Positions 1 through 64,000 of a DNA stretch of 64,000 nucleotides are shown piece after piece. The notes beneath the pieces were generated by a model that was not told the DNA's origin, did no database searches, and worked only from the letters and a program-made list of their open reading frames with translations. Source of the DNA: Microbacterium sp. SYP-A9085 (lineage in GTDB: Bacteria; Actinomycetota; Actinomycetes; Actinomycetales; Microbacteriaceae); assembly GCF_009649635.1 (NCBI RefSeq), contig NZ_WJII01000004.1, forward strand, positions 62,001-126,000. Direction: 5' to 3'. Made by a program: the position numbers and the translations under genes. Numbering within the stretch: the first letter of the stretch is position 1; each line of letters opens with the position of its first letter.

Positions 1-434
1 AGGGACCGGATCTTGCGCAGTCCACTGCGGGCGTCCGCGGACAGCGACCCCTGGCTCCAGACCCCGCCGGCGAGGTTGAGCACGGCGATCTCGGCCGGGG
101 TGAAAGTGATGTCGGCCGGCAGCGCATACTCCGCCGTGGGCACGCGGTAGCGCGCCTCGCGCAGGTCGTCGGGGTCGAGCCGGTCCCCGATCGTCTCAAT
201 CGGCACGCCCAGTCCGCGCAGGTTCTCCTTGTCCCGCTCGAACATCTTCTCGAGGGCGTCCTTGGACGCGCCCGCCTCGGACTGCTCCCGGTAGCCGGAG
301 ACGGACCCGAGGATGGCGTCCTTCGTCAGCCCCTGCTCGGTCGCCATGAGCGCCACCACGAGGTTCAGCAGCCGCTCCTCGGGCGCGCCACGCTCGTCGG
401 AGCGGGGCGCGGAAGACGTGGGTTCGGCAGACAC
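1..434 (-). CDS. pafB: PafB-type WYL-domain transcriptional regulator (C-terminus cut by window edge)
   Basis: The visible N-terminal ~144 residues begin at a GTG (432-434) and carry a winged-helix segment (EERLLNLVVALMATEQGLT, then DAILGSVSGYREQ) and the linker FTPAEIAVLNLAGGVW typical of PafB/PafC proteins; the WYL domain lies beyond the edge. PafB and PafC form the heterodimeric activator of the LexA/RecA-independent DNA-damage response in actinobacteria. The start is fixed by a -10 box TAGGAT six bases upstream, which implies a leaderless mRNA. It lies 56 bases downstream of the FKBP lipoprotein gene, on the same strand. A close PafC paralogue is possible, but first position in the pair favours PafB. 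Confidence 0.85.
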   Translation of the reverse strand, partial: MSAEPTSSAPRSDERGAPEERLLNLVVALMATEQGLTKDAILGSVSGYREQSEAGASKDALEKMFERDKENLRGLGVPIETIGDRLDPDDLREARYRVPTAEYALPADITFTPAEIAVLNLAGGVWSQGSLSADARSGLRKIRS

Positions 435-440
435 GAGGCC

Positions 441-446
441 ATCCTA
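441..446 (-). promoter_or_regulatory. -10 box of pafB (leaderless)
   Basis: TAGGAT on the minus strand, six bases (GGCCTC) before the GTG start of pafB. The distance places the transcription start at or next to the start codon. Confidence 0.55.
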
Positions 447-490
447 GGGCTGCCCGCCGCGCGCGGCCCGGGTGACGCGGCCGACGCGGG

Positions 491-1447
491 TTACTGCGCC
501 GTCTTCGGCGCCGGGCCGATGCCGAGGATGTCGATCACCACGACCTGGGTGTCGCGAGCGTCCGACGTTCCGTCCGCCTTCGGGATGATCGCCATCACCT
601 GCGACCCGACCGTCTGGCCCTCCAGCGCCGCCTGGAAGCCCTTCGACTTGGACGACGGGGTCACGAACTGCGGCTGGCTGTCCCACGTGTCGTCGGCGAC
701 GGTCTTGTCCGTCCAGTTCACTATCGTGTAGTTCACCAGCACGGAGTCGTCGGCGGTGACCTTCGCCCCGTCGCCGCGCTTGAGCGTCTGCACCGTGGTC
801 TGCTGCGGGGCCGGACCGTCCGGGACGATGACGCCGGGACGCCCGCCGGGAGCCCGCACGACCGCCGGCATCCCCCAGCCCGAGTTGTACACGAGCGAGC
901 CGTTCGCCGCCCCGAGATACACGCGCCGCAGATCGAGGATCGCCACGAGCGAGTCGTCCTTGGACAGGCCGAGGCTCTGCGCGGGGGACGCGTCCACGCC
1001 GCCGGGCGCTATCGCCACCGCCACGCGGGTGCCCGCCGTCGCGCAGTGCAGGGCGGTGCTGAACGCGGGGAACGACTGCGCCCACTGCGACAAGGCCATC
1101 GCGCGCGACTCGTCACCGTCGTACGGCGTGCTGATAAGGGTCTTCCCCGTGGTCGCGCTGACCAGCGAGACATCCAGCACGATCATCTGCGACGCGCTCG
1201 TGATCGGCACCGTCCCGGTGCCCGGGTCGACATCCGCGAACCGGGTCGTGGAGGTGTGGAACGGCGTGTGCACGTTCACGACGGGGACCGCGGTCTGCGC
1301 ACCCGTCACCGAGATGAGGTTCATCGTCGACGAGCCCGCATCGGTGTGCCGGCCGCAGGCGGCCGCGGCGTCGGTCGTCGAGGCGCAGCCGACGAGAGCG
1401 ACGGCGGTCAGGGAGAGGGTGGCGAAGACGGCGGGGAGTTTGCGCAC
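491..1447 (-). CDS. FKBP-type peptidyl-prolyl cis-trans isomerase lipoprotein
   Basis: 318 residues. A lipoprotein signal peptide ends at Cys21 (lipobox LVGC), so the mature protein should be anchored outside the cytoplasmic membrane. The last ~100 residues form an FKBP domain (VLVNYTIVNW, then KGFQAALEGQTVGSQVMAII and a final VVVIDILGI strand), which catalyses prolyl isomerisation and helps exported proteins fold. The middle ~170 residues resemble a second, degenerate FKBP-like region. It sits between trmI and pafB; this trmI-FKBP-pafB order recurs in actinobacteria lacking a local proteasome cluster (family knowledge). The GTG start is supported by TAGACT six bases upstream. Confidence 0.88.
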   Translation of the reverse strand: MRKLPAVFATLSLTAVALVGCASTTDAAAACGRHTDAGSSTMNLISVTGAQTAVPVVNVHTPFHTSTTRFADVDPGTGTVPITSASQMIVLDVSLVSATTGKTLISTPYDGDESRAMALSQWAQSFPAFSTALHCATAGTRVAVAIAPGGVDASPAQSLGLSKDDSLVAILDLRRVYLGAANGSLVYNSGWGMPAVVRAPGGRPGVIVPDGPAPQQTTVQTLKRGDGAKVTADDSVLVNYTIVNWTDKTVADDTWDSQPQFVTPSSKSKGFQAALEGQTVGSQVMAIIPKADGTSDARDTQVVVIDILGIGPAPKTAQ

Positions 1448-1453
1448 CGCACC

Positions 1454-1459
1454 AGTCTA
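1454..1459 (-). promoter_or_regulatory. -10 box of the FKBP gene, overlapping the trmI stop codon
   Basis: TAGACT on the minus strand, six bases before the FKBP GTG. Its first three bases are the TAG stop codon of trmI, so termination of one gene and the promoter of the next share sequence. Confidence 0.55.
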
Positions 1460-2503
1460 GGCGTTCGCCTTGTCGTCCCCCGTCGCCGGGCGCCGGTCCG
1501 CGCGCCGGGCGTCGTCGGCCGCCTGCTGGGCTCCGTCAGCCGCGCGCCGGGCCTCGCGAACGCGCTTGCGGAGGTTCTTGTCGGTGATCTGGCGGTCGCC
1601 CACCGCGCCCGGCGTCCACAGCTCGACATCCTCGTCCCCGTACGCCGTCTTGCGCACGGCGCGCTTGCGGACATCCGGCGGGACAGCGCCCGGCGCGAGG
1701 CGGCGTGCGCTGATGAGGAACCCGGTGTGCGCGACCATCCGGTGGTCGGGGCGGACGGCCAGGCCCTCGACGTGCCACCCGCGGATCATCGTCTCGCTGG
1801 CCTCGGGCTCGGTGAAAAGGCCCGTGCCTCGCAGATACTCCGCCACCCGGCTGAGCTGGGTGGCGGTGGCGATGTAGCAGAGCACCACGCCGCCAGGGGT
1901 GAGCGCGGCGGCGACAGCGTCGATGCACTCCCACGGCGCGAGCATGTCGAGCACGACGCGGTCCACGCTCCCGTCCGGCATCGCCTCCGGAAGCTGCTCG
2001 GTGAGGTCGCCCAGCACGACCTGCCAGTTCGCCGGGGTGCGGCCGAGGAACGTCGCGACGTTGGCCTTCGCGACGTCGGCGAACTCCTCGCGGCGTTCGA
2101 ACGAGACGAGGCGGCCGGCGTCCCCGACGGCCCGCAGCAACGACAGCGACAGGGCGCCGGAGCCCACGCCGGCCTCCACGACGACGGCTCCAGGAAATAC
2201 ATCCGCCTGCGCGACGATCTGCGCGGCGTCCTTCGGGTAGACGATGGCGGCGCCGCGCGGCATCGACATCACGAAGTCGCGCAGCAGCGGACGCAGCGCG
2301 AGGTACTCGGCGTCCCCGCTGTTGCGGACGACCGACCCATCCGGCAGGCCGATCAGCGCCTCGTGGCGCAGCACGCCGCGATGTGTGTGCAGTTCGCCGC
2401 CCTCGCGGAGCGTGACAGTGTGCAGCCGGCCTTTGGGGCCGGTGAGCTGGACGCGGTCGCCGTAGCGGAACGGGCCGCTCGGGCGCGGCGCGGATGTCGT
2501 CAT
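1457..2503 (-). CDS. trmI: tRNA (adenine(58)-N(1))-methyltransferase TrmI
   Basis: 348 residues. A small N-terminal beta domain is followed by the motif RGAAIVYPKDAAQIV (about 83-97) and the SAM-binding loop VVVEAGVGSGALSLSLL (about 107-123), then VDRVVLDMLAPWE; these are the signatures of TrmI, which makes m1A58 in the T-loop of tRNAs. The start ATG overlaps the stop of the upstream HAD gene by four bases (ATGA), so the two are translationally coupled. In Mycobacterium this gene neighbours the proteasomal ATPase; here the FKBP gene follows directly. The tail after about residue 300 is alanine- and charge-rich and probably disordered. Confidence 0.93.
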   Translation of the reverse strand: MTTSAPRPSGPFRYGDRVQLTGPKGRLHTVTLREGGELHTHRGVLRHEALIGLPDGSVVRNSGDAEYLALRPLLRDFVMSMPRGAAIVYPKDAAQIVAQADVFPGAVVVEAGVGSGALSLSLLRAVGDAGRLVSFERREEFADVAKANVATFLGRTPANWQVVLGDLTEQLPEAMPDGSVDRVVLDMLAPWECIDAVAAALTPGGVVLCYIATATQLSRVAEYLRGTGLFTEPEASETMIRGWHVEGLAVRPDHRMVAHTGFLISARRLAPGAVPPDVRKRAVRKTAYGDEDVELWTPGAVGDRQITDKNLRKRVREARRAADGAQQAADDARRADRRPATGDDKANA

Positions 2504-3192
2504 GGGCGGCCCTTCGACCGATGTCCGTCACGGTGCGACGCGTACGCCTGAGCCACGTCCGCGACGCCGCGCCCGTCGAGCGTCGGCCAGAGGACGTGCG
2601 CGCCGACGCCGGTCAGCGAGACCATGTGCGGCACGCCGATCGTGACGGCGCCGGAGGCCACTGCCGAGCGGAGCCCGTTCGGCGAGTCCTCGAGTGCGAC
2701 GGCGTCCGCGGGCTCGACGCCGAGCTGTGCGCACGCCTGCAGGTAGGGGTCCGGGTAGGGCTTGGGCCGCGTCACGTCGTCTCCGGCCACTATCACGTCG
2801 AACGCGTCGAAGTCGATGAGGTCGATGATCGAGCGCGCCATCCGCCGCATCGACATCGTCACCAGCGCCGTCTTCACTCCGGCATCCCGGAGGCTCCGCA
2901 GCAGCGCCCGCGCGCCCGGCCGGAATGGGACGCCGTCGCGGGCAAGGCCCGCCAGCACGTCGTCGGTGAGGCGGTGCACGATGGCGTCGGCATCCATGCG
3001 CACGCCGTGCGCCTGGAAGATCCGCGCCGTCTCGTCCAGTGCCAGCCCCACCAGCTGCAGGGCCTGCTCGTGCGACCAGGTCCCGCCGAACGACTCCACG
3101 AGTGGCGTCTCCGCGGCCATCCAGTACGGCTCGGTGTCCACGAGCGTTCCGTCCATGTCCCACAGGACGGCGGCGGGCACGGAGGGGGTCAT
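2500..3192 (-). CDS. HAD-superfamily hydrolase (beta-phosphoglucomutase/phosphatase-like)
   Basis: 230 residues. Motif I is AAVLWDMDGTLVDTEP with nucleophile Asp12 and acid/base Asp14. Motif II lies in KTALVTMS, and motif III/IV is KPYPDPYLQACAQLGV followed by ALEDSPNGLRSAVASG. The helical cap between motifs I and II puts it in HAD subfamily I. Substrate cannot be told from sequence; sugar phosphates are usual for the group. A TACGAT box six bases before the ATG suggests it heads a leaderless operon with trmI, whose start it overlaps. Confidence 0.88.
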   Translation of the reverse strand: MTPSVPAAVLWDMDGTLVDTEPYWMAAETPLVESFGGTWSHEQALQLVGLALDETARIFQAHGVRMDADAIVHRLTDDVLAGLARDGVPFRPGARALLRSLRDAGVKTALVTMSMRRMARSIIDLIDFDAFDVIVAGDDVTRPKPYPDPYLQACAQLGVEPADAVALEDSPNGLRSAVASGAVTIGVPHMVSLTGVGAHVLWPTLDGRGVADVAQAYASHRDGHRSKGRP

Positions 3193-3198
3193 CCGTCC

Positions 3199-3204
3199 AT
3201 CGTA
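3199..3204 (-). promoter_or_regulatory. -10 box of the HAD-trmI operon (leaderless)
   Basis: TACGAT on the minus strand, exactly six bases before the ATG of the HAD hydrolase gene. Confidence 0.45.
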
Positions 3205-3287
3205 TCGGCGGGCGTCCGAGCCCCGCGCGCAGGACCGGTGCGCTCACCTATCCTGGATGCAAGCGCCGGACACCGGAGGGAGCGCGC

Positions 3288-4154
3288 GTGGATTCACTGG
3301 GCCGCCGGGTCGTCGTGGCCGCATTCGACGGATGGAACGACGCCGGAGAGGCCGCAACGTCGGCTGCGATGCTGCTGAAGGAGAGCGGCTCGTACGAGCC
3401 GGTGTTCTCGGTGGACCCCGAGCTGTACTTCGATTACCAGTACACGCGTCCGCAGATGGTCATCGACGACGACGGCAGACGGGTGCTGCGCTGGCCGGAG
3501 ACCACGCTGTACCGCCCGACCCGGCGCACCCGGGGCACTCAGCTGTGGCTGCTGGCGGGCGTGGAGCCCGCGCGTGCGTGGCAGTCGTTCGCGACCGAGA
3601 TCATCGACGTGCTGCTGCGCGAGGATGTCACGGGGTTCGTGGCACTGGGGTCGATGATGTCGGACGTGCCGCACACCCGCCCCATCTCGGTGTTCGCCGG
3701 CAGCGACAACGAGCAGCTGCGCACGGCCCTGGATCTGGAGCGGAGCACATACGAGGGTCCGGTCGGGATCCTGAGCGCGCTGGCCGCGGCGGCGGAGACC
3801 GCCGGCATTCCCACCGTGGGCCTGTGGGCGAGCGTGCCGCACTACGTCGCCGGCCACACCCCGTCGCCGAAGGCCGCGCTGGCCCTCCTGGACCGGCTCG
3901 AGGAGATCACCGGGGCAGCGGTCCCCCGCGGCGACCTTGCGACGCAGGCGGCAGCCTGGGAGGCGTCGATCGACGCGGCCGCCGCCGAGGACGACGAGAT
4001 GACCGCCTACATCCGGCAGCTGGAGGCGGCCCGTGACACGTGGGACTCCCCCGAGGCGTCCGGCGACGCCATCGCCAAGGAGTTCGAGCGCTACCTGCGC
4101 CGCCGGGGCGACGGCCCGGGCAAGCCGGGCCGCGACGACCCGCGCGGGCGCTGA
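3288..4154 (+). CDS. PAC2-family protein (proteasome-assembly-chaperone-2-like)
   Basis: 288 residues from a GTG preceded by GGAGGG (3275-3280) at good spacing; a TATCCT box at 3249-3254 would give a short leader. The start VVVAAFDGWNDAGEAA and the segments FDYQYTRPQMV and TEIIDVLL are typical of the bacterial PAC2 family. Despite the name, bacterial members have no proven link to proteasome assembly and their function is unknown. The gene converges on uppP: the two stop codons touch (TGA at 4152-4154, TAA at 4155-4157), leaving no room for a terminator between them. Confidence 0.88.
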   Translation: MDSLGRRVVVAAFDGWNDAGEAATSAAMLLKESGSYEPVFSVDPELYFDYQYTRPQMVIDDDGRRVLRWPETTLYRPTRRTRGTQLWLLAGVEPARAWQSFATEIIDVLLREDVTGFVALGSMMSDVPHTRPISVFAGSDNEQLRTALDLERSTYEGPVGILSALAAAAETAGIPTVGLWASVPHYVAGHTPSPKAALALLDRLEEITGAAVPRGDLATQAAAWEASIDAAAAEDDEMTAYIRQLEAARDTWDSPEASGDAIAKEFERYLRRRGDGPGKPGRDDPRGR

Positions 4155-4997
4155 TTACGCCGCGATGACGCCCGTGCTCAGCAGCACGATGAGGGCGGTG
4201 CCGAGCGCGACGCGATACAGGACAAACGGCAGGAAGCTGTGCCGGGAGATCCATTTCATGAAGAACGTTATGACCGCGAGCCCGACGCCGAACGCGACGA
4301 TCGTGGCCACCGCAGTCTCCCCCATCGTGAACACCTCCGGCGCCGGGGATTTCAGCACCTTGTACAGCTCGTAGAAGCCGCTGCCGAACACGGCCGGGAT
4401 CGCCAGCAGGAACGCGTAGCGCGCGGCGGCCTCGCGTCTGTAGCCGAGCAGCAGTCCCGCCGTGATGGTGCCGCCGGAGCGGGACACGCCGGGGATCAAG
4501 GCGAGCGACTGGGCGAGGCCGTAGACAATGCCGTGCCCGACCGTGAGGTCGTCGAGTTTGCGCCGCTCGGCGCCGATCATGTCGGCGATGCCGAGGATCA
4601 CGCCGAACACTATCAGCGTGACGGCGATGACCCACAGCGACCGCAGCACCGTCTCGATCTGGGTCTGGAAGAGCAGGCCGAGCACGACGATCGGGATGGT
4701 GCCGACGATGATCAGCCAGCCCATCTTCGCGTCCGGGTCGTTGCGCGGGATGCGGCCGACAAGGGCGCGGAACCAGTGCCCGATGATGCGGACGATGTCG
4801 CGCCAGAAGAACACCACGACGGCCGCCTCGGTGCCGATCTGCGTGATGGCGGTGAAAGCCGCACCGGGGTCGGCGTTCGCTCCGAGGTCGGGGAGGAACG
4901 CGCCCACGATACGCAGGTGTGCGCTCGAGGAGATCGGCAGGAACTCGGTCAGGCCCTGCACGAGACCGAGGAGGATGGCCTCGAGGAAATGCTGCAT
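4155..4997 (-). CDS. uppP: undecaprenyl-diphosphate phosphatase UppP (BacA)
   Basis: 280 residues, an integral membrane protein with about eight hydrophobic segments. It carries both family signatures: [17 protein letters not shown] near the N-terminus (catalytic Glu and Ser region) and [11 protein letters not shown] in the middle. The enzyme dephosphorylates undecaprenyl pyrophosphate to recycle the lipid carrier for cell-wall synthesis, and can raise bacitracin tolerance. It lies 40 bases downstream of the M20 peptidase gene on the same strand and abuts the convergent PAC2 gene. Confidence 0.96.
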
Positions 4998-5037
4998 GAA
5001 TCGCCTTTCGTGCGTGAAGTGGTGTGCGGCGCGGCGG

Positions 5038-6345
5038 TCAGCAGTCGCGGAGCAGGTCGGTGAGTACGGCGCGGCCGAACTCGAGGGCGTCCAGCGGCAC
5101 TCGTTCGTCGACCCCGTGGAACATCCCTGTGAAGTCGAGTCCTGCGGGAAGCCGCAGCGGCGCGAAGCCGTAGCCGGTGATGCCCAGGCGAGCCAGCGCC
5201 TTGTTGTCGGTGCCCCCGCCCATCAGATACGGGATCACCGGGACGCCGGGGTCGTGCCGGCCCAGGGCCTGCACCATCCGGTCGACGAGGTCCCCGTGCA
5301 GCGGCGCCTCGAGTCCGATGTCGCGCGTGACCACGGACACCTCGACATCCGTCCCGACGATGCGGCCGATCTCGGCCAGCACGTCGTCCTCGGTGCCCGG
5401 GAGCACGCGGACGTCGATGAGCGCCTCGGCCGTGTCCGGGATGACGTTGTGCTTGTAGCCGGCCGTCAGTCCCGTCGGGTTGGTGGTGGTGCGCAGGGTG
5501 GAGCGGATGAAGGGCGCGGCCGACCCGGCCAGGTCGGCGAGGGCGTCCGGGTCGGCGTCGCCGGCGCCGCTGAGCCGGGCAAACTCGTCCAGCAGCGCGC
5601 GGGTGGTCTCGGTGAGCCGTACCGGCCACGGCGTGCGCCCGAGCGCGACGACGGCCTCGGCGAGCCGGGTGACGGCATTGTCGGGGTGGAACCCGCTGCC
5701 GTGACCCGCCCGGCCGCGGGCGCGCAGGCGCAGCCAGAGCAGCGCCTTCTCCCCCGTCTGCAGCAGATACGCGCGGCGTCCCGCCACCGTGATCGAGTAG
5801 CCGCCCACTTCGCTGATGGCCTCGCTCGCGCCCGCGAACCAGTCGGGACGGTCGCGGACGACGAGGGCGGAGCCCTCCACCCCGCCGTTCTCCTCGTCGG
5901 CGAAGAAGGTCAGGACGAGGTCGCGCGCGGGCTGCTCCCCGGCGCCGAGGATGTCGCCGACGGCGGCCAGGATCATGGCATCCATGTCCTTCATGTCCAC
6001 GGCGCCGCGGCCCCACAGCATCCCGTCGCGGACCACCCCGGCGAAGGGGTCCTCGGACCAGTCGTCGGCGACCGCCGGGACGACATCCAAGTGGCCGTGC
6101 ACCACGAGGGCGGGCCGGTCGCGGTCGCGGCCGGGCACCCGGGCGCAGACGTTCGTGCGCCGCGGGACCGGCTCGTAGAGCTCCGGCGTCAGTCCGAGTC
6201 CCTCCAGGCGCGCTGCGACGTACTCGGCCGCCTCCCGCTCCCCCGCCGAGCGGCCGCCGCCGTGGTTCGTGGTGTCGATGCGGATGAGATCGCGCGCGAT
6301 GCGGGCGACCTCGGTGAGAGTGGGCTCATCCGCGGCATCGGGCAT
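5038..6345 (-). CDS. M20/M25/M40-family zinc metallopeptidase or deacylase
   Basis: 435 residues, the usual size for M20 exo-peptidases. Metal-site motifs are [25 protein letters not shown] (bridging Asp) and [12 protein letters not shown] (catalytic and metal Glu), with the dimerisation domain ([16 protein letters not shown] onward) and the late ligand region [13 protein letters not shown]. Such enzymes hydrolyse terminal peptide or N-acyl bonds; the substrate is not predictable here. Actinobacterial relatives are annotated as dipeptidases or as YgeY-like proteins. A TAGCCT box seven bases before the ATG suggests leaderless transcription. Confidence 0.9.
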
Positions 6346-6352
6346 GCGGTCC

Positions 6353-6358
6353 AGGCTA
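6353..6358 (-). promoter_or_regulatory. -10 box of the M20 peptidase gene
   Basis: TAGCCT on the minus strand, seven bases before the ATG of the peptidase gene. Confidence 0.45.
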
Positions 6359-6452
6359 CTCGGTCGGCGTGCGCGCGCAGGGGCGGCCGGGGTCCGGGGC
6401 GCCGTGAGAACGTGATATTGTCATTCCTCGGTTGCGTAAAGCATCACCACCT

Positions 6453-6537
6453 GCGCGGGTGGCGGAATAGGTAGACGCGCTAGCTTGAGGTGCTAGTGCC
6501 CGTATAGGGCGTGGGGGTTCAAGTCCCCCCTCGCGCA
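6453..6537 (+). tRNA. tRNA-Leu (anticodon GAG)
   Basis: 85 bases, class II. The acceptor arms GCGCGGG (6453-6459) and CTCGCGC (6530-6536) pair with one G-T wobble. The anticodon arm is CTAGC-TTGAGGT-GCTAG, giving anticodon GAG, which reads CTC and CTT. The T arm GGGGG-TTCAAGT-CCCCC closes the fold and there is a long variable arm (TGCCCGTATAGGGCGTG). The CCA end is not encoded. A strong terminator follows. It decodes the same Leu codons that dominate the leuC leader peptide at 61317-61361. Confidence 0.96.
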
Positions 6538-6544
6538 CATTCAG

Positions 6545-6568
6545 AAAAGGCCCCGTCAGGGGCCTTTT
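6545..6568 (+). terminator. intrinsic terminator of tRNA-Leu
   Basis: AAAAGGCCCC (6545-6554), loop GTCA, GGGGCCTTTT (6559-6568): a perfect 10-bp stem ending in a T run, eight bases after the tRNA. Confidence 0.92.
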
Positions 6569-6722
6569 CCGTTTGCCCCGGCCGCCCTCGGCCGGCCGGA
6601 CCTGTTCATCTCGCAGGACATCCTGTCGACGCGCGCCGGTCATCCGGCGTGTCGCGGCCGCCGGTGCAGCATGTCCTGCCTGCCGGACGCCGCGCGCACC
6701 CCTGCGCGGACGTCGGGCGCGA

Positions 6723-6728
6723 TAGGTT
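6723..6728 (+). promoter_or_regulatory. -10 box of glgE (leaderless)
   Basis: TAGGTT six bases (CGTCAG) before the GTG start of glgE. Confidence 0.5.
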
Positions 6729-6734
6729 CGTCAG

Positions 6735-8816
6735 GTGGCATCCCGTTCTCCGCGACGCGACTCCGGCTGGCGCAGCCGGACCGCGATCCCGGTGCGGCCG
6801 CTGCCGCCCTCGCCGCCTGACACCGGCACCGTCGCCGGGCGCATTCCGCTGCTGGCGCCGGCGCCCGCACTGCCCGGATGCGACGGGCTGCTGCCCAAGG
6901 CCTTCGTCGGCGAGGTCGTGCCGTTCCGGGTGACGGCGTTCCGGGAGGGCCACGGCAGGATCGGGGTGCACGTGCGGCTGCGCTCGCCCGCCGGCGACGA
7001 GTCGCTGCATCGCGTGCTCCCCCTCGGCGACGGGTTCGACCGGTGGCGCACCGACATAGCCCTGCTCGAGCAGGGCGATTGGACGTACCGGTTCGAGGCG
7101 TTCGCGGACGATTACGCCACCTGGCGCCACGCGGCCGACGTCAAGATCGAGGCGGGGGTGGATGTCGCGGTCATGCGCACTCTCGGCACGCAGCTGTTCC
7201 TGCGCGCCGCCGCAGAGTCCGAACGTCCCGCCGCGCAGCGCACAGCCCTGCGCCGGGCCGCCAAGACGCTGGATGCTGCCGGCGACCCCGCCGCGGCGCT
7301 CGCCGTCGTCCGGGACGAGGACCTCGCGACGATCTTCCGTGACCGTCCGCTGCAGTCCCTGGCCACGGCAGGCGGCGAGCTCGCCCTGCGGGTCGAACGC
7401 GAACGCGCCGGCGTCGGCGCCTGGTACGAGTTCTTCCCGCGCTCCGAGGGCGCGCACCGGATGCCGGACGGCGCTATCCGCAGCGGAACGTTCCGCACCG
7501 CCGCGAAGCGGCTGCCGGCGATCGCGGAGATGGGGTTCCAGGTCGTCTATCTGCCGCCGATCCACCCCATCGGGAACACGAACCGGAAGGGCCCCAACAA
7601 CACGCTGACCGCGGGCCCGAACGATCCCGGCTCGCCGTGGGCGATCGGCGCCGACTCCGGCGGCCACGACGCCATCCACCCCGATCTCGGCCGGCTCGCG
7701 GACTTCCGGGCGTTCGTGAAGGCCGCCGAGGCGGCCGGATTGGAAGTGGCGCTGGACCTCGCCCTCCAGGCGTCCCCCGACCATCCGTGGGTCGCCACGC
7801 ACCCGCAGTGGTTCACGACGCTCCCCGACGGCTCGATCGCCTATGCGGAGAACCCGCCGAAGAAGTACCAGGACATCTACCCGATCGACTTCGACGGCGA
7901 CCCCGAGGGCCTCCGCGCCGAGGTGCTGCGCGTCGTCGAGCACTGGATCGCGCAGGGCGTGCGGATCTTCCGCGTCGACAACCCGCACACGAAGCCGCTG
8001 TGGTTCTGGGAGTGGCTCATCCGCACCGTGACCGGAGCCCACCCCGACGTCGTGTTCCTCGCCGAGGCGTTCACGCGGCCCGCGCCGCTGCACGCCCTCG
8101 CGCGGGCGGGGTTCCAGCAGAGCTACACGTACTTCACGTGGCGCAACACGAAGCCCGAGCTCGAGGAGTTCCTCACCGGCGTCGCGAACGACACCGCCGA
8201 TTTCCTGCGCCCGAACCTCTTCGTGAACACCCCCGACATCCTCACCGAGTACCTGCAGTTCGGTGGACGGCCGGCGTACCGCATCCGTGCCGCCATCGCC
8301 GCGACCGCCGGCCCCTCCTACGGCGTGTACGCGGGCTATGAGCTGTACGAGAACGTCGCCCGGCCGGGCTCTGAGGAGAACCTCGACAACGAGAAGTACG
8401 AGTACAAGCTGCGCGACTGGGAGGGTGCACAGGCCTCCGGCGACTCGCTCGCGCCGTACCTGCGCCGTCTCAACGAGATCCGCGCCGAGCACCCGGCGCT
8501 GCGGCAGCTGCGGAACCTGACAGTGCAGTACAGCGACGACGACGCGATCCTCGTCTATGTGAAGCACCTGGATGCCGCGTTCTCGCCGACCGGGCGGGCG
8601 GACACCGTCGTGGTGGTCGCCAATCTGGATCCGCACTCCGTGCGGCAGACCATGATCCACCTGGACACGACGATCTTCGGCGTCCGCCCCGGCGACGGCT
8701 ACCGGGTGCGGGACCTCATCACCGGCGCCGAGTGGGACTGGACCGACCACAACTTCGTGCGCCTGGACGCGTTCGCCGAGCCCGTCCACGTCGTGGCGGT
8801 CGAGGCGGGTCCGTGA
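6735..8816 (+). CDS. glgE: alpha-1,4-glucan:maltose-1-phosphate maltosyltransferase GlgE
   Basis: 693 residues, the normal length for GH13 subfamily 3. GlgE transfers maltosyl units from maltose 1-phosphate to the non-reducing ends of alpha-1,4-glucans. Visible motifs are [21 protein letters not shown], the nucleophile segment [15 protein letters not shown] and the acid/base segment [11 protein letters not shown]. An N-terminal beta-sandwich of ~200 residues precedes the barrel. The GTG start matches a TAGGTT box six bases upstream. glgB follows with a GTGA overlap, so polymer extension and branching are co-expressed; treS and a maltokinase are not in this window. Confidence 0.95.
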
Positions 8817-10939
8817 GCGTCTCCGAGGAGGTTCTCGACGCCGTCGCGGCGGGCGCGTACCACGCCCCGCATGACGTGCTGGGACTGCGCCCGGATGCCA
8901 CCGGCGGCGGGACCGTGCGAGTGCGCCGGCCCCTCGCGCAGACCGTGACCGCGGTGTTCGCCGACGGAGCGCGCGTCCCGCTCGCCCACCGGCGCGCCGG
9001 CATCTGGGAGGGCCGGTGGACCGGCACCGTCCGCCCGTACGTCGTGGAGACGACGTACCCGGACGGCCCCGGGTTCACCGCCGACGATCCCTACCGGCAC
9101 CTGCCCACGCTCGGCGAGCTCGATCTGCACCTCATCGCCGAGGGCCGGCACGAGCGCCTCTGGGAGGTCCTCGGCGCGCACGTCCGCGAGGATGCCGGCG
9201 TCGTCGGCACGGCGTTCGCCGTGTGGGCTCCGCACGCCCGTGCCGTGCGCGTGGTGGGCGACTTCAACGCCTGGGACGGCGCCGGACACGCGATGCGGTC
9301 GCTGGGCGCCAGCGGCGTCTGGGAGCTGTTCGCCCCGGATGCCGGGGAGGGCACCGTCTACAAGTATGAGATCCTCTCCGCCGACGGCCCCTGGCTTCTG
9401 AAGGCGGACCCGATGGCGCAGCGCGCGGAGACGCCGCCGGCGACGGGATCGGTGGTGACCGTCTCCCACCACACCTGGTCCGACGGCGAATGGATCGCGG
9501 CACGGGCGGCGGCGCAGCCGGTCGCGCAGCCGATGTCGGTGTACGAGCTGCACGTGGGCTCGTGGCGGCCCGGCCTCGGCTACCGTGACCTGGCGGCACC
9601 GCTCATCGAGCATGTGCACCGCCTCGGCTTCACCCATGTGGAGTTCATGCCGCTCGCGGAGCACCCGTTCGGCGGCTCGTGGGGTTATCAGGTCAGCGGC
9701 TACTACGCGCCCACGAGCCGGTTCGGCGCACCCGACGACCTGCGGCATCTCATCGACGAGCTGCACCGCGCCGGGATCGGTGTGATCCTGGACTGGGTGC
9801 CCGGCCACTTCCCGAAAGACGCTTTCGCGCTCGGCCGTTTCGACGGGCGGCCCGTATACGAGCATCCCGACCCGCGCCGCGGCGAGCATCGCGACTGGGG
9901 CACGTACATCTTCGACTACGGCCGCAATGAGGTGCGCGGCTTCCTGGTCGCCAACGCGCTGTACTGGCTGCATGAGTTCCACGTCGACGGGCTGCGGGTC
10001 GACGCCGTCGCCTCGATGCTGTACCTGGACTACTCGCGCGCCGACGGCGAATGGGAGCCGAACATCCACGGTGGGCGGGAGAACCTCGAGGCCATCCGAT
10101 TCCTGCAGGAGGTCGACGCCACGGCGTACCGGCTGTATCCGGGCATCGTGATGATCGCCGAGGAGTCCACGAGCTTCGCGGGCGTGACGGCGCCCACCGA
10201 GCGCGGCGGGCTGGGGTTCGGGTTCAAATGGAACATGGGCTGGATGAACGACGCGCTCGTGTACATCCAGCGCGACCCGCTGTACCGGAGGCATCACGCC
10301 GGCGACCTCTCGTTCTCGTTCGCGTACGCCTTCAGCGAGAACTTCGTCCTGCCGATCAGCCACGACGAGGTCGTGCACGGCAAAGGCAGCCTCCTCGCGA
10401 AGATGCCCGGCGACCACGAGCGCAAGCTCGCCGGCATGCGCGGTTTCCTCGCGTACATGTGGGCGCATCCCGGCAAGCAGCTGCTGTTCATGGGGCAGGA
10501 GTTCGGACAGCTGTCGGAGTGGTCCGAATCCCGGGGTTTGGACTGGTGGCTGCTCGACCAGCCCAGCCACCGCCGGCTGCAGGAGTTCGTCGGCGCGCTG
10601 AACCGTGCCTACGCCGCCACCCCGGCGCTGTGGCGGCGGGATGCCGATCCCGACGCGTTCGCCCACCTGGGCGCTCCGCAGTGGGACCCCGATGTGCTCG
10701 CGTTCAGTCGCCGGGACGGCGACGCGACCCTCGTGGCGGTGTGCAACTTCTCCGGCGCCGCTCTCGACGGCTATGAGCTGGACCTGCCGCACGGCGGCCG
10801 GTGGCGTCAGGTGCTGAACACGGATGCCGCTGAATACGGCGGCTCCGGGGTGGGCAACCTCGGTGAGGTCACCGCGGACCCGGCCGGGCGGGCGGTCATG
10901 GTGCTGCCGGCGCTGGCCGTGCTCTGGCTCGCGGACTGA
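8813..10939 (+). CDS. glgB: 1,4-alpha-glucan branching enzyme GlgB
   Basis: 708 residues from the GTG that overlaps the glgE stop (GTGA). An N-terminal module and a CBM48 segment ([20 protein letters not shown]) precede the GH13 barrel, with [18 protein letters not shown] holding the nucleophile Asp, [10 protein letters not shown] the acid/base Glu and [14 protein letters not shown] the third acidic residue. The enzyme introduces alpha-1,6 branches into the glucan extended by GlgE. An in-frame extension 27 codons upstream, lying inside glgE, was rejected because the coupled GTG is the better start. Confidence 0.96.
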
Positions 10940-10966
10940 CCGAAGACCGGCCGCGGCTCGGCGTTG

Positions 10967-11893
10967 TCAGAACAGCAGCGACGCCAGCCGGCGTCGCGCG
11001 TCGCCGACGCGCGGGTCGGCGTCGCCGACGAGCCCGAACAGCTCCACGAGTCGCTCCCGGACGGCGACCCGCTCGTCGCCGTCGACGGCGGCGAACAGGT
11101 CCAGCAGCCGTCCGAACGCGTCCTCGACGTGACCGCCCGCGACATCCAGGTCGGCGACCGTCAGCTGTGCGGCCACATCCCGCGGTGCTGCCGCGGCGGC
11201 ATCCCGCACCGCACCGGCGTCGACGCCCTCGACCCGCTGCAGGAGCCGCACCTGGCCGAGGCCGGCGCGGGCATCCTCGTCGCCCGGGTTCTCCGCGAGG
11301 GCCCGCTCGTATGCGTCGGCGGCGCGGGCATAGTCTCCGGCCTCGATGGCCGCGTACGCCTCCGCATGCAGCGGCGGCAGCGGGGGCTCGGCCGGCTCGG
11401 CGCCGGGCTCCTCGGTACCCGCGTCGACGGACCCGGTCACGCCGTTCTGCGCCGCGACCTGCAGTAACTGGTCGAACACCTCGCGCACCTGCTGCTCGGG
11501 CACGGCACCGGTGAACAGCGGAACCGGCTGCCCGGCGATCAGCGCCACCACCATCGGGATCGACTGCGCCCGGAAGCCCTGCGCGAGCTGCGGGTTCGCG
11601 TCGACGTCGACCATTGCCAGCACGACCCGGCCGGCGAGCTCGATGACGACCTTCTCCAGGATCGGGCTGAGCTGCTTGCACGGCCCGCACCATTCCGCCC
11701 ACAGGTCGACGACCACGGGGACGGTGCGCGACAGCTCGAGCACCTGCGGGAACGTCGCGTCGGTGACGTCCACCACAAGCCCGCCGGATGCGGGAGGTGC
11801 CCCGTCGGTGGCGGGCGGCGCCGCCGGGCGGTTGCGCAGCCCGGACAGGTCGACCGCACCGCGCAGCACGGCACCGGGATTGGGCTGACTCAT
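10967..11893 (-). CDS. thioredoxin-fold co-chaperone, YbbN/CnoX-like, with TPR region
   Basis: 308 residues. A thioredoxin domain (about 50-150) retains the redox motif WAEWCGPCKQLSPIL; after about residue 185 come helical TPR-like repeats (YAAIEAGDYARAADAYERAL, then GLGQVRLL). This matches the YbbN (CnoX) family, which escorts unfolded or oxidised proteins to chaperonins; E. coli CnoX lacks the CxxC pair while this one keeps it, so it may also be redox-active. The start overlaps the upstream membrane-protein stop by ATGA, indicating coupled translation. Confidence 0.85.
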   Translation of the reverse strand: MSQPNPGAVLRGAVDLSGLRNRPAAPPATDGAPPASGGLVVDVTDATFPQVLELSRTVPVVVDLWAEWCGPCKQLSPILEKVVIELAGRVVLAMVDVDANPQLAQGFRAQSIPMVVALIAGQPVPLFTGAVPEQQVREVFDQLLQVAAQNGVTGSVDAGTEEPGAEPAEPPLPPLHAEAYAAIEAGDYARAADAYERALAENPGDEDARAGLGQVRLLQRVEGVDAGAVRDAAAAAPRDVAAQLTVADLDVAGGHVEDAFGRLLDLFAAVDGDERVAVRERLVELFGLVGDADPRVGDARRRLASLLF

Positions 11894-13677
11894 TTGCTGA
11901 CCACCTTCGCACCGAGGATGTTGGACGAATAGCCGAGCAGCCGGATCTTCGCGTCCCCGGCGCCGACGCCCGGGACGTAGAAGAAGAGCTGATCGCTGTA
12001 TGTCGTGATGAACCCGGTCTGAGACTCCTTGACGCCGGTGAGCGCCTTCACCCGGGGGTTGTTCTCGAGCTTGACCACAGCCTCCCTGTTCGTCGGCTTG
12101 GCCGTCTCCGTCTCGTTGACGGTGACCGCCACTATCGCCCCGGACTCCAGAGTGGCCAGTGCCAGCGGCGCCTGACTGCCGGCCGCTGCGGCGAACGTGA
12201 GCCGGCCCGTCTTGGACGCGGTCTTGTTGAACTCCGCGAGCTGCTCGTTCCGCTTGGCCGCCACCCCGGCGAGGAAGACGTCGTTCGCGGTGTCGAACTC
12301 CGCCGCGTGCGCGCTCTTGTCACCCTTGTCGATCACGTCGGCGTACGCCGCCGCGATGCCGCCCGGCGGCATGACCAGGAACGACGAATCCGGCTGCACC
12401 GCGGTCGCCCCGACATACGCGGGCGCCACCTCAGGAAGCCGCTCCGCTTCCAGCTGCCCGACGTAGGACAGCTTGTACGGCGACCACGGATCCTTCTGCG
12501 CGATCATCATGACGTTCGAGGTCACCGTATCGGCCGACTTCTGCTCGGCGATCAGCATCACCATGCGGGGCCAACCCTCGTACGCCTGCGGCAGGACGAC
12601 CTTCAACCCACCGGCGGGGATCGCGGGAAGAGCCGCCTCCTTGGCGATTTTGCCGCGCAGCGTGTAGTTCGTCCGCCGCTCGGCGAGGGCGGCGCCGTCC
12701 AGCCGGGTCGCGGCCAGCGCGGCGTCGTTGCCGTCGTCGGCCTTCGCGACCGTTCCGGCGATGTGCGAGAGGATGCGCTCGGCCTGCGGCTGCGTGACGG
12801 CCGGAGGCTGCACGCTGCCGGGGTCGACGACGGTCGCGGTGGGGGTGGGCGTGGGCGTGGTGCCCAGCTGCGGCCACGCGTCGGCGGAGCATCCCGCGAA
12901 CAGCAGCGACGAGACGGCGAGCACCGGGATCACAGCGAACGAGCGCCGTCGGCCGGTCACCGCGCGCGTGCGGGTCCTGCCGGCGCTGATCACGCCCTTG
13001 TCCGAGGCCTCCACGGAGAGGTCCACGGATTCGGTCTCCGGCAGAGGCGGGAGAGCCTTCCGGCGCGGCCCGCGGGAGCGGCGCAGCCGGCGGATGCCGA
13101 GGATGTACAGGAAGACGCCGATGGCCATCAGGATGCCACCGCCGACGATGAGGGGCCCCGCCCACGGGGTCGCCGTCTGCAGCGGCCACGTCACGGAGAC
13201 CCGGGCCGGCGCGGGCTGAGTGCCGTCGGTGGCGACGAGCACGCTCATCGTCGCCGGCAGCTGCAGGTGCTGGATGAGGATGTCGTCCTGCGTGAACTGG
13301 TCGAGCCACAGGTCGGACCCCGCCGGGTTGCGGTGCTGCGCCTGGGCTGCGTCGGTCGGCTCGACGACGGTGGATGTCACGTGGTGCGCGCCGTCCAGTG
13401 TGACGGCGGTGTACTCGGCGTCGGCGAGCCAGGCCTTGAGGTCGTCGGTGCGGCCGTACGCTGCGAAGATAGTGCCCTCGGCGGCGGCGCGCAGCGTCTG
13501 CGAGCCGGTGTGGCGGTTCAGTACGGCTCCGTCAATCAGCGTGTAGGAGGTATCGGCGGTCCCCGTGATCGCCGTCGTCTCGCTCTTCGGACCCTGGAAC
13601 ACGGTCCGCTGTGCGATGCCGGTCGCGATCATCAGAGCGGCCAGCACGAAGGCGGCCACAGCCCATACGAAGCGCAC
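11890..13677 (-). CDS. multi-span envelope protein with an internal lipobox-like motif, function unknown
   Basis: 595 residues from a GTG with GGGAGGA just upstream. Segment 1 (4-22) is an N-terminal membrane anchor, then ~150 residues probably outside, a second helix (174-194), a basic cytoplasmic stretch containing RTRTRAVTGRRR, and a third hydrophobic segment (246-262) ending SSLLFAGC with Cys263. That third segment has the shape of a complete lipoprotein signal (basic n-region, h-region, lipobox), followed by a Thr/Pro linker and a ~320-residue exported domain. I do not recognise the family. It is coupled to the YbbN-like gene by an ATGA overlap. Confidence 0.8.
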   Translation of the reverse strand: MRFVWAVAAFVLAALMIATGIAQRTVFQGPKSETTAITGTADTSYTLIDGAVLNRHTGSQTLRAAAEGTIFAAYGRTDDLKAWLADAEYTAVTLDGAHHVTSTVVEPTDAAQAQHRNPAGSDLWLDQFTQDDILIQHLQLPATMSVLVATDGTQPAPARVSVTWPLQTATPWAGPLIVGGGILMAIGVFLYILGIRRLRRSRGPRRKALPPLPETESVDLSVEASDKGVISAGRTRTRAVTGRRRSFAVIPVLAVSSLLFAGCSADAWPQLGTTPTPTPTATVVDPGSVQPPAVTQPQAERILSHIAGTVAKADDGNDAALAATRLDGAALAERRTNYTLRGKIAKEAALPAIPAGGLKVVLPQAYEGWPRMVMLIAEQKSADTVTSNVMMIAQKDPWSPYKLSYVGQLEAERLPEVAPAYVGATAVQPDSSFLVMPPGGIAAAYADVIDKGDKSAHAAEFDTANDVFLAGVAAKRNEQLAEFNKTASKTGRLTFAAAAGSQAPLALATLESGAIVAVTVNETETAKPTNREAVVKLENNPRVKALTGVKESQTGFITTYSDQLFFYVPGVGAGDAKIRLLGYSSNILGAKVVSK

Positions 13678-13858
13678 GAATGTATCCTCCCGGCCCACGA
13701 CGGCACGATCGGGGCGAATGACTCGACGTTCCAGACTAGCGAAGAAGACCTGTGTGGCGCCCGGGAGGGTCGCTGGTGGGTCGTCGCCGTCGGGGAAAGT
13801 ATCCTGACGGCACGGCGCGCGGATGTCGCGGTCGGCCGTGGACAGGCGAGGAGTCCCG

Positions 13859-14920
13859 ATGAAGGTGCAGAATCCGTTCCGGATCGCGTTCGTCGCGACC
13901 CTGGGCGTCGGACTCGGTCTCCTGCTCATCGGCAGCATCCAGACGCTGTCCACGATCCTGCTCTACATCGGCACGGCGCTGTTCCTGTCCTTGGGCCTGG
14001 AGCCGGTCGTGGCGTTCCTCGTGCGCCGCCGGCTGCCCCGGTGGGCGGCCGTGCTGGTGACGATCCTCCTGGTGCTGGCGGTGTTCGCCGGGATAGTGCT
14101 GCTGATAGTCCCGACGATCGTCAGCCAGATCTCGCAGCTGGTGCAGGCGATCCAGACGTTCCTGCAGGACACGGCGCTCTCGCTCGTGGACGTGAAGCAC
14201 TGGATCCACTCCGTGTTCCCGGCGATCCAGGAGTCGGCGGTGGACGACGCCATCGCCAACGCGCAGAAGTGGCTGCTCGCGAACTGGGGGTCGATCACCG
14301 GCGGCGTGATCAACGTCGGCATCGCGTTCTTCGGCGGGCTGTTCGGGGCGTTCATCGTGCTGATCCTCACCATCTACTTCACCGCGTCCACCCCGTCCCT
14401 GAAGGGCGCGGTGTACCAGCTGGTCCCCGCGTCGAAGCGGCCCCGCTTCATCGACCTGGCCGAGCAGATCACGGACTCGGTCGGCTACTACGTGATGGGG
14501 CAAGTCACGCTGGGCCTGATCAACGGCATCCTGAGCTCGATCTTCCTGTCGGTCATCCATGCGCCATTCCCCGCGGTGCTGGCCGTGATCGCGTTCTTCT
14601 TCTCGCTGATCCCGCTGGTGGGCACGCTGACGGGTTCGGCGATCATCGTCCTGACGTGCCTCATCCCGGGGCTCGGCAGTCCCACAACGGCGCTCATCGC
14701 CGCCGTCTACTACCTCATCTACATGCAGCTCGAGGCATACGTCATCTCACCGCGGATCATGAACCGGGCGGTTTCCGTGCCCGGGGCGGTCGTCGTGGTC
14801 GCCGCGCTGGCCGGCGGATCGCTGCTGGGGCTGCTGGGCGCGCTCATCGCCATCCCGGTCGCCGCCAGCATCCTGATCATCTACCGGCAGGTCGTGATCC
14901 CTCGGCAGAATGAGCGCTGA
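13859..14920 (+). CDS. AI-2E family transporter (PerM-like exporter)
   Basis: 353 residues from ATG 13859, chosen because AGGAG (13849-13853) precedes it. About eight membrane segments are evident: three near the N-terminus, a central amphipathic region (VSQISQLVQAIQTFLQ), then the conserved C-terminal block TDSVGYYVMGQVTLGLINGI, FSLIPLVGTLTGS and ISPRIMNRAVSVPGAVVV. Family members include TqsA (AI-2 export) and Na+/H+ antiporters; the substrate here is unknown. A TATCCT at 13799-13804 may be its -10 box. It diverges from the envelope gene and converges with the hydrolase gene. Confidence 0.9.
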   Translation: MKVQNPFRIAFVATLGVGLGLLLIGSIQTLSTILLYIGTALFLSLGLEPVVAFLVRRRLPRWAAVLVTILLVLAVFAGIVLLIVPTIVSQISQLVQAIQTFLQDTALSLVDVKHWIHSVFPAIQESAVDDAIANAQKWLLANWGSITGGVINVGIAFFGGLFGAFIVLILTIYFTASTPSLKGAVYQLVPASKRPRFIDLAEQITDSVGYYVMGQVTLGLINGILSSIFLSVIHAPFPAVLAVIAFFFSLIPLVGTLTGSAIIVLTCLIPGLGSPTTALIAAVYYLIYMQLEAYVISPRIMNRAVSVPGAVVVVAALAGGSLLGLLGALIAIPVAASILIIYRQVVIPRQNER

Positions 14921-14929
14921 CGCCGCCGC

Positions 14930-15637
14930 CTATTCCCACGTTGTCGGCAGCGGGAGCGCCGACGGGTTCACCGCGGCGACGATCTCACTGAGAACTCGGC
15001 GGGTCTGGTTCTCCCCCACCCAGAGGTGGCGCCCGCCGTCGACCGCGATGACGTCGGCGTGCCCGATCGCGGCGAACCGTTCCCGCGCCTGCGCAGGTCG
15101 CAGGTAGTCATCGTGCTCGGGGATCAGCGCCACCACGGGACGCGGGTCGCCCGCCCAGGCGGCGAGCTCCGCGTCGCTGGTGCGGTGCAGCGGCGGGGAG
15201 AGCAGGATGATCCCGTCCACGGGGTGGGAGCGCCCGTGCCGCAGAGCGACCTCGGTGCCGAACGACCATCCCACCAGCCACGGATGCGGCAGGCGGCGCT
15301 GCGCCACCAGGTCCATCGCGGCGGCGAGATCCCGTCTCTCCGCCTCTCCCCCGTCGAACGTCCCCTCGCTCGTTCCCCGCGGCGAGGTTGTGCCGCGGGT
15401 GTTGAACCGCAGCACCGCGAGGTCGGCCAGGGCGGGCAGGCGCGCGGCGGCCTTGCGGATGATGTGGGAGTCCATGAAGCCGCCCGCGGTGGGCAGCGGG
15501 TGCAGCGTGACGAGCGTCGCGACGGGGTCGCGGTCCATGGGTAGGGCGAGCTCACCGACCAGCGTCAGATCGTCCGACGTGTGCAGCTCGATGTCCTCGC
15601 GCCGTGCGGGCAGCAGGACCGGTCCGCGGATCTCCAT
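14930..15637 (-). CDS. alpha/beta-fold hydrolase (dienelactone-hydrolase-like)
   Basis: 235 residues. The segments TLVTLHPLPTAGGFMDSHII and LRFNTRGTTSPRGTSEG build the oxyanion-hole side, GWSFGTE is the nucleophile elbow (GxSxG), PEHDDYLRP carries the acid region and DGGRHLWVGE the catalytic His. The substrate is unknown. The start ATG abuts the stop of the upstream small zinc protein (TGAATG with no gap), so the genes form an operon with the muralytic-type gene ahead of them. Its own stop lies ten bases from that of the convergent AI-2E gene. Confidence 0.85.
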   Translation of the reverse strand: MEIRGPVLLPARREDIELHTSDDLTLVGELALPMDRDPVATLVTLHPLPTAGGFMDSHIIRKAAARLPALADLAVLRFNTRGTTSPRGTSEGTFDGGEAERRDLAAAMDLVAQRRLPHPWLVGWSFGTEVALRHGRSHPVDGIILLSPPLHRTSDAELAAWAGDPRPVVALIPEHDDYLRPAQARERFAAIGHADVIAVDGGRHLWVGENQTRRVLSEIVAAVNPSALPLPTTWE

Positions 15638-15922
15638 TCAATACACCTTCCAGCAGTGCGTGTGCCAATGACGGCGTGCGGCGAGGTCCGCCGCGTCGCC
15701 GAGGACGCCGTCGGCGCGCCACACGACGACGTGTGCGACCCCGGCCTCGATCGTCCCGCCGCATCCCGGGCAGGTGTAGGTCTTCTCCGCGTGGCCGGCC
15801 GCGACCGGCTGCACGATCCATTCACTGCCGCGCCGGACCTCGGAGTGTTTGAAGCCCGCCAGGAACCGATCGAACGAGTCGCCGCGCGGAGGGTCGGGGC
15901 GCCGCCGGTGAGACCGGGGCAT
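15638..15922 (-). CDS. small zinc-ribbon-like conserved protein
   Basis: 94 residues, rich in Arg at the N-terminus. CPGCGG in the middle and HWHTHCW at the C-terminus suggest one zinc site (two Cys plus His/Cys). Actinobacterial homologues are often labelled ATP/GTP-binding protein without evidence and have no P-loop; none is seen here. It lies four bases after the muralytic-type gene and directly before the hydrolase gene, so all three are probably co-transcribed. Confidence 0.75.
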   Translation of the reverse strand: MPRSHRRRPDPPRGDSFDRFLAGFKHSEVRRGSEWIVQPVAAGHAEKTYTCPGCGGTIEAGVAHVVVWRADGVLGDAADLAARRHWHTHCWKVY

Positions 15923-15926
15923 CCGC

Positions 15927-16652
15927 TCAATACCAGCCGGTGGACTGCGAGTGGCCCCACGCGCCGCAGGGGGTGCCGTACCGGCCGCTGACGTAGCCGA
16001 GGCCCCAGGTGATCTGGGTCGCGGGGTTCGTGGCCCAGTCGGCGCCGGCGGAGGCCATCTTACTGCCGGGCAATGCCTGCGGGATGCCGTACGCCCCGCT
16101 CCCGGAGTTGTACGCGTTCACCCGCCATCCGGACTCGCGCTTCCACAGCGCCACGAGGCAGGAGAACTCGCCGTCGCTCCACCCGCGCGCCTTGACCATG
16201 TCGTACGCGATGGCCTGCGCGGTGCCCGGGTTCGGGGCGACGAACGGCACGCTGAACGATGCCGCCCGCCCCTCGACCGCCACCGGGTTCTGGCGCAGGC
16301 GGGGCTTGACGACAGCGCCGTAGCTGTCACGGTCCAGCGACGCGGGCGACGCCGTGACCCGCGAGGCCACCTCAACGGTCTGCGCATCCCCGAGCGCGCT
16401 GGCGTACAGGGTGACGGCGGGGGTGACTTCGGCGCTTGCGCGCAACGAGATGGCGGTGCCGAGCGGGCTCAGGTAGGCCGCCGCCATGCCGACGACAGCG
16501 AAAACGGCGAAGCCCGCCATGACGCCGCGGCCGCGCCTGAACCGGGTCGGCCGCGGATGCTTCGGAGCCCGGGATGCCGCTGCCGCCGCCTTCAGGTCGC
16601 GGCGGAGCATCGCGCGGGAGGCCTCGGGTGTCATCTCGGTGCCGGAAGTCAC
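15927..16652 (-). CDS. membrane-anchored lytic-transglycosylase-like protein
   Basis: 241 residues from a GTG. A basic N-terminal cytoplasmic tail (~45 residues) leads to one membrane helix (VMAGFAVFAVVGMAAAYL), a spacer and a C-terminal SLT-like domain: CLVALWKRESGWRVNAYN (catalytic Glu in the RESGW context), SGSGAYGIPQALPGSKMA, TQITWGLGYVSGRYGTPCGAW. This is the actinobacterial aggregation-promoting-factor/transglycosylase C-terminal domain, expected to cleave peptidoglycan glycan strands outside the membrane. A TAGACT box lies ten bases upstream of the GTG. Confidence 0.85.
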   Translation of the reverse strand: MTSGTEMTPEASRAMLRRDLKAAAAASRAPKHPRPTRFRRGRGVMAGFAVFAVVGMAAAYLSPLGTAISLRASAEVTPAVTLYASALGDAQTVEVASRVTASPASLDRDSYGAVVKPRLRQNPVAVEGRAASFSVPFVAPNPGTAQAIAYDMVKARGWSDGEFSCLVALWKRESGWRVNAYNSGSGAYGIPQALPGSKMASAGADWATNPATQITWGLGYVSGRYGTPCGAWGHSQSTGWY

Positions 16653-16710
16653 AGTGTGCCAGAGTCTACCGTCGCCCCGGGGCCGGCGCCATCTCCGGTG
16701 CGGCGGTTCG

Positions 16711-17298
16711 TCAGCCGACGGCCAGCATGACGTCGACCACGGCGTCCAGTACCGCGTCCACCTGCGCCTCGCGGTAGCCGCCGCGCTGCATGCGGAACGC
16801 GACCGTGCGCACCTGCTCGACCGTCACCGGCCGCCCCTCCGCCAGGAACGCCGCAACCTTGTCCGCGACGATGTCGACCTCTTCGACGCGGTACCCGTAG
16901 CCGAGTCCGCGGACGCGGTCGAAGCGCCGGCCGGGATCGCGGCTGAGCCGGTCCAGGATCTCCTGCGCACGCTCACGGGTCCGCCCGATCCACTCGCCAG
17001 TACCGGCGTGAGCGAGCGCCCGCTCCCGCTCCCGGACCGCGAAAGCGTCCTCCACGCGGGCGAGCGCGGCATCCACCGCCTCCGGCCGGTAGCCACGGCG
17101 CACGAGCGGGAACGCGACCGCCCGGACGTCGGAGGCCGCCAGGGACGCGGCATCCGGGTCCTCCTCGAACGCCGCCCGCGCCCGATCCAGGAACGCGTCG
17201 ACGATCTTGGCGTCGTAGCCCCTCTCGCGACGGGATGTCAGGGGGAAGCGCGGCGAGGCCGCGGCGGGGCGGCGGGATTCGGGGGAACGGGTCGTCAT
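16711..17298 (-). CDS. DivIVA-domain repeat protein
   Basis: 195 residues from an ATG overlapping the cdsA stop (ATGA). Four copies of a short motif are visible: RGYDAKIVDAFLDRA, RGYRPEAVDAALARVE, LGYGYRVEEVDIVADKV and GGYREAQVDAVLDAV, each the G-Y-x-x-x-x-V-D core of the DivIVA membrane-curvature-sensing N-terminal region. A classical DivIVA has one such motif plus long coiled coils; here the motifs alternate with short helical linkers. It probably acts at the membrane or pole in connection with lipid synthesis (coupled to cdsA), but this is inference. Confidence 0.8.
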   Translation of the reverse strand: MTTRSPESRRPAAASPRFPLTSRRERGYDAKIVDAFLDRARAAFEEDPDAASLAASDVRAVAFPLVRRGYRPEAVDAALARVEDAFAVRERERALAHAGTGEWIGRTRERAQEILDRLSRDPGRRFDRVRGLGYGYRVEEVDIVADKVAAFLAEGRPVTVEQVRTVAFRMQRGGYREAQVDAVLDAVVDVMLAVG

Positions 17299-18335
17299 TG
17301 CGTCACCAAGGGGGTCAGGAGGTAGTACAGGGCCAGCGCGGCGCCGGCGGAGGGGAGGATGGAGTCCAGACGGTCCAGGACGCCGCCGTGACCGGGAAGC
17401 CACGAGCTCATGTCCTTGATGCCGAGGTCACGTTTGATCATGGACTCGCCGAGGTCGCCGACGGTGGCGGTGGCGAGGATCACGGCGCCGATCAACAGGC
17501 CGGTCCCCCACGGCAGGTGCAGCATGAGGGCGGCCAGCAGGACGCCGGCCACGAGGGCTGCCAGCACCGCACCGGCGAAGCCCTCCCACGTCTTCTTCGG
17601 GCTTATCCGCGGCGCCATGGGGTGCTTGCCGAGCGTCAGGCCGGTGGCGTAGGCGCCGGTGTCGGCGGCCGCGGCGATGATGATGAACGCGAGGACCCAC
17701 CATTCGCCGCGGTCCTGCCGCAGCAGGACCACGCACAGGCTCGCCAGGAACGGCACGTACAGCTGCACGAGCACGCCGGTGACCACGTCGTCCCACACGT
17801 CGGCGTAGCGTCGCCCGTCGCGTGCGACCATCTGCCCGAGCAGGCGCCAGACCACGACGACGGTGACGACGGCCCACAGCACGACCCAGTGCAGCCAGTC
17901 GCCGAAGAACCACGCCGACAGCAGCAGCGCGGCGGCGCCGAACAGCTGCGGGACGAGGTCGACGCGCCGGCCCGCCACCTGCAGCGCGCGCGTGAACTCG
18001 AAGACGCCGAGGATGGCTGCGGCGCCGGCGAGGATCAGGAAGACCGGCTTCCAGATGATCAGCGACGCTATCAGCACGGCGCCGATGGCCAGTCCGATCA
18101 GGATGGCGAGGATGAGGTCCCGCCCCGTGCGCTCCTTGAGCCGCTCGTTGGCCTCCTCGAAGTCCGCCCGGGTGCGGGCGACCTGGTTCTCGAACTCGCT
18201 GCGCGCCGCGCGCAGGTGTGCGTGCAGCACCGCGCTCGGGTCGCCGGCGGCATCGGCGGGGGGTGAGTCAGGGCGCGCTCGACGGTCCCGGCGACGCGAC
18301 CCGTCGCCCGGCGGCTGTGCGGACCCGTCCGTCAT
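17295..18335 (-). CDS. cdsA: phosphatidate cytidylyltransferase CdsA
   Basis: 346 residues: a hydrophilic N-terminal extension of ~80 residues with helical charged sequence, then about eight membrane helices. The C-terminal signature KRDLGIKDMSSWLPGHGG followed by VLDRLDSIL is diagnostic for CdsA, and SPKKTWEGFAG is conserved ahead of it. The enzyme makes CDP-diacylglycerol from phosphatidic acid and CTP, the precursor of all phospholipids. It follows frr by nine bases, the usual pyrH-frr-cdsA order. Confidence 0.95.
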   Translation of the reverse strand: MTDGSAQPPGDGSRRRDRRARPDSPPADAAGDPSAVLHAHLRAARSEFENQVARTRADFEEANERLKERTGRDLILAILIGLAIGAVLIASLIIWKPVFLILAGAAAILGVFEFTRALQVAGRRVDLVPQLFGAAALLLSAWFFGDWLHWVVLWAVVTVVVVWRLLGQMVARDGRRYADVWDDVVTGVLVQLYVPFLASLCVVLLRQDRGEWWVLAFIIIAAAADTGAYATGLTLGKHPMAPRISPKKTWEGFAGAVLAALVAGVLLAALMLHLPWGTGLLIGAVILATATVGDLGESMIKRDLGIKDMSSWLPGHGGVLDRLDSILPSAGAALALYYLLTPLVTQ

Positions 18336-18344
18336 GCGTCTTCC

Positions 18345-18899
18345 TCAGACTTCGAGCAGCTCGGTTTCTTTGCGCTTGAGCGCATCGTCGATGGCGTCGA
18401 CGTGGGTCCGGGTGATGGCGTCCAGCTCCTTCTCGGCGCGCGCCAGCTCGTCCTCTCCGACGTCGTTCTTGAGGGCGTCGAGCTCGTCCTTGATCTTGCG
18501 GCGGATGCCGCGCAGACGCACCTTCGCGTCCTCGCCCTTGGTGCGCACAATCTTGACGAACTCCTTGCGGCGGTCGGCGGTGAGTTCGGGCATCGTGATG
18601 CGGACGATGCTGCCGTCGTTCGTGGGGTTCGCGCCGAGGTTCGGGATGTCGCGGATGGCCTGCTCAATGGCCTTCAGCGCGGACTTGTCGTACGGCGTCA
18701 CTATCAGCGAGCGCGCCTCGGGGACGTTCAGCGACGCGAGCTGGGCGAGCGGCGTGGGCGTGCCGTAATAGTCGACGAGCACCTTCTGGAAAAGCTGCGG
18801 GTTGGCACGGCCCGAGCGCACGGTGGCGAAGTCCTCCTTCGCCGATTCGACGGCCTTGTCCATCCGGGTTTCCGCATCGGTCAATACGTCCGCGATCAC
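18345..18899 (-). CDS. frr: ribosome recycling factor
   Basis: 184 residues, the standard length for [43 protein letters not shown] and [20 protein letters not shown] are the conserved helices and domain-II strands. RRF works with EF-G to split post-termination ribosomes in the cytoplasm. It sits between pyrH and cdsA on the same strand, 76 bases after pyrH. Confidence 0.97.
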
Positions 18900-18975
18900 G
18901 GTCTCTCCATTCGCTCGGGCGTTCCCGCCCAGTCTAGCCGCGGCGCATCCGCCGCTCCCCTGCTGCCGGCGTCGT

Positions 18976-19695
18976 TCAGGCGGTGACGAGCGTCCCTATC
19001 TGCTCGCCGAGCAGGGCCCGCGTGACGTTGCCGGCCGGCTCCATCCCGAACACGCGCATGTCCATGCGGTTGTCCATGCACAGACTGAACGCTGTCGAGT
19101 CGACGACCTTGAGGCCGCGCTGCAGGGCATCCAGATACGTGATGCGATCGATCCGGGTGGCCGACGCATCCTTCTTCGGGTCGGCGGTGTAGACCCCGTC
19201 CACGCCGTTCTTGGCGACGAGGACCTCGTCGGCACGGATCTCGAGTGCCCGCTGGGCGGCGACGGTGTCGGTGGAGAAGTAGGGCAGTCCGGCGCCGGCG
19301 CCGAAGATCACGACGCGGCCCTTCTGCATGTGCCGCTCGGCGCGCAGGGGGATGTACGGCTCGGCGACCTGGGTCATCTGGATGGCCGACTGCACGCGGG
19401 TGGCGGCGCCGGCCTGCTCGAGGAAGTCCTGCAGGGCCAGCGCGTTCATCACGGTGCCGAGCATCCCCATGTAGTCGGCCCGGCCGCGGTCCATCCCACG
19501 CTGGCTGAGCTCCGCGCCGCGGAAGAAGTTTCCCCCGCCGACGACGACGGAGATCTCGACATCGTCAGTGGCCGCGGCGATCTCACGCGCTATCTGGCTC
19601 ACCACGTCGGGGTTCACGCCGAGGGATCCGGCTCCGAAGGCCTCGCCGGAGAGTTTGAGAAGGACGCGCCGGCGCCCCGTGGCTTCATTGATCAC
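18976..19695 (-). CDS. pyrH: UMP kinase
   Basis: 239 residues starting at GTG 19693-19695, chosen over a GTG eight codons further upstream because GAGAGGA lies six bases before it. [14 protein letters not shown] is the phosphate loop of the amino-acid-kinase fold; [24 protein letters not shown] and [14 protein letters not shown] are family signatures. The enzyme phosphorylates UMP to UDP for RNA, DNA and UDP-sugar synthesis. A strong hairpin separates it from tsf. Confidence 0.97.
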
Positions 19696-19741
19696 GTGCA
19701 GTCCTCTCGTCGCGATCACACCTTAGCGAACGGGCATGGCA

Positions 19742-19773
19742 AGGGCCCGCATCGATGGGTCGATGCGGGCCCT
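19742..19773 (-). terminator. hairpin terminator between tsf and pyrH
   Basis: A perfect 14-bp stem (19742-19755 with 19760-19773) around a 4-base loop, nine bases past the tsf stop. The T tract is short, so termination may be partial. Confidence 0.75.
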
Positions 19774-19782
19774 CGGGCACTG

Positions 19783-20610
19783 TCAGGCGCCGACCTTGAA
19801 CCGGGCGAAGCCCGTGATGGTGATGCCGGCGTCCTTGGCGACCTGCGCCACGGACAGCTTGTTGTCCTTCGCGTAGTCCTGCTCCAGCAGCGCGACCTGC
19901 TTGAAGAACGCGTGCACGCGCCCCTCGACGATCTTCGGGAGGGCGGCCTCCGGCTTGCCCTCGTTCCGGGAGATCTCGGTGACGATCTCGCGCTCCTTCT
20001 CGACCTCGGCCGCGGGGACGTCAGCCTCGCTGAGGTACGACGGGTTCGCGAACGAGATGTGCTGGGCGATGCTGCGCGCGGTCGTCGCGTCGTCGCCGGT
20101 GTAGGCGAGGACCACGCCGATCTGCGGCGGGAGGTCCTTGCTGGTCTTGTGCAGGTAGACCTCCAGCTTGTCACCGGAAAGAGTGCGCACCCGGCGCAGC
20201 TCGATCTTCTCGCCGATGATGGCGGCCTCGTCGGCGATGAGCTGCGCGATGGTCTGGTCGCCGGCCGGCGCGGCCAGGGCGGCCTCGGCCGAGTCGGCCG
20301 AGGCGGCGGCGGCGGCATCGGCCACCTTGTCGGCCAGCGCCATGAACCGGTCGTTCTTGGCGACGAAGTCGGTCTCGCATGCCAGTTCGACAAGCGTCAC
20401 GGCGCCGTCGGACTCACGGGCCACGACGAGGCCCTCGGTGGTCGAGCGGTCGGCGCGCTTCGCGTTGCCCTTCGCGCCCTTCAGGCGCAGGATCTCGACG
20501 GCCTTCTCGATGTCGCCGTCGGCCTCCTCGAGCGCCTTCTTCGTGTCGACCATGCCCGTGCCGAGCTGCTCGCGCAGGGCCTTGATGTCGGCGATGGTGA
20601 AGTTTGCCAT
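19783..20610 (-). CDS. tsf: translation elongation factor Ts
   Basis: 275 residues from MANFTIADIKALREQLGTGM, with AAGGAG upstream; an in-frame extension further upstream was rejected. The N-terminal UBA-like domain (VDTKKALEEADGDIEKAV), the TDFVAKND motif and the dimerisation half ending PSYLSEADVPAAEVEKEREI identify EF-Ts, the nucleotide-exchange factor of EF-Tu. Downstream of rpsB, as in most bacteria, with a hairpin between that may tune the ratio of the two products. Confidence 0.98.
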   Translation of the reverse strand: MANFTIADIKALREQLGTGMVDTKKALEEADGDIEKAVEILRLKGAKGNAKRADRSTTEGLVVARESDGAVTLVELACETDFVAKNDRFMALADKVADAAAAASADSAEAALAAPAGDQTIAQLIADEAAIIGEKIELRRVRTLSGDKLEVYLHKTSKDLPPQIGVVLAYTGDDATTARSIAQHISFANPSYLSEADVPAAEVEKEREIVTEISRNEGKPEAALPKIVEGRVHAFFKQVALLEQDYAKDNKLSVAQVAKDAGITITGFARFKVGA

Positions 20611-20650
20611 GGGTGGCGGCTCCTTGTGTGTCTGAGTACTCGTGGATACC

Positions 20651-20682
20651 GCGACGGGGCCGTCCGCAGACGACCCCGTCGC
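20651..20682 (-). terminator. hairpin between rpsB and tsf
   Basis: GCGACGGGG (20651-20659) pairs with CCCCGTCGC (20674-20682); an inner CGTC/GACG extends the stem after a 1x1 mismatch. No long T tract, so it could be a partial terminator or RNA-processing site. Confidence 0.55.
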
Positions 20683-20692
20683 GTGCAGGAAA

Positions 20693-21595
20693 CTACTCGG
20701 CCGGGGTGACCGTGGCGTCACTCTCGGCGGCAGCGGTCTCGGCGACCGGCTCGGCCTCGGCAGGCGCCGCGACGGTCTCGGCTGCGACGGGCTCGGCCTC
20801 GGCAGGCGCCGCGTCCGCGGCGGGGGCGGCCGTGCCCTGCTCGAGAAGCTCGCGCTCCCACTCGGCGAGGGGCTCGGCAGGCGCCGCCGCCTCGTCCGCG
20901 GGCTGGTGGCGCTGGATGAGGCCCTCGGCGGCGGCGTCGGCGATGATCCGGGTGAGCAGGCTCACCGAGCGGATGGCGTCGTCGTTGCCCGGGATCGGGT
21001 ACTGGATCTCGTCGGGGTCGGCGTTCGTGTCGAGGATGCCGATCACCGGGATGCCGAGCTTGCGGGCCTCGTCGATCGCGAGGTGCTCGCGCTTGGCGTC
21101 CACGACCCAGAGCGCCGACGGCGTCTTCTGCAGGTTGCGGATGCCGCCCAGCGACTTGTGCAGCTTGTCGAGCTCGCGCTTCTTCAGCAGCAGCTCCTTC
21201 TTGGTGAAGCCGCTCTCCGAGGGGTTCTCGTAGTCGAGCTCCTCGAGCTCCTTCATGCGCTGCAGCCGCTTGCTGACGGTGCTGAAGTTGGTCAGTAGCC
21301 CGCCCAGCCAGCGCTGGTTGACGTACGGCTGGCCGACGCGGGTGGCCTGCTCGGCGAGCACCTCCTGCGCCTGCTTCTTCGTCCCGACGAACAGGATCGT
21401 GCCGCCGTGGGCGACGGTCTCCTTGACGAACTCGTACGCACGGTCGATGTAGGCCAGCGACTGCTGCAAGTCGATGATGTGGATGCCGCTGCGCTCGGTG
21501 AGGATGAATCGCTTCACCTTCGGGTTCCACCGACGGGTCTGGTGTCCGAAGTGAACGCCGGCATCGAGCAGCTGGCGGATGGTGACGACGGCCAC
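20693..21595 (-). CDS. rpsB: 30S ribosomal protein S2
   Basis: 300 residues from the GTG at 21593-21595 with AGGAG (complement of 21603-21607) seven bases upstream; the protein opens with [60 protein letters not shown] and the [20 protein letters not shown] region are S2 hallmarks. The C-terminus is an Ala/Glu/Pro-rich low-complexity tail of ~60 residues, common in actinobacterial S2. Confidence 0.98.
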
Positions 21596-21899
21596 GGCCG
21601 TTCTCCTGTTCTCGGCGCGTGTGCGCCGCTTTCCGGTTGTCACAGACGGGCGGGTGCCCGCTGATCCTGGTGCCCGGCACACGTCCCGCCCCGATTCGGG
21701 GACCGTGGGGATGAGTGCCACTCGCGGAGAGCTCCGCTCGCTGTGGGCACGCGTAGTCACCTCGACGTGCGAGGTGCGCGTCCAGTGTATCAGCCGGGGG
21801 CTCCTCCCCCGATGCGGTCCGCCGGGGGTGCCGGTCCTGCTTCTCCACAGATCCGGCGCAGCGCCGGCTGCGGGATGTCCCGGCTGCCAGCATGGCGGG
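21596..21899. promoter_or_regulatory. rpsB leader and divergent intergenic region
   Basis: 304 bases without a gene. On the minus strand TACACT (21785-21790, within TGATACACT) is a good -10 box for rpsB and implies a ~180-base untranslated leader. Within it CACCTCG-CACGT-CGAGGTG (21760-21778) can form a hairpin, a possible autoregulatory site. A GGGGGAGGAGCCCCC hairpin lies just upstream of the -10. No clear promoter is seen for the divergent M23 gene. Confidence 0.45.
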
Positions 21900-22445
21900 A
21901 TGAGGACGATCCATGGGGCTGTCCGTGCGACGCTCGTGCTGGTGCTGACCGCCGTTCTGGTGGCGGCCACCCCGGCGCCGGCTGCGGCGGAGCCCGTCGG
22001 CCGGCCGTCCGAATCCACCACCCCCGTGCCGTCCACCGCCGGATGGCTGTGGCCTCTCGCCGGGTTCCGGATCGTGCAGCCCTACCGGGCACCGGCGCAC
22101 GCGTACGCGCCCGGCCACCGCGGGATCGACCTGGAGCCTCGTGGGCAGCACGGGGTGCGCGCGCCTGCCGGCGGCGTGATCGCCTTCTCGGGGCGGGTGG
22201 CCGGTCGCGGCATCCTCACCATCGATCATGGCGACGGCCTGGTGACCACGCTCGAGCCGATCACGTCCGCTCTCGTCGCCGGCGACCGGGTACTGCGCGG
22301 TCAGACGGTCGGGACGCTGTCGACGGGAGGACACACCGCGCCGGGGGCGCTGCACTTCGGCGTGCGCAGGGACGGGGTGTACATCAACCCGTGGGTGCTC
22401 TTGGGCGGCGTGCCGCGTGCCGTGCTGCTGCCGTGCTGCTCGTGA
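21900..22445 (+). CDS. secreted M23-family (LytM/peptidase) domain protein
   Basis: 181 residues. A Sec signal peptide ([20 protein letters not shown] then [12 protein letters not shown], likely cleaved after AAA) precedes a LytM-like domain: [56 protein letters not shown] and [16 protein letters not shown]. The first metal-site His and Asp (GHRGIDL) and the final HFG are present, but the usual H-x-H is reduced to LHFGV, so catalysis is uncertain. It converges on xerC, three bases from its stop. Confidence 0.82.
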
Positions 22446-22448
22446 GCG

Positions 22449-23354
22449 TCACTTCTCGGCGCGCGGGTGCGCGAGGCGGTAGCTGCTCAGGAGCCGCTCG
22501 CTGGAGACGTGAGTGTAGATCTGGGTCGTGCCCAGGCTCGCGTGCCCGAGCATCTCCTGCACCGTGCGCAGATCCGCTCCGCCATCCAGCAGATGCGTGG
22601 CGGCGGAGTGGCGCAGCGCGTGCGGGCCGACGGTGGGCGCGCCGACGACCGGGCCGAGCATGCGGGACACGACGGCGTATACGGTGCGGGGGCCGATGGG
22701 ACCGCCGCGGGCGCCGAGGAACAGCGCCCGCCCACCGCTCCCGTCGGCGGCCAACGTCGGCCGCGCGCGGACGAGGTAGGCGTCCAGGGCGCGTGCGGCC
22801 GGCAGCCCGTAGGGCACGACCCGCTCCTTCCCGCCCTTGCCGAGCACGCGGACGGTGCGCGCCTGACGGTCCAGCGCGTCCACATCCATCCCGCACAGCT
22901 CCGAGACGCGCAGGGCCGCGCCGTACAGCAGCTCGAGCATCGCGTGGTCGCGCAGCGCGAGCGGATCCCCCCCTGCCGCGGTCGCCGCCGCAGCGTCCAA
23001 GAGCCCAGCCATGCCGTCGGCGGTGGCGACCTTCGGCAGTGTGCGTCCGCGCTTGGGTGAGACGAGCCGGACCGCGGGGTCGACGGGCACTCTTCCGCTC
23101 TCGTGCGCCCAGGAGAAGAATCCGCGCACCGCGGCGGTGCGCCGGGCGATGGTGGAGCGCGCGTCACCGCGGCGGGTGGCCTGCCACAGCCATTCGCGCA
23201 GCGCCTCGAGGTCGATCTCGGTCAGCGGCGCGTCATGCACGGACGCGGCGAGGTCTGCGAGGTCCGATCGGTACGCCCGCACAGTCGCCGGCGACAGGCG
23301 GCGCACGTCGGCGAGGTGGCGCGCGTACGCGTCGGCCGCGTCCCCGATCCTCAT
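22449..23354 (-). CDS. xerC: tyrosine recombinase XerC
   Basis: 301 residues. A SAM-like N-terminal domain ([20 protein letters not shown]) is followed by the catalytic domain with Arg in [11 protein letters not shown], Lys in [25 protein letters not shown] (His-x-x-Arg), [16 protein letters not shown] (His and nucleophile Tyr). Length and position next to dprA match XerC of the XerCD system that resolves chromosome dimers at dif, rather than a mobile-element integrase. Confidence 0.93.
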
Positions 23355-23370
23355 GCCTCCAGGATGCCGG

Positions 23371-24591
23371 TCAGTCGCCGGCGCCCGCCACGACGCGCCG
23401 CCACCGCGCGCCCTCGTTCGCGGCGACGCCCTCCAGCGCCATCATGCCCAGGTGTGCGCGCACCTGCGCCGTGGCCATCCCGCTGCGCCTGGCGACGTCG
23501 TCGACGGTCCGCCAGGCGCGGGCGCTGAGAGCGTCGCTGACCCGGGTCCGCTCGCCGGTCCGGTCGTCCTCGCGCTCCTCGCGTTCGCTCCCGTGCGCGG
23601 CGTCCAGGCCGAGCAGCTCCGCGGCCTCGTCCGATGTGGTGACGCAGCGCGCGTCGAACTCGCGCAGCAGCCGATGGCAGCCTGCTGATGACCCGCTGGT
23701 CACCGGACCCGGGACCGCGCCCAGCGGGCGCCCCAGCGTCGCCGCGTGTCCCGCGGTGTTCAGTGATCCACTGCGCCACCCCGCTTCGATCACCACGGTG
23801 GCGTCGCCGAGCGCGGCGATGAGCCGGTTGCGCTGCAAGAACCTCCATCGCGTGGGTGCGGACCCGCACGGGACCTCGCCGAGCACCGCGCCGGACGCGG
23901 CGATCCGCCGCAGCAGGTCGGTGTGTCCCGCGGGGTAGGGACGATCGACGCCCCCGGCCAGCAGCGCCACGGTGATGCCGCCGGCGGCGAGGGCCGCACG
24001 GTGGGCGGCGCCGTCGATGCCGTAGGCCGCGCCGGAGACCACGGCGACGCCTCTCCCTGCCAGGTCGGCGGCGAACTCCTCCGCGATGTGCTCCCCGTAG
24101 CCGGTGGCCGCACGCGCGCCCACGAGGGCTATCGCGGGGTCCAGCCTGGTCAGCACCGCGGGATCGCCCCGCACCCACAGCGCCACCGGCGCGTGCGGGC
24201 CCAGGTCGTCCAGGGCGGCCGGCCAGCAGTCGTCGTCGGGAGTCACCAGGTGGACGCCGGCGCTGACTGCGAGGTGCAGCGCGAAGGCTATCGACTCTGC
24301 CTCCAGCCGCGGCTGCCACCGGCGCACCCCGGCCCGCAGTTCGTCGGGTGGGATGCCGGCGGCGTCGGCTGCAAGCGTGCCACGGCACCCGGCGATCACT
24401 TCGCGCAGCGCGTCGTCGGGCCCGAGTGCGTCGATCAGCGCTCCCGCGACGGCGTCCCCGGGCTCCGCAAGGCAGCTCCACACGGCGGCGGCGTACGCGC
24501 GCTCGTGATCCGCAACCGATCGTGGCGTGCCGTCGGGGCGCAGCGGGACCACCGCCCGGACGGCGGCGGCATCCCAGTGGAAGGCGCTCAT
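23371..24591 (-). CDS. dprA: DNA-processing protein DprA (Smf)
   Basis: 406 residues; the ATG overlaps the comM stop (ATGA). The Rossmann-like core shows [75 protein letters not shown] and [22 protein letters not shown]-terminal winged-helix (about 330-400) ends the protein. DprA loads RecA on incoming single-stranded DNA during transformation; with comM this gives part of a competence toolkit, although no uptake genes lie here. A longer in-frame N-terminus was rejected. Confidence 0.95.
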
Positions 24592-26117
24592 ATGGGTATC
24601 CCCTTCTTCAGGTAAAGGGCCCGCCCGATGTGGTCGGGCCCGAGGCGGTCGTCGCCGGCGAGGTCGGCCAGCGACCACGCGACGCGGAGCACGCGGTCAT
24701 AGCTGCGCAGCGTGAGCGAGCCGCGGTGCAGGGCCGCGTCCAGCGGCCGGCGGACGATCGGCGGGGGTGTGACCGGCCCCTGCCGCAGCCAGCCTCCGGA
24801 CACCTGCGAGTTCAGCCGCCAGGGCGTGTCCCGCAGCCGCGCCGCGGCACGCGCACGCGCCTCGATCACCCGCTGACGCGCCTGCGCCGTGGTCACGCTC
24901 GGGCGTCCCCGGTCGGCGTGCGCCACCGACACCCGCTCCACGGTGACCTCGATGTCGATCCGGTCCAGGAGCGGGCCGGACAGCCGCCCCAGATACCGCC
25001 GGATCGCTATCGGCGGGCAGGTGCAGACGGCCCCGCGCACCCCGTAGTTGCCGCAGGGACAGGGATTCGTCGCGAGCACCAGCTGGAACCGCGCGGGGAA
25101 GGACGCCGTGAACCCGGCCCGGTGGATGACGATGCTGCCCGTCTCCAGCGGCTGGCGCAGCGCGTCCAGCGTGCCCGCGCGGTGCTCTGCGGCTTCGTCG
25201 AGGAACAGGACGCCTTCGCTCGCACGGACGATGGCGCCGGGGCGGACGATCCGCGACCCGCCGCCCACCAGCGCGGCCACACTGGCGCTGTGGTGCGGGG
25301 CCTCGAACGGCGGTGTCCGGTCCAGCCGGGTGACCGCCGTTCCGCCGAGCGACCGGATGGATGCGGCGATCAGGGCCGCTTCGTCGTCGAGTTCGGGCAG
25401 GATCCCCGGCAGCCGCCGAGCGAGCATCGTCTTGCCGGCCCCCGGCGGGCCCGTCATCAGCAGATGATGCCCGCCGGCGGCGGCGACGATCAGCGCCTCG
25501 ACGCCCGCCTCCTGACCGATCACCTCCGCCAGATCCATCGGCTCGCCGGGCGGGCGGTCGTCGGCGGCGGCGGCGACCGGCTCCAGCGGCGGCAGCTCTT
25601 CCACGTCTGCGCCGTGCAGCCGGGCGACGTCGGCCAGGCACACCGCCCCGGTGACCTGCACGCCCGTCACGAGCTCCGCTTCGGCGCGGTTCGCCCACGG
25701 CACCACGACCCGTCGCACCCCCGCGCGGGCCGCGGCGCGCACCGCCGGCAGCACGCCGGGGACGGGGCGCAGCCGGCCGTCGAGCCCCAGCTCGCCGATA
25801 TGCGCGGTCGCGGCGATGGACGCGGCATCCATCCCGCCCGCGGTGCCCAGCGCCGCCACCGCGATGGCCAGATCGAAGCCCGACCCCTGCTTGGGCAGAC
25901 TCGCCGGGGACAGGTTGACGGTGAGCCGGCGCTTGGGCAGGGCCAGTCCGCTGTTCTCGCTCGCGTTGCGGATCCGCTGCGTGGCCTCGCCGAGCGCTTT
26001 GTCGGGCAGGCCGATGATGTGGAACTCCGGCAGCTGATGGGTCAGGTCGGCCTCGACCTCGACCAGGGTGCCCTCCAGGCCCGACAGCGCGACAGCCCAC
26101 GTGCGCATCACGCCCAT
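24588..26117 (-). CDS. comM: YifB/ComM-family Mg-chelatase-like AAA+ helicase
   Basis: 509 residues from ATG 26115-26117, which has CGAGGA six bases upstream; a second ATG three codons later (26106-26108) overlaps the yraN stop and is an alternative. The N-terminal Lon-like domain (LPEFHIIGLPDKALGEATQR) is followed by Walker A GPPGAGKTMLARRLPGI, Walker B GVLFLDEAAEH and the zinc-type loop CPCGNYGVRGAVCTC. ComM is a hexameric branch-migration helicase that extends integration in natural transformation. Confidence 0.94.
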   Translation of the reverse strand: MGVMRTWAVALSGLEGTLVEVEADLTHQLPEFHIIGLPDKALGEATQRIRNASENSGLALPKRRLTVNLSPASLPKQGSGFDLAIAVAALGTAGGMDAASIAATAHIGELGLDGRLRPVPGVLPAVRAAARAGVRRVVVPWANRAEAELVTGVQVTGAVCLADVARLHGADVEELPPLEPVAAAADDRPPGEPMDLAEVIGQEAGVEALIVAAAGGHHLLMTGPPGAGKTMLARRLPGILPELDDEAALIAASIRSLGGTAVTRLDRTPPFEAPHHSASVAALVGGGSRIVRPGAIVRASEGVLFLDEAAEHRAGTLDALRQPLETGSIVIHRAGFTASFPARFQLVLATNPCPCGNYGVRGAVCTCPPIAIRRYLGRLSGPLLDRIDIEVTVERVSVAHADRGRPSVTTAQARQRVIEARARAAARLRDTPWRLNSQVSGGWLRQGPVTPPPIVRRPLDAALHRGSLTLRSYDRVLRVAWSLADLAGDDRLGPDHIGRALYLKKGIPI

Positions 26118-26476
26118 GGCACGTCCTCGACGTGCTCCAGGCGGGCGGTGGCCGGGTCGGCGCCGGTGATGCCGATCACGTCCAACCGGCGCGCTCTCCC
26201 GCGCGCGAGCTCCGGATGCTGCGCGCACCACGCGTTCGCGAGGCGCCACAGCCGCGCGCGTTTGCGCGCGTCGACGGCCTCCAGCGGGTCCCCGAAGCCG
26301 TCGGTGGTGCGGGTCTTCACCTCGACGAAGACGAGGGCGTCGGCACGCCGTGCGACGACATCCACCTCACCGCCGGCGGTCCGCCAGTTGCGGTCGAGGA
26401 CGTCGAACCCGCGCGCCCGCAGGTGCGCGGCGGCGCGCTGCTCGCCCGCTCTGCCGAACTCGTCCTTCGCTGCCAT
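26108..26476 (-). CDS. YraN-family (UPF0102) nuclease-like protein
   Basis: 122 residues from MAAKDEFGRAGEQRAAAHLR. The restriction-endonuclease-like core is intact: DRNWRTAGGEVDVVARR with the Glu/Asp metal ligands, then LVFVEVKTRTTDGFGDPLEA with the E-x-K motif. The function of this widespread family is unproven; it is usually next to comM and rnhB, as here. The alternative start three codons upstream has no better ribosome-binding site. Confidence 0.9.
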   Translation of the reverse strand: MAAKDEFGRAGEQRAAAHLRARGFDVLDRNWRTAGGEVDVVARRADALVFVEVKTRTTDGFGDPLEAVDARKRARLWRLANAWCAQHPELARGRARRLDVIGITGADPATARLEHVEDVPWA

Positions 26477-26583
26477 GCACAGCATGCTGACGCGTGCGCG
26501 GCCCGTGCCGCGGGGCCGTCACGACATCTGTGGGAAGTCCGGCCGAAACGCCGACATCGGAGGGTCTGGGGAGGCGGTGATGC

Positions 26584-26904
26584 TCAGGAGTCGAGCGAGA
26601 GCTCTTCGGGAAGGTGCAGGTCGCGGCGCTGCAGCTCCTCCACGTTCACGTCCTTGAACGTGAGCACGCGCACGGACTTGACGAACCGGTCGGCGCGGTA
26701 GATGTCCCACACCCACACGTCGGTCATCGTGATCTCGAAGTAGAAGTCGTGCTCGGTGTCGCGCCGGACGACGTTCACCTCGTTGGCGAGGTAGAACCGC
26801 CGCTCGGTCTCGATGACGTACTGGAACTGCGCGACGACGTCGCGATACTCGCGGTACAGCGCCAGCTCGAGCTCGCGGTCGTAGTCGTCGAAGTCATCGT
26901 CCAT
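26584..26904 (-). CDS. DUF2469 family protein
   Basis: 106 residues, very acidic at the N-terminus (MDDDFDDYDRELELALYREY), then VIETERRFYLANEVNVVRRD and FEITMTDVWVWDIYRADRFV, the diagnostic DUF2469 sequence found across actinobacteria between rnhB and yraN. No catalytic motif is visible and the function is unknown. A TAGGAT box lies eight bases before the ATG. Confidence 0.92.
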   Translation of the reverse strand: MDDDFDDYDRELELALYREYRDVVAQFQYVIETERRFYLANEVNVVRRDTEHDFYFEITMTDVWVWDIYRADRFVKSVRVLTFKDVNVEELQRRDLHLPEELSLDS

Positions 26905-26949
26905 GATGTCCCATCCTAGGCGCGGCCGGGTCGCGGCCCGCCCGCCGGC

Positions 26950-27609
26950 TCAGAACAGGGTCGGCGCATCGGCGATCGCCCAGGACGAGCGGTGGTAGGG
27001 GCTCAGGCCGTACTCGCGGATGGCGGTGCGGTGGGCGATGCTCGCGTATCCCTTGTTGTGCGCCCATTCGTAGGCCGGGTGCTCGTCGTGCAGTGTCACC
27101 ATGAGCGCGTCCCGGGCGACCTTCGCTATCACGGATGCCGCCGCGGCGCTCGCGCAGTCCCGGTCTGCCTTTATCTGCACACGGATCGACAGTCCGGCCC
27201 CGCCCGCGGGCGAGATGTAGTCGTGGTTCCCGTCCAGCAGGATCGAGGCGTCCTCGGGGACGACGCCGAACGAGCGCAGCTGGTCGATGGCGCGCAGCGC
27301 CGCGGTGCCGAGGGCCCGGATGATCCCGACCTCGTCGATCTCGGCGGCGGACGCGTAGCCGATGGCGTGGGCACCGACCCAGTCGATCGCCCGCTGCGCG
27401 ACATCCGCCCGCCGCTTCTCGGGGACGAGTTTGGAGTCCCGCAGTCCGGCGGGGATCCGGCGCCTCGCGGCGCGCGCATCGATGGCGACGGCGCCGACGG
27501 CGACGGGGCCGGCCAGGGCGCCGCGGCCCACCTCGTCGCACGCTATCAGCAGCGTGCGCTCGCGCAGCAGCCGCCGCTCGAGGGTGAGCCGGGGCTCGAC
27601 GACGGTCAC
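26950..27609 (-). CDS. rnhB: ribonuclease HII
   Basis: 219 residues from the GTG that overlaps the lepB stop (GTGA). IACDEVGRGALAGPVAVGAV holds the DEG-type metal ligands, followed by LRDSKLVPEKRR, DGNHDYIS and IKADRDCASAAAASVIAKV. The enzyme cleaves RNA in RNA-DNA hybrids and removes misincorporated ribonucleotides. Translation is probably coupled to lepB. Confidence 0.96.
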   Translation of the reverse strand: MTVVEPRLTLERRLLRERTLLIACDEVGRGALAGPVAVGAVAIDARAARRRIPAGLRDSKLVPEKRRADVAQRAIDWVGAHAIGYASAAEIDEVGIIRALGTAALRAIDQLRSFGVVPEDASILLDGNHDYISPAGGAGLSIRVQIKADRDCASAAAASVIAKVARDALMVTLHDEHPAYEWAHNKGYASIAHRTAIREYGLSPYHRSSWAIADAPTLF

Positions 27610-28361
27610 GGCGATGTCCCGGCTCCGGCGGATTCGGGGATGCCGGCGAACACGCCGTGATGGAAGTCGATGAGACCGAACCGGCCGAACGGCCACGTGA
27701 TGACGAACGCGCGTCCCACGACGTTGTCCATCGGCACGAAGCCCTTTCCGGGCTGGTTCTGGTTGTAGCGGGAGTCGCGCGACCGATCGCGGTTGTCGCC
27801 GAGGACCCACAGCGAATCGGCCGGGACCGTCACGTCGAAGGGGACAACCTCCGGCGCGGTCTCGCCGGGCTGCAGCTTGACGAACGCGGACTCGTCGACG
27901 GGCACGCCGTTCACGGTGACCTGGCCGAGCGCGTTGCAGCAGACGACGTGGTCGCCGGGCAGGCCTATCACGCGCTTGATGAGGTGGTCGTCGCTGTCCG
28001 GCGCGGACAGGCCGACCAGCGACAGCACCCAGTCCGCTGCGGCGACCGGCCACGGCCGCGGGTCCGCCCCGGATGTCACCGGCAGCCATCCGCCCGGGTC
28101 GCGGAATACGACGACGTCGCCGCGCTGATAGCCGGTGAACCGGGGCGTCATCTCGTCGACGAGGATCCGGTCGTTGATCTGCAGCGTGTTCTCCATCGAC
28201 CCGGAGGGGATGTAGAACGAGCGGACAAGGAACGTCTTGACCAGGAACGACACCATCAGCGCGATGACGATGATCACGACGACGTCGCGCAGGAACGTCA
28301 GCGCTCCGCGGCGGCGGACGGGACGGTCGCGTGTCGCCGCGGGAGCGGAGTGGTCGGTCAT
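27606..28361 (-). CDS. lepB: signal peptidase I
   Basis: 251 residues. A cytoplasmic N-terminus, one transmembrane helix (VVVIIVIALMVSFLVKTFLV), then FYIPSGSMENTLQINDRILV with the nucleophile Ser, GDVVVF and DHLIKRVIGLPGDHV with the general-base Lys, and GDNRDRSRDSRYNQNQPGKG. It cleaves signal peptides on the outer face of the membrane. The gene lies past the rplS terminator, with the ribosome-binding site GAAGG nearby. Confidence 0.96.
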   Translation of the reverse strand: MTDHSAPAATRDRPVRRRGALTFLRDVVVIIVIALMVSFLVKTFLVRSFYIPSGSMENTLQINDRILVDEMTPRFTGYQRGDVVVFRDPGGWLPVTSGADPRPWPVAAADWVLSLVGLSAPDSDDHLIKRVIGLPGDHVVCCNALGQVTVNGVPVDESAFVKLQPGETAPEVVPFDVTVPADSLWVLGDNRDRSRDSRYNQNQPGKGFVPMDNVVGRAFVITWPFGRFGLIDFHHGVFAGIPESAGAGTSP

Positions 28362-28417
28362 TCCAGGCCCTTCGACGATCGCACACTACAGCGTCGCACA
28401 TTCCGGACGTCGAAAAG

Positions 28418-28454
28418 GACGACGCCCCGCGGCACACCGCCGCGGGGCGTCGTC
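28418..28454 (-). terminator. rplS terminator
   Basis: A perfect 16-bp stem (28418-28433 with 28439-28454) with a five-base loop, followed on the minus strand by CCTTTTCG, just past the rplS stop at 28465. Confidence 0.93.
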
Positions 28455-28464
28455 ACGAGGCCTG

Positions 28465-28812
28465 TCAGCGCTCGCGCTTCTCCTTGATCTTGGCCTTCTT
28501 GCCACGGAGGTTGCGCAGGTAGTAGAGCTTGGCGCGGCGCACGTCGCCGCGGGTGACGACCTCGATACGGTCGATCACCGGGCTGTGCACCGGGAACGTG
28601 CGCTCCACGCCCACCTGGAAGCTGATCTTGCGGACCGTGAAGGTCTCGCGCACACCGTCACCGGAACGGCCGATGACCACGCCCTGGAAGACCTGGATGC
28701 GGCTGCGGCTGCCTTCCGTGATGTTCACGTGCACCTTCACGGTGTCACCGGCGTGGAATGCGGGGATGTCGGAGCGGAGCGATGCCGCGTCGACGACGTC
28801 GAGGATCTGCAT
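28465..28812 (-). CDS. rplS: 50S ribosomal protein L19
   Basis: 115 residues beginning [60 protein letters not shown] and [20 protein letters not shown] are L19 signatures. L19 sits at the 30S-50S interface. It is transcribed alone: a strong promoter (28943-28971) upstream and a strong terminator downstream. Confidence 0.98.
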
Positions 28813-28942
28813 GATCGTGTCTCTCTGCGGCCGCCACAGGTCGACCGCGAAATGGTGGGATACGAGGATCGGCGCCCGCTGCGTCATCCGAGGGATGCGC
28901 GGGCTCCCCTGAGGCAGAGCCGGTGCGCGAGCACAAGCATCC

Positions 28943-28971
28943 ATTCTGCCACGGATGCCGGGACGCGCCAA
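28943..28971 (-). promoter_or_regulatory. rplS promoter
   Basis: On the minus strand TTGGCG (28966-28971), a 17-base spacer, then CAGAAT (28943-28948). The segment TGGCAGAAT also precedes rpsP. The resulting leader is ~125 bases. Confidence 0.7.
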
Positions 28972-28978
28972 AACGACG

Positions 28979-29491
28979 TCAGTGCACGTTGCGCCCGTCG
29001 CCGGGGCGCCCGACCTCGTTGACCACGATCACGTCGGCGTGCCGGCGTGCCCGCTCCGCGAGCGTCTCGTCGCCGGGCAGCTCGGCGGGGCCGACGCCCG
29101 GCGCCATCCGCGCGAACGATCCGCGCGCCTCACGCCACAGTTGCCACAGCGACGACCAGACCAGGCCCAGGAACGCGAGGACAGCGAGGGCGAGGATCAG
29201 GGCGAAAGCGTTCTCGATGAAGCATCCGAACAGGATCACCAGCCCGTGCCACACGGTGATCGCCAGGACGTCCCACCAGGAGACGGCGCGCTGCCTGCGC
29301 ACGATCGGGCGCGCACGGATCAGGAGCGCCGCGATCAGCTCGCCCACCAGGACCGAGGGACCGGCGATGAGGAGCACCCCGAACAGGGCCCAGCCGCTGG
29401 CGCTGAAGATCGCCCAGCCCACCACCAGCCACACCGGCAGAATGATCGCCGCCGGCAGCAGCCAGTGGAAGAAGCCACGTCGCAACCACAT
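28979..29491 (-). CDS. small integral membrane protein, unknown function
   Basis: 170 residues from [20 protein letters not shown]. Four hydrophobic segments are evident (about 9-28, 32-57, 74-93 and 96-117), then a hydrophilic C-terminal tail ([20 protein letters not shown]). Homologues are sometimes called transporter permease, but no transporter motif is visible. TACCAT six bases before the ATG suggests leaderless transcription. It diverges from map. Confidence 0.75.
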
Positions 29492-29497
29492 GCCCCG

Positions 29498-29503
29498 ATG
29501 GTA
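29498..29503 (-). promoter_or_regulatory. -10 box of the 170-residue membrane-protein gene
   Basis: TACCAT on the minus strand, six bases before the ATG. Confidence 0.45.
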
Positions 29504-29589
29504 CGCCGCTTCCCTGTGCCGCAGATGTGCCCGCCCGCCCGGCACCGGGCCGCCGCATCCGCGAGAATGGAAGGAACGAGAGGAAGACG

Positions 29590-30372
29590 ATGATCGAGTT
29601 GCGCACGCCCGCCGAGATCGAGGCGATGCGGCCCGCGGGTCGCTTTGTGGCGGAGGCTCTGGCCACACTCCGCGACGAGACCCGGGTGGGCACGAACCTG
29701 CTCGCCATCGATCGGCGCGCGCACGAGATGATCCGGCGTGCGGGCGCGCAGTCCTGCTACATCGACTACCACCCGTCGTTCGGCGCCAGCCCGTTCGGCA
29801 AGGTCATCTGCACATCCGTCAACGACGCGGTGCTGCACGGTCTCCCCCACGACTACGTGCTGCGCGACGGCGACTTGGTCTCCCTCGACTTCGCAGTGTC
29901 GATCGACGGGTGGGTCGCCGACTCGGCGGTCTCGTTCGTGGTCGGCACACCCCGCGACGAGGACCTCGCCCTGATCGACACGACCCAGCGGGCGCTGGAT
30001 GCCGCCATCGCCGCGGCCACGACCGACAACCGGATCGGGGACATCTCCGCCGCGATCGGGGACATCGCCCGGGCGGACGGCTATTCGATAAACACCGACT
30101 TCGGCGGGCACGGTGTCGGGCACATCATGCACGGCGATCCGCACGTGGCCAACGACGGGCGTCCGGGCCGCGGCTACCCGCTGCGGGAGGGGCTCGTGAT
30201 AGCGATCGAGCCGTGGTTCCTGGCGACCACCGACGAGCTGATCACGGACCCGGACGGGTGGACGCTGCGCAGCGCCGACGGCTCCCGCGGCGCGCACTCC
30301 GAGCACACGATAGCGGTCACCGCGGACGGTCCCGTCGTCCTGACCGACCGGTCGTTCCTCGGCGTCGCCTGA
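29590..30372 (+). CDS. map: type I methionine aminopeptidase
   Basis: 260 residues from MIELRTPAEIEAMRPAGRFV with GAGAGGA just upstream. The dinuclear metal site is complete: Asp100 and Asp111 (VSLDFAVSIDGWVADSAVSF), His174 (GGHGVGHIMH), the Glu in VIAIEPWF and the Glu in GAHSEHTIAV. There is no N-terminal SH3-binding extension. The enzyme removes initiator Met from nascent chains. It diverges from the membrane-protein gene and is followed after 17 bases by the oxidoreductase gene. Confidence 0.96.
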   Translation: MIELRTPAEIEAMRPAGRFVAEALATLRDETRVGTNLLAIDRRAHEMIRRAGAQSCYIDYHPSFGASPFGKVICTSVNDAVLHGLPHDYVLRDGDLVSLDFAVSIDGWVADSAVSFVVGTPRDEDLALIDTTQRALDAAIAAATTDNRIGDISAAIGDIARADGYSINTDFGGHGVGHIMHGDPHVANDGRPGRGYPLREGLVIAIEPWFLATTDELITDPDGWTLRSADGSRGAHSEHTIAVTADGPVVLTDRSFLGVA

Positions 30373-30389
30373 CCTGCTTGACTGGGGTC

Positions 30390-31316
30390 ATGGCGTACAG
30401 ATGGATCGCGCCCCGCGCGGGCGGCATCGAGGTCCTCGAGCGGGTGGAGACCGAGCCGCCGGTTCCGGCGGCCGGCGAGGTGACGATAGCGGTGCACGCG
30501 GTGGGCATGAACCCCGCCGACTACAAGCATCTGTCCCGTGCTGACGCGTTCCCGATCGGGCTCGGCTACGAAGTGGCGGGCACGCTCACGGCCCTCGGAC
30601 CGGACACGACGATAGCGACCGGCGAGGCGGCGGTCGGCACCGACGTGCTCGCGTTCCGGATCAGCGGCGGGTACGCGACCGCCGTCACGGTGCCGGCGGC
30701 CGACGTGTTCGGCAAGCCCGCGAACCTGTCCTTCGCCGAGGCGGCGAACCTGCTGCTGGCGGGGACGACCGCCGCCGAGATGCTCCACGTCACGGCCGTC
30801 GGCACGGGCGATGCCGTGCTGATCCACGGCGCGTCCGGCGCCGTCGGCGTCAGCGCCATCCAGCAGGCCCGGGCCCGCGGCGCACGGGTGATCGGCACCG
30901 CGAGCCTTTCCAGCTTCGACCGGCTCCGCAGCTTCGGGGCCGAGCCGGTGGCCTACGGGCCCGGGCTCGAGCAGCGCGTGCGGGCCCTCGCGCCGGACGG
31001 CGTCGACGCGGTCCTGGACACCGCCGGCACCGACGAGGCGGTGGACGTGTCGACGGCGGTCCTGCGGTATCCGGCGCGCGCGGTCACAATAGTGCGTGGA
31101 CCACGGACGGATGCCGCGGGCTTCACCGCTATCGGCAGCGCGATGCCCGCCAGCAGGGCGTTCCGCGATGGCGCACGGCGTGCGCTGATCGCCGCGGCGG
31201 CCGCCGGCGACCTCGTCGTCCCGGTCTCCCGGACATTCCCGTTCGATGACGCGCACGAAGCACTCCGGTTCCTGCAGCACGGGCATCCCGGAGGCAAGCT
31301 CGCCCTGATCCCCTGA
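30390..31316 (+). CDS. quinone-oxidoreductase-type medium-chain dehydrogenase (zinc-free)
   Basis: 308 residues from MAYRWIAPRAGGIEVLERVE. A GroES-like N-domain (VTIAVHAVGMNPADYKHLSR) and a Rossmann domain with GDAVLIHGASGAVGVSAIQQ give the QOR/zeta-crystallin subgroup of MDR proteins; structural and catalytic zinc Cys clusters are absent. NADPH-dependent reduction of quinones or enones is the family activity; the real substrate is unknown. It follows map closely and converges on trmD with eight bases between the stops. Confidence 0.88.
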   Translation: MAYRWIAPRAGGIEVLERVETEPPVPAAGEVTIAVHAVGMNPADYKHLSRADAFPIGLGYEVAGTLTALGPDTTIATGEAAVGTDVLAFRISGGYATAVTVPAADVFGKPANLSFAEAANLLLAGTTAAEMLHVTAVGTGDAVLIHGASGAVGVSAIQQARARGARVIGTASLSSFDRLRSFGAEPVAYGPGLEQRVRALAPDGVDAVLDTAGTDEAVDVSTAVLRYPARAVTIVRGPRTDAAGFTAIGSAMPASRAFRDGARRALIAAAAAGDLVVPVSRTFPFDDAHEALRFLQHGHPGGKLALIP

Positions 31317-31324
31317 CCGCAGAC

Positions 31325-32017
31325 TCAGTCGTCGGGGCCGAGAAGATCCGGGCGCCGCGCGCGGGTGCGCTCCTCCTGCTGACCGCGGCGCCACGCGTCC
31401 ACCGCGCCGTGGTTTCCGCTGAGCAGGATCGGCGGGACCGCCCGGTCCCTCCACAGCGAAGGCTTCGTGTAGCTGGGGTACTCGAGCAGGCCGTCCTCGT
31501 GCGACTCCTCGACGAGGCTGTCGGGATTGCCGACGACACCCGGGATGAGCCGGGCGACGGCCTCCACCATGGCCATCGCGGCGACCTCTCCGCCGTTCAG
31601 CACGTAGTCACCGAGGCTGAGCAGGCGCACCTCGCCGAGCTCGGCGGCGTAGTCGAAGACCCGCTCGTCGATGCCCTCATAGCGGCCGCAGCCGAAGACC
31701 AGGTGCTCGCGGGTGCTGAGTTGGCGTGCGGTGGCCTGCGTGAAGACCTCGCCGGCGGGCGACGGGAACACCATCGTCGGCCGCGCGTCGCCGGCGGCGA
31801 CGGCATCCAGCGCCTCCCCCCACGGCTCGGGCTTCATGACCATGCCCGCCCCGCCGCCGTAGGGGGTGTCGTCCACGGTGCGGTGCCGGTCGTGCGTCCA
31901 GTCGCGCAGGTCGTGCACGCGCACGTCGAGCAGGCCCGTCGCGCGGGCCCGGCCCAGCAGCGAGACCTCGAGCACGTCGAAGAATGCGGGGAAGATGGTG
32001 ACGATGTCGATGCGCAT
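31325..32017 (-). CDS. trmD: tRNA (guanosine(37)-N(1))-methyltransferase
   Basis: 230 residues from [20 protein letters not shown]. The SPOUT knot region is clear: [37 protein letters not shown] and [20 protein letters not shown], then the C-terminal DNA-binding-like domain. TrmD makes m1G37 and prevents +1 frameshifting. The start overlaps the rimM stop (TGATG), continuing the rpsP-khpA-rimM-trmD operon. Confidence 0.97.
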
Positions 32018-32667
32018 CAGTCGTCCTGCGCGGTCGCCCCGCCCTCGCCCCGCCCGGAGGCGTCGTCGGCGGGAAGGTCCTCGAAAAGACCGGCCGGCGG
32101 GGTGACCACCACGCGGCCGACCACGACATCCACCTCCGGGACGATGGCCTTCACGAATGGGACCAGCACTTCGCGGTCCTCGTGCCGGACTATCAGCAGG
32201 TCCTGGGCGGGGAGGTGGTCGACGCGGATGACGCGGCCGACGCTGACACCGTCGCGCTGCACGTCCAGGCCGATCAGTTGGTGGTCGTACCAGGCGTCGT
32301 CCTCGGCCGCCTCGGTGGGGTCGGCGTCGACCCAGAGGATCGCCTTGACGAGCTCCTCGGCGGCGGTGCGATCCGCGACGCCCTCGAAGAACGCCACAGG
32401 GTGGGAGTTCATCCAGCGGAACTCGCGCACCGTGAGGCTCTTCCCGTGCCACGGCGACGATTCCGGCACCTGCAGCGTGAACGTCGCGCCCGGCACGAAC
32501 CGGCCGTCCGGATCGTCGGTGTACAGCTCGAGCTTGAGCGCGCCCTTGAGCCCGTGCGCCTTCAGCAGGCGGGCGACGCGCAGCTGCGTGCCGGCGGGCT
32601 TGGGGGTCCGCTTCTTCGGGGGCCGCGCGGACGCCGCGGCGCCGTCGGGCCCGTCCGGCGAGGTCAT
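32017..32667 (-). CDS. rimM: ribosome maturation factor RimM
   Basis: 216 residues from the ATG one base after the khpA stop (TGAGATG). A ~25-residue disordered lead is followed by [20 protein letters not shown] (OB-like domain) and the PRC-barrel half with [18 protein letters not shown] and [20 protein letters not shown]. RimM assists 30S head assembly around S19. The C-terminal ~30 residues are acidic and low in complexity. Confidence 0.95.
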
Positions 32668-32668
32668 C

Positions 32669-32899
32669 TCAGTCGTCCGCGACGTCGACGCGGACACGCC
32701 GACCGTCGGCGAGGGCCGAGATCAGCGTCCGCAGTGCCTTCGCAGTGCGACCGCTGCGTCCGATCACGCGCCCCCGGTCGTCGGGGTGCACGTGGACTTC
32801 GAGCACGTCGCCGCGCGGCGACGTGGACTCATCGATGCGCACATCGTCGGGGTGATCCACGATCCCCTTGACGATGTGCTCGAGCGCAGCGGCCAGCAC
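32669..32899 (-). CDS. khpA: KH-domain RNA-binding protein KhpA
   Basis: 76 residues from a GTG five bases after the rpsP stop. LEHIVKGIVDHPDDVRI, the GxxG-type loop in VIGRSGRTAKALRTLISA and a final beta strand give a single type-II KH fold, the standard KhpA that partners KhpB (EloR/Jag) in small-RNA and cell-elongation control. Position between rpsP and rimM is conserved in Gram-positives. Confidence 0.93.
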   Translation of the reverse strand: MLAAALEHIVKGIVDHPDDVRIDESTSPRGDVLEVHVHPDDRGRVIGRSGRTAKALRTLISALADGRRVRVDVADD

Positions 32900-32904
32900 G
32901 ACGA

Positions 32905-33324
32905 TTACTCGGCGTCGGCCGGGGCGTCGGCCCCGGCGTCGGACGCGGGTGCCTCGGCGTCGGCCTTCTTCTTCTCGGCCTTGGGCTTGATCACGGACTT
33001 CTTGGCGTCGTCGGCCGAGAAGGCGACCTTCTCCTCCTTGACCTTGACGGTCGAGGTCGCGTTCGCCTCGCCCTTGAAGGCGCCCCAGTCGCCGGTCAGC
33101 TTGAGGATGGCGAGGACCTGCTCGGTCGGCTGCGCGCCGACGCCGAGCCAGTACCGGGCGCGCGCCGAGTCCACCTCGATGAACGAGGGCTCCTCGGTGG
33201 GGTGGTACTTGCCGATCTCCTCGATGACGCGTCCGTCGCGCTTGGTGCGCGAGTCGGCGACGACGATGCGGTAGTACGGGGCACGGATCTTGCCGAGCCG
33301 CTTGAGACGGATCTTGACAGCCAC
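32905..33324 (-). CDS. rpsP: 30S ribosomal protein S16
   Basis: 139 residues from a GTG with AGGAG four bases upstream ([20 protein letters not shown]). [20 protein letters not shown] and [20 protein letters not shown] are S16 signatures. The last ~45 residues are a Lys/Ala/Asp-rich tail longer than in most bacteria but usual in actinobacteria. First gene of rpsP-khpA-rimM-trmD. Confidence 0.97.
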
Positions 33325-33449
33325 GATTCTCCTGAATGTGTGTGGGAAACGATGAACCAGTCGCCTGGAGCGTGGGGTGCACACCCGGCGGAAGCTCGAG
33401 ATCGGGGGGCGCGTGCCGGATAGAGGGTCGGGCGGCGTCCCAACGGTCA

Positions 33450-33479
33450 ATTCTGCCAGATGACGACGGATGCCGCGAA
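33450..33479 (-). promoter_or_regulatory. rpsP promoter
   Basis: On the minus strand TTCGCG (33474-33479), an 18-base spacer and CAGAAT (33450-33455), in the context TGGCAGAATTG shared with rplS. The -35/spacer lies within the hairpin at 33462-33510. Confidence 0.55.
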
Positions 33480-33510
33480 CCGGCGCGCGCGTCGCCCGGC
33501 ATCCGTCGTC
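33462..33510 (-). terminator. 13-bp hairpin after the membrane-protein gene
   Basis: GACGACGGATGCC (33462-33474) pairs perfectly with GGCATCCGTCGTC (33498-33510) over a 23-base loop. It begins seven bases past the stop of the 222-residue gene, but lacks a T run and overlaps the rpsP promoter. Confidence 0.5.
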
Positions 33511-33516
33511 CGGCGC

Positions 33517-34185
33517 TCATGCCGTCGTTGTCGCGCCGACCGCTACGGCGGCCGGCAGGGAGCGCGCACCGCGCAGGATCGCGACCGCGACGGGCGCCCA
33601 GGTCGCCGCCAGCGCGATCAGTTGCACGGCTCCGGCGATCGGGCCGCCGAGCATGCTCGCGACGGCGGTGACAAGTGCCGCCACCGGCACCCAGACGGCG
33701 ACGATTCGGGAGATCCGCAGCCCGAGGGTCAGCAGGATCGGTCCCACCGCGAATGCGACGAGGAAGACGTACAGGAGTACGCCGGTGAGCAGGTCCGCGT
33801 CGGAGCCGGCCCCAAGCCGCGCGGCGTCCGCTTCGCCGACGCCCGCCGCCGCGATGGTGCCGAACAGGCCGAAGAACAGCGCGAGGTGGGCGATCCCGGC
33901 GGCCAGTCCGAGCCCGGTGACGCCTGCGCCGACTGCGGTCAGCACGCCTCCTCGCCCCGGCATGCGCATCGCGGGGACGGCGGCCAGCCACAGCACGGGT
34001 CCGAACACGGCGAGCAGCCCCATGACCGACCACACGGCCGGGAACTGGGCGGCGACATCCGCCGGGGTTGGGTTCGCTCCTGCGGGCTGGACACTCCATT
34101 GCAGGACGGTGGTGGCGATCAGGCTGAGCACGCCCGCGGACAGCGCGGTGGTGGCGGCGATGCGGGCGCGTGTGGTGTGCGACAT
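33517..34185 (-). CDS. hypothetical integral membrane protein
   Basis: 222 residues, with a strong ribosome-binding site AAAGGAG. About six hydrophobic segments: RIAATTALSAGVLSLIATTV, WSVMGLLAVFGPVLWLAAV, VLTAVGAGVTGLGLAAGI, LALFFGLFGTIAAAG, LLTGVLLYVFLVAFAVGPIL, and two near the C-terminus. No family motif is recognised. It is divergent from, and 166 bases away from, a NarL-type two-component system, which makes it a plausible target gene. Confidence 0.75.
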   Translation of the reverse strand: MSHTTRARIAATTALSAGVLSLIATTVLQWSVQPAGANPTPADVAAQFPAVWSVMGLLAVFGPVLWLAAVPAMRMPGRGGVLTAVGAGVTGLGLAAGIAHLALFFGLFGTIAAAGVGEADAARLGAGSDADLLTGVLLYVFLVAFAVGPILLTLGLRISRIVAVWVPVAALVTAVASMLGGPIAGAVQLIALAATWAPVAVAILRGARSLPAAVAVGATTTA

Positions 34186-34339
34186 GATGGGTCTCCTTTG
34201 ATCGTGGCGGACGTGTGTCCACCTGCAACGGTGTCGCGGCGCGCACCCGCCCCGCGTCCGGAACCGGGGGGATTCCGGTCCGCAGCCCGGGTGACCGCAG
34301 TCATCCTTTCGGTGGACGTGTGCGGGCGGGGTGCCGCAC

Positions 34340-34345
34340 TAGAGT
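34340..34345 (+). promoter_or_regulatory. -10 box of the histidine kinase gene (leaderless)
   Basis: TAGAGT six bases (GGCCGC) before the ATG at 34352. Confidence 0.5.
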
Positions 34346-34351
34346 GGCCGC

Positions 34352-35518
34352 ATGAACCGCGCGAGCGCAGCGCTGCGTCGACTGCAGGGCCGCGCCGTCG
34401 CGGGTCTGCCAGCGCTGGACGTCGCGCTCGCGCTCGCGCTCTGCCTGATAGCGGTGGCCAGCGTCCTCACCGGCAATCCCGACGAGGGGCCTGTCGCGGT
34501 GACGGTGCCGGTGGCTGTCGTCTCCACGCTCGCCGTGGCGTGGAGGGTGCGCGCGCCGATCCTGTGCATCGCCCTGCTCGTCGTCACGGGCGTCGCGCAG
34601 ACGCTGCTGGCGTCGGCGCCGGGTTCGCTGTGGTCGCTCGTGGTGTATGCGATAGCGATGTATTCACTGGCCGCGCACAATCCGGAAGGCAGGGCCGCTC
34701 TCGTGGGCGCCGTGTTCATGGCGGCGCTGCTCGTGCAGGAGCGTCTGGACGACGGCGTCGACTTCCTTTTCATCGTCCTGCTGTTCGGCGGTCTCTGGCT
34801 GCTCGGCCGAGCGAGCCGGTATTGGCGTCGCCGCGTGCACACGGCCGAGCGGCGACAGCGCGACGCCGCGCGCCTGGCCACCGCGCAGGAGCGCGTGCGG
34901 ATCGCGCGGGAGCTCCACGACGTCGTGGCACACAGCCTCGCCGTCATCGCCGTGCAGTCAGACGCCGCGGAAGCCGCCATCGCGACCGACGCCGACCGCG
35001 CCGTCGCGCCGATCCGCGTGATCGGCGCGACGGCGCGCCGCGCGCTGGCCGAGATCCGATCGCTCCTGGATCTGCTGCGCGGGGACGATGCCGACCTTCC
35101 CGGCACCCGCTCCCCCGGCTTGTCCGCCGTGGACGCCCTCGTCGACACCGCCCGTGCGACCGGCGTCGATGTTGACCTGGCGGTGCAGCTGACAGCGGGA
35201 CCTGTTCCCGCGGCGATCGACCTCGTCGCCTACCGGGTCGTCCAGGAGTCGCTGACGAACATCCTGACGCATGCCCCCGGCTCCCATGCCGCGGTGACGA
35301 TCGCCCAGCGCGAGCGGAGCCTTCACATCGCCGTGCGCAACACCGCCGCGACGAGCCCGGAGCGCGTCGGCCTTGCGGCGGGATACGGGTTGACCGGTCT
35401 GCACGAGCGCGTGCTCGGCGTCGGCGGGCGCGTCACGGCAGCGCCCACGCCCGACGGCGGCTTCGCCGTCGACGTCGACATCCCGCTGCCCGTCCCCGTT
35501 CCGGCGGAGGCGCCGTGA
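34352..35518 (+). CDS. NarL-type sensor histidine kinase
   Basis: 388 residues. Five or six N-terminal membrane helices (20-150) with almost no extracellular sensing loop, then a HisKA_3 dimerisation domain with phospho-acceptor His189 (RIARELHDVVAHSLAVI) and an ATP-binding domain (VVQESLTNILTHAPG, then YGLTGLHERVLGVGG). The architecture resembles DesK/LiaS-type intramembrane sensors, which often respond to envelope stress or membrane state. The stop overlaps the response-regulator GTG (GTGA), so the pair is coupled. Confidence 0.92.
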   Translation: MNRASAALRRLQGRAVAGLPALDVALALALCLIAVASVLTGNPDEGPVAVTVPVAVVSTLAVAWRVRAPILCIALLVVTGVAQTLLASAPGSLWSLVVYAIAMYSLAAHNPEGRAALVGAVFMAALLVQERLDDGVDFLFIVLLFGGLWLLGRASRYWRRRVHTAERRQRDAARLATAQERVRIARELHDVVAHSLAVIAVQSDAAEAAIATDADRAVAPIRVIGATARRALAEIRSLLDLLRGDDADLPGTRSPGLSAVDALVDTARATGVDVDLAVQLTAGPVPAAIDLVAYRVVQESLTNILTHAPGSHAAVTIAQRERSLHIAVRNTAATSPERVGLAAGYGLTGLHERVLGVGGRVTAAPTPDGGFAVDVDIPLPVPVPAEAP

Positions 35519-36171
35519 CCCGCGTGTTGATCGCGGACGACCAGCAGCTCGTGCGCACCGGCTTCCGGCTCATCCTCGAGATGGAACCGGGGATGGAGGT
35601 GGTCGGCGAAGCAGACGACGGCGCCGTCTGCGTGCGCCTGGCCCGCGAGCGGCGGCCCGACGTCGTGCTGATGGACATCAGGATGCCGGGGGTCGACGGG
35701 ATCGAGGCGACGCGCCGGCTCGTCGCCGACGGCAGCGCGGCGCGCGTGCTGATCTTGACCACGTTCGACGCCGACCAATACGTGTACGAGTCGCTGCGGG
35801 CGGGGGCGGCAGGGTTCCTGCTCAAGGACGCTCCGCGCGCGCAGCTGGTGTCGGCGATCCGCCAGGTGGCCGACGGCGACGCACTTCTGGCTCCGGCGAT
35901 CACGCGCCGCCTGATCGAACGGTACGCGCCGCCGGCATCCCGGGATCCCGCGGCGAGGCGCGCGTTCGCGGCGCTGAGCGATCGCGAGGGCGAGGTGTTG
36001 CGGCTGCTCACCCGGGGGTTGTCCAACGCGGAGGTTGCGGCCAGCCTGTTCGTCGGCGAGGCAACCGTGAAGACGCACGTGGCACGGATCCTCACGAAGC
36101 TCGGCGTGCGAGATCGCGTCCAGGCGGTCGTGCTCGCCTATGAGACGGGCTTCGTGCGTCCTGGTGAATGA
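35515..36171 (+). CDS. NarL/FixJ-family response regulator
   Basis: 218 residues. Receiver domain with acidic pocket Asp8/Asp9, phosphorylation site Asp54 (VVLMDIRMPGVDG), LILTTFD and FLLKDAP; C-terminal LuxR-type helix-turn-helix (EGEVLRLLTRGLSNAEVAAS, FVGEATVKTHVARILTKLGV). It should be phosphorylated by the adjacent kinase. Candidate targets are its own operon and the divergent membrane gene. It converges with ffh, three bases from its stop. Confidence 0.94.
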   Translation: MTRVLIADDQQLVRTGFRLILEMEPGMEVVGEADDGAVCVRLARERRPDVVLMDIRMPGVDGIEATRRLVADGSAARVLILTTFDADQYVYESLRAGAAGFLLKDAPRAQLVSAIRQVADGDALLAPAITRRLIERYAPPASRDPAARRAFAALSDREGEVLRLLTRGLSNAEVAASLFVGEATVKTHVARILTKLGVRDRVQAVVLAYETGFVRPGE

Positions 36172-36174
36172 GGC

Positions 36175-37716
36175 TCAGCGGTTGCCGAGCATCTTCTGCA
36201 GGTCGGCGAGGTCGGATGCGGTCGGCGCCTTCGTCCCGGCCAGCCCGAAGCCGGATCCCGTGGGCTCCGCCGCCGGCGCCACCCCGGCGTTCTCGGCCGC
36301 GCGCTTGGCGGGGTTGCCGGAGCGCGAGCCCTTCTTCTTCTGCTGCTTGCCGCGCTTGCTGGACGCGCCCGGCTTGCCCATCGCGCCCATGCCGGGGATG
36401 TTGGGGACGCCGCCGCGGGCGACCGTCTTCATCATCTTCGCGGCCTGGTCGAAGCGCTGGACGAGCTGGTTGACATCGGTCACGGTCATCCCGGACCCTC
36501 GGGCGATGCGCAGTCGTCGCGAGCCGTTCAGGAGCTTCGTGTTCCGCCGCTCGGAGGGCGTCATCGACCGGATGATGGCCTCGGTGCGGTCGATCTCGCG
36601 CTCGTCGAAGTCTTCGAGCTGCTGCTTCATCTGGCCCATGCCCGGCAGCATCCCGAGCATCTTCTTCATCGAGCCCATTTTGCGCATCTGCTGCATCTGC
36701 TCGAGGAAGTCCTCGAGCGTGAACTGCTCGGTCGCCAGCTTGTCGGCGACCTTGCGCGCCTCATCCTCGTCGAACGCCTGCTGGGCCTGTTCGATGAGGG
36801 TGAGGATGTCGCCGAGGTCGAGGATGCGGCTGGCCATCCGGTCGGGGTGGAACGCCTCGAGGTCGTCCAGCCCCTCGCCGGTGGATGCGTAGATGATCGG
36901 CCGGCCCGTGATCGAGGCGACCGACAGTGCGGCGCCGCCGCGGGCGTCGCCGTCGAGCTTGGACAGGACGACCCCGGTGAAGTCCACGCCGTCCTGGAAC
37001 GCCCGGGCGGTGTTCACGGCATCCTGTCCGATCATCGCGTCGATGACGAACAGCACCTCGTCGGGGTCGGTGGCGGTGCGGATGTCGGCGGCCTGCGCCA
37101 TCAGCTCGGCGTCGACGCCGAGCCGCCCAGCGGTGTCGATGATGACGATGTCGTGCTGCGCGCGGCGTGCCTGCTCGACGCCGTCGCGGGCGACCTGGAC
37201 GGGGTCGCCGACGCCGTTGCCCGGCTGCGGCGCGTAGATGGCGGCGCCGGCCTGCTGGGCCACCACCTGGAGCTGGTTGACGGCGTTCGGGCGCTGCAGG
37301 TCCGCGGCCACCAGGAGCGGGGTGTGCCCGTCCTTCTCCAGCTGGCGGGCGAGCTTGCCGGCGAACGTCGTCTTGCCCGACCCCTGCAGCCCCGCGAGCA
37401 TGATCACGGTCGGCGGGTTCTTCGCGAACTGCAGCCGCCGCTGCTGGCCGCCGAGGATGGCGACGAGCTCCTCGTTCACAATCTGCACGACCTGCTGCGC
37501 GGGGTTCAGCGCGCGGTTCACCTCGTCGCCGAGAGCGCGCTCGCGCACCTTCGCGGTGAAGTCCTTGACGACGGTCAGCGCGACATCCGCGTCCAGCAGG
37601 GCGCGACGGATCTCACGGACGGTGCCGTCGACGTCGGCGGGCGACAGCTTGCCCTTGGTGCGGAGGTTCCGGAAAGTCTCGGTGAGCCGGTCGGAGAGCG
37701 TGCCGAAAGTAGCCAT
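36175..37716 (-). CDS. ffh: signal recognition particle protein Ffh
   Basis: 513 residues. N-domain, then G-domain with LAGLQGSGKTTFAGKLARQL, DIVIIDTAGRLGVD and LSKLDGDARGGAALS; the M-domain after about 320 is Met-rich (MRKMGSMKKMLGMLPGMGQM) with the RNA-binding RIARGSGMTVTDVNQLVQRF motif. It binds signal sequences and 4.5S RNA and docks with FtsY. A TAGAAT box lies nine bases before the ATG. No SRP RNA gene is visible in the window. Confidence 0.97.
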   Translation of the reverse strand: MATFGTLSDRLTETFRNLRTKGKLSPADVDGTVREIRRALLDADVALTVVKDFTAKVRERALGDEVNRALNPAQQVVQIVNEELVAILGGQQRRLQFAKNPPTVIMLAGLQGSGKTTFAGKLARQLEKDGHTPLLVAADLQRPNAVNQLQVVAQQAGAAIYAPQPGNGVGDPVQVARDGVEQARRAQHDIVIIDTAGRLGVDAELMAQAADIRTATDPDEVLFVIDAMIGQDAVNTARAFQDGVDFTGVVLSKLDGDARGGAALSVASITGRPIIYASTGEGLDDLEAFHPDRMASRILDLGDILTLIEQAQQAFDEDEARKVADKLATEQFTLEDFLEQMQQMRKMGSMKKMLGMLPGMGQMKQQLEDFDEREIDRTEAIIRSMTPSERRNTKLLNGSRRLRIARGSGMTVTDVNQLVQRFDQAAKMMKTVARGGVPNIPGMGAMGKPGASSKRGKQQKKKGSRSGNPAKRAAENAGVAPAAEPTGSGFGLAGTKAPTASDLADLQKMLGNR

Positions 37717-37800
37717 GATCCCCCGATTCTACGTGAGGGGATGCCGCGGACCGCCCCGGCCGGGATGTCCGTGGCGCGGTGCGACGTGCCGCGACCTCGG

Positions 37801-37912
37801 GTCGCACAATATGCGGGATAGCGGCATCCGCACCCGCATCTCCTGCGACACGGTGCGCGTGCTGTCGCACAACATGCGGCATAGCGGCACCCCAACCCGC
37901 ATCTTCTGCGAC
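37801..37912. repeat. two copies of a 49-base nested palindromic repeat
   Basis: Copies at 37801-37849 and 37864-37912, period 63. Each begins GTCGCA and ends TGCGAC, and inside a four-base bulge each carries ATGCGG(G) facing (C)CCGCAT, so each folds as a two-part hairpin. The copies differ at several positions, mostly in bulges and loop. They lie between ffh and the end of the TetR-VOC gene. Confidence 0.8.
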
Positions 37913-37940
37913 GCGACCGGCCACGCGCGGGGCGCGCGCG

Positions 37941-38918
37941 TCACCCCTCGGCCGGGCCGAGCTCCTGGAACAGCGTGAACTGCAGATCCGCCGGGCCCGC
38001 CAGGCGCGCATTGACCGAGCGCCACGGCGTCTCGCGGGCCGACGCGAGGACCTCCGCCCCCGCATCCGCCAGACGGGACGTCTCCGCGGCGGTGTCGGCG
38101 ACCTCGAACGCGAGCCGGATGCCGGGGCTCGTCACTCCGTCGGTCTCCACGCGGTCGATGAACCGCACCTGTTCCGGGTTGGACAGCTCGAGCGTCGCAC
38201 GCCCCGCGCCGAGGATCACGACGCGCGCGCCGTCGTCGCCGGCGTATGACTCCTGTTCGGTGAGGCCGAGCGCGTCGCGGTACACCGCGAGAGCGGCATC
38301 CAGGTCATCCGCCCGCACGACCACGCGCAGCTGCGACACGCGCCCCTCGGGCACTACCGCCGGAACCATGGCCAGCGCGCGCTGAAGGATCGGCTCCAGC
38401 GGAGCGCGTCCCGCGCCCTCCCGTGCCCACGACCACAGCGCCGCCAACACGGCCGCGGCATACGCGGCGCCGCAGATCGCCGCGCGAAGCGGATCGGCGC
38501 CGTCGCGAACGAGTCGGGCCGTGACCGCATCGCCCAGACGCGTCCTTCGCACCGCGGCCTCCCGCGCGAGCTCCGTGTCGATGCCCATCACCTGCGCGTT
38601 CACGACGGCCAGCGCGAGGCTGTCTGGCACGAAGCCCGCGAGGGCATCCGCGAGCACTGTCGCGACCGCGTCGGCCGCGACGTCCAGCCGCCCCTCGACA
38701 TCCGCGATTCGCTCGTCGAACGCCGCCCAGAAGATATCCCCCTTGGCGGAGAAGTAGTTGAAGAAACTCGAGCGGCTCACGCCCGCCCGTCGCGTGATGT
38801 CGGCGACGGATGTCGCGTCGTAGCCCTGCTCCAAGAACAGCTCGCACGCCGCCTCGGCGAGGGTCTCCCGGGACGATGCACGGGGCCGGCCGGCGCGGGA
38901 ATCGGACTCTGCAGCCAT
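37941..38918 (-). CDS. TetR-family regulator fused to a VOC (glyoxalase/bleomycin-resistance) domain
   Basis: 325 residues from ATG 38916-38918, chosen because TACGCT lies six bases upstream. Residues ~15-65 are a TetR DNA-binding domain ([39 protein letters not shown]); ~66-195 look like a TetR ligand/dimer domain. From ~205 on comes a complete VOC domain: [70 protein letters not shown]. The first metal-ligand His of glyoxalases is absent, so the VOC half may bind a ligand rather than catalyse. No stop or frameshift separates the halves. Confidence 0.88.
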
Positions 38919-38924
38919 GATCTC

Positions 38925-38930
38925 AGCGTA
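38925..38930 (-). promoter_or_regulatory. -10 box of the TetR-VOC gene (leaderless)
   Basis: TACGCT on the minus strand, six bases before the ATG; it also argues against the longer in-frame start at 38984. Confidence 0.45.
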
Positions 38931-38969
38931 GAGGCGCGCCGCGGCGTGCGGCCGCCGCTCCGGATGCGT

Positions 38970-38992
38970 ATTGTTGGACGGCATTCAACAAT
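38970..38992. promoter_or_regulatory. candidate TetR operator between tetR-VOC and lipB
   Basis: ATTGTTG (38970-38976), nine bases, CAACAAT (38986-38992): a perfect 7-bp inverted repeat, unusually AT-rich for this genome. It lies 15 bases from the lipB start and ~50 bases from the regulator start, where it could control both. Confidence 0.6.
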
Positions 38993-39006
38993 ATTGAGGA
39001 GGAGTC

Positions 39007-39645
39007 GTGCTCGCCATCCTGAACGCCGGTCTCGCACCGACCTTCGTCCCGTACCGGGACGGCTGGGCGCTGCAGCGGCGCATCCACGACGACGTCGTGC
39101 GCGGCGTCCGCCCGGACACGCTCATCGTGCTCGAGCACGAGCCCGTCTACACGGCCGGCAAGCGCACGGAGCCGCACGAGCGCCCCGAGGACGGAACCGA
39201 GGTGATCGACGTCGATCGCGGCGGGAAGATCACGTGGCACGGTCCCGGACAGCTCGTCGGCTACCCCATCGTGCGCCTGCGCGAACCGGTCGACGTCGTG
39301 GCGCATGTCCGGCGCATCGAGCGCGTCCTCATCGACGTCCTCGCCCGGCACGGCGTCACCGGCCACCAGGTCGCCGGGCGCAGCGGTGTGTGGGTGCGCC
39401 GCCCGCTGTCCGAGGACAAGATCGCGGCGATCGGCGTGCGGGTCGAGAAGGGCGTCACGATGCACGGCTTCGCCGTCAACTGCGACAACACGCTCGCGGG
39501 CTTCCGCGGCATCATCCCGTGCGGGATCACGGATGCCGGGGTGACGACCGTCAGCGAGGTGGTGGGGCGGGATGTCGCGCCCGCCGACATCCTCGACATC
39601 GTCGCCGCCGCGTTCGCCGCCGAATACGCGGGAGTCGCGGCGTGA
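39007..39645 (+). CDS. lipB: octanoyl-[ACP]:protein N-octanoyltransferase LipB
   Basis: 212 residues from a GTG with GAGGAGGAG just upstream. [18 protein letters not shown], the signature [20 protein letters not shown], and [14 protein letters not shown]-like [19 protein letters not shown] with the catalytic Cys in [16 protein letters not shown]. LipB transfers octanoyl from ACP to lipoyl domains; LipA, overlapping by GTGA, then inserts sulfur. Confidence 0.96.
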
Positions 39646-40640
39646 GCGCGGTGCACCCGGACGGGCGGCGCCTGCTGCGCCTGGAGGTCCGCAACGCGCA
39701 GACCCCCATCGAGCGCAAGCCCGAATGGATCCGCACGAAGGCCAGGATGGGTCCCCAGTACACGCAGCTGCAGCACCTCGTGAGGGACGAGGGGCTGCAC
39801 ACGGTGTGCCAGGAGGCCGGCTGCCCCAACATCTACGAATGCTGGGAGGACCGCGAGGCCACGTTCCTCATCGGCGGCTCGCAATGCACCAGACGATGCG
39901 ACTTCTGCCAGATCGACACCGGCAAGCCCGCCGCGTACGACACGGACGAGCCGCGCCGGGTCGCCGAGAGCGTGCAGCGGATGGGCCTGCGCTATGCGAC
40001 CGTGACATGCGTGGCGCGCGACGACCTGCCCGACGGCGGCGCGTGGCTGAACGCGGAAACCGTCCGGCGGATCCACGCGGTCAACCCCGGAACCGGCGTC
40101 GAGCTGCTGGCCACCGACTTCAACGGACGCCCCGAACTCTTGGGCGAGGTGTTCGGCGCGCGCCCCGAGGTGTTCGCACACAACGTCGAGACCGTCCCGC
40201 GCCTGTTCAAGCGGGTGCGGCCGGCGTTCTCCTACGAGCGCTCCTTGGACGTGCTCGCGCAGGCGCGCGCGGCGGGCCTCATCACGAAGTCGAACCTGAT
40301 CCTGGGCATGGGCGAGGTCCCCGCCGAGGTCGAGCAGGCCCTGCAGGATCTGCACGACGCGGGATGCGACATCATCACGATCACGCAGTACCTGCGTCCC
40401 TCCCCCCGGCACCTGCCGGTGGCACGCTGGGTGAAGCCGGACGAGTTCGTCGCCTACAAGCAGGCGGCAGAGGGCATCGGCTTCCTCGGCGTGCTGGCCG
40501 GCCCGCTCGTGCGCTCGTCGTACCGGGCCGGGCGCCTGTGGGCGCAGTCGATGATCTCGAAGGGCCGCGACATCCCGGAGCACCTCGCGCACATCGCCGC
40601 CGACGTGCACGCCGAACGGGGCTTCGCGCAGGCGGTGTGA
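39642..40640 (+). CDS. lipA: lipoyl synthase LipA
   Basis: 332 residues from the GTG overlapping the lipB stop. The auxiliary cluster motif [13 protein letters not shown] and the radical-SAM motif CTRRCDFC are intact, with FLIGGSQ between and the C-terminal RSSYRAG that ligates the auxiliary cluster. It inserts two sulfurs into protein-bound octanoyl groups of 2-oxoacid dehydrogenases and GcvH. The stop is one base from the convergent DUF2004 stop. Confidence 0.97.
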
Positions 40641-40641
40641 C

Positions 40642-41142
40642 TCAGTCTGCGCTCGTGACGGACTGGACGTCGCCGTCCGTGTCGAGGTTCACCAGCAGCA
40701 CCTCGTCGGTGCTGTCCGGGTCCAAGGCGTACTCGAGCACGGCGAACGGCTCGCTGCCGCCGTGCTCGTCGGCGAGGATCGTCATGCTCATCAGGCGCAG
40801 CGAGCGGATGATGTCGACGTGGGTGTCGCCGGAGATGTCCACGAGCATGTCCTCGAGGTCGGCCCCCAGCGTCTGCTGCTGTTGGAGGATGTACTCGATG
40901 ACCTCGCTGGTGCGGTCGTCGAGTTCGGCGAGCATCGCATTGCGGGCGGCCTGGTCGAGCGATTCGAGCGACGTGATCATGGCCGCCGCGACATCCAGAG
41001 CCGCCCGCGAGACGTCGTGTTCGTCAGGCGCGGTGAGGTCCACGGAAACGGCCTGATCGCCCAGCTCAATCGTCTCGGACCAGAAGATCGAACCGTCGGG
41101 GCCGGATTCGAGGAGTCCGAAGTAGTCGTGTTCGATGGCCAT
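40642..41142 (-). CDS. DUF2004-like acidic protein
   Basis: 166 residues, strongly acidic. MAIEHDYFGLLESGPDGSIF, then DQAVSVDLTAPDEHDVSRA, a helical middle (LDQAARNAMLAELDDRTSEV) and a C-terminal strand-rich part (PFAVLEYALDPDSTDEVLLV). The opening matches what I recall of DUF2004 proteins; no catalytic motif is evident and the function is unknown. A TTTCAT hexamer lies six bases before the ATG, at the position where other genes here have TANNNT. Confidence 0.7.
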   Translation of the reverse strand: MAIEHDYFGLLESGPDGSIFWSETIELGDQAVSVDLTAPDEHDVSRAALDVAAAMITSLESLDQAARNAMLAELDDRTSEVIEYILQQQQTLGADLEDMLVDISGDTHVDIIRSLRLMSMTILADEHGGSEPFAVLEYALDPDSTDEVLLVNLDTDGDVQSVTSAD

Positions 41143-41187
41143 GCCCTTATGAAACCAGGGTCCCGGTCGATCCGGTAGACCGCGCGC

Positions 41188-42057
<870 letters not shown>

Positions 42058-42063
42058 GCCCCC

Positions 42064-42069
42064 AGCCTA
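42064..42069 (-). promoter_or_regulatory. -10 box of ftsY (leaderless)
   Basis: TAGGCT on the minus strand, six bases (GGGGGC) before the ATG. Confidence 0.5.
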
Positions 42070-42137
42070 CGGGGCGGGCCGCGCGCCGCCGTGCGGTGGC
42101 GTTCGCGACGCCGCGTCACAGGACCGCGCCACATTCC

Positions 42138-42172
42138 GGCATCCGCGCCACCGATCAGCGCAGCGGATGCCG
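42138..42172 (-). terminator. hairpin after smc
   Basis: CGGCATCCGC (42138-42147 in top-strand terms) pairs with GCGGATGCCG (42163-42172); outer GTTCGCG (42101-42107) and CGCGAAC (42171-42177) also match. It begins ~20 bases past the smc stop; there is no T run. Confidence 0.4.
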
Positions 42173-42194
42173 CGAACTGCAGCGGTCGCGGTGC

Positions 42195-45100
42195 TCAGAC
42201 CGCGGCGGGCTCTGCCGCTCGCGTCCTGCGGTCGCCCACACGCTGGCCGACGACGGCCGACACGCCGTCCTGACGCATCGAGACCCCGTACAGGGCGTCG
42301 GCGATCTCCATCGTGCGCTTCTGATGCGTGATCACGATCAGCTGACTGGACGCCCGCAGCTGCTCGAACACGCCCAGCAGGCGTCCGAGGTTCGCGTCGT
42401 CGAGGGCCGCCTCGACCTCGTCCAGGATGTAGAACGGGCTCGGCCGCGCCTTGAAGATCGCCGTGAGCAGCGCCACCGCGGCGAGGGAGCGCTCCCCGCC
42501 GGACAGCAGCGACAGGCGCTCGATCTTCTTGCCGACCGGCCGGACCGCGACCTCGATCCCAGTCGCCAGCGGATCGTCGGGGTCGGTGAGCGAGATGCTG
42601 CCGGTCCCGCCGGGGAACAGGATCGGGAACACCTCGCCGAACGCGACCCGGGTGTCCTCGAACGCGGCGAGGAAGATGCTCTGCATCCGCTCGTCGAGCT
42701 CGTCGATGATCGTGAGCAGGTCCTTGCGCGTCTGCGTGAGGTCGGCCAGCTGCTCGGTGAGGAACTTGTGCCGCTGCTCGAGCGCCTCGAACTCCTCCAG
42801 CGCGAGCGGGTTGACCCGACCCAACTGCGCGAGCTTGCGTTCCGCATCCTGCAGCCGGCGCCGCTGCGCGGCACGGTCGAACGGCTCCGGCGCGTCCTCT
42901 TCGGATCCCTGCGCAGGCCCGTATTCCGAAACGAGAATGTCTTCGTCGACGCCCAGTTCGGACTGGACGCGCTCGAGCAGGGCCGTCACGTGCAGGCGCT
43001 TCTCGTGGATCTCCAGCTCGAGGCCGTGCACGCTCTCCGTCAGGCGGGCGAGGCGCTCGCGCACGCCGGACTCCTCGGTGCGCAGCTGCGTCAGCTCTGC
43101 TGTGAGCGCCGTGCGCGCGGACTCCGCCGTCGCCAACTCCACGCGCACCTCGCTCACCGAGCGGTCCACCGAATCCAGCAGCGGGGGCAGCCGCTGCGCG
43201 ACGCCGGCCGCGACCTCGCGCTGCGCACGGCGGATCACGGCGCGGCGCGCCGTCTCGGCCGCGGCGGTCTGCTCGCGCTCCCGCTGCCGCTCGAGCGCCA
43301 CGGCCCGCGCCTGTTCGGACCGCACGCGCTCCTTCAGCGTCTCCACGTCCAGGCGTGCCCGCATCTCGGCGTCCCGCGCGGCTTCCAGCTCATCCAGCAT
43401 GCCGTCCCGCGCGGAGGCGTCGAGAATCGGGCGCGGCGCCTCGAGGGCCGCGTCCAGGCGCTCTTTCGCCACGCGTGCAGATCCCGACGCCTCCTCGACG
43501 GCGGCCTGTGCCTGCCGCAGCGTGGTGGCCAGGCGCTCGCACTCGGCAGCCGCGGCCTCGTGACGCACGGCAGCCCGGTTCATCGTCTCGGCCTGTGCGG
43601 CGAGGGCGGCGTCGTGCGCGCGCAGCGCCTGCAGCGCGGCCTTCGCACGCCGCCGCGCGTCATCCAGGCCCTGCACCCGCCCGGCGAGGGCCTCCCGGAG
43701 CGAGTCGGAGACCACGGTCACCTCGTCCAGCCGCTCCGCGGCGGCATCCCGCTCCGCCGACAGCTCCAGACGTGAACGCCCCGGCCCGGTGCCGGCGCGC
43801 AGCGTGAACGGCGTCACCACTTCGCCGGTCCGCGTGACGACGGTGATGGTGCGCCCGGTGTCGTCGCGGACCGCGGACAGCGCCGTGGGCAGCTCCTCGG
43901 CGACGTACATCGCGCGCAGGACGCCGATGATCCCCGGCGGCGCCGTGACGACGTCCCGCGCGGGCGTCAGCCCCGCCGGAGTCGGTGTGTCTGTGACAGC
44001 ATCGCCGGCGGCGGCGATGACGATATCGACCACGCCCACATCCGCGCTCCCGGCGGCGTGCGCCACGTCCACGGCATCGGCGGCGGCATCCACCAGCAAG
44101 CCCTCCGCGAGCGGACCGAGGGCGGCCGCTATCGCCGCCTCGTATCCCGGTCGCACCTGGACGGCGTCGGAGACGAGGCCCCTGATGCCGGCGCCCGCCG
44201 TCGCCATCAGCTGCGCCGCCCCGTTGCGCACGTCGAGAGCGCGGGACAGGGCGGCCGTCTGCGCCGCGAGCGCGTCCCTCTCCCGCTCCGCGGCGTGGAG
44301 CCGGTCGCGCAGCTCGGCGACCGCGGCTTCGGCGTCCGTCGCCTCGCGCTGGCTCCGCTCGTACGCGGCCGTGTGCTCGGCCGATGCCGCATCCGCCACC
44401 GACGCCGGGTCGAGGTCGGCCAGGACCGCCTCCGCCTCGGCACGACGGTTCAGCGCCGCGTCCAGGGCCGCCTGCTGACGCGCCACCGCCGTCTGGGCCG
44501 CGGACAGGCCGGATGCCGCCGCCTCCGCCGACCCGCGCAGCGCCGTGATCCGCATGTCGTGGTCCGAGACGAGCGCACTCTGCGCGGCGATGTCGGCATC
44601 GAGGGCGTCGAGCTCGCCGCGCGCGTGCACGACCTCGCGCGCGGCCGCCGCGGCGGCATCCTGCGCCGCGTCCAGCCCCGACGCCATCTCGTCGATGCCG
44701 CCCCGCACCTCGTCGATCATCGCGAGCGTCACGGTCTGCGGCGGTGCGAGCGCCTCGACGTCGTCGTCGGCCAGCAGCGAGAGCCGCTGACCCGCCAGCG
44801 AGTACAGCCCGCGCAGCCGCTCCTGCACCTGCTCCAGTGCGAACACGACTCCGCGGGCGGTGTCGACCGCCTCGGAGCGCTGGTCGGCCTCGAGTTCCTC
44901 GATCCGGGCGCGCAGGCTCTCCGTGCGGTCCTGCAGGACGAGCCGTTCGGCGTGCCGCTGGTGCTCGCTCTGCGCGGCCGCCGCAAGCTCGCCGCGCAGC
45001 GCGATCAGCTCGTCCGCATACAGCCGCGCCTTGGCATCCCGCACCTCGGCGGCGATAGTGGCGGCCTCGCGCGCTATCTCGGCCTGCCGGCCGAGCGGCT

Positions 45101-45707
45101 TGAGTTGACGCCGCAGCTCGCCGGCGAGGTCGCTGAGGCGGGTGAGGTTCACCTCCATCGCCTGGAGCTTGCGGACGGTCTTCTCCTTGCGCCGGCGGTG
45201 CTTGAGGATGCCGGCGGCCTCTTCGATGAAACCGCGGCGCTCCTCCGGACTCGCCTGGAGCACGGTGTCCAGCCGGCCCTGCCCGACGATGACGTGCATC
45301 TCACGGCCGAGGCCGGAGTCGCTGAGCAGCTCCTGCACGTCCAGCAGGCGGCACGCGTTCCCGTTGATCGCGTATTCGCTCGTGCCGTTGCGGAACAGCG
45401 TGCGGCTTATCGTCACCTCGGCGTACTCGATCGGCAGCGCCCCGTCGGCGTTGTCGATCGTCAGGCGCACCTCGGCGCGGCCGAGGGGGCCGCGGGTGGA
45501 GGTGCCGGCGAAGATGACGTCCTCCATCTTCCCGCCGCGCAGGGTCTTCGCGCCCTGCTCCCCCATCACCCATGCCAGTGCATCGACGACGTTGGACTTG
45601 CCCGACCCGTTGGGGCCGACGATGGCGGTGACTCCGGGCTCGAGGGCGAACGTGGTCGGCTGAGCGAACGACTTGAACCCCTTGAGCGTCACGCTCTTCA
45701 GGTGCAT
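42195..45707 (-). CDS. smc: chromosome segregation ATPase SMC
   Basis: 1170 residues from MHLKSVTLKGFKSFAQPTTF with GGAGGGG upstream. Walker A GPNGSGKSNVVDALAWVMGE, long coiled coils, a globular hinge around 500-680 (GIRGLVSDAVQVRPGYEAAI region), a second coiled coil and the C-terminal head with LSGGERSLAAVALL and ILDEVEAALDDANL. It is the bacterial condensin core working with ScpA/ScpB. ftsY follows after ~140 bases. A longer in-frame N-terminus was rejected because SMC heads begin at the ATG used. Confidence 0.97.
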   Translation of the reverse strand: MHLKSVTLKGFKSFAQPTTFALEPGVTAIVGPNGSGKSNVVDALAWVMGEQGAKTLRGGKMEDVIFAGTSTRGPLGRAEVRLTIDNADGALPIEYAEVTISRTLFRNGTSEYAINGNACRLLDVQELLSDSGLGREMHVIVGQGRLDTVLQASPEERRGFIEEAAGILKHRRRKEKTVRKLQAMEVNLTRLSDLAGELRRQLKPLGRQAEIAREAATIAAEVRDAKARLYADELIALRGELAAAAQSEHQRHAERLVLQDRTESLRARIEELEADQRSEAVDTARGVVFALEQVQERLRGLYSLAGQRLSLLADDDVEALAPPQTVTLAMIDEVRGGIDEMASGLDAAQDAAAAAAREVVHARGELDALDADIAAQSALVSDHDMRITALRGSAEAAASGLSAAQTAVARQQAALDAALNRRAEAEAVLADLDPASVADAASAEHTAAYERSQREATDAEAAVAELRDRLHAAERERDALAAQTAALSRALDVRNGAAQLMATAGAGIRGLVSDAVQVRPGYEAAIAAALGPLAEGLLVDAAADAVDVAHAAGSADVGVVDIVIAAAGDAVTDTPTPAGLTPARDVVTAPPGIIGVLRAMYVAEELPTALSAVRDDTGRTITVVTRTGEVVTPFTLRAGTGPGRSRLELSAERDAAAERLDEVTVVSDSLREALAGRVQGLDDARRRAKAALQALRAHDAALAAQAETMNRAAVRHEAAAAECERLATTLRQAQAAVEEASGSARVAKERLDAALEAPRPILDASARDGMLDELEAARDAEMRARLDVETLKERVRSEQARAVALERQREREQTAAAETARRAVIRRAQREVAAGVAQRLPPLLDSVDRSVSEVRVELATAESARTALTAELTQLRTEESGVRERLARLTESVHGLELEIHEKRLHVTALLERVQSELGVDEDILVSEYGPAQGSEEDAPEPFDRAAQRRRLQDAERKLAQLGRVNPLALEEFEALEQRHKFLTEQLADLTQTRKDLLTIIDELDERMQSIFLAAFEDTRVAFGEVFPILFPGGTGSISLTDPDDPLATGIEVAVRPVGKKIERLSLLSGGERSLAAVALLTAIFKARPSPFYILDEVEAALDDANLGRLLGVFEQLRASSQLIVITHQKRTMEIADALYGVSMRQDGVSAVVGQRVGDRRTRAAEPAAV

Positions 45708-45841
45708 GGCCCGGCCCCTCCGTCCCACTCCGTCACCGGAACACGCTATCGGATGGGATGTCGGGTCCCGGGCCGACCGGCCGCGCACGGGGATTCCCGC
45801 CGCGCGGCGCGCCCGGGCGGAGCCCGGACCTGAGAATGTGC

Positions 45842-45871
45842 TTGACGGCATCGGTCCCGCCACGCTAGTGT
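45842..45871 (+). promoter_or_regulatory. promoter upstream of the small ORF at 45906
   Basis: TTGACG (45842-45847), 18-base spacer, TAGTGT (45866-45871): one of the best sigma-70-like promoters in the window. The start would lie near 45878, before an AGGGAGG ribosome-binding site. Confidence 0.65.
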
Positions 45872-45905
45872 CGCTAACCGCGTCCGATTCGAAGGGAGGC
45901 CGCCG

Positions 45906-46004
45906 ATGATGATCACCGAACCAATCGCGTTCCGTGCCGCTGCACTTGCGTGCACACGCTCGGCGGCCGCGTCCTTCGCCGCAGATCTGCCCACGGCCGC
46001 TTAG
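45906..46004 (+). CDS. 32-residue small ORF, possible leader peptide
   Basis: ATGATG at 45906-45911 follows AGGGAGG (45893-45899) at ideal spacing and a good promoter. The product starts MMITEPIAFRAAALACTRSA, is Ala-rich (12 of 32) with one Cys, and ends at TAG 46002-46004. It is too short for usual gene calling. The next gene starts 154 bases later after a region with a CGCACGA/TCGTGCG hairpin (46066-46087), so it could be a leader peptide or an independent small protein. I know no homologue. Confidence 0.45.
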   Translation: MMITEPIAFRAAALACTRSAAASFAADLPTAA

Positions 46005-46158
46005 CGGGTCAGAAGCGTCTGCTTCGCCCCGTTCCGTGCTGCCCTGCGCCGTCTCCTGTCGACGGCCCCCGCACGACCGTCAGTTCGTGCGCTTCGCCGC
46101 CCCGCGGCATCCCGTCGGTGTCCCACCGGCACGCTCGTTCGACTTCGAAAGACCTCTC

Positions 46159-46416
46159 ATGAACACCTTGCTGGACCTCACCCGTCCTGACGAGCAGTCT
46201 CGTCTGGACGCCCTGACCGAACTGACGCGCGACACACGCGTGTCCCTGACCGACCGACTCGCCCTGCGCCTGGGCCTGTGGCTGCTGCTGCGGACCGAGC
46301 GCCGGACGCGCGACACCACCCGCGAGGCACGTCGCGCGCTGGCCCGCGAGACGTACACCCGCACCCAGCGCGAGACGGCGCTGGTGCGCGCGATGGTCCT
46401 CATGCAATACCGCTGA
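46159..46416 (+). CDS. small Arg/Leu-rich protein, unknown function
   Basis: 85 residues from MNTLLDLTRPDEQSRLDALT. A hydrophobic patch LALRLGLWLLLRTERR sits in a highly charged helical context (TRDTTREARRALARETYTRT), suggesting a peripheral membrane or nucleic-acid-binding helix bundle. The reading frame stays open 225 bases further upstream, but that part overlaps the small ORF and lacks coding character. It has no strong ribosome-binding site. The GNAT gene follows 47 bases later, probably on the same transcript. Confidence 0.6.
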   Translation: MNTLLDLTRPDEQSRLDALTELTRDTRVSLTDRLALRLGLWLLLRTERRTRDTTREARRALARETYTRTQRETALVRAMVLMQYR

Positions 46417-46463
46417 CCGGCGGCATCCACCGCATCAGCGATCGACAACCCTGAGGAGCCGAC

Positions 46464-47579
46464 ATGACACAGCGCGTCGCCATCGACGAACCCCCGCTGC
46501 CCACCGGAGTCGAGCTGCGTCGGCTGGTCATCCCACAATCGCTGGATGCCGCCGATGCGGCTGACTTCGCCGCGATGGTCCAGGTGCGCAACGCCGTCTA
46601 CCGCGAGATCAACGGGGACGACGACGAGAGCAACACCGCGGCCGAGATCCTGCCGAACTATCAGGACGAGAAGTACGAGCGCAACCTCATCTGGCTGGCG
46701 TTCCTCGACGGACGTCCGGTGGGGCGGGCGATCCTCACGCTGCCGGGCGAGCAGGGATCGCGCGCGGCGTTCGTGAACGCCGAGCTCCTGCGCGAGGCGT
46801 GGGGCCGCGGGATAGGCTCCGCCGCGACGCGGCTGCTGGAGCGCACGGCGCTGGCCGAGGGTCGGACCGTGCTGGAGACCTGGGCAGCGCACACCGATGC
46901 GGACGCTCCCGAGCGGCTGAGCGCGCCCACCGGCTTCGGCACCATCCCGCTGGATCACACCGCCCGTTTCCTGCGCCGTCGCGGCTATGCGCTCGAGCAG
47001 ATCGAGCGCAAGAGCGCGCTGGAGCTCACCGCCGCGGCCGCCGCGCACGTCGACGCTCTGCTGGCCGAGGCGCGCGCCGCCGCGGTCGGATACCGCGTCG
47101 TCCAGTGGACCGCCCCGACGCCGGCCGAGCGCGTCGACGGCTACGCCTGGATGAAATCCCGCATGGTCACGGACGCGCCGGCGGCCGGGATGGAGTTCGA
47201 CGAGGAGGTGTGGGATGCCGCGCGGATCGCCGACCACGAGCGGCCCTACCTCGCGGCGGGCCGGACGCTGCACGTCACCGCCGCCGAGCACATCGCCACC
47301 GGCGAGCTGGCCGCGTTCAACGAGCTCGTGATCGGGGCGGACCACGGCGAGGCCACGCATCAGGAGGACACGCTGGTGCTGGCCGCGCACCGCGGCCACC
47401 GGCTCGGGATGCTCGTGAAGTGCGCCGCGCTGCATGACTGGCGCACGTTCGCCCCCGACTCGCCCCGCGTGATCACGTACAACGCCGAGGAGAACCGGCC
47501 GATGCTCGATATCAACGAGCGGATCGGCTTCGCGCCGGTCGCCTACAACGGCGCGTGGAAGAAGACGCTCGTCGGCTGA
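46464..47579 (+). CDS. two-domain GNAT-family N-acetyltransferase
   Basis: 371 residues with GAGGAG upstream. The N-terminal GNAT has LIWLAFLDGRPVGRAILTLP and LLREAWGRGIGSAATRLLER (acetyl-CoA loop); the C-terminal half repeats the fold with TGELAAFNELVIGADHGE, HQEDTLVLAAHRGHRLGMLV and VITYNAEENRPMLDINERIG. This duplicated layout resembles mycothiol synthase and other actinobacterial tandem GNATs. The substrate is unknown; the known mycothiol synthase motif set is not complete enough to assign it. Confidence 0.85.
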   Translation: MTQRVAIDEPPLPTGVELRRLVIPQSLDAADAADFAAMVQVRNAVYREINGDDDESNTAAEILPNYQDEKYERNLIWLAFLDGRPVGRAILTLPGEQGSRAAFVNAELLREAWGRGIGSAATRLLERTALAEGRTVLETWAAHTDADAPERLSAPTGFGTIPLDHTARFLRRRGYALEQIERKSALELTAAAAAHVDALLAEARAAAVGYRVVQWTAPTPAERVDGYAWMKSRMVTDAPAAGMEFDEEVWDAARIADHERPYLAAGRTLHVTAAEHIATGELAAFNELVIGADHGEATHQEDTLVLAAHRGHRLGMLVKCAALHDWRTFAPDSPRVITYNAEENRPMLDINERIGFAPVAYNGAWKKTLVG

Positions 47580-47582
47580 GCC

Positions 47583-48479
47583 TCACCGCGGCACGCGCTG
47601 GCAGCGCGGGCAGAGGTGGCTGGAGCGGTTCATGAACGACAGCCGCAGGATCGGGCGGCCGCAGCGCGCGCACGGCAGACCGGTGCGCCCGTAGGCGTTC
47701 AGCGAGTGCGCGAAGTAGCCGGCCTGCCCGTTGACGTTGACGTACTGGGCGTCGAAGCTCGTCCCGCCTTCGGCCAGCGCCTTCACGAGGACGCCGCGGA
47801 TCTCGCCGAGCAGGCGGGTCACGGCGCGGGTCGCCAGGGCCTGCGCCGGGGTCTCCGGGTGGATGCGGGCCGCCCACAGGCTCTCGTCGGCGTAGATGTT
47901 GCCCACGCCGCTGATCACGGTCTGATCCAGCAGCACCCGCTTCACGGCGGACGCCCGGCGGCGCAGGGCCAGCCGGAAGGCGGTGTCGGAGAACGCAGGG
48001 TCCAGCGGGTCGCGGGCTATATGCGCAGCCTGCACCGGGATCAGCGGCGCATCGTCGCCGGCTCCGCCCGGGGCGCCGTCGGCGGTCGGCCTCAGCTCGT
48101 CGATAGCGAGCGAGCCGAACGTGCGCTGATCGGCGAACACGACGGCGAGCTCGCCGTGCAGGGGATGCTCGATGTCGATCCGGATCCGCTCGAACCGCTC
48201 GGGGGCAGTGCCGGCCGGGCGCAGCAGCAGCTGCCCGCTCATGCCGAGATGGCCGAGCACGGCGTCATGGCGGCCGTCCAGCGGCATCCAGAGGAACTTG
48301 CCGCGCCGCACCGCGGCGCGCAGGGTCGCGTCGGTCAGGCGCCGTTCGAAGTCGTCGGCGCCGCCGGTGTGACGGGTCAGCGCACGCGCGTCGCGGACGG
48401 TGACGGCGACCACGCGCGCCCCGGTCACCGCCGGTGCGAGGCCGTGCCGGACCATCTCGACCTCGGGAAGTTCGGGCAT
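47583..48479 (-). CDS. mutM: formamidopyrimidine-DNA glycosylase (Fpg/MutM)
   Basis: 298 residues. PELPEVEMVRHGL (catalytic N-terminal Pro after Met removal, Glu), KFLWMPLDG with the conserved Lys, QTVISGVGNIYADESLW (H2TH helix) and the C-terminal zinc finger CARCGRPILRLSF plus HLCPRCQRVPR. It removes 8-oxoguanine and related lesions. The ATG follows the rnc stop after one base. The pairing rnc-mutM is conserved across actinobacteria, often just upstream of smc. Confidence 0.96.
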   Translation of the reverse strand: MPELPEVEMVRHGLAPAVTGARVVAVTVRDARALTRHTGGADDFERRLTDATLRAAVRRGKFLWMPLDGRHDAVLGHLGMSGQLLLRPAGTAPERFERIRIDIEHPLHGELAVVFADQRTFGSLAIDELRPTADGAPGGAGDDAPLIPVQAAHIARDPLDPAFSDTAFRLALRRRASAVKRVLLDQTVISGVGNIYADESLWAARIHPETPAQALATRAVTRLLGEIRGVLVKALAEGGTSFDAQYVNVNGQAGYFAHSLNAYGRTGLPCARCGRPILRLSFMNRSSHLCPRCQRVPR

Positions 48480-48480
48480 G

Positions 48481-49167
48481 TCAGTCAGACAGGGAGCGCC
48501 ACAGCCGCAGTGCTGCGGCCATCTCCGCGTGCTTCTTGCTGGTGCCGACACCCGTGGACGAGACGTCCCCCACCGACACCGTGGCGGTGAAGACCCGGTC
48601 GTGATCGGGGCCCTCCGCCTCCACGCGGTACACCGGCGGCGGGGACCCGCGGCGCGCCGCAAGCTCCTGCAGACTCGTCTTCGGGTCGACGGCGGCGCCG
48701 TACCGGTCGGGATCGGCCAGCAGGGGCGCCACGAGCCGGTGCACGAGCCCGGTCGCGGCCTCGGGACCCGCCGACAGGTACGTGGCCCCGATCACGGCCT
48801 CCATCGTGTCGGCGAGGATCGAGTCCTTGTCGCGGCCTCCGGTCTGGTCCTCGCCACGGCCGAGCCGCAGATGCGCGCCCAGGCCGATGCCCCGGGCGAC
48901 CTCGGCGAGGGCCACCGTGGACACGACGCTCGCCCGCCGCTTCGCCAGCGACCCCTCGTCCAGGTCGGGATGCCGCGTGTACAGCAGGACCGTCACGGCC
49001 TGCCCCAGCACGGAGTCGCCGAGGAACTCGAGGCGCTCGTTGTGCGGCAGGTGACCGTGCTCGTACGCGTACGAGCGATGCGTCAGTGCCAGCGAGAGGA
49101 GCTCGGGATCGATGTCGACCCCGAGCTCATCCATCAGCTGGGAGGAGACTCCCGCCGGCTGCTTCAT
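48481..49167 (-). CDS. rnc: ribonuclease III
   Basis: 228 residues. The catalytic signature [20 protein letters not shown], second metal-ligand helix [16 protein letters not shown], and the dsRNA-binding domain after ~150 ([39 protein letters not shown]). It processes rRNA precursors and duplex RNAs. Ten bases separate it from rpmF. Confidence 0.96.
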
Positions 49168-49177
49168 CGACTGCCGA

Positions 49178-49387
49178 TCAGACGTCGGCGACCTTGCGGC
49201 CCTTGTACTCGAGGAACAGTTCGGTGCCCTGCGAGTCGGTCACGACCTTGGCCTGGTGCGGACGGCTGTAGACGACCTTGCCGTTCTCGACGGTCTTCAC
49301 CAGAGCGGGGGCTTCCGCCTTCCACTGCGCGCGCCGCGAACGGGTGTTGGAGCGCGAGACCTTCCGCTTCGGGGGGTTACCTGCCAT
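49178..49387 (-). CDS. rpmF: 50S ribosomal protein L32 (zinc-free form)
   Basis: 69 residues: [20 protein letters not shown], then [12 protein letters not shown]. There is no cysteine, so the zinc ribbon of the C+ type of L32 is absent; this is the zinc-independent (C-) type. The start lies inside the end of the yceD gene (11-base overlap), with GAAGGA as ribosome-binding site, coupling the two genes. Confidence 0.95.
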
Positions 49388-49970
49388 GGCTGTTCTTCCT
49401 TCGTTCTTGTGAGACCTGGGAGTCGGGGGCGGAGTCGTCCGCGCCCTGTGCCGGTTCCGACGCGAACTCCATCAGCGCGGCCCAGCGCGGGTCGACGTTC
49501 TGGTGGGGTTCGGCGTCCGGCAGGTCGGCCAGACGCGCACCCGTGATCGGGTCCAACCCCGGGCAGTCCGGCCGGCACACCGGCTGAAAGGGAAGCGAGA
49601 GGACTATGGCGTCCCTGACCGGAGTTTCAAGATCCACGTGGTCGTCTTGAACCTCGAAGTCATCCGCTTCCTGACCAGGATACGCGAAAAGCTCCTGGAA
49701 CTCGACTTCGACGGGCGCCGTGATCTCGATCAGGCACCGGCTGCACTCCCCCTCCGAGCGCGTGCGGGCCGTGGCGGAGACGAGGATCCCCTCGTGCACG
49801 GATTCAAGCCGCACGTCCACGTGCACGCTCTCGCCGGCGGGGATCGAGACGAGTCCCTCGCCCCACGCGGCGGCCAGGGTGGCGTCGATCTGCGTCTCGC
49901 GCATCTCGCCGGGGCGGCCGATGAGGTCGCGGACGGGCACGCTGAAGGCGCCGGGGCGGTGTTTTCTCAC
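49377..49970 (-). CDS. YceD/DUF177 family protein
   Basis: 197 residues from a GTG six bases after a TAGACT box. [20 protein letters not shown] and [17 protein letters not shown] give the Cys pairs typical of DUF177, a family almost always encoded just upstream of rpmF and implicated in 23S rRNA accumulation. Acidic C-terminus. First gene of the yceD-rpmF-rnc-mutM operon. Confidence 0.92.
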
Positions 49971-49976
49971 CGGGGA

Positions 49977-49982
49977 AGTCTA
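49977..49982 (-). promoter_or_regulatory. -10 box of yceD (leaderless)
   Basis: TAGACT on the minus strand, six bases before the GTG of the DUF177 gene and just after the coaD stop. Confidence 0.5.
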
Positions 49983-49987
49983 CCGGC

Positions 49988-50485
49988 TCAGATGCCGCGG
50001 GCGCCGGTGTCGAGGAACCGCGCGACGGGGCCGGGCACGTACGGGGTGACGTCGCCGCCGAGGCCGGCGACCTGTCGCACGAGCGAACTGGACACGAGCG
50101 TGTGGGCGGGATCGGGCAGCAGGAACACCGTCTCGATGCCGGCGAGGTTGCGGTTCACTATCGCCATCGGCGTCTCGTACGCGACATCCACCTGGGAGCG
50201 GATGCCCTTCACGAGCACGCCGGCGTTCACGTCCGTCGCGTAGTCCACGAGCAGGCCCATCGACCAGGATGCCACGACGATATCGCCGTCGATGGACTGC
50301 TCGGCGATCGACTGTTCCAGCAGCGACAGCCGCTGTGCGATCGGGAGCATCGCCTGCTTGTCGGGGTTGTGCACGACGAGCACGTGCACGGTGTCGTACA
50401 GGTGCGCGGCGCGACGGATGACATCCAGGTGACCGAGGGTGGGCGGGTCGAACGACCCGGGGACGACGGCGATCCGGTTGCTCAC
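49988..50485 (-). CDS. coaD: phosphopantetheine adenylyltransferase
   Basis: 165 residues, the standard length. [20 protein letters not shown] contains the nucleotidyl-transferase HxGH-type loop (TLGH), with [20 protein letters not shown] and [20 protein letters not shown] further on. It catalyses the penultimate step of coenzyme A synthesis. The GTG start is set by TAGGCT six bases upstream. Confidence 0.97.
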
Positions 50486-50491
50486 CCGTCC

Positions 50492-50497
50492 AGCCTA
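50492..50497 (-). promoter_or_regulatory. -10 box of coaD (leaderless)
   Basis: TAGGCT on the minus strand, six bases (GGACGG) before the GTG. Confidence 0.5.
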
Positions 50498-50548
50498 CCG
50501 GGGATCCCGCCCGCATTCCGAGCGGTGTGACGCCGAATGCGCGCGGTC

Positions 50549-52702
50549 CTAGTTCTTCGCGAGGGCGGCGCGCTCGGCGGCGTCAAGGCGGCGTTCGATC
50601 GCCTGGCTGAGCCCGGGATGCCGCAGCAGTGCCGGATCGTCGTCGAGGATCCTCTCCGCCTCCTGCCGGGCGAGCGCTATCAGGTCGGCGTCCTTGACGA
50701 CCCGCAGCATCCGCAGCGACGACCGGATGCCGGACTGCGCGTCCCCGAGCACGTCCCCCTCGCCCCGCAGCTCCAGATCGGTCTCGGCCAGCTCGAACCC
50801 GTCCGTGGTGCGGGCGACGGCGTCGACGCGCTCGCGGGCGGGCGAGCCGGGCTCGGCATCGGTCACGAGCAGACACAGGCCGGGGACGCCGCCGCGCCCG
50901 ACGCGCCCCCGCAGCTGATGCAGCTGCGACACGCCGAACCGGTCCGCCTCCAGGATCACCATGGTGGACGCGTTCGGGACGTCCACGCCGACCTCGATCA
51001 CGGTGGTGGCCACGAGCACGTCGATGTCGCCGGCCGCGTACGCGCGCATCGTGGCATCCTTCTCGTCCCCGGTCATCCGCCCGTGCAGAATCTGCACGCG
51101 CAGTCCGGCGAACGACGGATGCTGCTCCAGCAGCCGGGCCGCCTGCACCACGCCCCAGTGCGCGGGGCGGGCCGGGTCCTCCTGCTCCGGTGCGTCCGCG
51201 TCCTCGCCGCCCGCCGTCGCCTCTGCGTCGATGGCGGGGCACACGACGAACGCCTGATGGCCGGCGGCGACCTCCTCGGCCACGCGCTGCCACACCCGGG
51301 CGAACCAGGACGGCTTCTCGGCGGGCGCCACGAACGTCTGGATCCCGGCGCGTCCGTCCGGCATCGTCCGGATTGTGGAGACGTCGAGGTCGCCGAACAC
51401 GGTCATTGCGACAGTGCGCGGGATCGGCGTGGCCGTGAGGACGAGGGCGTGCGGGCTGCTGCCCTTCGCGCGCAGCGTCTCGCGCTGCTCCACACCGAAG
51501 CGGTGCTGCTCGTCGACGACGACAAGGCCCAGGTCGGCAAACGTGGTGCTGTCGCTGAGCAGCGCGTGCGTCCCCACCACGATGAGCGCCTGTCCTGATG
51601 CCACGCGCAGGGCGGCGCGGCGCCGCTCCGCCGCCGACAGCTGCCCGGTCAGCAGGGTCGGGATGATCTGCGGGGCCAGCTGCGGGCCGAGCATGCGGGT
51701 GATCGAGCGCAGGTGCTGGCCGGCGAGCACCTCGGTGGGGGCGATCAGGGCGGATTGGCCGCCCGCGTCGGCCACCTGCAGCATCGCTCGCAGCGCGACC
51801 AGCGTCTTGCCCGATCCGACCTCGCCCTGCACGAGCCGGTTCATGGGCCACGCGCCGACGAGGTCCGCCGCTATCCGATCGCCGACGGCGGCCTGGTCCG
51901 GCGTGAGTGCGAACGGGAGCGCGGCGTCGAAAGCGGCGAGCATCTTCCCCGCGGGCCGTGCCGTCGCCGACATGGCCCGGACGAACTGGCGCTGCTGCAG
52001 CAGCGCCGTCTGCAGCACGAGCGCCTCGTGCATTCGCAGCGTGCGCCGGGCGTCGTCCACCTGGTCCTCGAAGTCCGGGCGGTGGATCCGCTCCAGCGCG
52101 TCTCGCACGGGCAGCAGGGTGTATCGCTCTCGGACCGAGTCCGGCAGCGGGTCGGCGAGTTCCCCGAGCCCGTCGAGGATCATCGTGATGATCTTGCTCA
52201 CCTGCCAGCTGGACACGCTCCCGGTGGCGGGATAGATCGGGATGGGCAGGTTCGCGGTGGCCTCGGCCTTCATGCGGGCCGCGTCGACGTCCTCGAAAAG
52301 CTCGTAGTCGGGGTGGGCGAACTGCTTGCCGTGCCGGTATTCGCCGACCCTCCCCGAGAAGATCCCCTGCCGACCCACCTGGAGGTCGCGCAGCCGCCAG
52401 CTCTGGTTGAAGAACGTGAGCTGCACGTCGCCGCGGCCGTCGGTGATGACGACCTCCAGGAGCGTGCCGTGGCGCTGTCGCATCCGCCGTTCCGTGGCGC
52501 TGCGGATCTGCGCGACGATGGTGACCTGCTCGCCGACCACGAGCGAGTCGATCGGCGTGAGCTCGCCGTGGCGGGCGTAGCGGCGCGGATAGTGCGCGAG
52601 CAGATCGGCGACCGTGCGCATCCCGAACGCGCGGTGCAGCGCCGCCGCGGTCTTTCCGCCGAGCGCACCGTCCAGTCGGGTCTCGAGGGTGTAGGCCGCC
52701 AT
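50549..52702 (-). CDS. recG: ATP-dependent DNA helicase RecG
   Basis: 717 residues from MAAYTLETRLDGALGGKTAA; a longer in-frame start would cover the divergent rsmD and was rejected. The wedge domain (ERRMRQRHGTLLEVVITDGR) is followed by helicase motifs VQGEVGSGKTLVALRAMLQV, LIAPTEVLAGQHLRSI, VVDEQHRFGVEQR, LTATPIPRT and the C-terminal STMVILEADRFGVSQLHQLR, GRVGRGGVPGLC. RecG regresses stalled forks and moves Holliday junctions. A region of ~45 inserted acidic residues (EATAGGEDADAPEQEDPARP) lies between motifs III and IV. Confidence 0.96.
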   Translation of the reverse strand: MAAYTLETRLDGALGGKTAAALHRAFGMRTVADLLAHYPRRYARHGELTPIDSLVVGEQVTIVAQIRSATERRMRQRHGTLLEVVITDGRGDVQLTFFNQSWRLRDLQVGRQGIFSGRVGEYRHGKQFAHPDYELFEDVDAARMKAEATANLPIPIYPATGSVSSWQVSKIITMILDGLGELADPLPDSVRERYTLLPVRDALERIHRPDFEDQVDDARRTLRMHEALVLQTALLQQRQFVRAMSATARPAGKMLAAFDAALPFALTPDQAAVGDRIAADLVGAWPMNRLVQGEVGSGKTLVALRAMLQVADAGGQSALIAPTEVLAGQHLRSITRMLGPQLAPQIIPTLLTGQLSAAERRRAALRVASGQALIVVGTHALLSDSTTFADLGLVVVDEQHRFGVEQRETLRAKGSSPHALVLTATPIPRTVAMTVFGDLDVSTIRTMPDGRAGIQTFVAPAEKPSWFARVWQRVAEEVAAGHQAFVVCPAIDAEATAGGEDADAPEQEDPARPAHWGVVQAARLLEQHPSFAGLRVQILHGRMTGDEKDATMRAYAAGDIDVLVATTVIEVGVDVPNASTMVILEADRFGVSQLHQLRGRVGRGGVPGLCLLVTDAEPGSPARERVDAVARTTDGFELAETDLELRGEGDVLGDAQSGIRSSLRMLRVVKDADLIALARQEAERILDDDPALLRHPGLSQAIERRLDAAERAALAKN

Positions 52703-52709
52703 GCCATCG

Positions 52710-52715
52710 AGTCTA
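52710..52715 (-). promoter_or_regulatory. -10 box of recG
   Basis: TAGACT on the minus strand, seven bases before the ATG of recG. Confidence 0.45.
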
Positions 52716-52738
52716 GGCACGCGCGCCGACACGCTTTG

Positions 52739-52744
52739 TAGGGT
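52739..52744 (+). promoter_or_regulatory. -10 box of rsmD (leaderless)
   Basis: TAGGGT six bases (GGAGGG) before the GTG of rsmD; divergent from the recG box 24 bases away. Confidence 0.5.
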
Positions 52745-52750
52745 GGAGGG

Positions 52751-53308
52751 GTGACGCGCATCATCGCCGGCGCCGCCCGCGGCATCCGACTCGACGTCCC
52801 GCACGCCGGCACCCGTCCGACCAGCGATCGCGTCCGGGAGTCGCTGTTCGCCGCGCTCGAGGCGGCGGATGCCGTCGCGGCGGCGCGGGTGCTGGACCTG
52901 TACGCCGGCTCGGGTGCGCTGGGACTGGAGGCGCTGAGCCGGGGCGCGGCGTCGGCGGATCTCGTCGAGCGCGCGGCGGCTGCCGCGCAGGTCGCCCGGA
53001 CGAACGCGGGCAGAGTGGCGAAGGCCGCCGGCACGGCCCCCGCGCGCGTGCACCGCGCGTCCGTCTCGGCGTACCTGCGCACCGCGCGCGGCCCGTTCGA
53101 CCTCGTGTTCGCCGACCCGCCGTACGACGTGGACGAGGACGAGATTGCGTCGGGGCTCGCCGCGCTCGTGCCGCTGCTGGCGGCGCAGGCCCTCGTGGTC
53201 GTGGAGCGCGGGGGCCGTTCGCCGGAGCCGCCCGCCACGCCCGGGCTCGTGCACGACCGGGAGAAGCGGTACGGCGACACCGTCGTGTGGTGGCTGCGTG
53301 CCGCGTGA
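52751..53308 (+). CDS. rsmD: 16S rRNA (guanine(966)-N(2))-methyltransferase RsmD
   Basis: 185 residues. MTRIIAGAARGIRLDVPHAG and TRPTSDRVRESLFAALE match the family opening; SAM motif VLDLYAGSGALGLEALSRGA and the catalytic motif FDLVFADPPYDVDEDE (DPPY) are intact. It modifies G966 of 16S rRNA. The next gene in many genomes is coaD; here coaD is on the other side of recG. Confidence 0.95.
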   Translation: MTRIIAGAARGIRLDVPHAGTRPTSDRVRESLFAALEAADAVAAARVLDLYAGSGALGLEALSRGAASADLVERAAAAAQVARTNAGRVAKAAGTAPARVHRASVSAYLRTARGPFDLVFADPPYDVDEDEIASGLAALVPLLAAQALVVVERGGRSPEPPATPGLVHDREKRYGDTVVWWLRAA

Positions 53309-53315
53309 CCCGTCG

Positions 53316-54332
53316 TCAGCCGCGGGCGCTGTCCCAGTCGCGGTACGGGTCCCAGCCGCCCCGCCCGGTGTAGGCGACGCCGCCCACGGTGACCGCCGCC
53401 GCCGCGCGCTCCCGCACGGTGCCGATCCGGCGGAATCCGTCCGGCAGAGCCGCCGCCGGCGGGAACGTCGCGAGCAGGCCGTGATCCTCTCCGCCGGCCA
53501 GAGCGCGGTCCGGATCGTCGCCGAGGGCGGCGGGGTCGAGGTCGACCGTGACCCGGGATGCCGCCGCCAGGCGGGAACCGTCCAGGGCCAGCCCGTCCGA
53601 GACGTCCATCATCGCCGTGGCGCCAGCCCGGGCCGCGACCGGGCCGAGCGCGATGGGCGGGGTCGGCCGCAGCTGCGCGGCCAGGGCCGCGGCGTCGGTC
53701 CGGCTCAGCGCGTCACGCGCGATCGCGACGGGCTGCCCGTCGCCGTCGCGGAACCTGTCGAACAGGACGCGCAGCCCCGCGTCGGCGAGGCCCAGCGTCC
53801 CCGCGAGGGCGACGACATCCCCGGGGCGGGCGCCGCTGCGCAGCACCGGGGGTGTGCCGGCATCGAGGACGCCGAGCGCGGTCACCGCGACGGTGAGAGT
53901 GTCCGACACCGTGAGGTCGCCGCCTTCGACGGCCGTGCCCGGGGCGAGGGCAGCGCACGCCTCGCGCAGGCCGTCGGCGAGCTCCCGGACGAAGGACAGG
54001 CGCGTGTCCTCGGGCATCGTGAGGGCGACCAGCAGCGCCGTGGGCCGCGCGCCCATGGCCGCGACGTCCGCGAGATTCACGGCGGCGGCTTTCCAGCCGA
54101 GGTCGCCGCCGGTGGTCCACGCGAGCCGGAAGTCCGGCCCGTGCACGAGCGTGTCGACGGTGGCGACCACGCGTCCGCCGTGCACGGCGAGTACCGCGGC
54201 GTCATCGCCCGGGCCGACCAGTGCGTGCGACGGACCGAGCCGCTGCAGCATCGCGTCGAGCACGGCGCTCTCGCTCAGCTCACCGACAGTGGGATCCGCC
54301 TCGGTCACCGCACCCGTCCTCTCCTGCCGCAT
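53316..54332 (-). CDS. thiL: thiamine-monophosphate kinase
   Basis: 338 residues. GPGDDAAVLAVHGGRVVATV, the metal-binding DTLVHGPDFRLAWTTGGDLG, NLADVAAMGARPTALLVALT and MMDVSDGLALDGSRLAAAS are ThiL signatures; AGGEDHGLLATFPP is the C-terminal motif. The enzyme forms thiamine diphosphate from the monophosphate. A GTG 9 codons downstream (ACGGGTGCGGTG context) is an alternative start. It converges with rsmD. Confidence 0.94.
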   Translation of the reverse strand: MRQERTGAVTEADPTVGELSESAVLDAMLQRLGPSHALVGPGDDAAVLAVHGGRVVATVDTLVHGPDFRLAWTTGGDLGWKAAAVNLADVAAMGARPTALLVALTMPEDTRLSFVRELADGLREACAALAPGTAVEGGDLTVSDTLTVAVTALGVLDAGTPPVLRSGARPGDVVALAGTLGLADAGLRVLFDRFRDGDGQPVAIARDALSRTDAAALAAQLRPTPPIALGPVAARAGATAMMDVSDGLALDGSRLAAASRVTVDLDPAALGDDPDRALAGGEDHGLLATFPPAAALPDGFRRIGTVRERAAAAVTVGGVAYTGRGGWDPYRDWDSARG

Positions 54333-54387
54333 CTGCGCGCCCTCTCATTCTGGCCGATGGCCCGGACCGGGCACGCCGCGGCCGGGT

Positions 54388-54393
54388 TAGCCT
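54388..54393 (+). promoter_or_regulatory. -10 box of the DUF3515 gene (leaderless)
   Basis: TAGCCT six bases (GGAGGG) before the GTG. The GGAGG between box and start is too close to the codon to be a normal ribosome-binding site, which supports leaderless transcription. Confidence 0.5.
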
Positions 54394-54399
54394 GGAGGG

Positions 54400-54876
54400 G
54401 TGCCCCGACTCCCCCGCGTTCTGGCCGTCCTCGCCGTGCTCGGCGTTGCACTGACCGGGTGCTCCACGACGGTCAGTCTCCGGCCGGCTCCGGACGCGAA
54501 CGATCCCGCGTGCGCGGCGATCATGGTGCGCCTGCCCGGGACGCTCGCCGATCAGCGGCGCGTGTGGACGGATGCGCAGTCGACGGCCGCCTGGGGGACG
54601 CCGACCCGCATCATCCTGGCCTGCGGCGTCGCGGTGCCCGGCCCGAGCACGCTCAAGTGCGTGTCACTGGGCGGGGTGGACTGGTTGGTCGACGAGTCGG
54701 ACGAGCCGAACTTCCGGATCACGAGCTACGGGCGCTCCCCCGCGGTGCAGCTGTACCTGCAGGGGCACGACAAGAACGTCGATCCGAACGCCGTGCTCGC
54801 ACAGCTCGGCCGGCTCGTATCCGCGCAGACCGCCCAGCGCGCGCAATGCACGAATCCCGACACGATCGGAGGCTGA
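54400..54876 (+). CDS. DUF3515 lipoprotein
   Basis: 158 residues. Signal peptide MPRLPRVLAVLAVLGVALTG then Cys21 (lipobox LTGC). The mature part contains ACAAIMVRLPGTLADQRRVW, a Trp/Gly region IILACGVAVPGPSTLKCVSL and VDWLVDESDEPNFRITSYGR, the DUF3515 pattern conserved next to thiL/ddl in actinobacteria. Two or three extra Cys may form a disulfide. Function unknown. It converges on ddl, three bases between stops. Confidence 0.9.
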   Translation: MPRLPRVLAVLAVLGVALTGCSTTVSLRPAPDANDPACAAIMVRLPGTLADQRRVWTDAQSTAAWGTPTRIILACGVAVPGPSTLKCVSLGGVDWLVDESDEPNFRITSYGRSPAVQLYLQGHDKNVDPNAVLAQLGRLVSAQTAQRAQCTNPDTIGG

Positions 54877-54879
54877 GTC

Positions 54880-55962
54880 TCAGCGGGCGTGCGCGGTCTC
54901 GATGAGGTCCGTGATCAGCTCGGTGTAGGTCATGCCGCTGGCGATCCAGCACGTCGGGAACATCGAGATCGGCGTGAAGCCGGGCATCGTGTTGAGCTCG
55001 TTGACGAAGAACTCCGTCCCGGTGAAGAAGAAGTCCACCCGGGCCAGGCCCTGCCCGCCGACGGCGTCGAACGCGCGGGCGGCGATCCGCTGCATCTCGG
55101 CCAGTTCGCCGTCGTGCAGCGCCGCCGGGCACACGAGGTCGATACCGGGCGCGTCGAGGTACTTGGCCGCGAAGTCGTAGAAGTCGCGTCCGGTGATCAC
55201 GACCTCGCCCGCGACGCTGACGCGCGGCAGGCCGCCGTCCTGGGCCTCGAGCACGCCGCACTCCAGTTCCCGTCCGGTGACGGCCTGTTCCACGAGTACG
55301 GTGCCGTCCTCGGCGAACGCCGTGTCCAGAGCCTCGTCCAGCGCGTCCCAGTCGGTCACCTTCGAGACGCCGACGCTGGATCCGGCGCGCGCGGGCTTGA
55401 CGAACACCGGGAGACCGAGGGCGTGGATGCGCTGGTCCCACTGCCGGCGATCCCGGCGCAATCCCGCCCGGGTGACCGCGACCCACGGCACGACCGGGAC
55501 CCCGGCGGCGCGCAGCGCGTTCTTCGTGGCGTTCTTGTCCATGCCGATCGCCGACATCAGCAGTCCCGCTCCGGCGTACGGGATGTCGAGGAGCTCCAGG
55601 AATCCCTGGATCGTCCCGTCCTCGCCGAACCGGCCGTGCAGGATCGGCAGCACGACATCCACATCGCCCAGGGATCGGGTCCCGGCCGCGTCGGTCACCC
55701 GAAGCTCGCGGCTGCGGACCGAGTCCGGCCACACGACGCGGGTGCCGTTGTCGACGACCTCGGGCAGGTGCGCGGGGTCGAGCGTGAACTTGTCCGGGTC
55801 GTCGTCCTCCAGGACGAACGCGCCGTCGCGGGTGATGCCCACCGGGATGACCCGGAAGCGGTCCCGGTCAATGGCGCGCAGCACTCCCCCCGCCGTCGCG
55901 GAACTGATCGAATGCTCGCTGGATCGTCCGCCAAAGAGCACCGCCACCGCGAGCTTGTCCAT
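54880..55962 (-). CDS. ddl: D-alanine--D-alanine ligase
   Basis: 360 residues from MDKLAVAVLFGGRSSEHSIS with AAAGGA six bases upstream. ATP-grasp motifs: LPILHGRFGEDGTIQGFLEL, VFVKPARAGSSVGVSKV, VTGRELECGVLEAQ, ARVDFFFTGTEFFVNELNTM and PGFTPISMFP. It makes the D-Ala-D-Ala dipeptide for peptidoglycan. The first 95 bases of the gene overlap the end of gpsA in another frame, yet the N-terminal GGRSSEH is essential, so the start is secure. Confidence 0.96.
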   Translation of the reverse strand: MDKLAVAVLFGGRSSEHSISSATAGGVLRAIDRDRFRVIPVGITRDGAFVLEDDDPDKFTLDPAHLPEVVDNGTRVVWPDSVRSRELRVTDAAGTRSLGDVDVVLPILHGRFGEDGTIQGFLELLDIPYAGAGLLMSAIGMDKNATKNALRAAGVPVVPWVAVTRAGLRRDRRQWDQRIHALGLPVFVKPARAGSSVGVSKVTDWDALDEALDTAFAEDGTVLVEQAVTGRELECGVLEAQDGGLPRVSVAGEVVITGRDFYDFAAKYLDAPGIDLVCPAALHDGELAEMQRIAARAFDAVGGQGLARVDFFFTGTEFFVNELNTMPGFTPISMFPTCWIASGMTYTELITDLIETAHAR

Positions 55963-57004
55963 GCTGCGTCCTTTCACCCTTCGGTGTGTCGTCGTCCGTG
56001 GTCAGGTGGGGGGCGATGTCGCGGGGGTCCATGGTGCCGTCCAGCACCCGTTTGACCTGCTCGACGATCGGCATCTCGACACCGGAGGCGCGCGCCAGCT
56101 GCAGCACCGGCGCCACCGACGCCAGCCCCTCCGCGGTCTGCTGCATCTGCTTGACGACGTCCTTCAGGCTGTATCCCTGACCGAGCAGGCGTCCCGCGGT
56201 GTTGTTCCGGCTGAGCGGCGACTGGCACGTGGCGATCAGGTCGCCGAGGCCCGCCAGGCCCTGCAGCGTCTCGGTCTGCGCGCCCTGCGCGACGGCGAAG
56301 TCGGTCATCTCGACCAGGCCCCGCGTGATGATCGACGCCTTCGTGTTCTCGCCGTAGCCGACACCGTCCACGATGCCTATCGCGAGCGCGATGAGGTTCT
56401 TCAGCACGCCGCCGAACTCGGTCCCGATGACATCCGTGTTCACGAACGTGCGGAAGTAGCGGTTGCAGGCGCGCCGGGCGACAGCCTGCGCGGTCTCCTG
56501 GCTCGTGGATGCCACGACCGCGGCCGTCGGCTGCTCCCGGGCGATCTCCAGCGCGAGGTTCGGGCCGGAGGCGACGGCGATGCGGTCCGGGTCGCACGCG
56601 AGCACCTGCTCGAGAACCTGGCTCATCCGCAGCCCCGTGCGCTGCTCGATCCCCTTCATCAGGGACACGATCGGCACGTCGGTGTGCGCGACGAGTGGCC
56701 GCACCGCCTTCAGATTGTCGCGCGCGGACTGGCTGGGGACGCACACGTAGATCTGCTCGGCGCCGTCCACGGCCGCGGCCAGGTCCGGGGTCGCCGAGAT
56801 GCTGCGCGGCAGGTTGATCCCCGGCAGGTACCGGCTGTTGCGCTTGGCCTCGTCGATCTCGTGCGCGAGCTCCGGCCGGCGGGCCCACATCGTCACCCGT
56901 GCACCGCCGTCGGCGAGGATCTTGCCGAACGTGGTGCCCCAGTTGCCCGCCCCCAGCACGGCCACGCGCGAAACGGCCGGCGGACGGCGCTGTCTAGGAG
57001 TCAA
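55868..57004 (-). CDS. gpsA: glycerol-3-phosphate dehydrogenase [NAD(P)+] GpsA
   Basis: 378 residues, starting from a TTG (57002-57004) nine bases after AAGGAGA and overlapping the plsC stop region; a GTG 13 codons later is an alternative. VAVLGAGNWGTTFGKILADG is the nucleotide loop; VKG-type SLMKGIEQRTGLRMSQVLEQ, catalytic Lys in GTEFGGVLKNLIALAIGIV, and GLAGLGDLIATCQSPLSRNN follow. It makes sn-glycerol 3-phosphate for phospholipids. The C-terminal ~35 residues (after PHLTTDDDTPKGE) run into ddl. Confidence 0.93.
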   Translation of the reverse strand: MTPRQRRPPAVSRVAVLGAGNWGTTFGKILADGGARVTMWARRPELAHEIDEAKRNSRYLPGINLPRSISATPDLAAAVDGAEQIYVCVPSQSARDNLKAVRPLVAHTDVPIVSLMKGIEQRTGLRMSQVLEQVLACDPDRIAVASGPNLALEIAREQPTAAVVASTSQETAQAVARRACNRYFRTFVNTDVIGTEFGGVLKNLIALAIGIVDGVGYGENTKASIITRGLVEMTDFAVAQGAQTETLQGLAGLGDLIATCQSPLSRNNTAGRLLGQGYSLKDVVKQMQQTAEGLASVAPVLQLARASGVEMPIVEQVKRVLDGTMDPRDIAPHLTTDDDTPKGERTQHGQARGGGALWRTIQRAFDQFRDGGGSAARH

Positions 57005-57764
57005 GGCGACCGGTCTCCTTCTGGCCGTGGGCTGCCGGATTCCAGCGCTCTGCAGGTGCGGGTGTGCCCCGCACGCCCGCGAGCAGCTCGGCGATCCGGT
57101 CCATGACGGTGGTCGTGGCACGCGTCAGCGTATCGCGCTGCGTGCCGGTGGCCCGGTACTCGCTGAGGTCGACCGGATCGCCGACGACCACCGTCATCCT
57201 CCGCCGCGGCGGCCACAGGCGCAGCCGTCCGTACCGCGGCATGAGCTGCTGAGCGCCCCACTGGGCCATCGGGATGAGCGGGATGTCTCCCGTCAGCGCC
57301 AGGCGCACGGCGCCGGTCTTGCCGCGCATCGGCCACAGCTCGGGGTCGCGGGTGAGCGAGCCCTCCGGGTACACGACGACGCCGCGCCCGTGCTCCACGA
57401 GCGTGCGGGAGGTCTGGATCGTCTCGCGGGCCGCGGCGGACGACGCCGTCCGCGCGACCGGGACCATGCCCGTGGCGCGAAGCGCCCAGCCGACCACCGG
57501 GATCCGGAAGAGGCTCTCCTTCGCCATGAACCGGGGGGCGCGGCCCATCCGCCAGACCGCCACTGCGACGATCAGCGGGTCGATCTCGCTGTGGTGGTTC
57601 GCGGCGAGGACGAACGCACCGGTGCGGGGCAGCTTCTCGGCGCCGACGATTTCGATGCGCGCCATCAGCGAGACCAGCGGGACCACGACGCCGGCGAGCG
57701 GCCAGAACACGCTCGGGCGGGTCTTCTCCGTCGAGGCGCGCGGGCGCTTCCTGTTGCGGCGCAC
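56994..57764 (-). CDS. plsC: 1-acyl-sn-glycerol-3-phosphate acyltransferase (PlsC-type)
   Basis: 256 residues from a GTG. One N-terminal hydrophobic segment (VFWPLAGVVVPLVSLMA), then the catalytic motif AANHHSEIDPLIVAV (His57-x4-Asp62), substrate motif ESLFRIPVVGWALRATGMVP, VVYPEGSLTRDPE (motif III) and IPLIPMAQWG (motif IV). It acylates lysophosphatidic acid. Between murA and gpsA, it supplies the acceptor pathway for CdsA. Confidence 0.92.
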   Translation of the reverse strand: MRRNRKRPRASTEKTRPSVFWPLAGVVVPLVSLMARIEIVGAEKLPRTGAFVLAANHHSEIDPLIVAVAVWRMGRAPRFMAKESLFRIPVVGWALRATGMVPVARTASSAAARETIQTSRTLVEHGRGVVVYPEGSLTRDPELWPMRGKTGAVRLALTGDIPLIPMAQWGAQQLMPRYGRLRLWPPRRRMTVVVGDPVDLSEYRATGTQRDTLTRATTTVMDRIAELLAGVRGTPAPAERWNPAAHGQKETGRLDS

Positions 57765-57766
57765 GC

Positions 57767-59131
57767 TCAGTCCAGGACGTCGAAGTCGGCGCCCAGCGCG
57801 GTGAGCTTGCTGAAGAACTTCTCGTAGCCGCGGCTGATGATGCCGACGTTGTGCACAGTGGAGGCGCCGGTCGCGGTGAGGGCGGCGATGACATGGCTGT
57901 ATCCGCCGCGCAGGTCCGGCACCGTGATGTCGGCACCGACGAGCGGGGTGGGACCGGTGATCACTGCGGCCTGCTCCAGGTTGCGGCGCGGCACGCGGCG
58001 CGGCCCGTCCTGCAGCCCATGCGGGTGCACGACGATGTCCGCGCCCATCTTCACCAGCGCGGAGGTGAACCCGAACCGGTTCTCGTACACGGTCTCGTGG
58101 ACCACGGACTCGCCGTGCGCCTGGGTGAGCGCGACGATCAGCGGCTGCTGCCAGTCGGTCATGAACCCGGGGTGCACGTCGGTCTCCACGGTCACCGGCT
58201 TCAGGTCGCCGCCGCGGCGGAAGAGGATGCCGTCCTCACGGATCTCGAAGTCGCCGCCGACCTTGCGCAGCACGTTCAGGAACGTCAGCATCTCGGGCTG
58301 CCGGGCGCCGCCCACGAAGATCTCGCCGTCGGTGGCCAGCGCGGCGCTGGCCCAGCTGGCGGCCTCGTTGCGGTCGAACACCGCACGATGCTCGTACCCG
58401 AAGAGCCGGTCGACGCCCTCGATGAGGATCACCCGGTTCGGCTCGTAGGAGATGATGGCGCCCATCTTCTGCAGCACCGCGATGAGGTCCATGATCTCGG
58501 GCTCGATCGCCGCGTTGCGCAGCTCCGTGACGCCCTCGGCGCGCACGGCGGTCAGCAGCACCTGCTCGGTCGCCCCGACGCTCGGGTACGGCAGGTGGAT
58601 GTTCGCGCCGCGCAGTCCGCTCGGGGCAGACAGGCGGATGCCGCTGGGCAGCTTCTCGACCGCGGCGCCGAACTTGCGCAGGGCGTCCAGGTGGAAGTCG
58701 ATCGGCCGGTCGCCGATCCGGCATCCGCCGAGGTCCGGGATGAACGCCTGCCCGAGCCTGTGCAGCAGCGGCCCGCAGAAGAGGATCGGGATCCGCGATG
58801 CGCCGGCGTGGGCGTCGATCTCCTCCATGTGCGCCGACTCGACGTCGGACGGGTCGAGGTGGAACGTGCCCTCTTCGTCGCCGTCCGTGACGCGCACGCC
58901 GTGCACCTCCAGCAACGACCGCACCACGGCGACGTCGCTGATCCCGGGGACGTCCCGGAGGATGCTGGGGGTCTCCCCGAGGAGGGCCGCCACCATCGCC
59001 TTCGTAACGAGGTTCTTCGCACCCTTGACATCCACGCGGCCGCGCAGCGGCCTGCCCCCGCGGATCGCGAGCGTCTCGCCGGACCCTCCTGTCGCACCGC
59101 TCATCCGCGTCAAGCCGTTCAGGAGTGTCAT
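57767..59131 (-). CDS. murA: UDP-N-acetylglucosamine 1-carboxyvinyltransferase MurA
   Basis: 454 residues from MTLLNGLTRMSGATGGSGET; a GAGG lies eight bases upstream, and a second ATG nine codons later is an alternative. VDVKGAKNLVTKAMVAALLG holds the UDP-GlcNAc-binding Lys/Asn, and IPDLGGCRIGDRPIDFHLDA holds Cys137, equivalent to the fosfomycin-targeted Cys115 of E. coli. VETDVHPGFMTDWQQPLIVA is conserved near the end. First committed step of peptidoglycan synthesis. It begins only 26 bases after the leuD stop. Confidence 0.95.
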   Translation of the reverse strand: MTLLNGLTRMSGATGGSGETLAIRGGRPLRGRVDVKGAKNLVTKAMVAALLGETPSILRDVPGISDVAVVRSLLEVHGVRVTDGDEEGTFHLDPSDVESAHMEEIDAHAGASRIPILFCGPLLHRLGQAFIPDLGGCRIGDRPIDFHLDALRKFGAAVEKLPSGIRLSAPSGLRGANIHLPYPSVGATEQVLLTAVRAEGVTELRNAAIEPEIMDLIAVLQKMGAIISYEPNRVILIEGVDRLFGYEHRAVFDRNEAASWASAALATDGEIFVGGARQPEMLTFLNVLRKVGGDFEIREDGILFRRGGDLKPVTVETDVHPGFMTDWQQPLIVALTQAHGESVVHETVYENRFGFTSALVKMGADIVVHPHGLQDGPRRVPRRNLEQAAVITGPTPLVGADITVPDLRGGYSHVIAALTATGASTVHNVGIISRGYEKFFSKLTALGADFDVLD

Positions 59132-59157
59132 GCGATGTGCCTCACAATGGGTCGGAA

Positions 59158-59769
59158 TCAATCAGCGGGCTGCGGTTGCACCGGAAGGGTGCGGGGCCTC
59201 CAACCCGCGCGATGCGCCTCGTAGGCGGCGATCCTGGCTTCGTTGCGGAGGGTGAGTCCGATGTCGTCGAATCCCTCCAGAAGCCGCCACCTAGTGTAAT
59301 CGTCGATCTCGAATCCGACCTGGAGTTCGCCGAGAGTCGCCGTGCGCGCCTGCAGGTCCACGGTGATCTGCGCACCGGGCTGGGCGGCGATCGCCGCCCA
59401 GATCCGCTCGATGTCGGGCTCGGCCACGACTCCGGTGACAAGGCCCTGCTTGCCGGCGTTGCCGCGGAAGATGTCGGCGAACTTCGGGCTCAGCACTGCA
59501 CGGAAGCCATAGTCGCGCAGCGCCCACACGGCGTGCTCGCGGCTGGAGCCGGTCCCGAAGTCCGGGCCCGCGACGAGTACGGAGGCGTTCCGGTACCGCT
59601 CCTGATTGAGCACGAAGTCCGGGTCCTGGCGCCAGTTGGCGAACAAGGCGTCCTCGAATCCGGTCTTCGTGACGCGCTTGAGGTACACCGCCGGGATGAT
59701 CTGGTCGGTGTCCACGGCGGAGCGCTGCAACGGGGCGGCGACGCCGGTGTGCGTCGTGAACTTCTCCAT
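59158..59769 (-). CDS. leuD: 3-isopropylmalate dehydratase small subunit
   Basis: 203 residues. [20 protein letters not shown] then [33 protein letters not shown] and [14 protein letters not shown] are the aconitase swivel-domain signatures. With LeuC it isomerises 2- to 3-isopropylmalate. It starts one base after the leuC stop region, so the subunits are co-translated, and ends close to murA. Confidence 0.97.
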
Positions 59770-59770
59770 G

Positions 59771-61249
59771 TCAGACCGCCTTCGCCTGGTTGGCCGCGCC
59801 GACGCGGTCCGCGGTATCGTCGAGGTCGCTCGGGCTGGACAGGGTGCCGCGCACCGCGGTGGCGGCGGCGACCAGCGGCGAGACGAGGTGGGTGCGTCCG
59901 CCCTTTCCCTGGCGACCTTCGAAGTTCCGGTTGCTCGTCGAGGCGCAGCGCTCCCCCGGCGCCAGCTGATCCGGGTTCATGCCCAGGCACATCGAGCAGC
60001 CGGCGAACCGCCATTCGGCGCCGAACTCGGTGAACACCGTGTCCAGGCCCTCGGCCTCGGCCTCCAGCCGCACCCGCGCCGAGCCCGGCACCACCATGAC
60101 CCGGACCCCATCGGCCTTGCGACGCCCTCGCACTATCGACGCGAATGCGCGCAGGTCTTCGATCCGGCTGTTCGTGCACGAGCCCATGAACACGGCGTCC
60201 ACGCGCACATCCTTCAGCGGCGTGCCGGCCTGAAGATCCATGTACTGCAGGGCGCGCTCGGCGGCGGCGCGCTCGTTCGGGTCGGTGAACTGCTCCGGGG
60301 CGGGCACCACACCGGACAGCGACACGCCCTGGCCGGGGTTCGTCCCCCACGTGACGAACGGCTCGAGCTCCGCGGCGTCGATGAACACCTCGGCGTCGTA
60401 GACCGCGCCCTCATCCGACGGCAGCGTCCGCCAGTAGGCGACCGCCTCGTCCCAGTCGCGGCCGCTCGGCGCGTGCGGGCGGCCCTTCAGGTAGGCGAAC
60501 GTCTTCTCGTCGGGGGCCACCATACCGGCGCGGGCGCCGGCCTCGATCGACATGTTGCACATCGTCATCCGCCCCTCCATGGAGAGGGATCGGATGGCGC
60601 TGCCGCGGTACTCGAGCACGTAGCCCTGGCCGCCGTTCGTGCCGATCTTCGCTATCACGGCGAGGATGACGTCCTTCGCGGTGACGCCCGGCCGCAGCTC
60701 GCCCTCGACCGTGATCGCCATCGTCTTGAACGGCTTCAGCGGCAGCGTCTGGGTGGCCAGCACGTGCTCGACCTCGCTCGTGCCGATGCCGAACGCCATG
60801 GCGCCGAACGCGCCGTGCGTGGAGGTGTGGCTGTCGCCGCAGACCACGGTGATCCCCGGCATGGTCAGGCCCAGCTGCGGGCCGACCACGTGGACGATCC
60901 CCTGGTCCTTGTCGCCGAGGGAGTGCAGGCGCACCCCGAACTCCTCCGCGTTGCGGCGCAGCGTCTCGATCTGGGTGCGGCTGGTGAGGTCGGCGATCGG
61001 CTTGTCGATGTCGAGCGTCGGCGTGTTGTGGTCCTCGGTGGCGATCGTGAGATCCAGGCGGCGCACGCCGCGTCCCTCGGCGCGCAGGCCGTCGAAGGCT
61101 TGCGGGCTCGTCACCTCGTGCACCAGGTGCAGATCGATGTAGATGAGGTCCGGCTGTCCGTCCTCGCCCTTGACCACGACGTGGTCGTCCCAGACCTTCT
61201 CGGCCAGGGTGCGCGGATGATCGGGGATCACCGAAGCGGGTGTGCTCAT
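59771..61249 (-). CDS. leuC: 3-isopropylmalate dehydratase large subunit
   Basis: 492 residues from [20 protein letters not shown] with GAGGAGAACG upstream; a much longer in-frame start was rejected. [40 protein letters not shown], and the 4Fe-4S cysteines in [14 protein letters not shown] and [13 protein letters not shown] identify the aconitase-family subunit. It sits downstream of a leucine leader peptide and attenuator at 61276-61361. Confidence 0.97.
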
Positions 61250-61275
61250 GATTGTTCGTTCTCCTCGGGGAGCGT

Positions 61276-61311
61276 GAAAGCCCACGACGACCTCCGCGAC
61301 GAGCCTGGGCT
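61276..61311 (-). terminator. attenuator terminator of the leuCD leader
   Basis: On the minus strand AGCCCA (61306-61311) pairs with TGGGCT (61279-61284), followed by TTTC. The loop contains GCTCGTCGCG (61295-61304), which can instead pair with CGCGGCGAGC (61322-61331) inside the leader-peptide codons, a 10-bp stem with one G-U. The two pairings cannot coexist without a pseudoknot, the layout of a transcription attenuator. Confidence 0.65.
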
Positions 61312-61316
61312 GAGGA

Positions 61317-61361
61317 TCAGAGCTCGCCGCGGCCGATAAGGAGAAGCCTGGCGGTCCGCAC
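61317..61361 (-). CDS. leuL: leucine leader peptide ([14 protein letters not shown])
   Basis: 14 codons from GTG 61359-61361 to TGA 61317-61319: GTG CGG ACC GCC AGG, then CTT CTC CTT ATC, and a final CTC before the stop. Four of 14 residues are Leu, three consecutive and two encoded by CTT, rare in this GC-rich genome. TACCCT lies six bases upstream of the GTG, so the transcript should start at the leader itself. Ribosome stalling on Leu codons would leave 61322-61331 free to form the antiterminator. Similar Leu leaders have been predicted for actinobacterial leu genes (family knowledge). Confidence 0.75.
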
Positions 61362-61367
61362 GGGCCC

Positions 61368-61373
61368 AGGGTA
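61368..61373 (-). promoter_or_regulatory. -10 box of the leu leader (leaderless)
   Basis: TACCCT on the minus strand, six bases (GGGCCC) before the leader-peptide GTG, within TGATACCCT. Confidence 0.55.
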
Positions 61374-61413
61374 TCACCGCCGCCTCCGAGGACGCCGCGT
61401 GCGACATCACAGG

Positions 61414-62418
61414 TCAGCGGGACGCGGCATCCTGCCCCGTCTTCTCGCGGCGCGCGGCAAGAAGACTCGCGACGGTCGCGACGACCATCGCCACGACGAT
61501 CACCACGAGGGAGGCGATCGTGGAGATCTCCGGCGCCCAGTCCACCGGCGCGCCGCCGTTGATGAACGGCACCTCGTTCACGTGCAGCGCGTGGGCGAAG
61601 AGCTTGACGCCGATGAACGCGAGGATGAACGCTATCCCGTAGTGCAGGTAGCGCAGCCGGTCCAGCAGGCCGCCCAGCAGGAAGTAGAGCTGGCGCAGAC
61701 CCATCAGGGCGAAGATGTTCGCGGTGAACACGATGAACGCGTCGTGCGTGATGCCGAAGATCGCGGGGATCGAGTCGATCGCGAAGATGAGGTCCGTCAC
61801 GCCGATGGCGACGAAGACGAGGATCATGGGCGTCCACACCTTCACCCCGCCGATAGTGGTGCGCAGCTTCGAGCCCTCGTAGTGGTCGCTGATGTTGATG
61901 AACCGGCGCAGGAACCGCACGATGCCCGTCTCGGTCTGCGCGTCGTCCTCCACCTTGCCGGGGAACGCCTGGCGCCAGGCCGTGTACACGAGGAACAGCC
62001 CGAAGATGTAGAAGATCCAGCTGAAGTTCTCGATCAGCGCCGCGCCCAGCAGGATGAACAGTCCCCGCAGCACGAGCGCGATGATGATGCCCACCATCAG
62101 TACCTCCTGCTGATACCGCCGGGGCACGGAGAACTGGGTCATCAGAAGGACGAAGACGAACAGGTTGTCGATGGACAGGCTGTACTCGGTGAGCCAGCCG
62201 GCTACGAACTGCCCGGCGGCGTCACCGTCGCCGGTGGTCCACAGCAGGAGCACCGAGAAGATGAGAGCGAGCGTGACGTAGAAGACGACCCACAGCGTGG
62301 CCTCCCGCATGGAGGGGATGTGCGGGCGTTTCAGGATGATCAGCAGGTCTGCGGCGAGGATGAGCACGAGCACGACCATTGCCGTGATCTCGAACCACGC
62401 GGGGATGACGAAGTCCAT
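61414..62418 (-). CDS. TerC/Alx-family integral membrane protein (probable Mn2+ exporter)
   Basis: 334 residues, about nine membrane helices. [20 protein letters not shown] holds the acidic residues of the TerC signature, repeated in the second half as [39 protein letters not shown] follows. TerC/Alx/MeeY/MeeF proteins export Mn2+ or metallate exoenzymes. A yybP-ykoY-type riboswitch in the leader supports a Mn2+ role. GAAAGG four bases before the ATG is the ribosome-binding site that the leader can hide. Confidence 0.93.
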
Positions 62419-62423
62419 GGGGC

Positions 62424-62541
62424 CTTTCGAAGGGTCGGTGACTCGTCGAAAGTCTCTCCCCCGCCGAAGCGGAGCGCGCCCGGAAGTCCTCCGACGGACT
62501 CCGTGATGACGGACGTGCAGTGTGCGGGATACTCCCTCTCT
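62424..62541 (-). ncRNA. yybP-ykoY Mn2+ riboswitch controlling terC
   Basis: On the minus strand the leader runs GAGAGGGAGTA (near 62530-62540), CGTCATCA (middle), then GGGGGAGAGACTTTCG (ending near 62447), the conserved elements of the yybP-ykoY aptamer. Aptamer P1 can use CTTT of GACTTTCG. Alternatively CTTTCGA (62446-62452) pairs with TCGAAAG (62424-62430), which hides the GAAAGG ribosome-binding site (62423-62428). Mn2+ binding would free it: an ON switch. Confidence 0.8.
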
Positions 62542-62547
62542 GCGGAC

Positions 62548-62553
62548 AGTCTA
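62548..62553 (-). promoter_or_regulatory. -10 box of the terC transcript, overlapping the PAP2 stop codon
   Basis: TAGACT on the minus strand; its TAG is the stop codon of the PAP2 gene. Six bases later the riboswitch aptamer begins, which fits a start at its first base. Confidence 0.55.
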
Positions 62554-63246
62554 GCGGCCGGTGGTGCGCGACGCGGATACCGCCGGGGTTCGCAGCGGCC
62601 CGACCCGGGTCATCACCGCGTTCAGCGGTATCGCGATGGCCACGACCACGATGACCGCGGCCACGACGTCCGTCGGATAGTGGACGCCCAGATACACCCG
62701 AGACCAGGCGACGGCCACCACCAGCACCGCGCCGGCCACGGCCGCCGCCCGTCGTGCGCGGAGGGATGCTATCGACAGAGCGAGCGCGCAGACGAGGGCT
62801 GTTGCGAACGCGGTGTGCCCGCTGGGAAAGCTGAACGTGACCGGATCGGGCACGAGGAGCCGCGTGAGCCCGGTCGGTTCCGGGCGCACACGGCGGACGA
62901 CGAGCTTCATCCCCTCAGCGGCGGCCCACGGAACGGCCAGGAGCACCCCGGCGCGCAGCGCGCCGCGCCACGTGCCGGTCAGCAGCAGCGCCCATGCGAG
63001 CAGGAGGACGCCCAGCAGGATCGCGCCGGTCGGGCCGAACAGGCCGTCGATGAGCTGGCACAGCGCATCCAGCAGCGGGTTGTGCGCTGCGCCGACGGCG
63101 GCCACCACCTTCAGCTCCCCCACCGACCAGGCGGGAGTCGCCACGATGAGGCGTCCGATGGCGGCGACGCCCAGGACGGCGGCGAGCCCGATGCCGACGG
63201 TTGCCAGGACGGTGGGTCGCGCCGTGCGCGCAGAGACGGTGGTCAC
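62551..63246 (-). CDS. PAP2-family membrane phosphatase
   Basis: 231 residues from a GTG, about six membrane helices. The three phosphatase motifs are complete: KLVVRRVRPEP (C1), FSFPSGHTAFATAL (C2, catalytic His) and SRVYLGVHYPTDVVAA (C3, nucleophile His). Such enzymes dephosphorylate phosphatidic acid, phosphatidylglycerophosphate or undecaprenyl pyrophosphate; which one cannot be told. Its stop codon lies within the promoter of the terC transcript. Confidence 0.92.
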   Translation of the reverse strand: MTTVSARTARPTVLATVGIGLAAVLGVAAIGRLIVATPAWSVGELKVVAAVGAAHNPLLDALCQLIDGLFGPTGAILLGVLLLAWALLLTGTWRGALRAGVLLAVPWAAAEGMKLVVRRVRPEPTGLTRLLVPDPVTFSFPSGHTAFATALVCALALSIASLRARRAAAVAGAVLVVAVAWSRVYLGVHYPTDVVAAVIVVVAIAIPLNAVMTRVGPLRTPAVSASRTTGR

Positions 63247-63307
63247 GTCAGGAGCATGCGCGCCGACCCTATGACTTCCTCGGGAGCCGGGCCCGGGGAT
63301 GCGAAAA

Positions 63308-63331
63308 GGGCCGGTCCGTGCGGACCGGCCC
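63308..63331 (-). terminator. terminator of the displaced tRNA-Glu gene
   Basis: GGGCCGGTCC (63308-63317), loop GTGC, GGACCGGCCC (63322-63331); on the minus strand TTTTC follows. It directly follows the tRNA-Glu 3' half and is the natural terminator of the complete gene. Confidence 0.88.
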
Positions 63332-63334
63332 TGT

Positions 63335-63380
63335 TGGTGACCCCAGCGGGATTCGAACCCGCGTTACCGCCGTGAGAGGG
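63335..63380 (-). other. 3' half of tRNA-Glu (anticodon CTC): attachment-site junction of an integrated element
   Basis: On the minus strand the sequence runs from CCCTCTCAC (anticodon loop, anticodon CTC) through GGCGG, TAAC, the T arm GCGGG-TTCGAAT-CCCGC and acceptor strand TGGGGTC to A-CCA. The 5' half of the tRNA is missing: where CCGCC should pair with GGCGG, the sequence reads ATTCC. Integrases that use tRNA genes leave exactly such a 3' copy at the distal end of the element. The chromosome therefore lies to the left (terminator and PAP2) and the element to the right. Confidence 0.8.
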
Positions 63381-63526
63381 GAATCAGCTCCCCCGCAACT
63401 GCGTGCCGGACCCTGTTCTGCTCTGTGTTTACAGGGGTTCCGCGTGCGTCGAGTGCGTGACGGCGGGTCTCGTCGTCAGCGTTTGTTGCCATTCTGTTGC
63501 CACGGTTGCGCCCTTCGGAAGCGGTA
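63381..63526. other. element end without genes; short direct repeats
   Basis: 146 bases between the attachment junction and the DUF1998 gene. It contains TGTTGCCA twice (63484-63491 and 63495-63502), an 11-base period, i.e. one helical turn, as in integrase arm sites. No credible gene. Confidence 0.4.
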
Positions 63527-64000
63527 TCAGCCGGTGAATGCGTCGGAGAAATAGCCGAGGTTCGGGTCATCGAGAGTGCCGATTACAAGCCCTCTGTCGA
63601 GGAACCGATTGAACTCCTCGCAGCTCGTCTCGGGGAGTAAGCCGCAGGCGTGACACGCGGCGAGATTGCACGAGTCCGGCCCCTGGCCCTTTTCGCCCGC
63701 GTCCATGCATACCGGGTCCGTCGAACACCAGTGGGCGTCAGCCAGGGCAGACGCAAAGACTTGGCGCAGGTTGTCCGGGCGGGCCATGCGAACGAGTCCA
63801 CCCATCGTCCCCTCCGAGTCACCCGCCGCGGTGTAGATCAGTGCCCCGGACATGTTCCGGTCGGCCGAGTCGGAGACGTAGAGGCGCTCTCGAAGCGATG
63901 CAGAACTGTAACCGCAGGCGAAGATGAGCTCGTTGATCAGGAGATGCGACAAGGTATGCAAGAGCACGAATCGGGGGCTGATCGTCCGCCCCTGCAGCCC
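63527..64000 (-). CDS. C-terminal part of a DUF1998 protein, probably DrmB of a DISARM-type defence system (N-terminus beyond window)
   Basis: 158 codons are visible and the frame stays open to the edge (GLQGRTISPRF before VLLHTLSHLLINELIFACGY), so this is the end of a larger protein and the GTG at 63967 is not the start. SSASLRERLY, GALIYTAAGDSEGTMGGLVR, AHWCSTDPVC, SCNLAACHACGLLPETSCEE and FNRFLDRGLVIG form the Cys-rich DUF1998/MZB zinc-binding domain found in DrmB and in MrfA-type helicases. The ACHAC-LLPETSCE block is most like DrmB. Base composition is visibly less GC-rich than the chromosome. Confidence 0.72.
   Translation of the reverse strand, partial: GLQGRTISPRFVLLHTLSHLLINELIFACGYSSASLRERLYVSDSADRNMSGALIYTAAGDSEGTMGGLVRMARPDNLRQVFASALADAHWCSTDPVCMDAGEKGQGPDSCNLAACHACGLLPETSCEEFNRFLDRGLVIGTLDDPNLGYFSDAFTG

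Follow-up and report, generated by a model that had tools for sequence, protein, structure and literature searches.

The short leader which precedes leuCD on the minus strand of the window (the whole stretch of 64,000 nt that was analysed) is probably a LEU element acting by translational attenuation, in which a ribosome halted at the leader's Leu codons would unmask the Shine-Dalgarno (SD) sequence of leuC. The element is of a known kind, the gene being new for it, and the mechanism favoured here is better supported than the one first proposed for this leader. The LEU element was described in 2005 for actinobacterial leuA by Seliverstov et al. (PMC1262725), who named as its contexts the leuA operons and one transposase gene.

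The gene order on the minus strand is a TerC/Alx-type membrane protein gene, the leader, leuC (59771..61249; 3-isopropylmalate dehydratase large subunit, NCBIfam NF004016 with 791 bits and TIGR00170 with 741 bits) and, immediately 3’ of it, leuD (59158..59769; small subunit, NCBIfam NF002458 and TIGR00171). The ORF after leuD is presumably murA, judged by its sequence. The window's genome (G000) measures 2.92 Mb, and its closest leuC relatives in the scan belong to Microbacterium and other Microbacteriaceae.

A -10 box, TACCCT (61368..61373), lies 6 nt upstream of the GTG (61361) that opens a leaderless ORF of 14 codons (61317..61361, ending with TGA at 61319-61317); the box was recognized from the sequence and from TANNNT statistics, and the ORF from the sequence and from homologous leaders in relatives. 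Transcription would thus start at the leader GTG. In mRNA order the leader ORF is followed through its Leu run CUUCUCCUU (CTT CTC CTT, 61338..61346), which is conserved and is proposed to furnish both the sensor codons and the anti-SD strand, and through codons 10-14, which form the 5’ arm of helix P2, CCGCGGCGAGC (61322..61332). Then come the loop sequence AGCCCA (61306..61311), the 3’ arm of P2, GCUCGUCGCGG (61294..61304), the complementary strand UGGGCU (61279..61284), the SD sequence AGGAG and the AUG of leuC. The putative base stem P1 would join UUCUCCU of the Leu run (61339..61345) to AGGAGAA (61259..61265), which contains the SD. The box, the GTG, the ORF, the Leu codons, both P2 arms, AGCCCA and TGGGCT all lie on the minus strand where a sequence-only reading of this DNA had placed them, and its leaderless Leu leader ORF ahead of leuCD is borne out by relatives which keep the box, the leaderless start, the Leu run and the 11-bp stem.

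The mechanism that we propose would run as follows. With a transcript beginning at the GTG, a 70S ribosome would start on the leader at once. When charged tRNA-Leu is ample it would reach the stop codon and depart, and the Leu run would then pair with the leuC SD region (P1), enclosing the P2 hairpin and the pseudoknot and keeping leuC translation low. When tRNA-Leu is scarce the ribosome would stall on the Leu run and occupy the anti-SD strand, so that the SD would be free and LeuCD would be made. The hungry codons would in this way double as the anti-SD. The response to leucine and the control at the level of translation are what we infer here.

A regular expression (TANNNT, a spacer of 3-9 nt, then a short ORF), whose matches were then inspected, revealed homologous leaders ahead of leuC in many Microbacteriaceae, and a covariance model, R1, was built from 24 elements (alignment A2), 23 from leuC, including that of the window, and one from leuA. 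For the statistics, which ignore kinship, 138 elements were taken (55 leuC, 69 leuA and 14 second leuA) by a pattern calling for two or more Leu codons and a TANNNT box 5-8 nt upstream of ATG/GTG; both traits are partly present in this set by construction because the pattern required them. Not in the set are 12 leuA loci in which this pattern finds no leader and ten leuC loci among L003-L035 that lack the element; L083 and L084, which are duplicates, and L102, which is truncated, were likewise omitted. The gene start was shifted by SD score in 12 of the 138 elements, and L013, the frame of which is open from an ATG at 2359, was positioned by hand.

The pattern of the window leader exceeds chance. 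Among 111 high-scoring R1 matches before leuA or leuC, on which no box or Leu pattern was imposed, 97 possess TANNNT 5-8 nt upstream of model position 1, a box which lies outside the model; at the same spacing it precedes 41 of 8973 other ATG/GTG codons of the same loci. CTT makes up 277 of the 534 Leu codons in the 138 leaders as against 7 of 179 in five window genes; rare as it is in those genes, it ends the Leu run of 125 among the 138 leaders. The longest Leu run has 2-5 codons (the parser required at least two), and the distance from Leu run to stop is 6 codons in 93 of the 138 leaders.

Helices P2 and AGCCCA/UGGGCU covary. The comparison of related genomes which the sequence-only reading had suggested as a check upholds its Leu codons and stem: the Leu run is kept, and over the 24 sequences 94.7% of P2 cells are paired, with 15 cells changed on both sides, none of 500 shuffles being as high on either count. 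Two-sided changes occur in only 3 of 11 pairs, a number which 225 of 500 shuffles reach. This paired-cell test is the one used for P2; own-versus-cross pairing values were set aside, being inflated because the arms were picked for pairing. At the pseudoknot, pairing between the two strands of one element is better than pairing with a strand swapped in from another (z -6.0 for the 138 elements and -4.2 for the 69 leuA, with null controls), the effect being weak in the 55 leuC elements alone (z -1.7, p 0.046). The two helices had been regarded as a mutually exclusive antiterminator and terminator. They share no base in their arms and are compatible, since AGCCCA sits in the P2 loop, and together they can form a predicted H-type pseudoknot with loops of 10, 1 and 9 nt. 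The leader RNA of the window taken alone is not unusually stable (z -0.72, or -1.24 when 4 nt upstream of the predicted start are included).

The conserved pseudoknot would also suit a binding site for an RNA-binding protein, with the leader ORF secondary. This was the explanation favoured by the 2005 authors, who named ML1624 orthologs and left the mechanism open; mutation of the Streptomyces coelicolor leuA leader was cited by them (from Craster 1999) as having some effect, inconsistent with classical attenuation, and mutations of the Leu codons were reported without classical behaviour (PMC1262725). The leaderless ORF, the CTT which ends the Leu run in so many leaders and the prevalent spacing of run and stop point instead to translation of the leader, and we regard a protein-binding site as improbable.

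The proposed translational attenuation depends on P1. By sequence the window's Leu run could form 7 bp with the SD region of leuC (UUCUCCU/AGGAGAA). A first test with 24 elements was not significant (p 0.07). When the Leu run was set against its own SD and against swapped partners, z was -5.2 for the 138 elements, -2.8 for the 55 leuC and -3.9 for the 69 leuA; with the SD reversed as a control the values were -2.0, -2.0 and +0.9, respectively. An exact 6-mer complement exists in 60% of the 55 leuC elements, compared to 43% with swapped partners and 29% with a reversed SD region. Wider P1 regions gave z -3.3 (leuC), -2.2 (leuA) and -4.1 (all), and some of their controls were positive as well (in-gene z -3.7 for leuC at +32..61 and -3.1 for leuA at +3..32; reversed SD -2.0 for the 138). 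For the codons ahead of the Leu run against the start-codon stretch, own versus swapped, z was -2.5 in leuC and 0.0 in leuA, and a leuA control region reached -3.7. Since some controls are positive too, composition or relatedness contributes to these values, and we treat P1 as supported, not proven; the Leu-run part is the better supported one. P1 is absent from the predicted minimum-energy fold of the window leader, and forcing the fold to contain P1 and P2 costs 3.9 kcal/mol relative to the free minimum.

The consequence of a ribosome on the Leu run was computed with RNAfold, in which pseudoknots are not possible, as the accessibility of the SD averaged over elements. For the 138 elements the predicted mean rises from 0.284 in the free RNA to 0.485 when the Leu run alone is masked, against 0.308 with a mask on the next stretch, 0.291 on the P2 3’ arm, 0.322 on codons 2-4 and 0.269 on the PK strand (three of these control masks were as long as the Leu-run mask, the fourth being that on codons 2-4). 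A rise of more than 0.05 is seen in 100 of 138 elements with the Leu-run mask, and in 45, 31, 42 and 30, respectively, with the four others. With a ribosome-sized mask the leuC elements would have an accessibility of 0.51 with the ribosome at the second Leu codon, 0.34 at the stop and 0.31 when free, and the leuA leader of the window's genome would pass from 0.17 when free to 0.58 at the second Leu codon and back to 0.17 at the stop. The window's own leuC leader displays no mask effect (0.48 free, 0.50 stalled and 0.48 at the stop) because RNAfold pairs its SD with a local CUCC.

Intrinsic terminators are few in these leaders. In the window the pattern scan made no terminator call from 61361 to 61249, its two calls (61491-61467) falling within the upstream TerC-family ORF. 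The candidate hairpin of the window, with a 21-nt loop and three T in the following 8 nt, was rejected by the pattern scan and by the intrinsic-terminator rule. By the same rule a terminator is present in 4 of the 138 elements (1 of 55 leuC, 2 of 69 leuA and 1 of 14 second leuA). Downstream of the PK strand, the next 8 nt contain 1.4 T on average (131 of 138 elements, in which that strand could be located); 8-nt stretches with at least five T occur in 16 of 55 leuC, 18 of 69 leuA and 1 of 14 second-leuA leaders, and the rule recognizes a preceding stem in just 4 of the 138 elements.

This scarcity would be in keeping with Rho-dependent attenuation, where a leader read to its stop would expose a naked stretch to Rho and stalling would protect it, as has been proposed for actinobacterial cys leaders (PMC1262725). 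Rho leaves the pseudoknot and the complementarity of Leu codons and SD unexplained, and we think it unlikely. Classical ribosome-mediated transcription attenuation, with P2 as antiterminator and AGCCCA/TGGGCT-TTT as terminator, was the proposal of the sequence-only reading and could draw on the leader peptide with its conserved Leu codons and on such attenuators predicted for Streptomyces leuS (PMC1262725), but with no U-tract, a single leuC element of 55 conforming to the terminator rule, two helices compatible as a pseudoknot and a Leu run complementary to the SD instead, it finds no support and is very unlikely.

The distribution was assessed with R1 over the best 80 leuC loci of a longer list, among which L003-L035 were assigned to the Microbacteriaceae by organism names (Leifsonia was looked up). 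The element stands at 23 of these 80 best-listed loci, all within L003-L035 (23 of 33), each with E 1.1e-11 or better; 22 of the 23 are members of the model and match by construction, L013 being the non-member. It was found at none of the 47 best-listed loci L036-L082, the next best match anywhere having E 0.15. At E 0.01, R1 matches 296 of 299 genomes of the window's family (taken as Microbacteriaceae); counted by eye, about 190 of the 299 have two or more matches, about 105 have one and three have none. At E 0.001 it matches 188 of 248 genomes drawn from the order and 180 of 196 drawn from the class; the two draws overlap and include some family members. Both in the order and in the class the matches comprise leuA leaders of families other than the window's, so that the window leader is homologous to the leuA element. 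The window's genome itself carries a second copy before leuA which is 75% identical to the leuC copy over about 67 nt; the E values of the two copies are 3.8e-15 and 2.7e-14, and those of weak third to fifth matches 0.0076, 0.14 and 0.99. A search of the window stretch against Rfam 15 yielded a single unrelated weak match (E 0.44), and one of five related loci a single match (E 0.058), both far below the gathering score.

The matches fetched as loci stand before leuA or leuC (tblastn), apart from the exceptions named in this paragraph and the next. By eye, 19 family genomes had at least three matches; 15 of them were re-searched, and 17 of the 18 extra places that had no locus yet were fetched. 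Twelve precede a second, diverged leuA, one precedes leuC (L147) and one an MFS transporter gene (L160); the other three resemble coding sequence (L158, L162 and L163). Second leuA genes with the element were observed at L146, L148-L157, L159, L161 and L206; their products are 52-58% identical to LeuA of the window's genome, and their leaders often end like LLLRRHGGA. At L160 (G292:C1:3335007-3335086) a LEU-like leader, MSRVLLLRRRDGA, with a box TAGGAT 6 nt upstream, lies directly before the MFS gene (Pfam MFS_1), which possibly encodes a leucine-related transporter under the same control.

The inspection for leuB covered second matches in eight genomes of another family of the order (f17), one in a second family (f2, L207) and one match in a third (f25, L219). 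The gene lies downstream of the element at L207, at L219 and at all f17 loci but one of the 8, being identified by NCBIfam in L202 and L219 and by the visible GDGIGPE motif only in the others; at L208 leuB was not seen within the examined stretch. Of further places, L209 resembles coding sequence and L211 is interrupted by a contig end. LEU-like leaders before leuB in other families were noted at L200-L205, L207, L210 and L219 with a small conserved ORF in between, which in the four cases translated (L200, L201, L203 and L219) specifies 26-35 amino acids ending like RQALQESMDLREQGHSDD.

A further difference between family and non-family leuC loci concerns a protein regulator. According to the accessible parts of PMC4340878 and PMC8222616, NdgR and its orthologs, including LtbR of Corynebacterium, adjoin leuCD and regulate it. 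Outside the Microbacteriaceae (L036-L082) the intergenic region was seen to carry a palindrome, GATAYTGnnGTCTC-N-GAGAYGCAAG, with a divergent IclR gene. In the best-80 leuC set a strict form of it (GATA..GTCTC..GAGA..CAAG) is present upstream of leuC at 33 of the 47 non-family loci and at none of the 33 family ones. Of the remaining 14 non-family loci 10 have a looser core, as has one family locus (L034). The N-terminal motif of the regulator appears in a divergent ORF at 42 of 47 non-family and 1 of 33 family loci. We take the palindrome to be the probable NdgR/LtbR operator; its letters differ from the published S. coelicolor motif. With the L037 protein (Arthrobacter; IclR domains) as query and a threshold of E 1e-40 or better, a close homolog was detected in none of 80 family genomes, although a strongly diverged ortholog could escape this cut-off. 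Within the order, 89 of the 92 genomes that belong to other families have such a homolog (weakest E 6.9e-86), as against 0 of 7 that belong to this one.

From the Microbacteriaceae, then, the customary protein repressor of leuCD seems to have disappeared, and the RNA element may have replaced it there. This link between the element at leuC and the absent protein regulator is unexpected. Because 10 of the 33 family leuC loci are without the LEU element, the regulator may have been lost and the RNA gained in separate events. A joint reading, to which we would give an even chance, is that this family lost protein control of leuCD, namely the NdgR/LtbR-type IclR regulator with its divergent gene and intergenic palindrome, and that control of leuC passed to a copy of the LEU element from leuA, one hungry-codon RNA governing several steps of leucine synthesis. 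Standing also before leuB in other families, before second leuA genes and before one MFS transporter gene, the element would be a portable module for sensing amino acids whose sensor codons are themselves the anti-SD. Absence of the regulator from 80 of 80 family genomes together with the RNA at 23 of 33 best-listed family leuC loci would make this a clean natural handover from a protein to a cis-acting RNA. The leuC copies are in any case further examples of LEU at a second gene, and lend support to the model of leaderless leader, hungry-codon anti-SD and pseudoknot. In one genus (L106 and L110) the leader of leuC encodes a peptide, VRFGLLLLSCRDES, which recurs unchanged in leuA leaders of other genera (L093 and L101); from its sequence this leuC leader looks as if it had been copied from leuA.

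Several known systems resemble the window leader in part. Literature searches of incomplete coverage, including sources accessible in part, disclosed no LEU element or leader peptide before actinobacterial leuC or leuB. The leuL leaders (Streptomyces lividans MRFGLLLLSCRGEGL and Corynebacterium diphtheriae MNRANLLLLRRGGSQA) precede leuA and are classed, in the accessible parts of the sources, as attenuator leader peptides (PMC8079986, PMC5784534, PMC4046766); that of S. lividans is described there as transcribed leaderless and without a typical Rho-independent terminator (PMC8079986). The ilvB1NC and ilvBNC attenuators of Actinobacteria likewise have leader peptides with branched-chain codons but differ in the Rho-independent terminator of the Mycobacterium tuberculosis case, and the available text describes no pseudoknot or SD masking for them (PMC13236596, PMC11857589). 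The mycobacterial poly-cysteine ORFs (Canestrari et al. 2020, via PMC13236596) are leaderless leaders too, and their action is called translation attenuation; they differ in concerning cysteine and other operons, and the accessible part of that source makes no mention of the LEU fold. The nearest counterpart is the LEU element itself (PMC1262725). The window copy is unlike it in standing before leuCD, the published ones being before leuA, where the window's genome has a copy too; it is like it, by the wording of that paper, in its leader ORF with a Leu run, in Leu codons whose sequence is the complement of the following gene's SD (the strands of the published base stem), and in its pseudoknotted inner helices.
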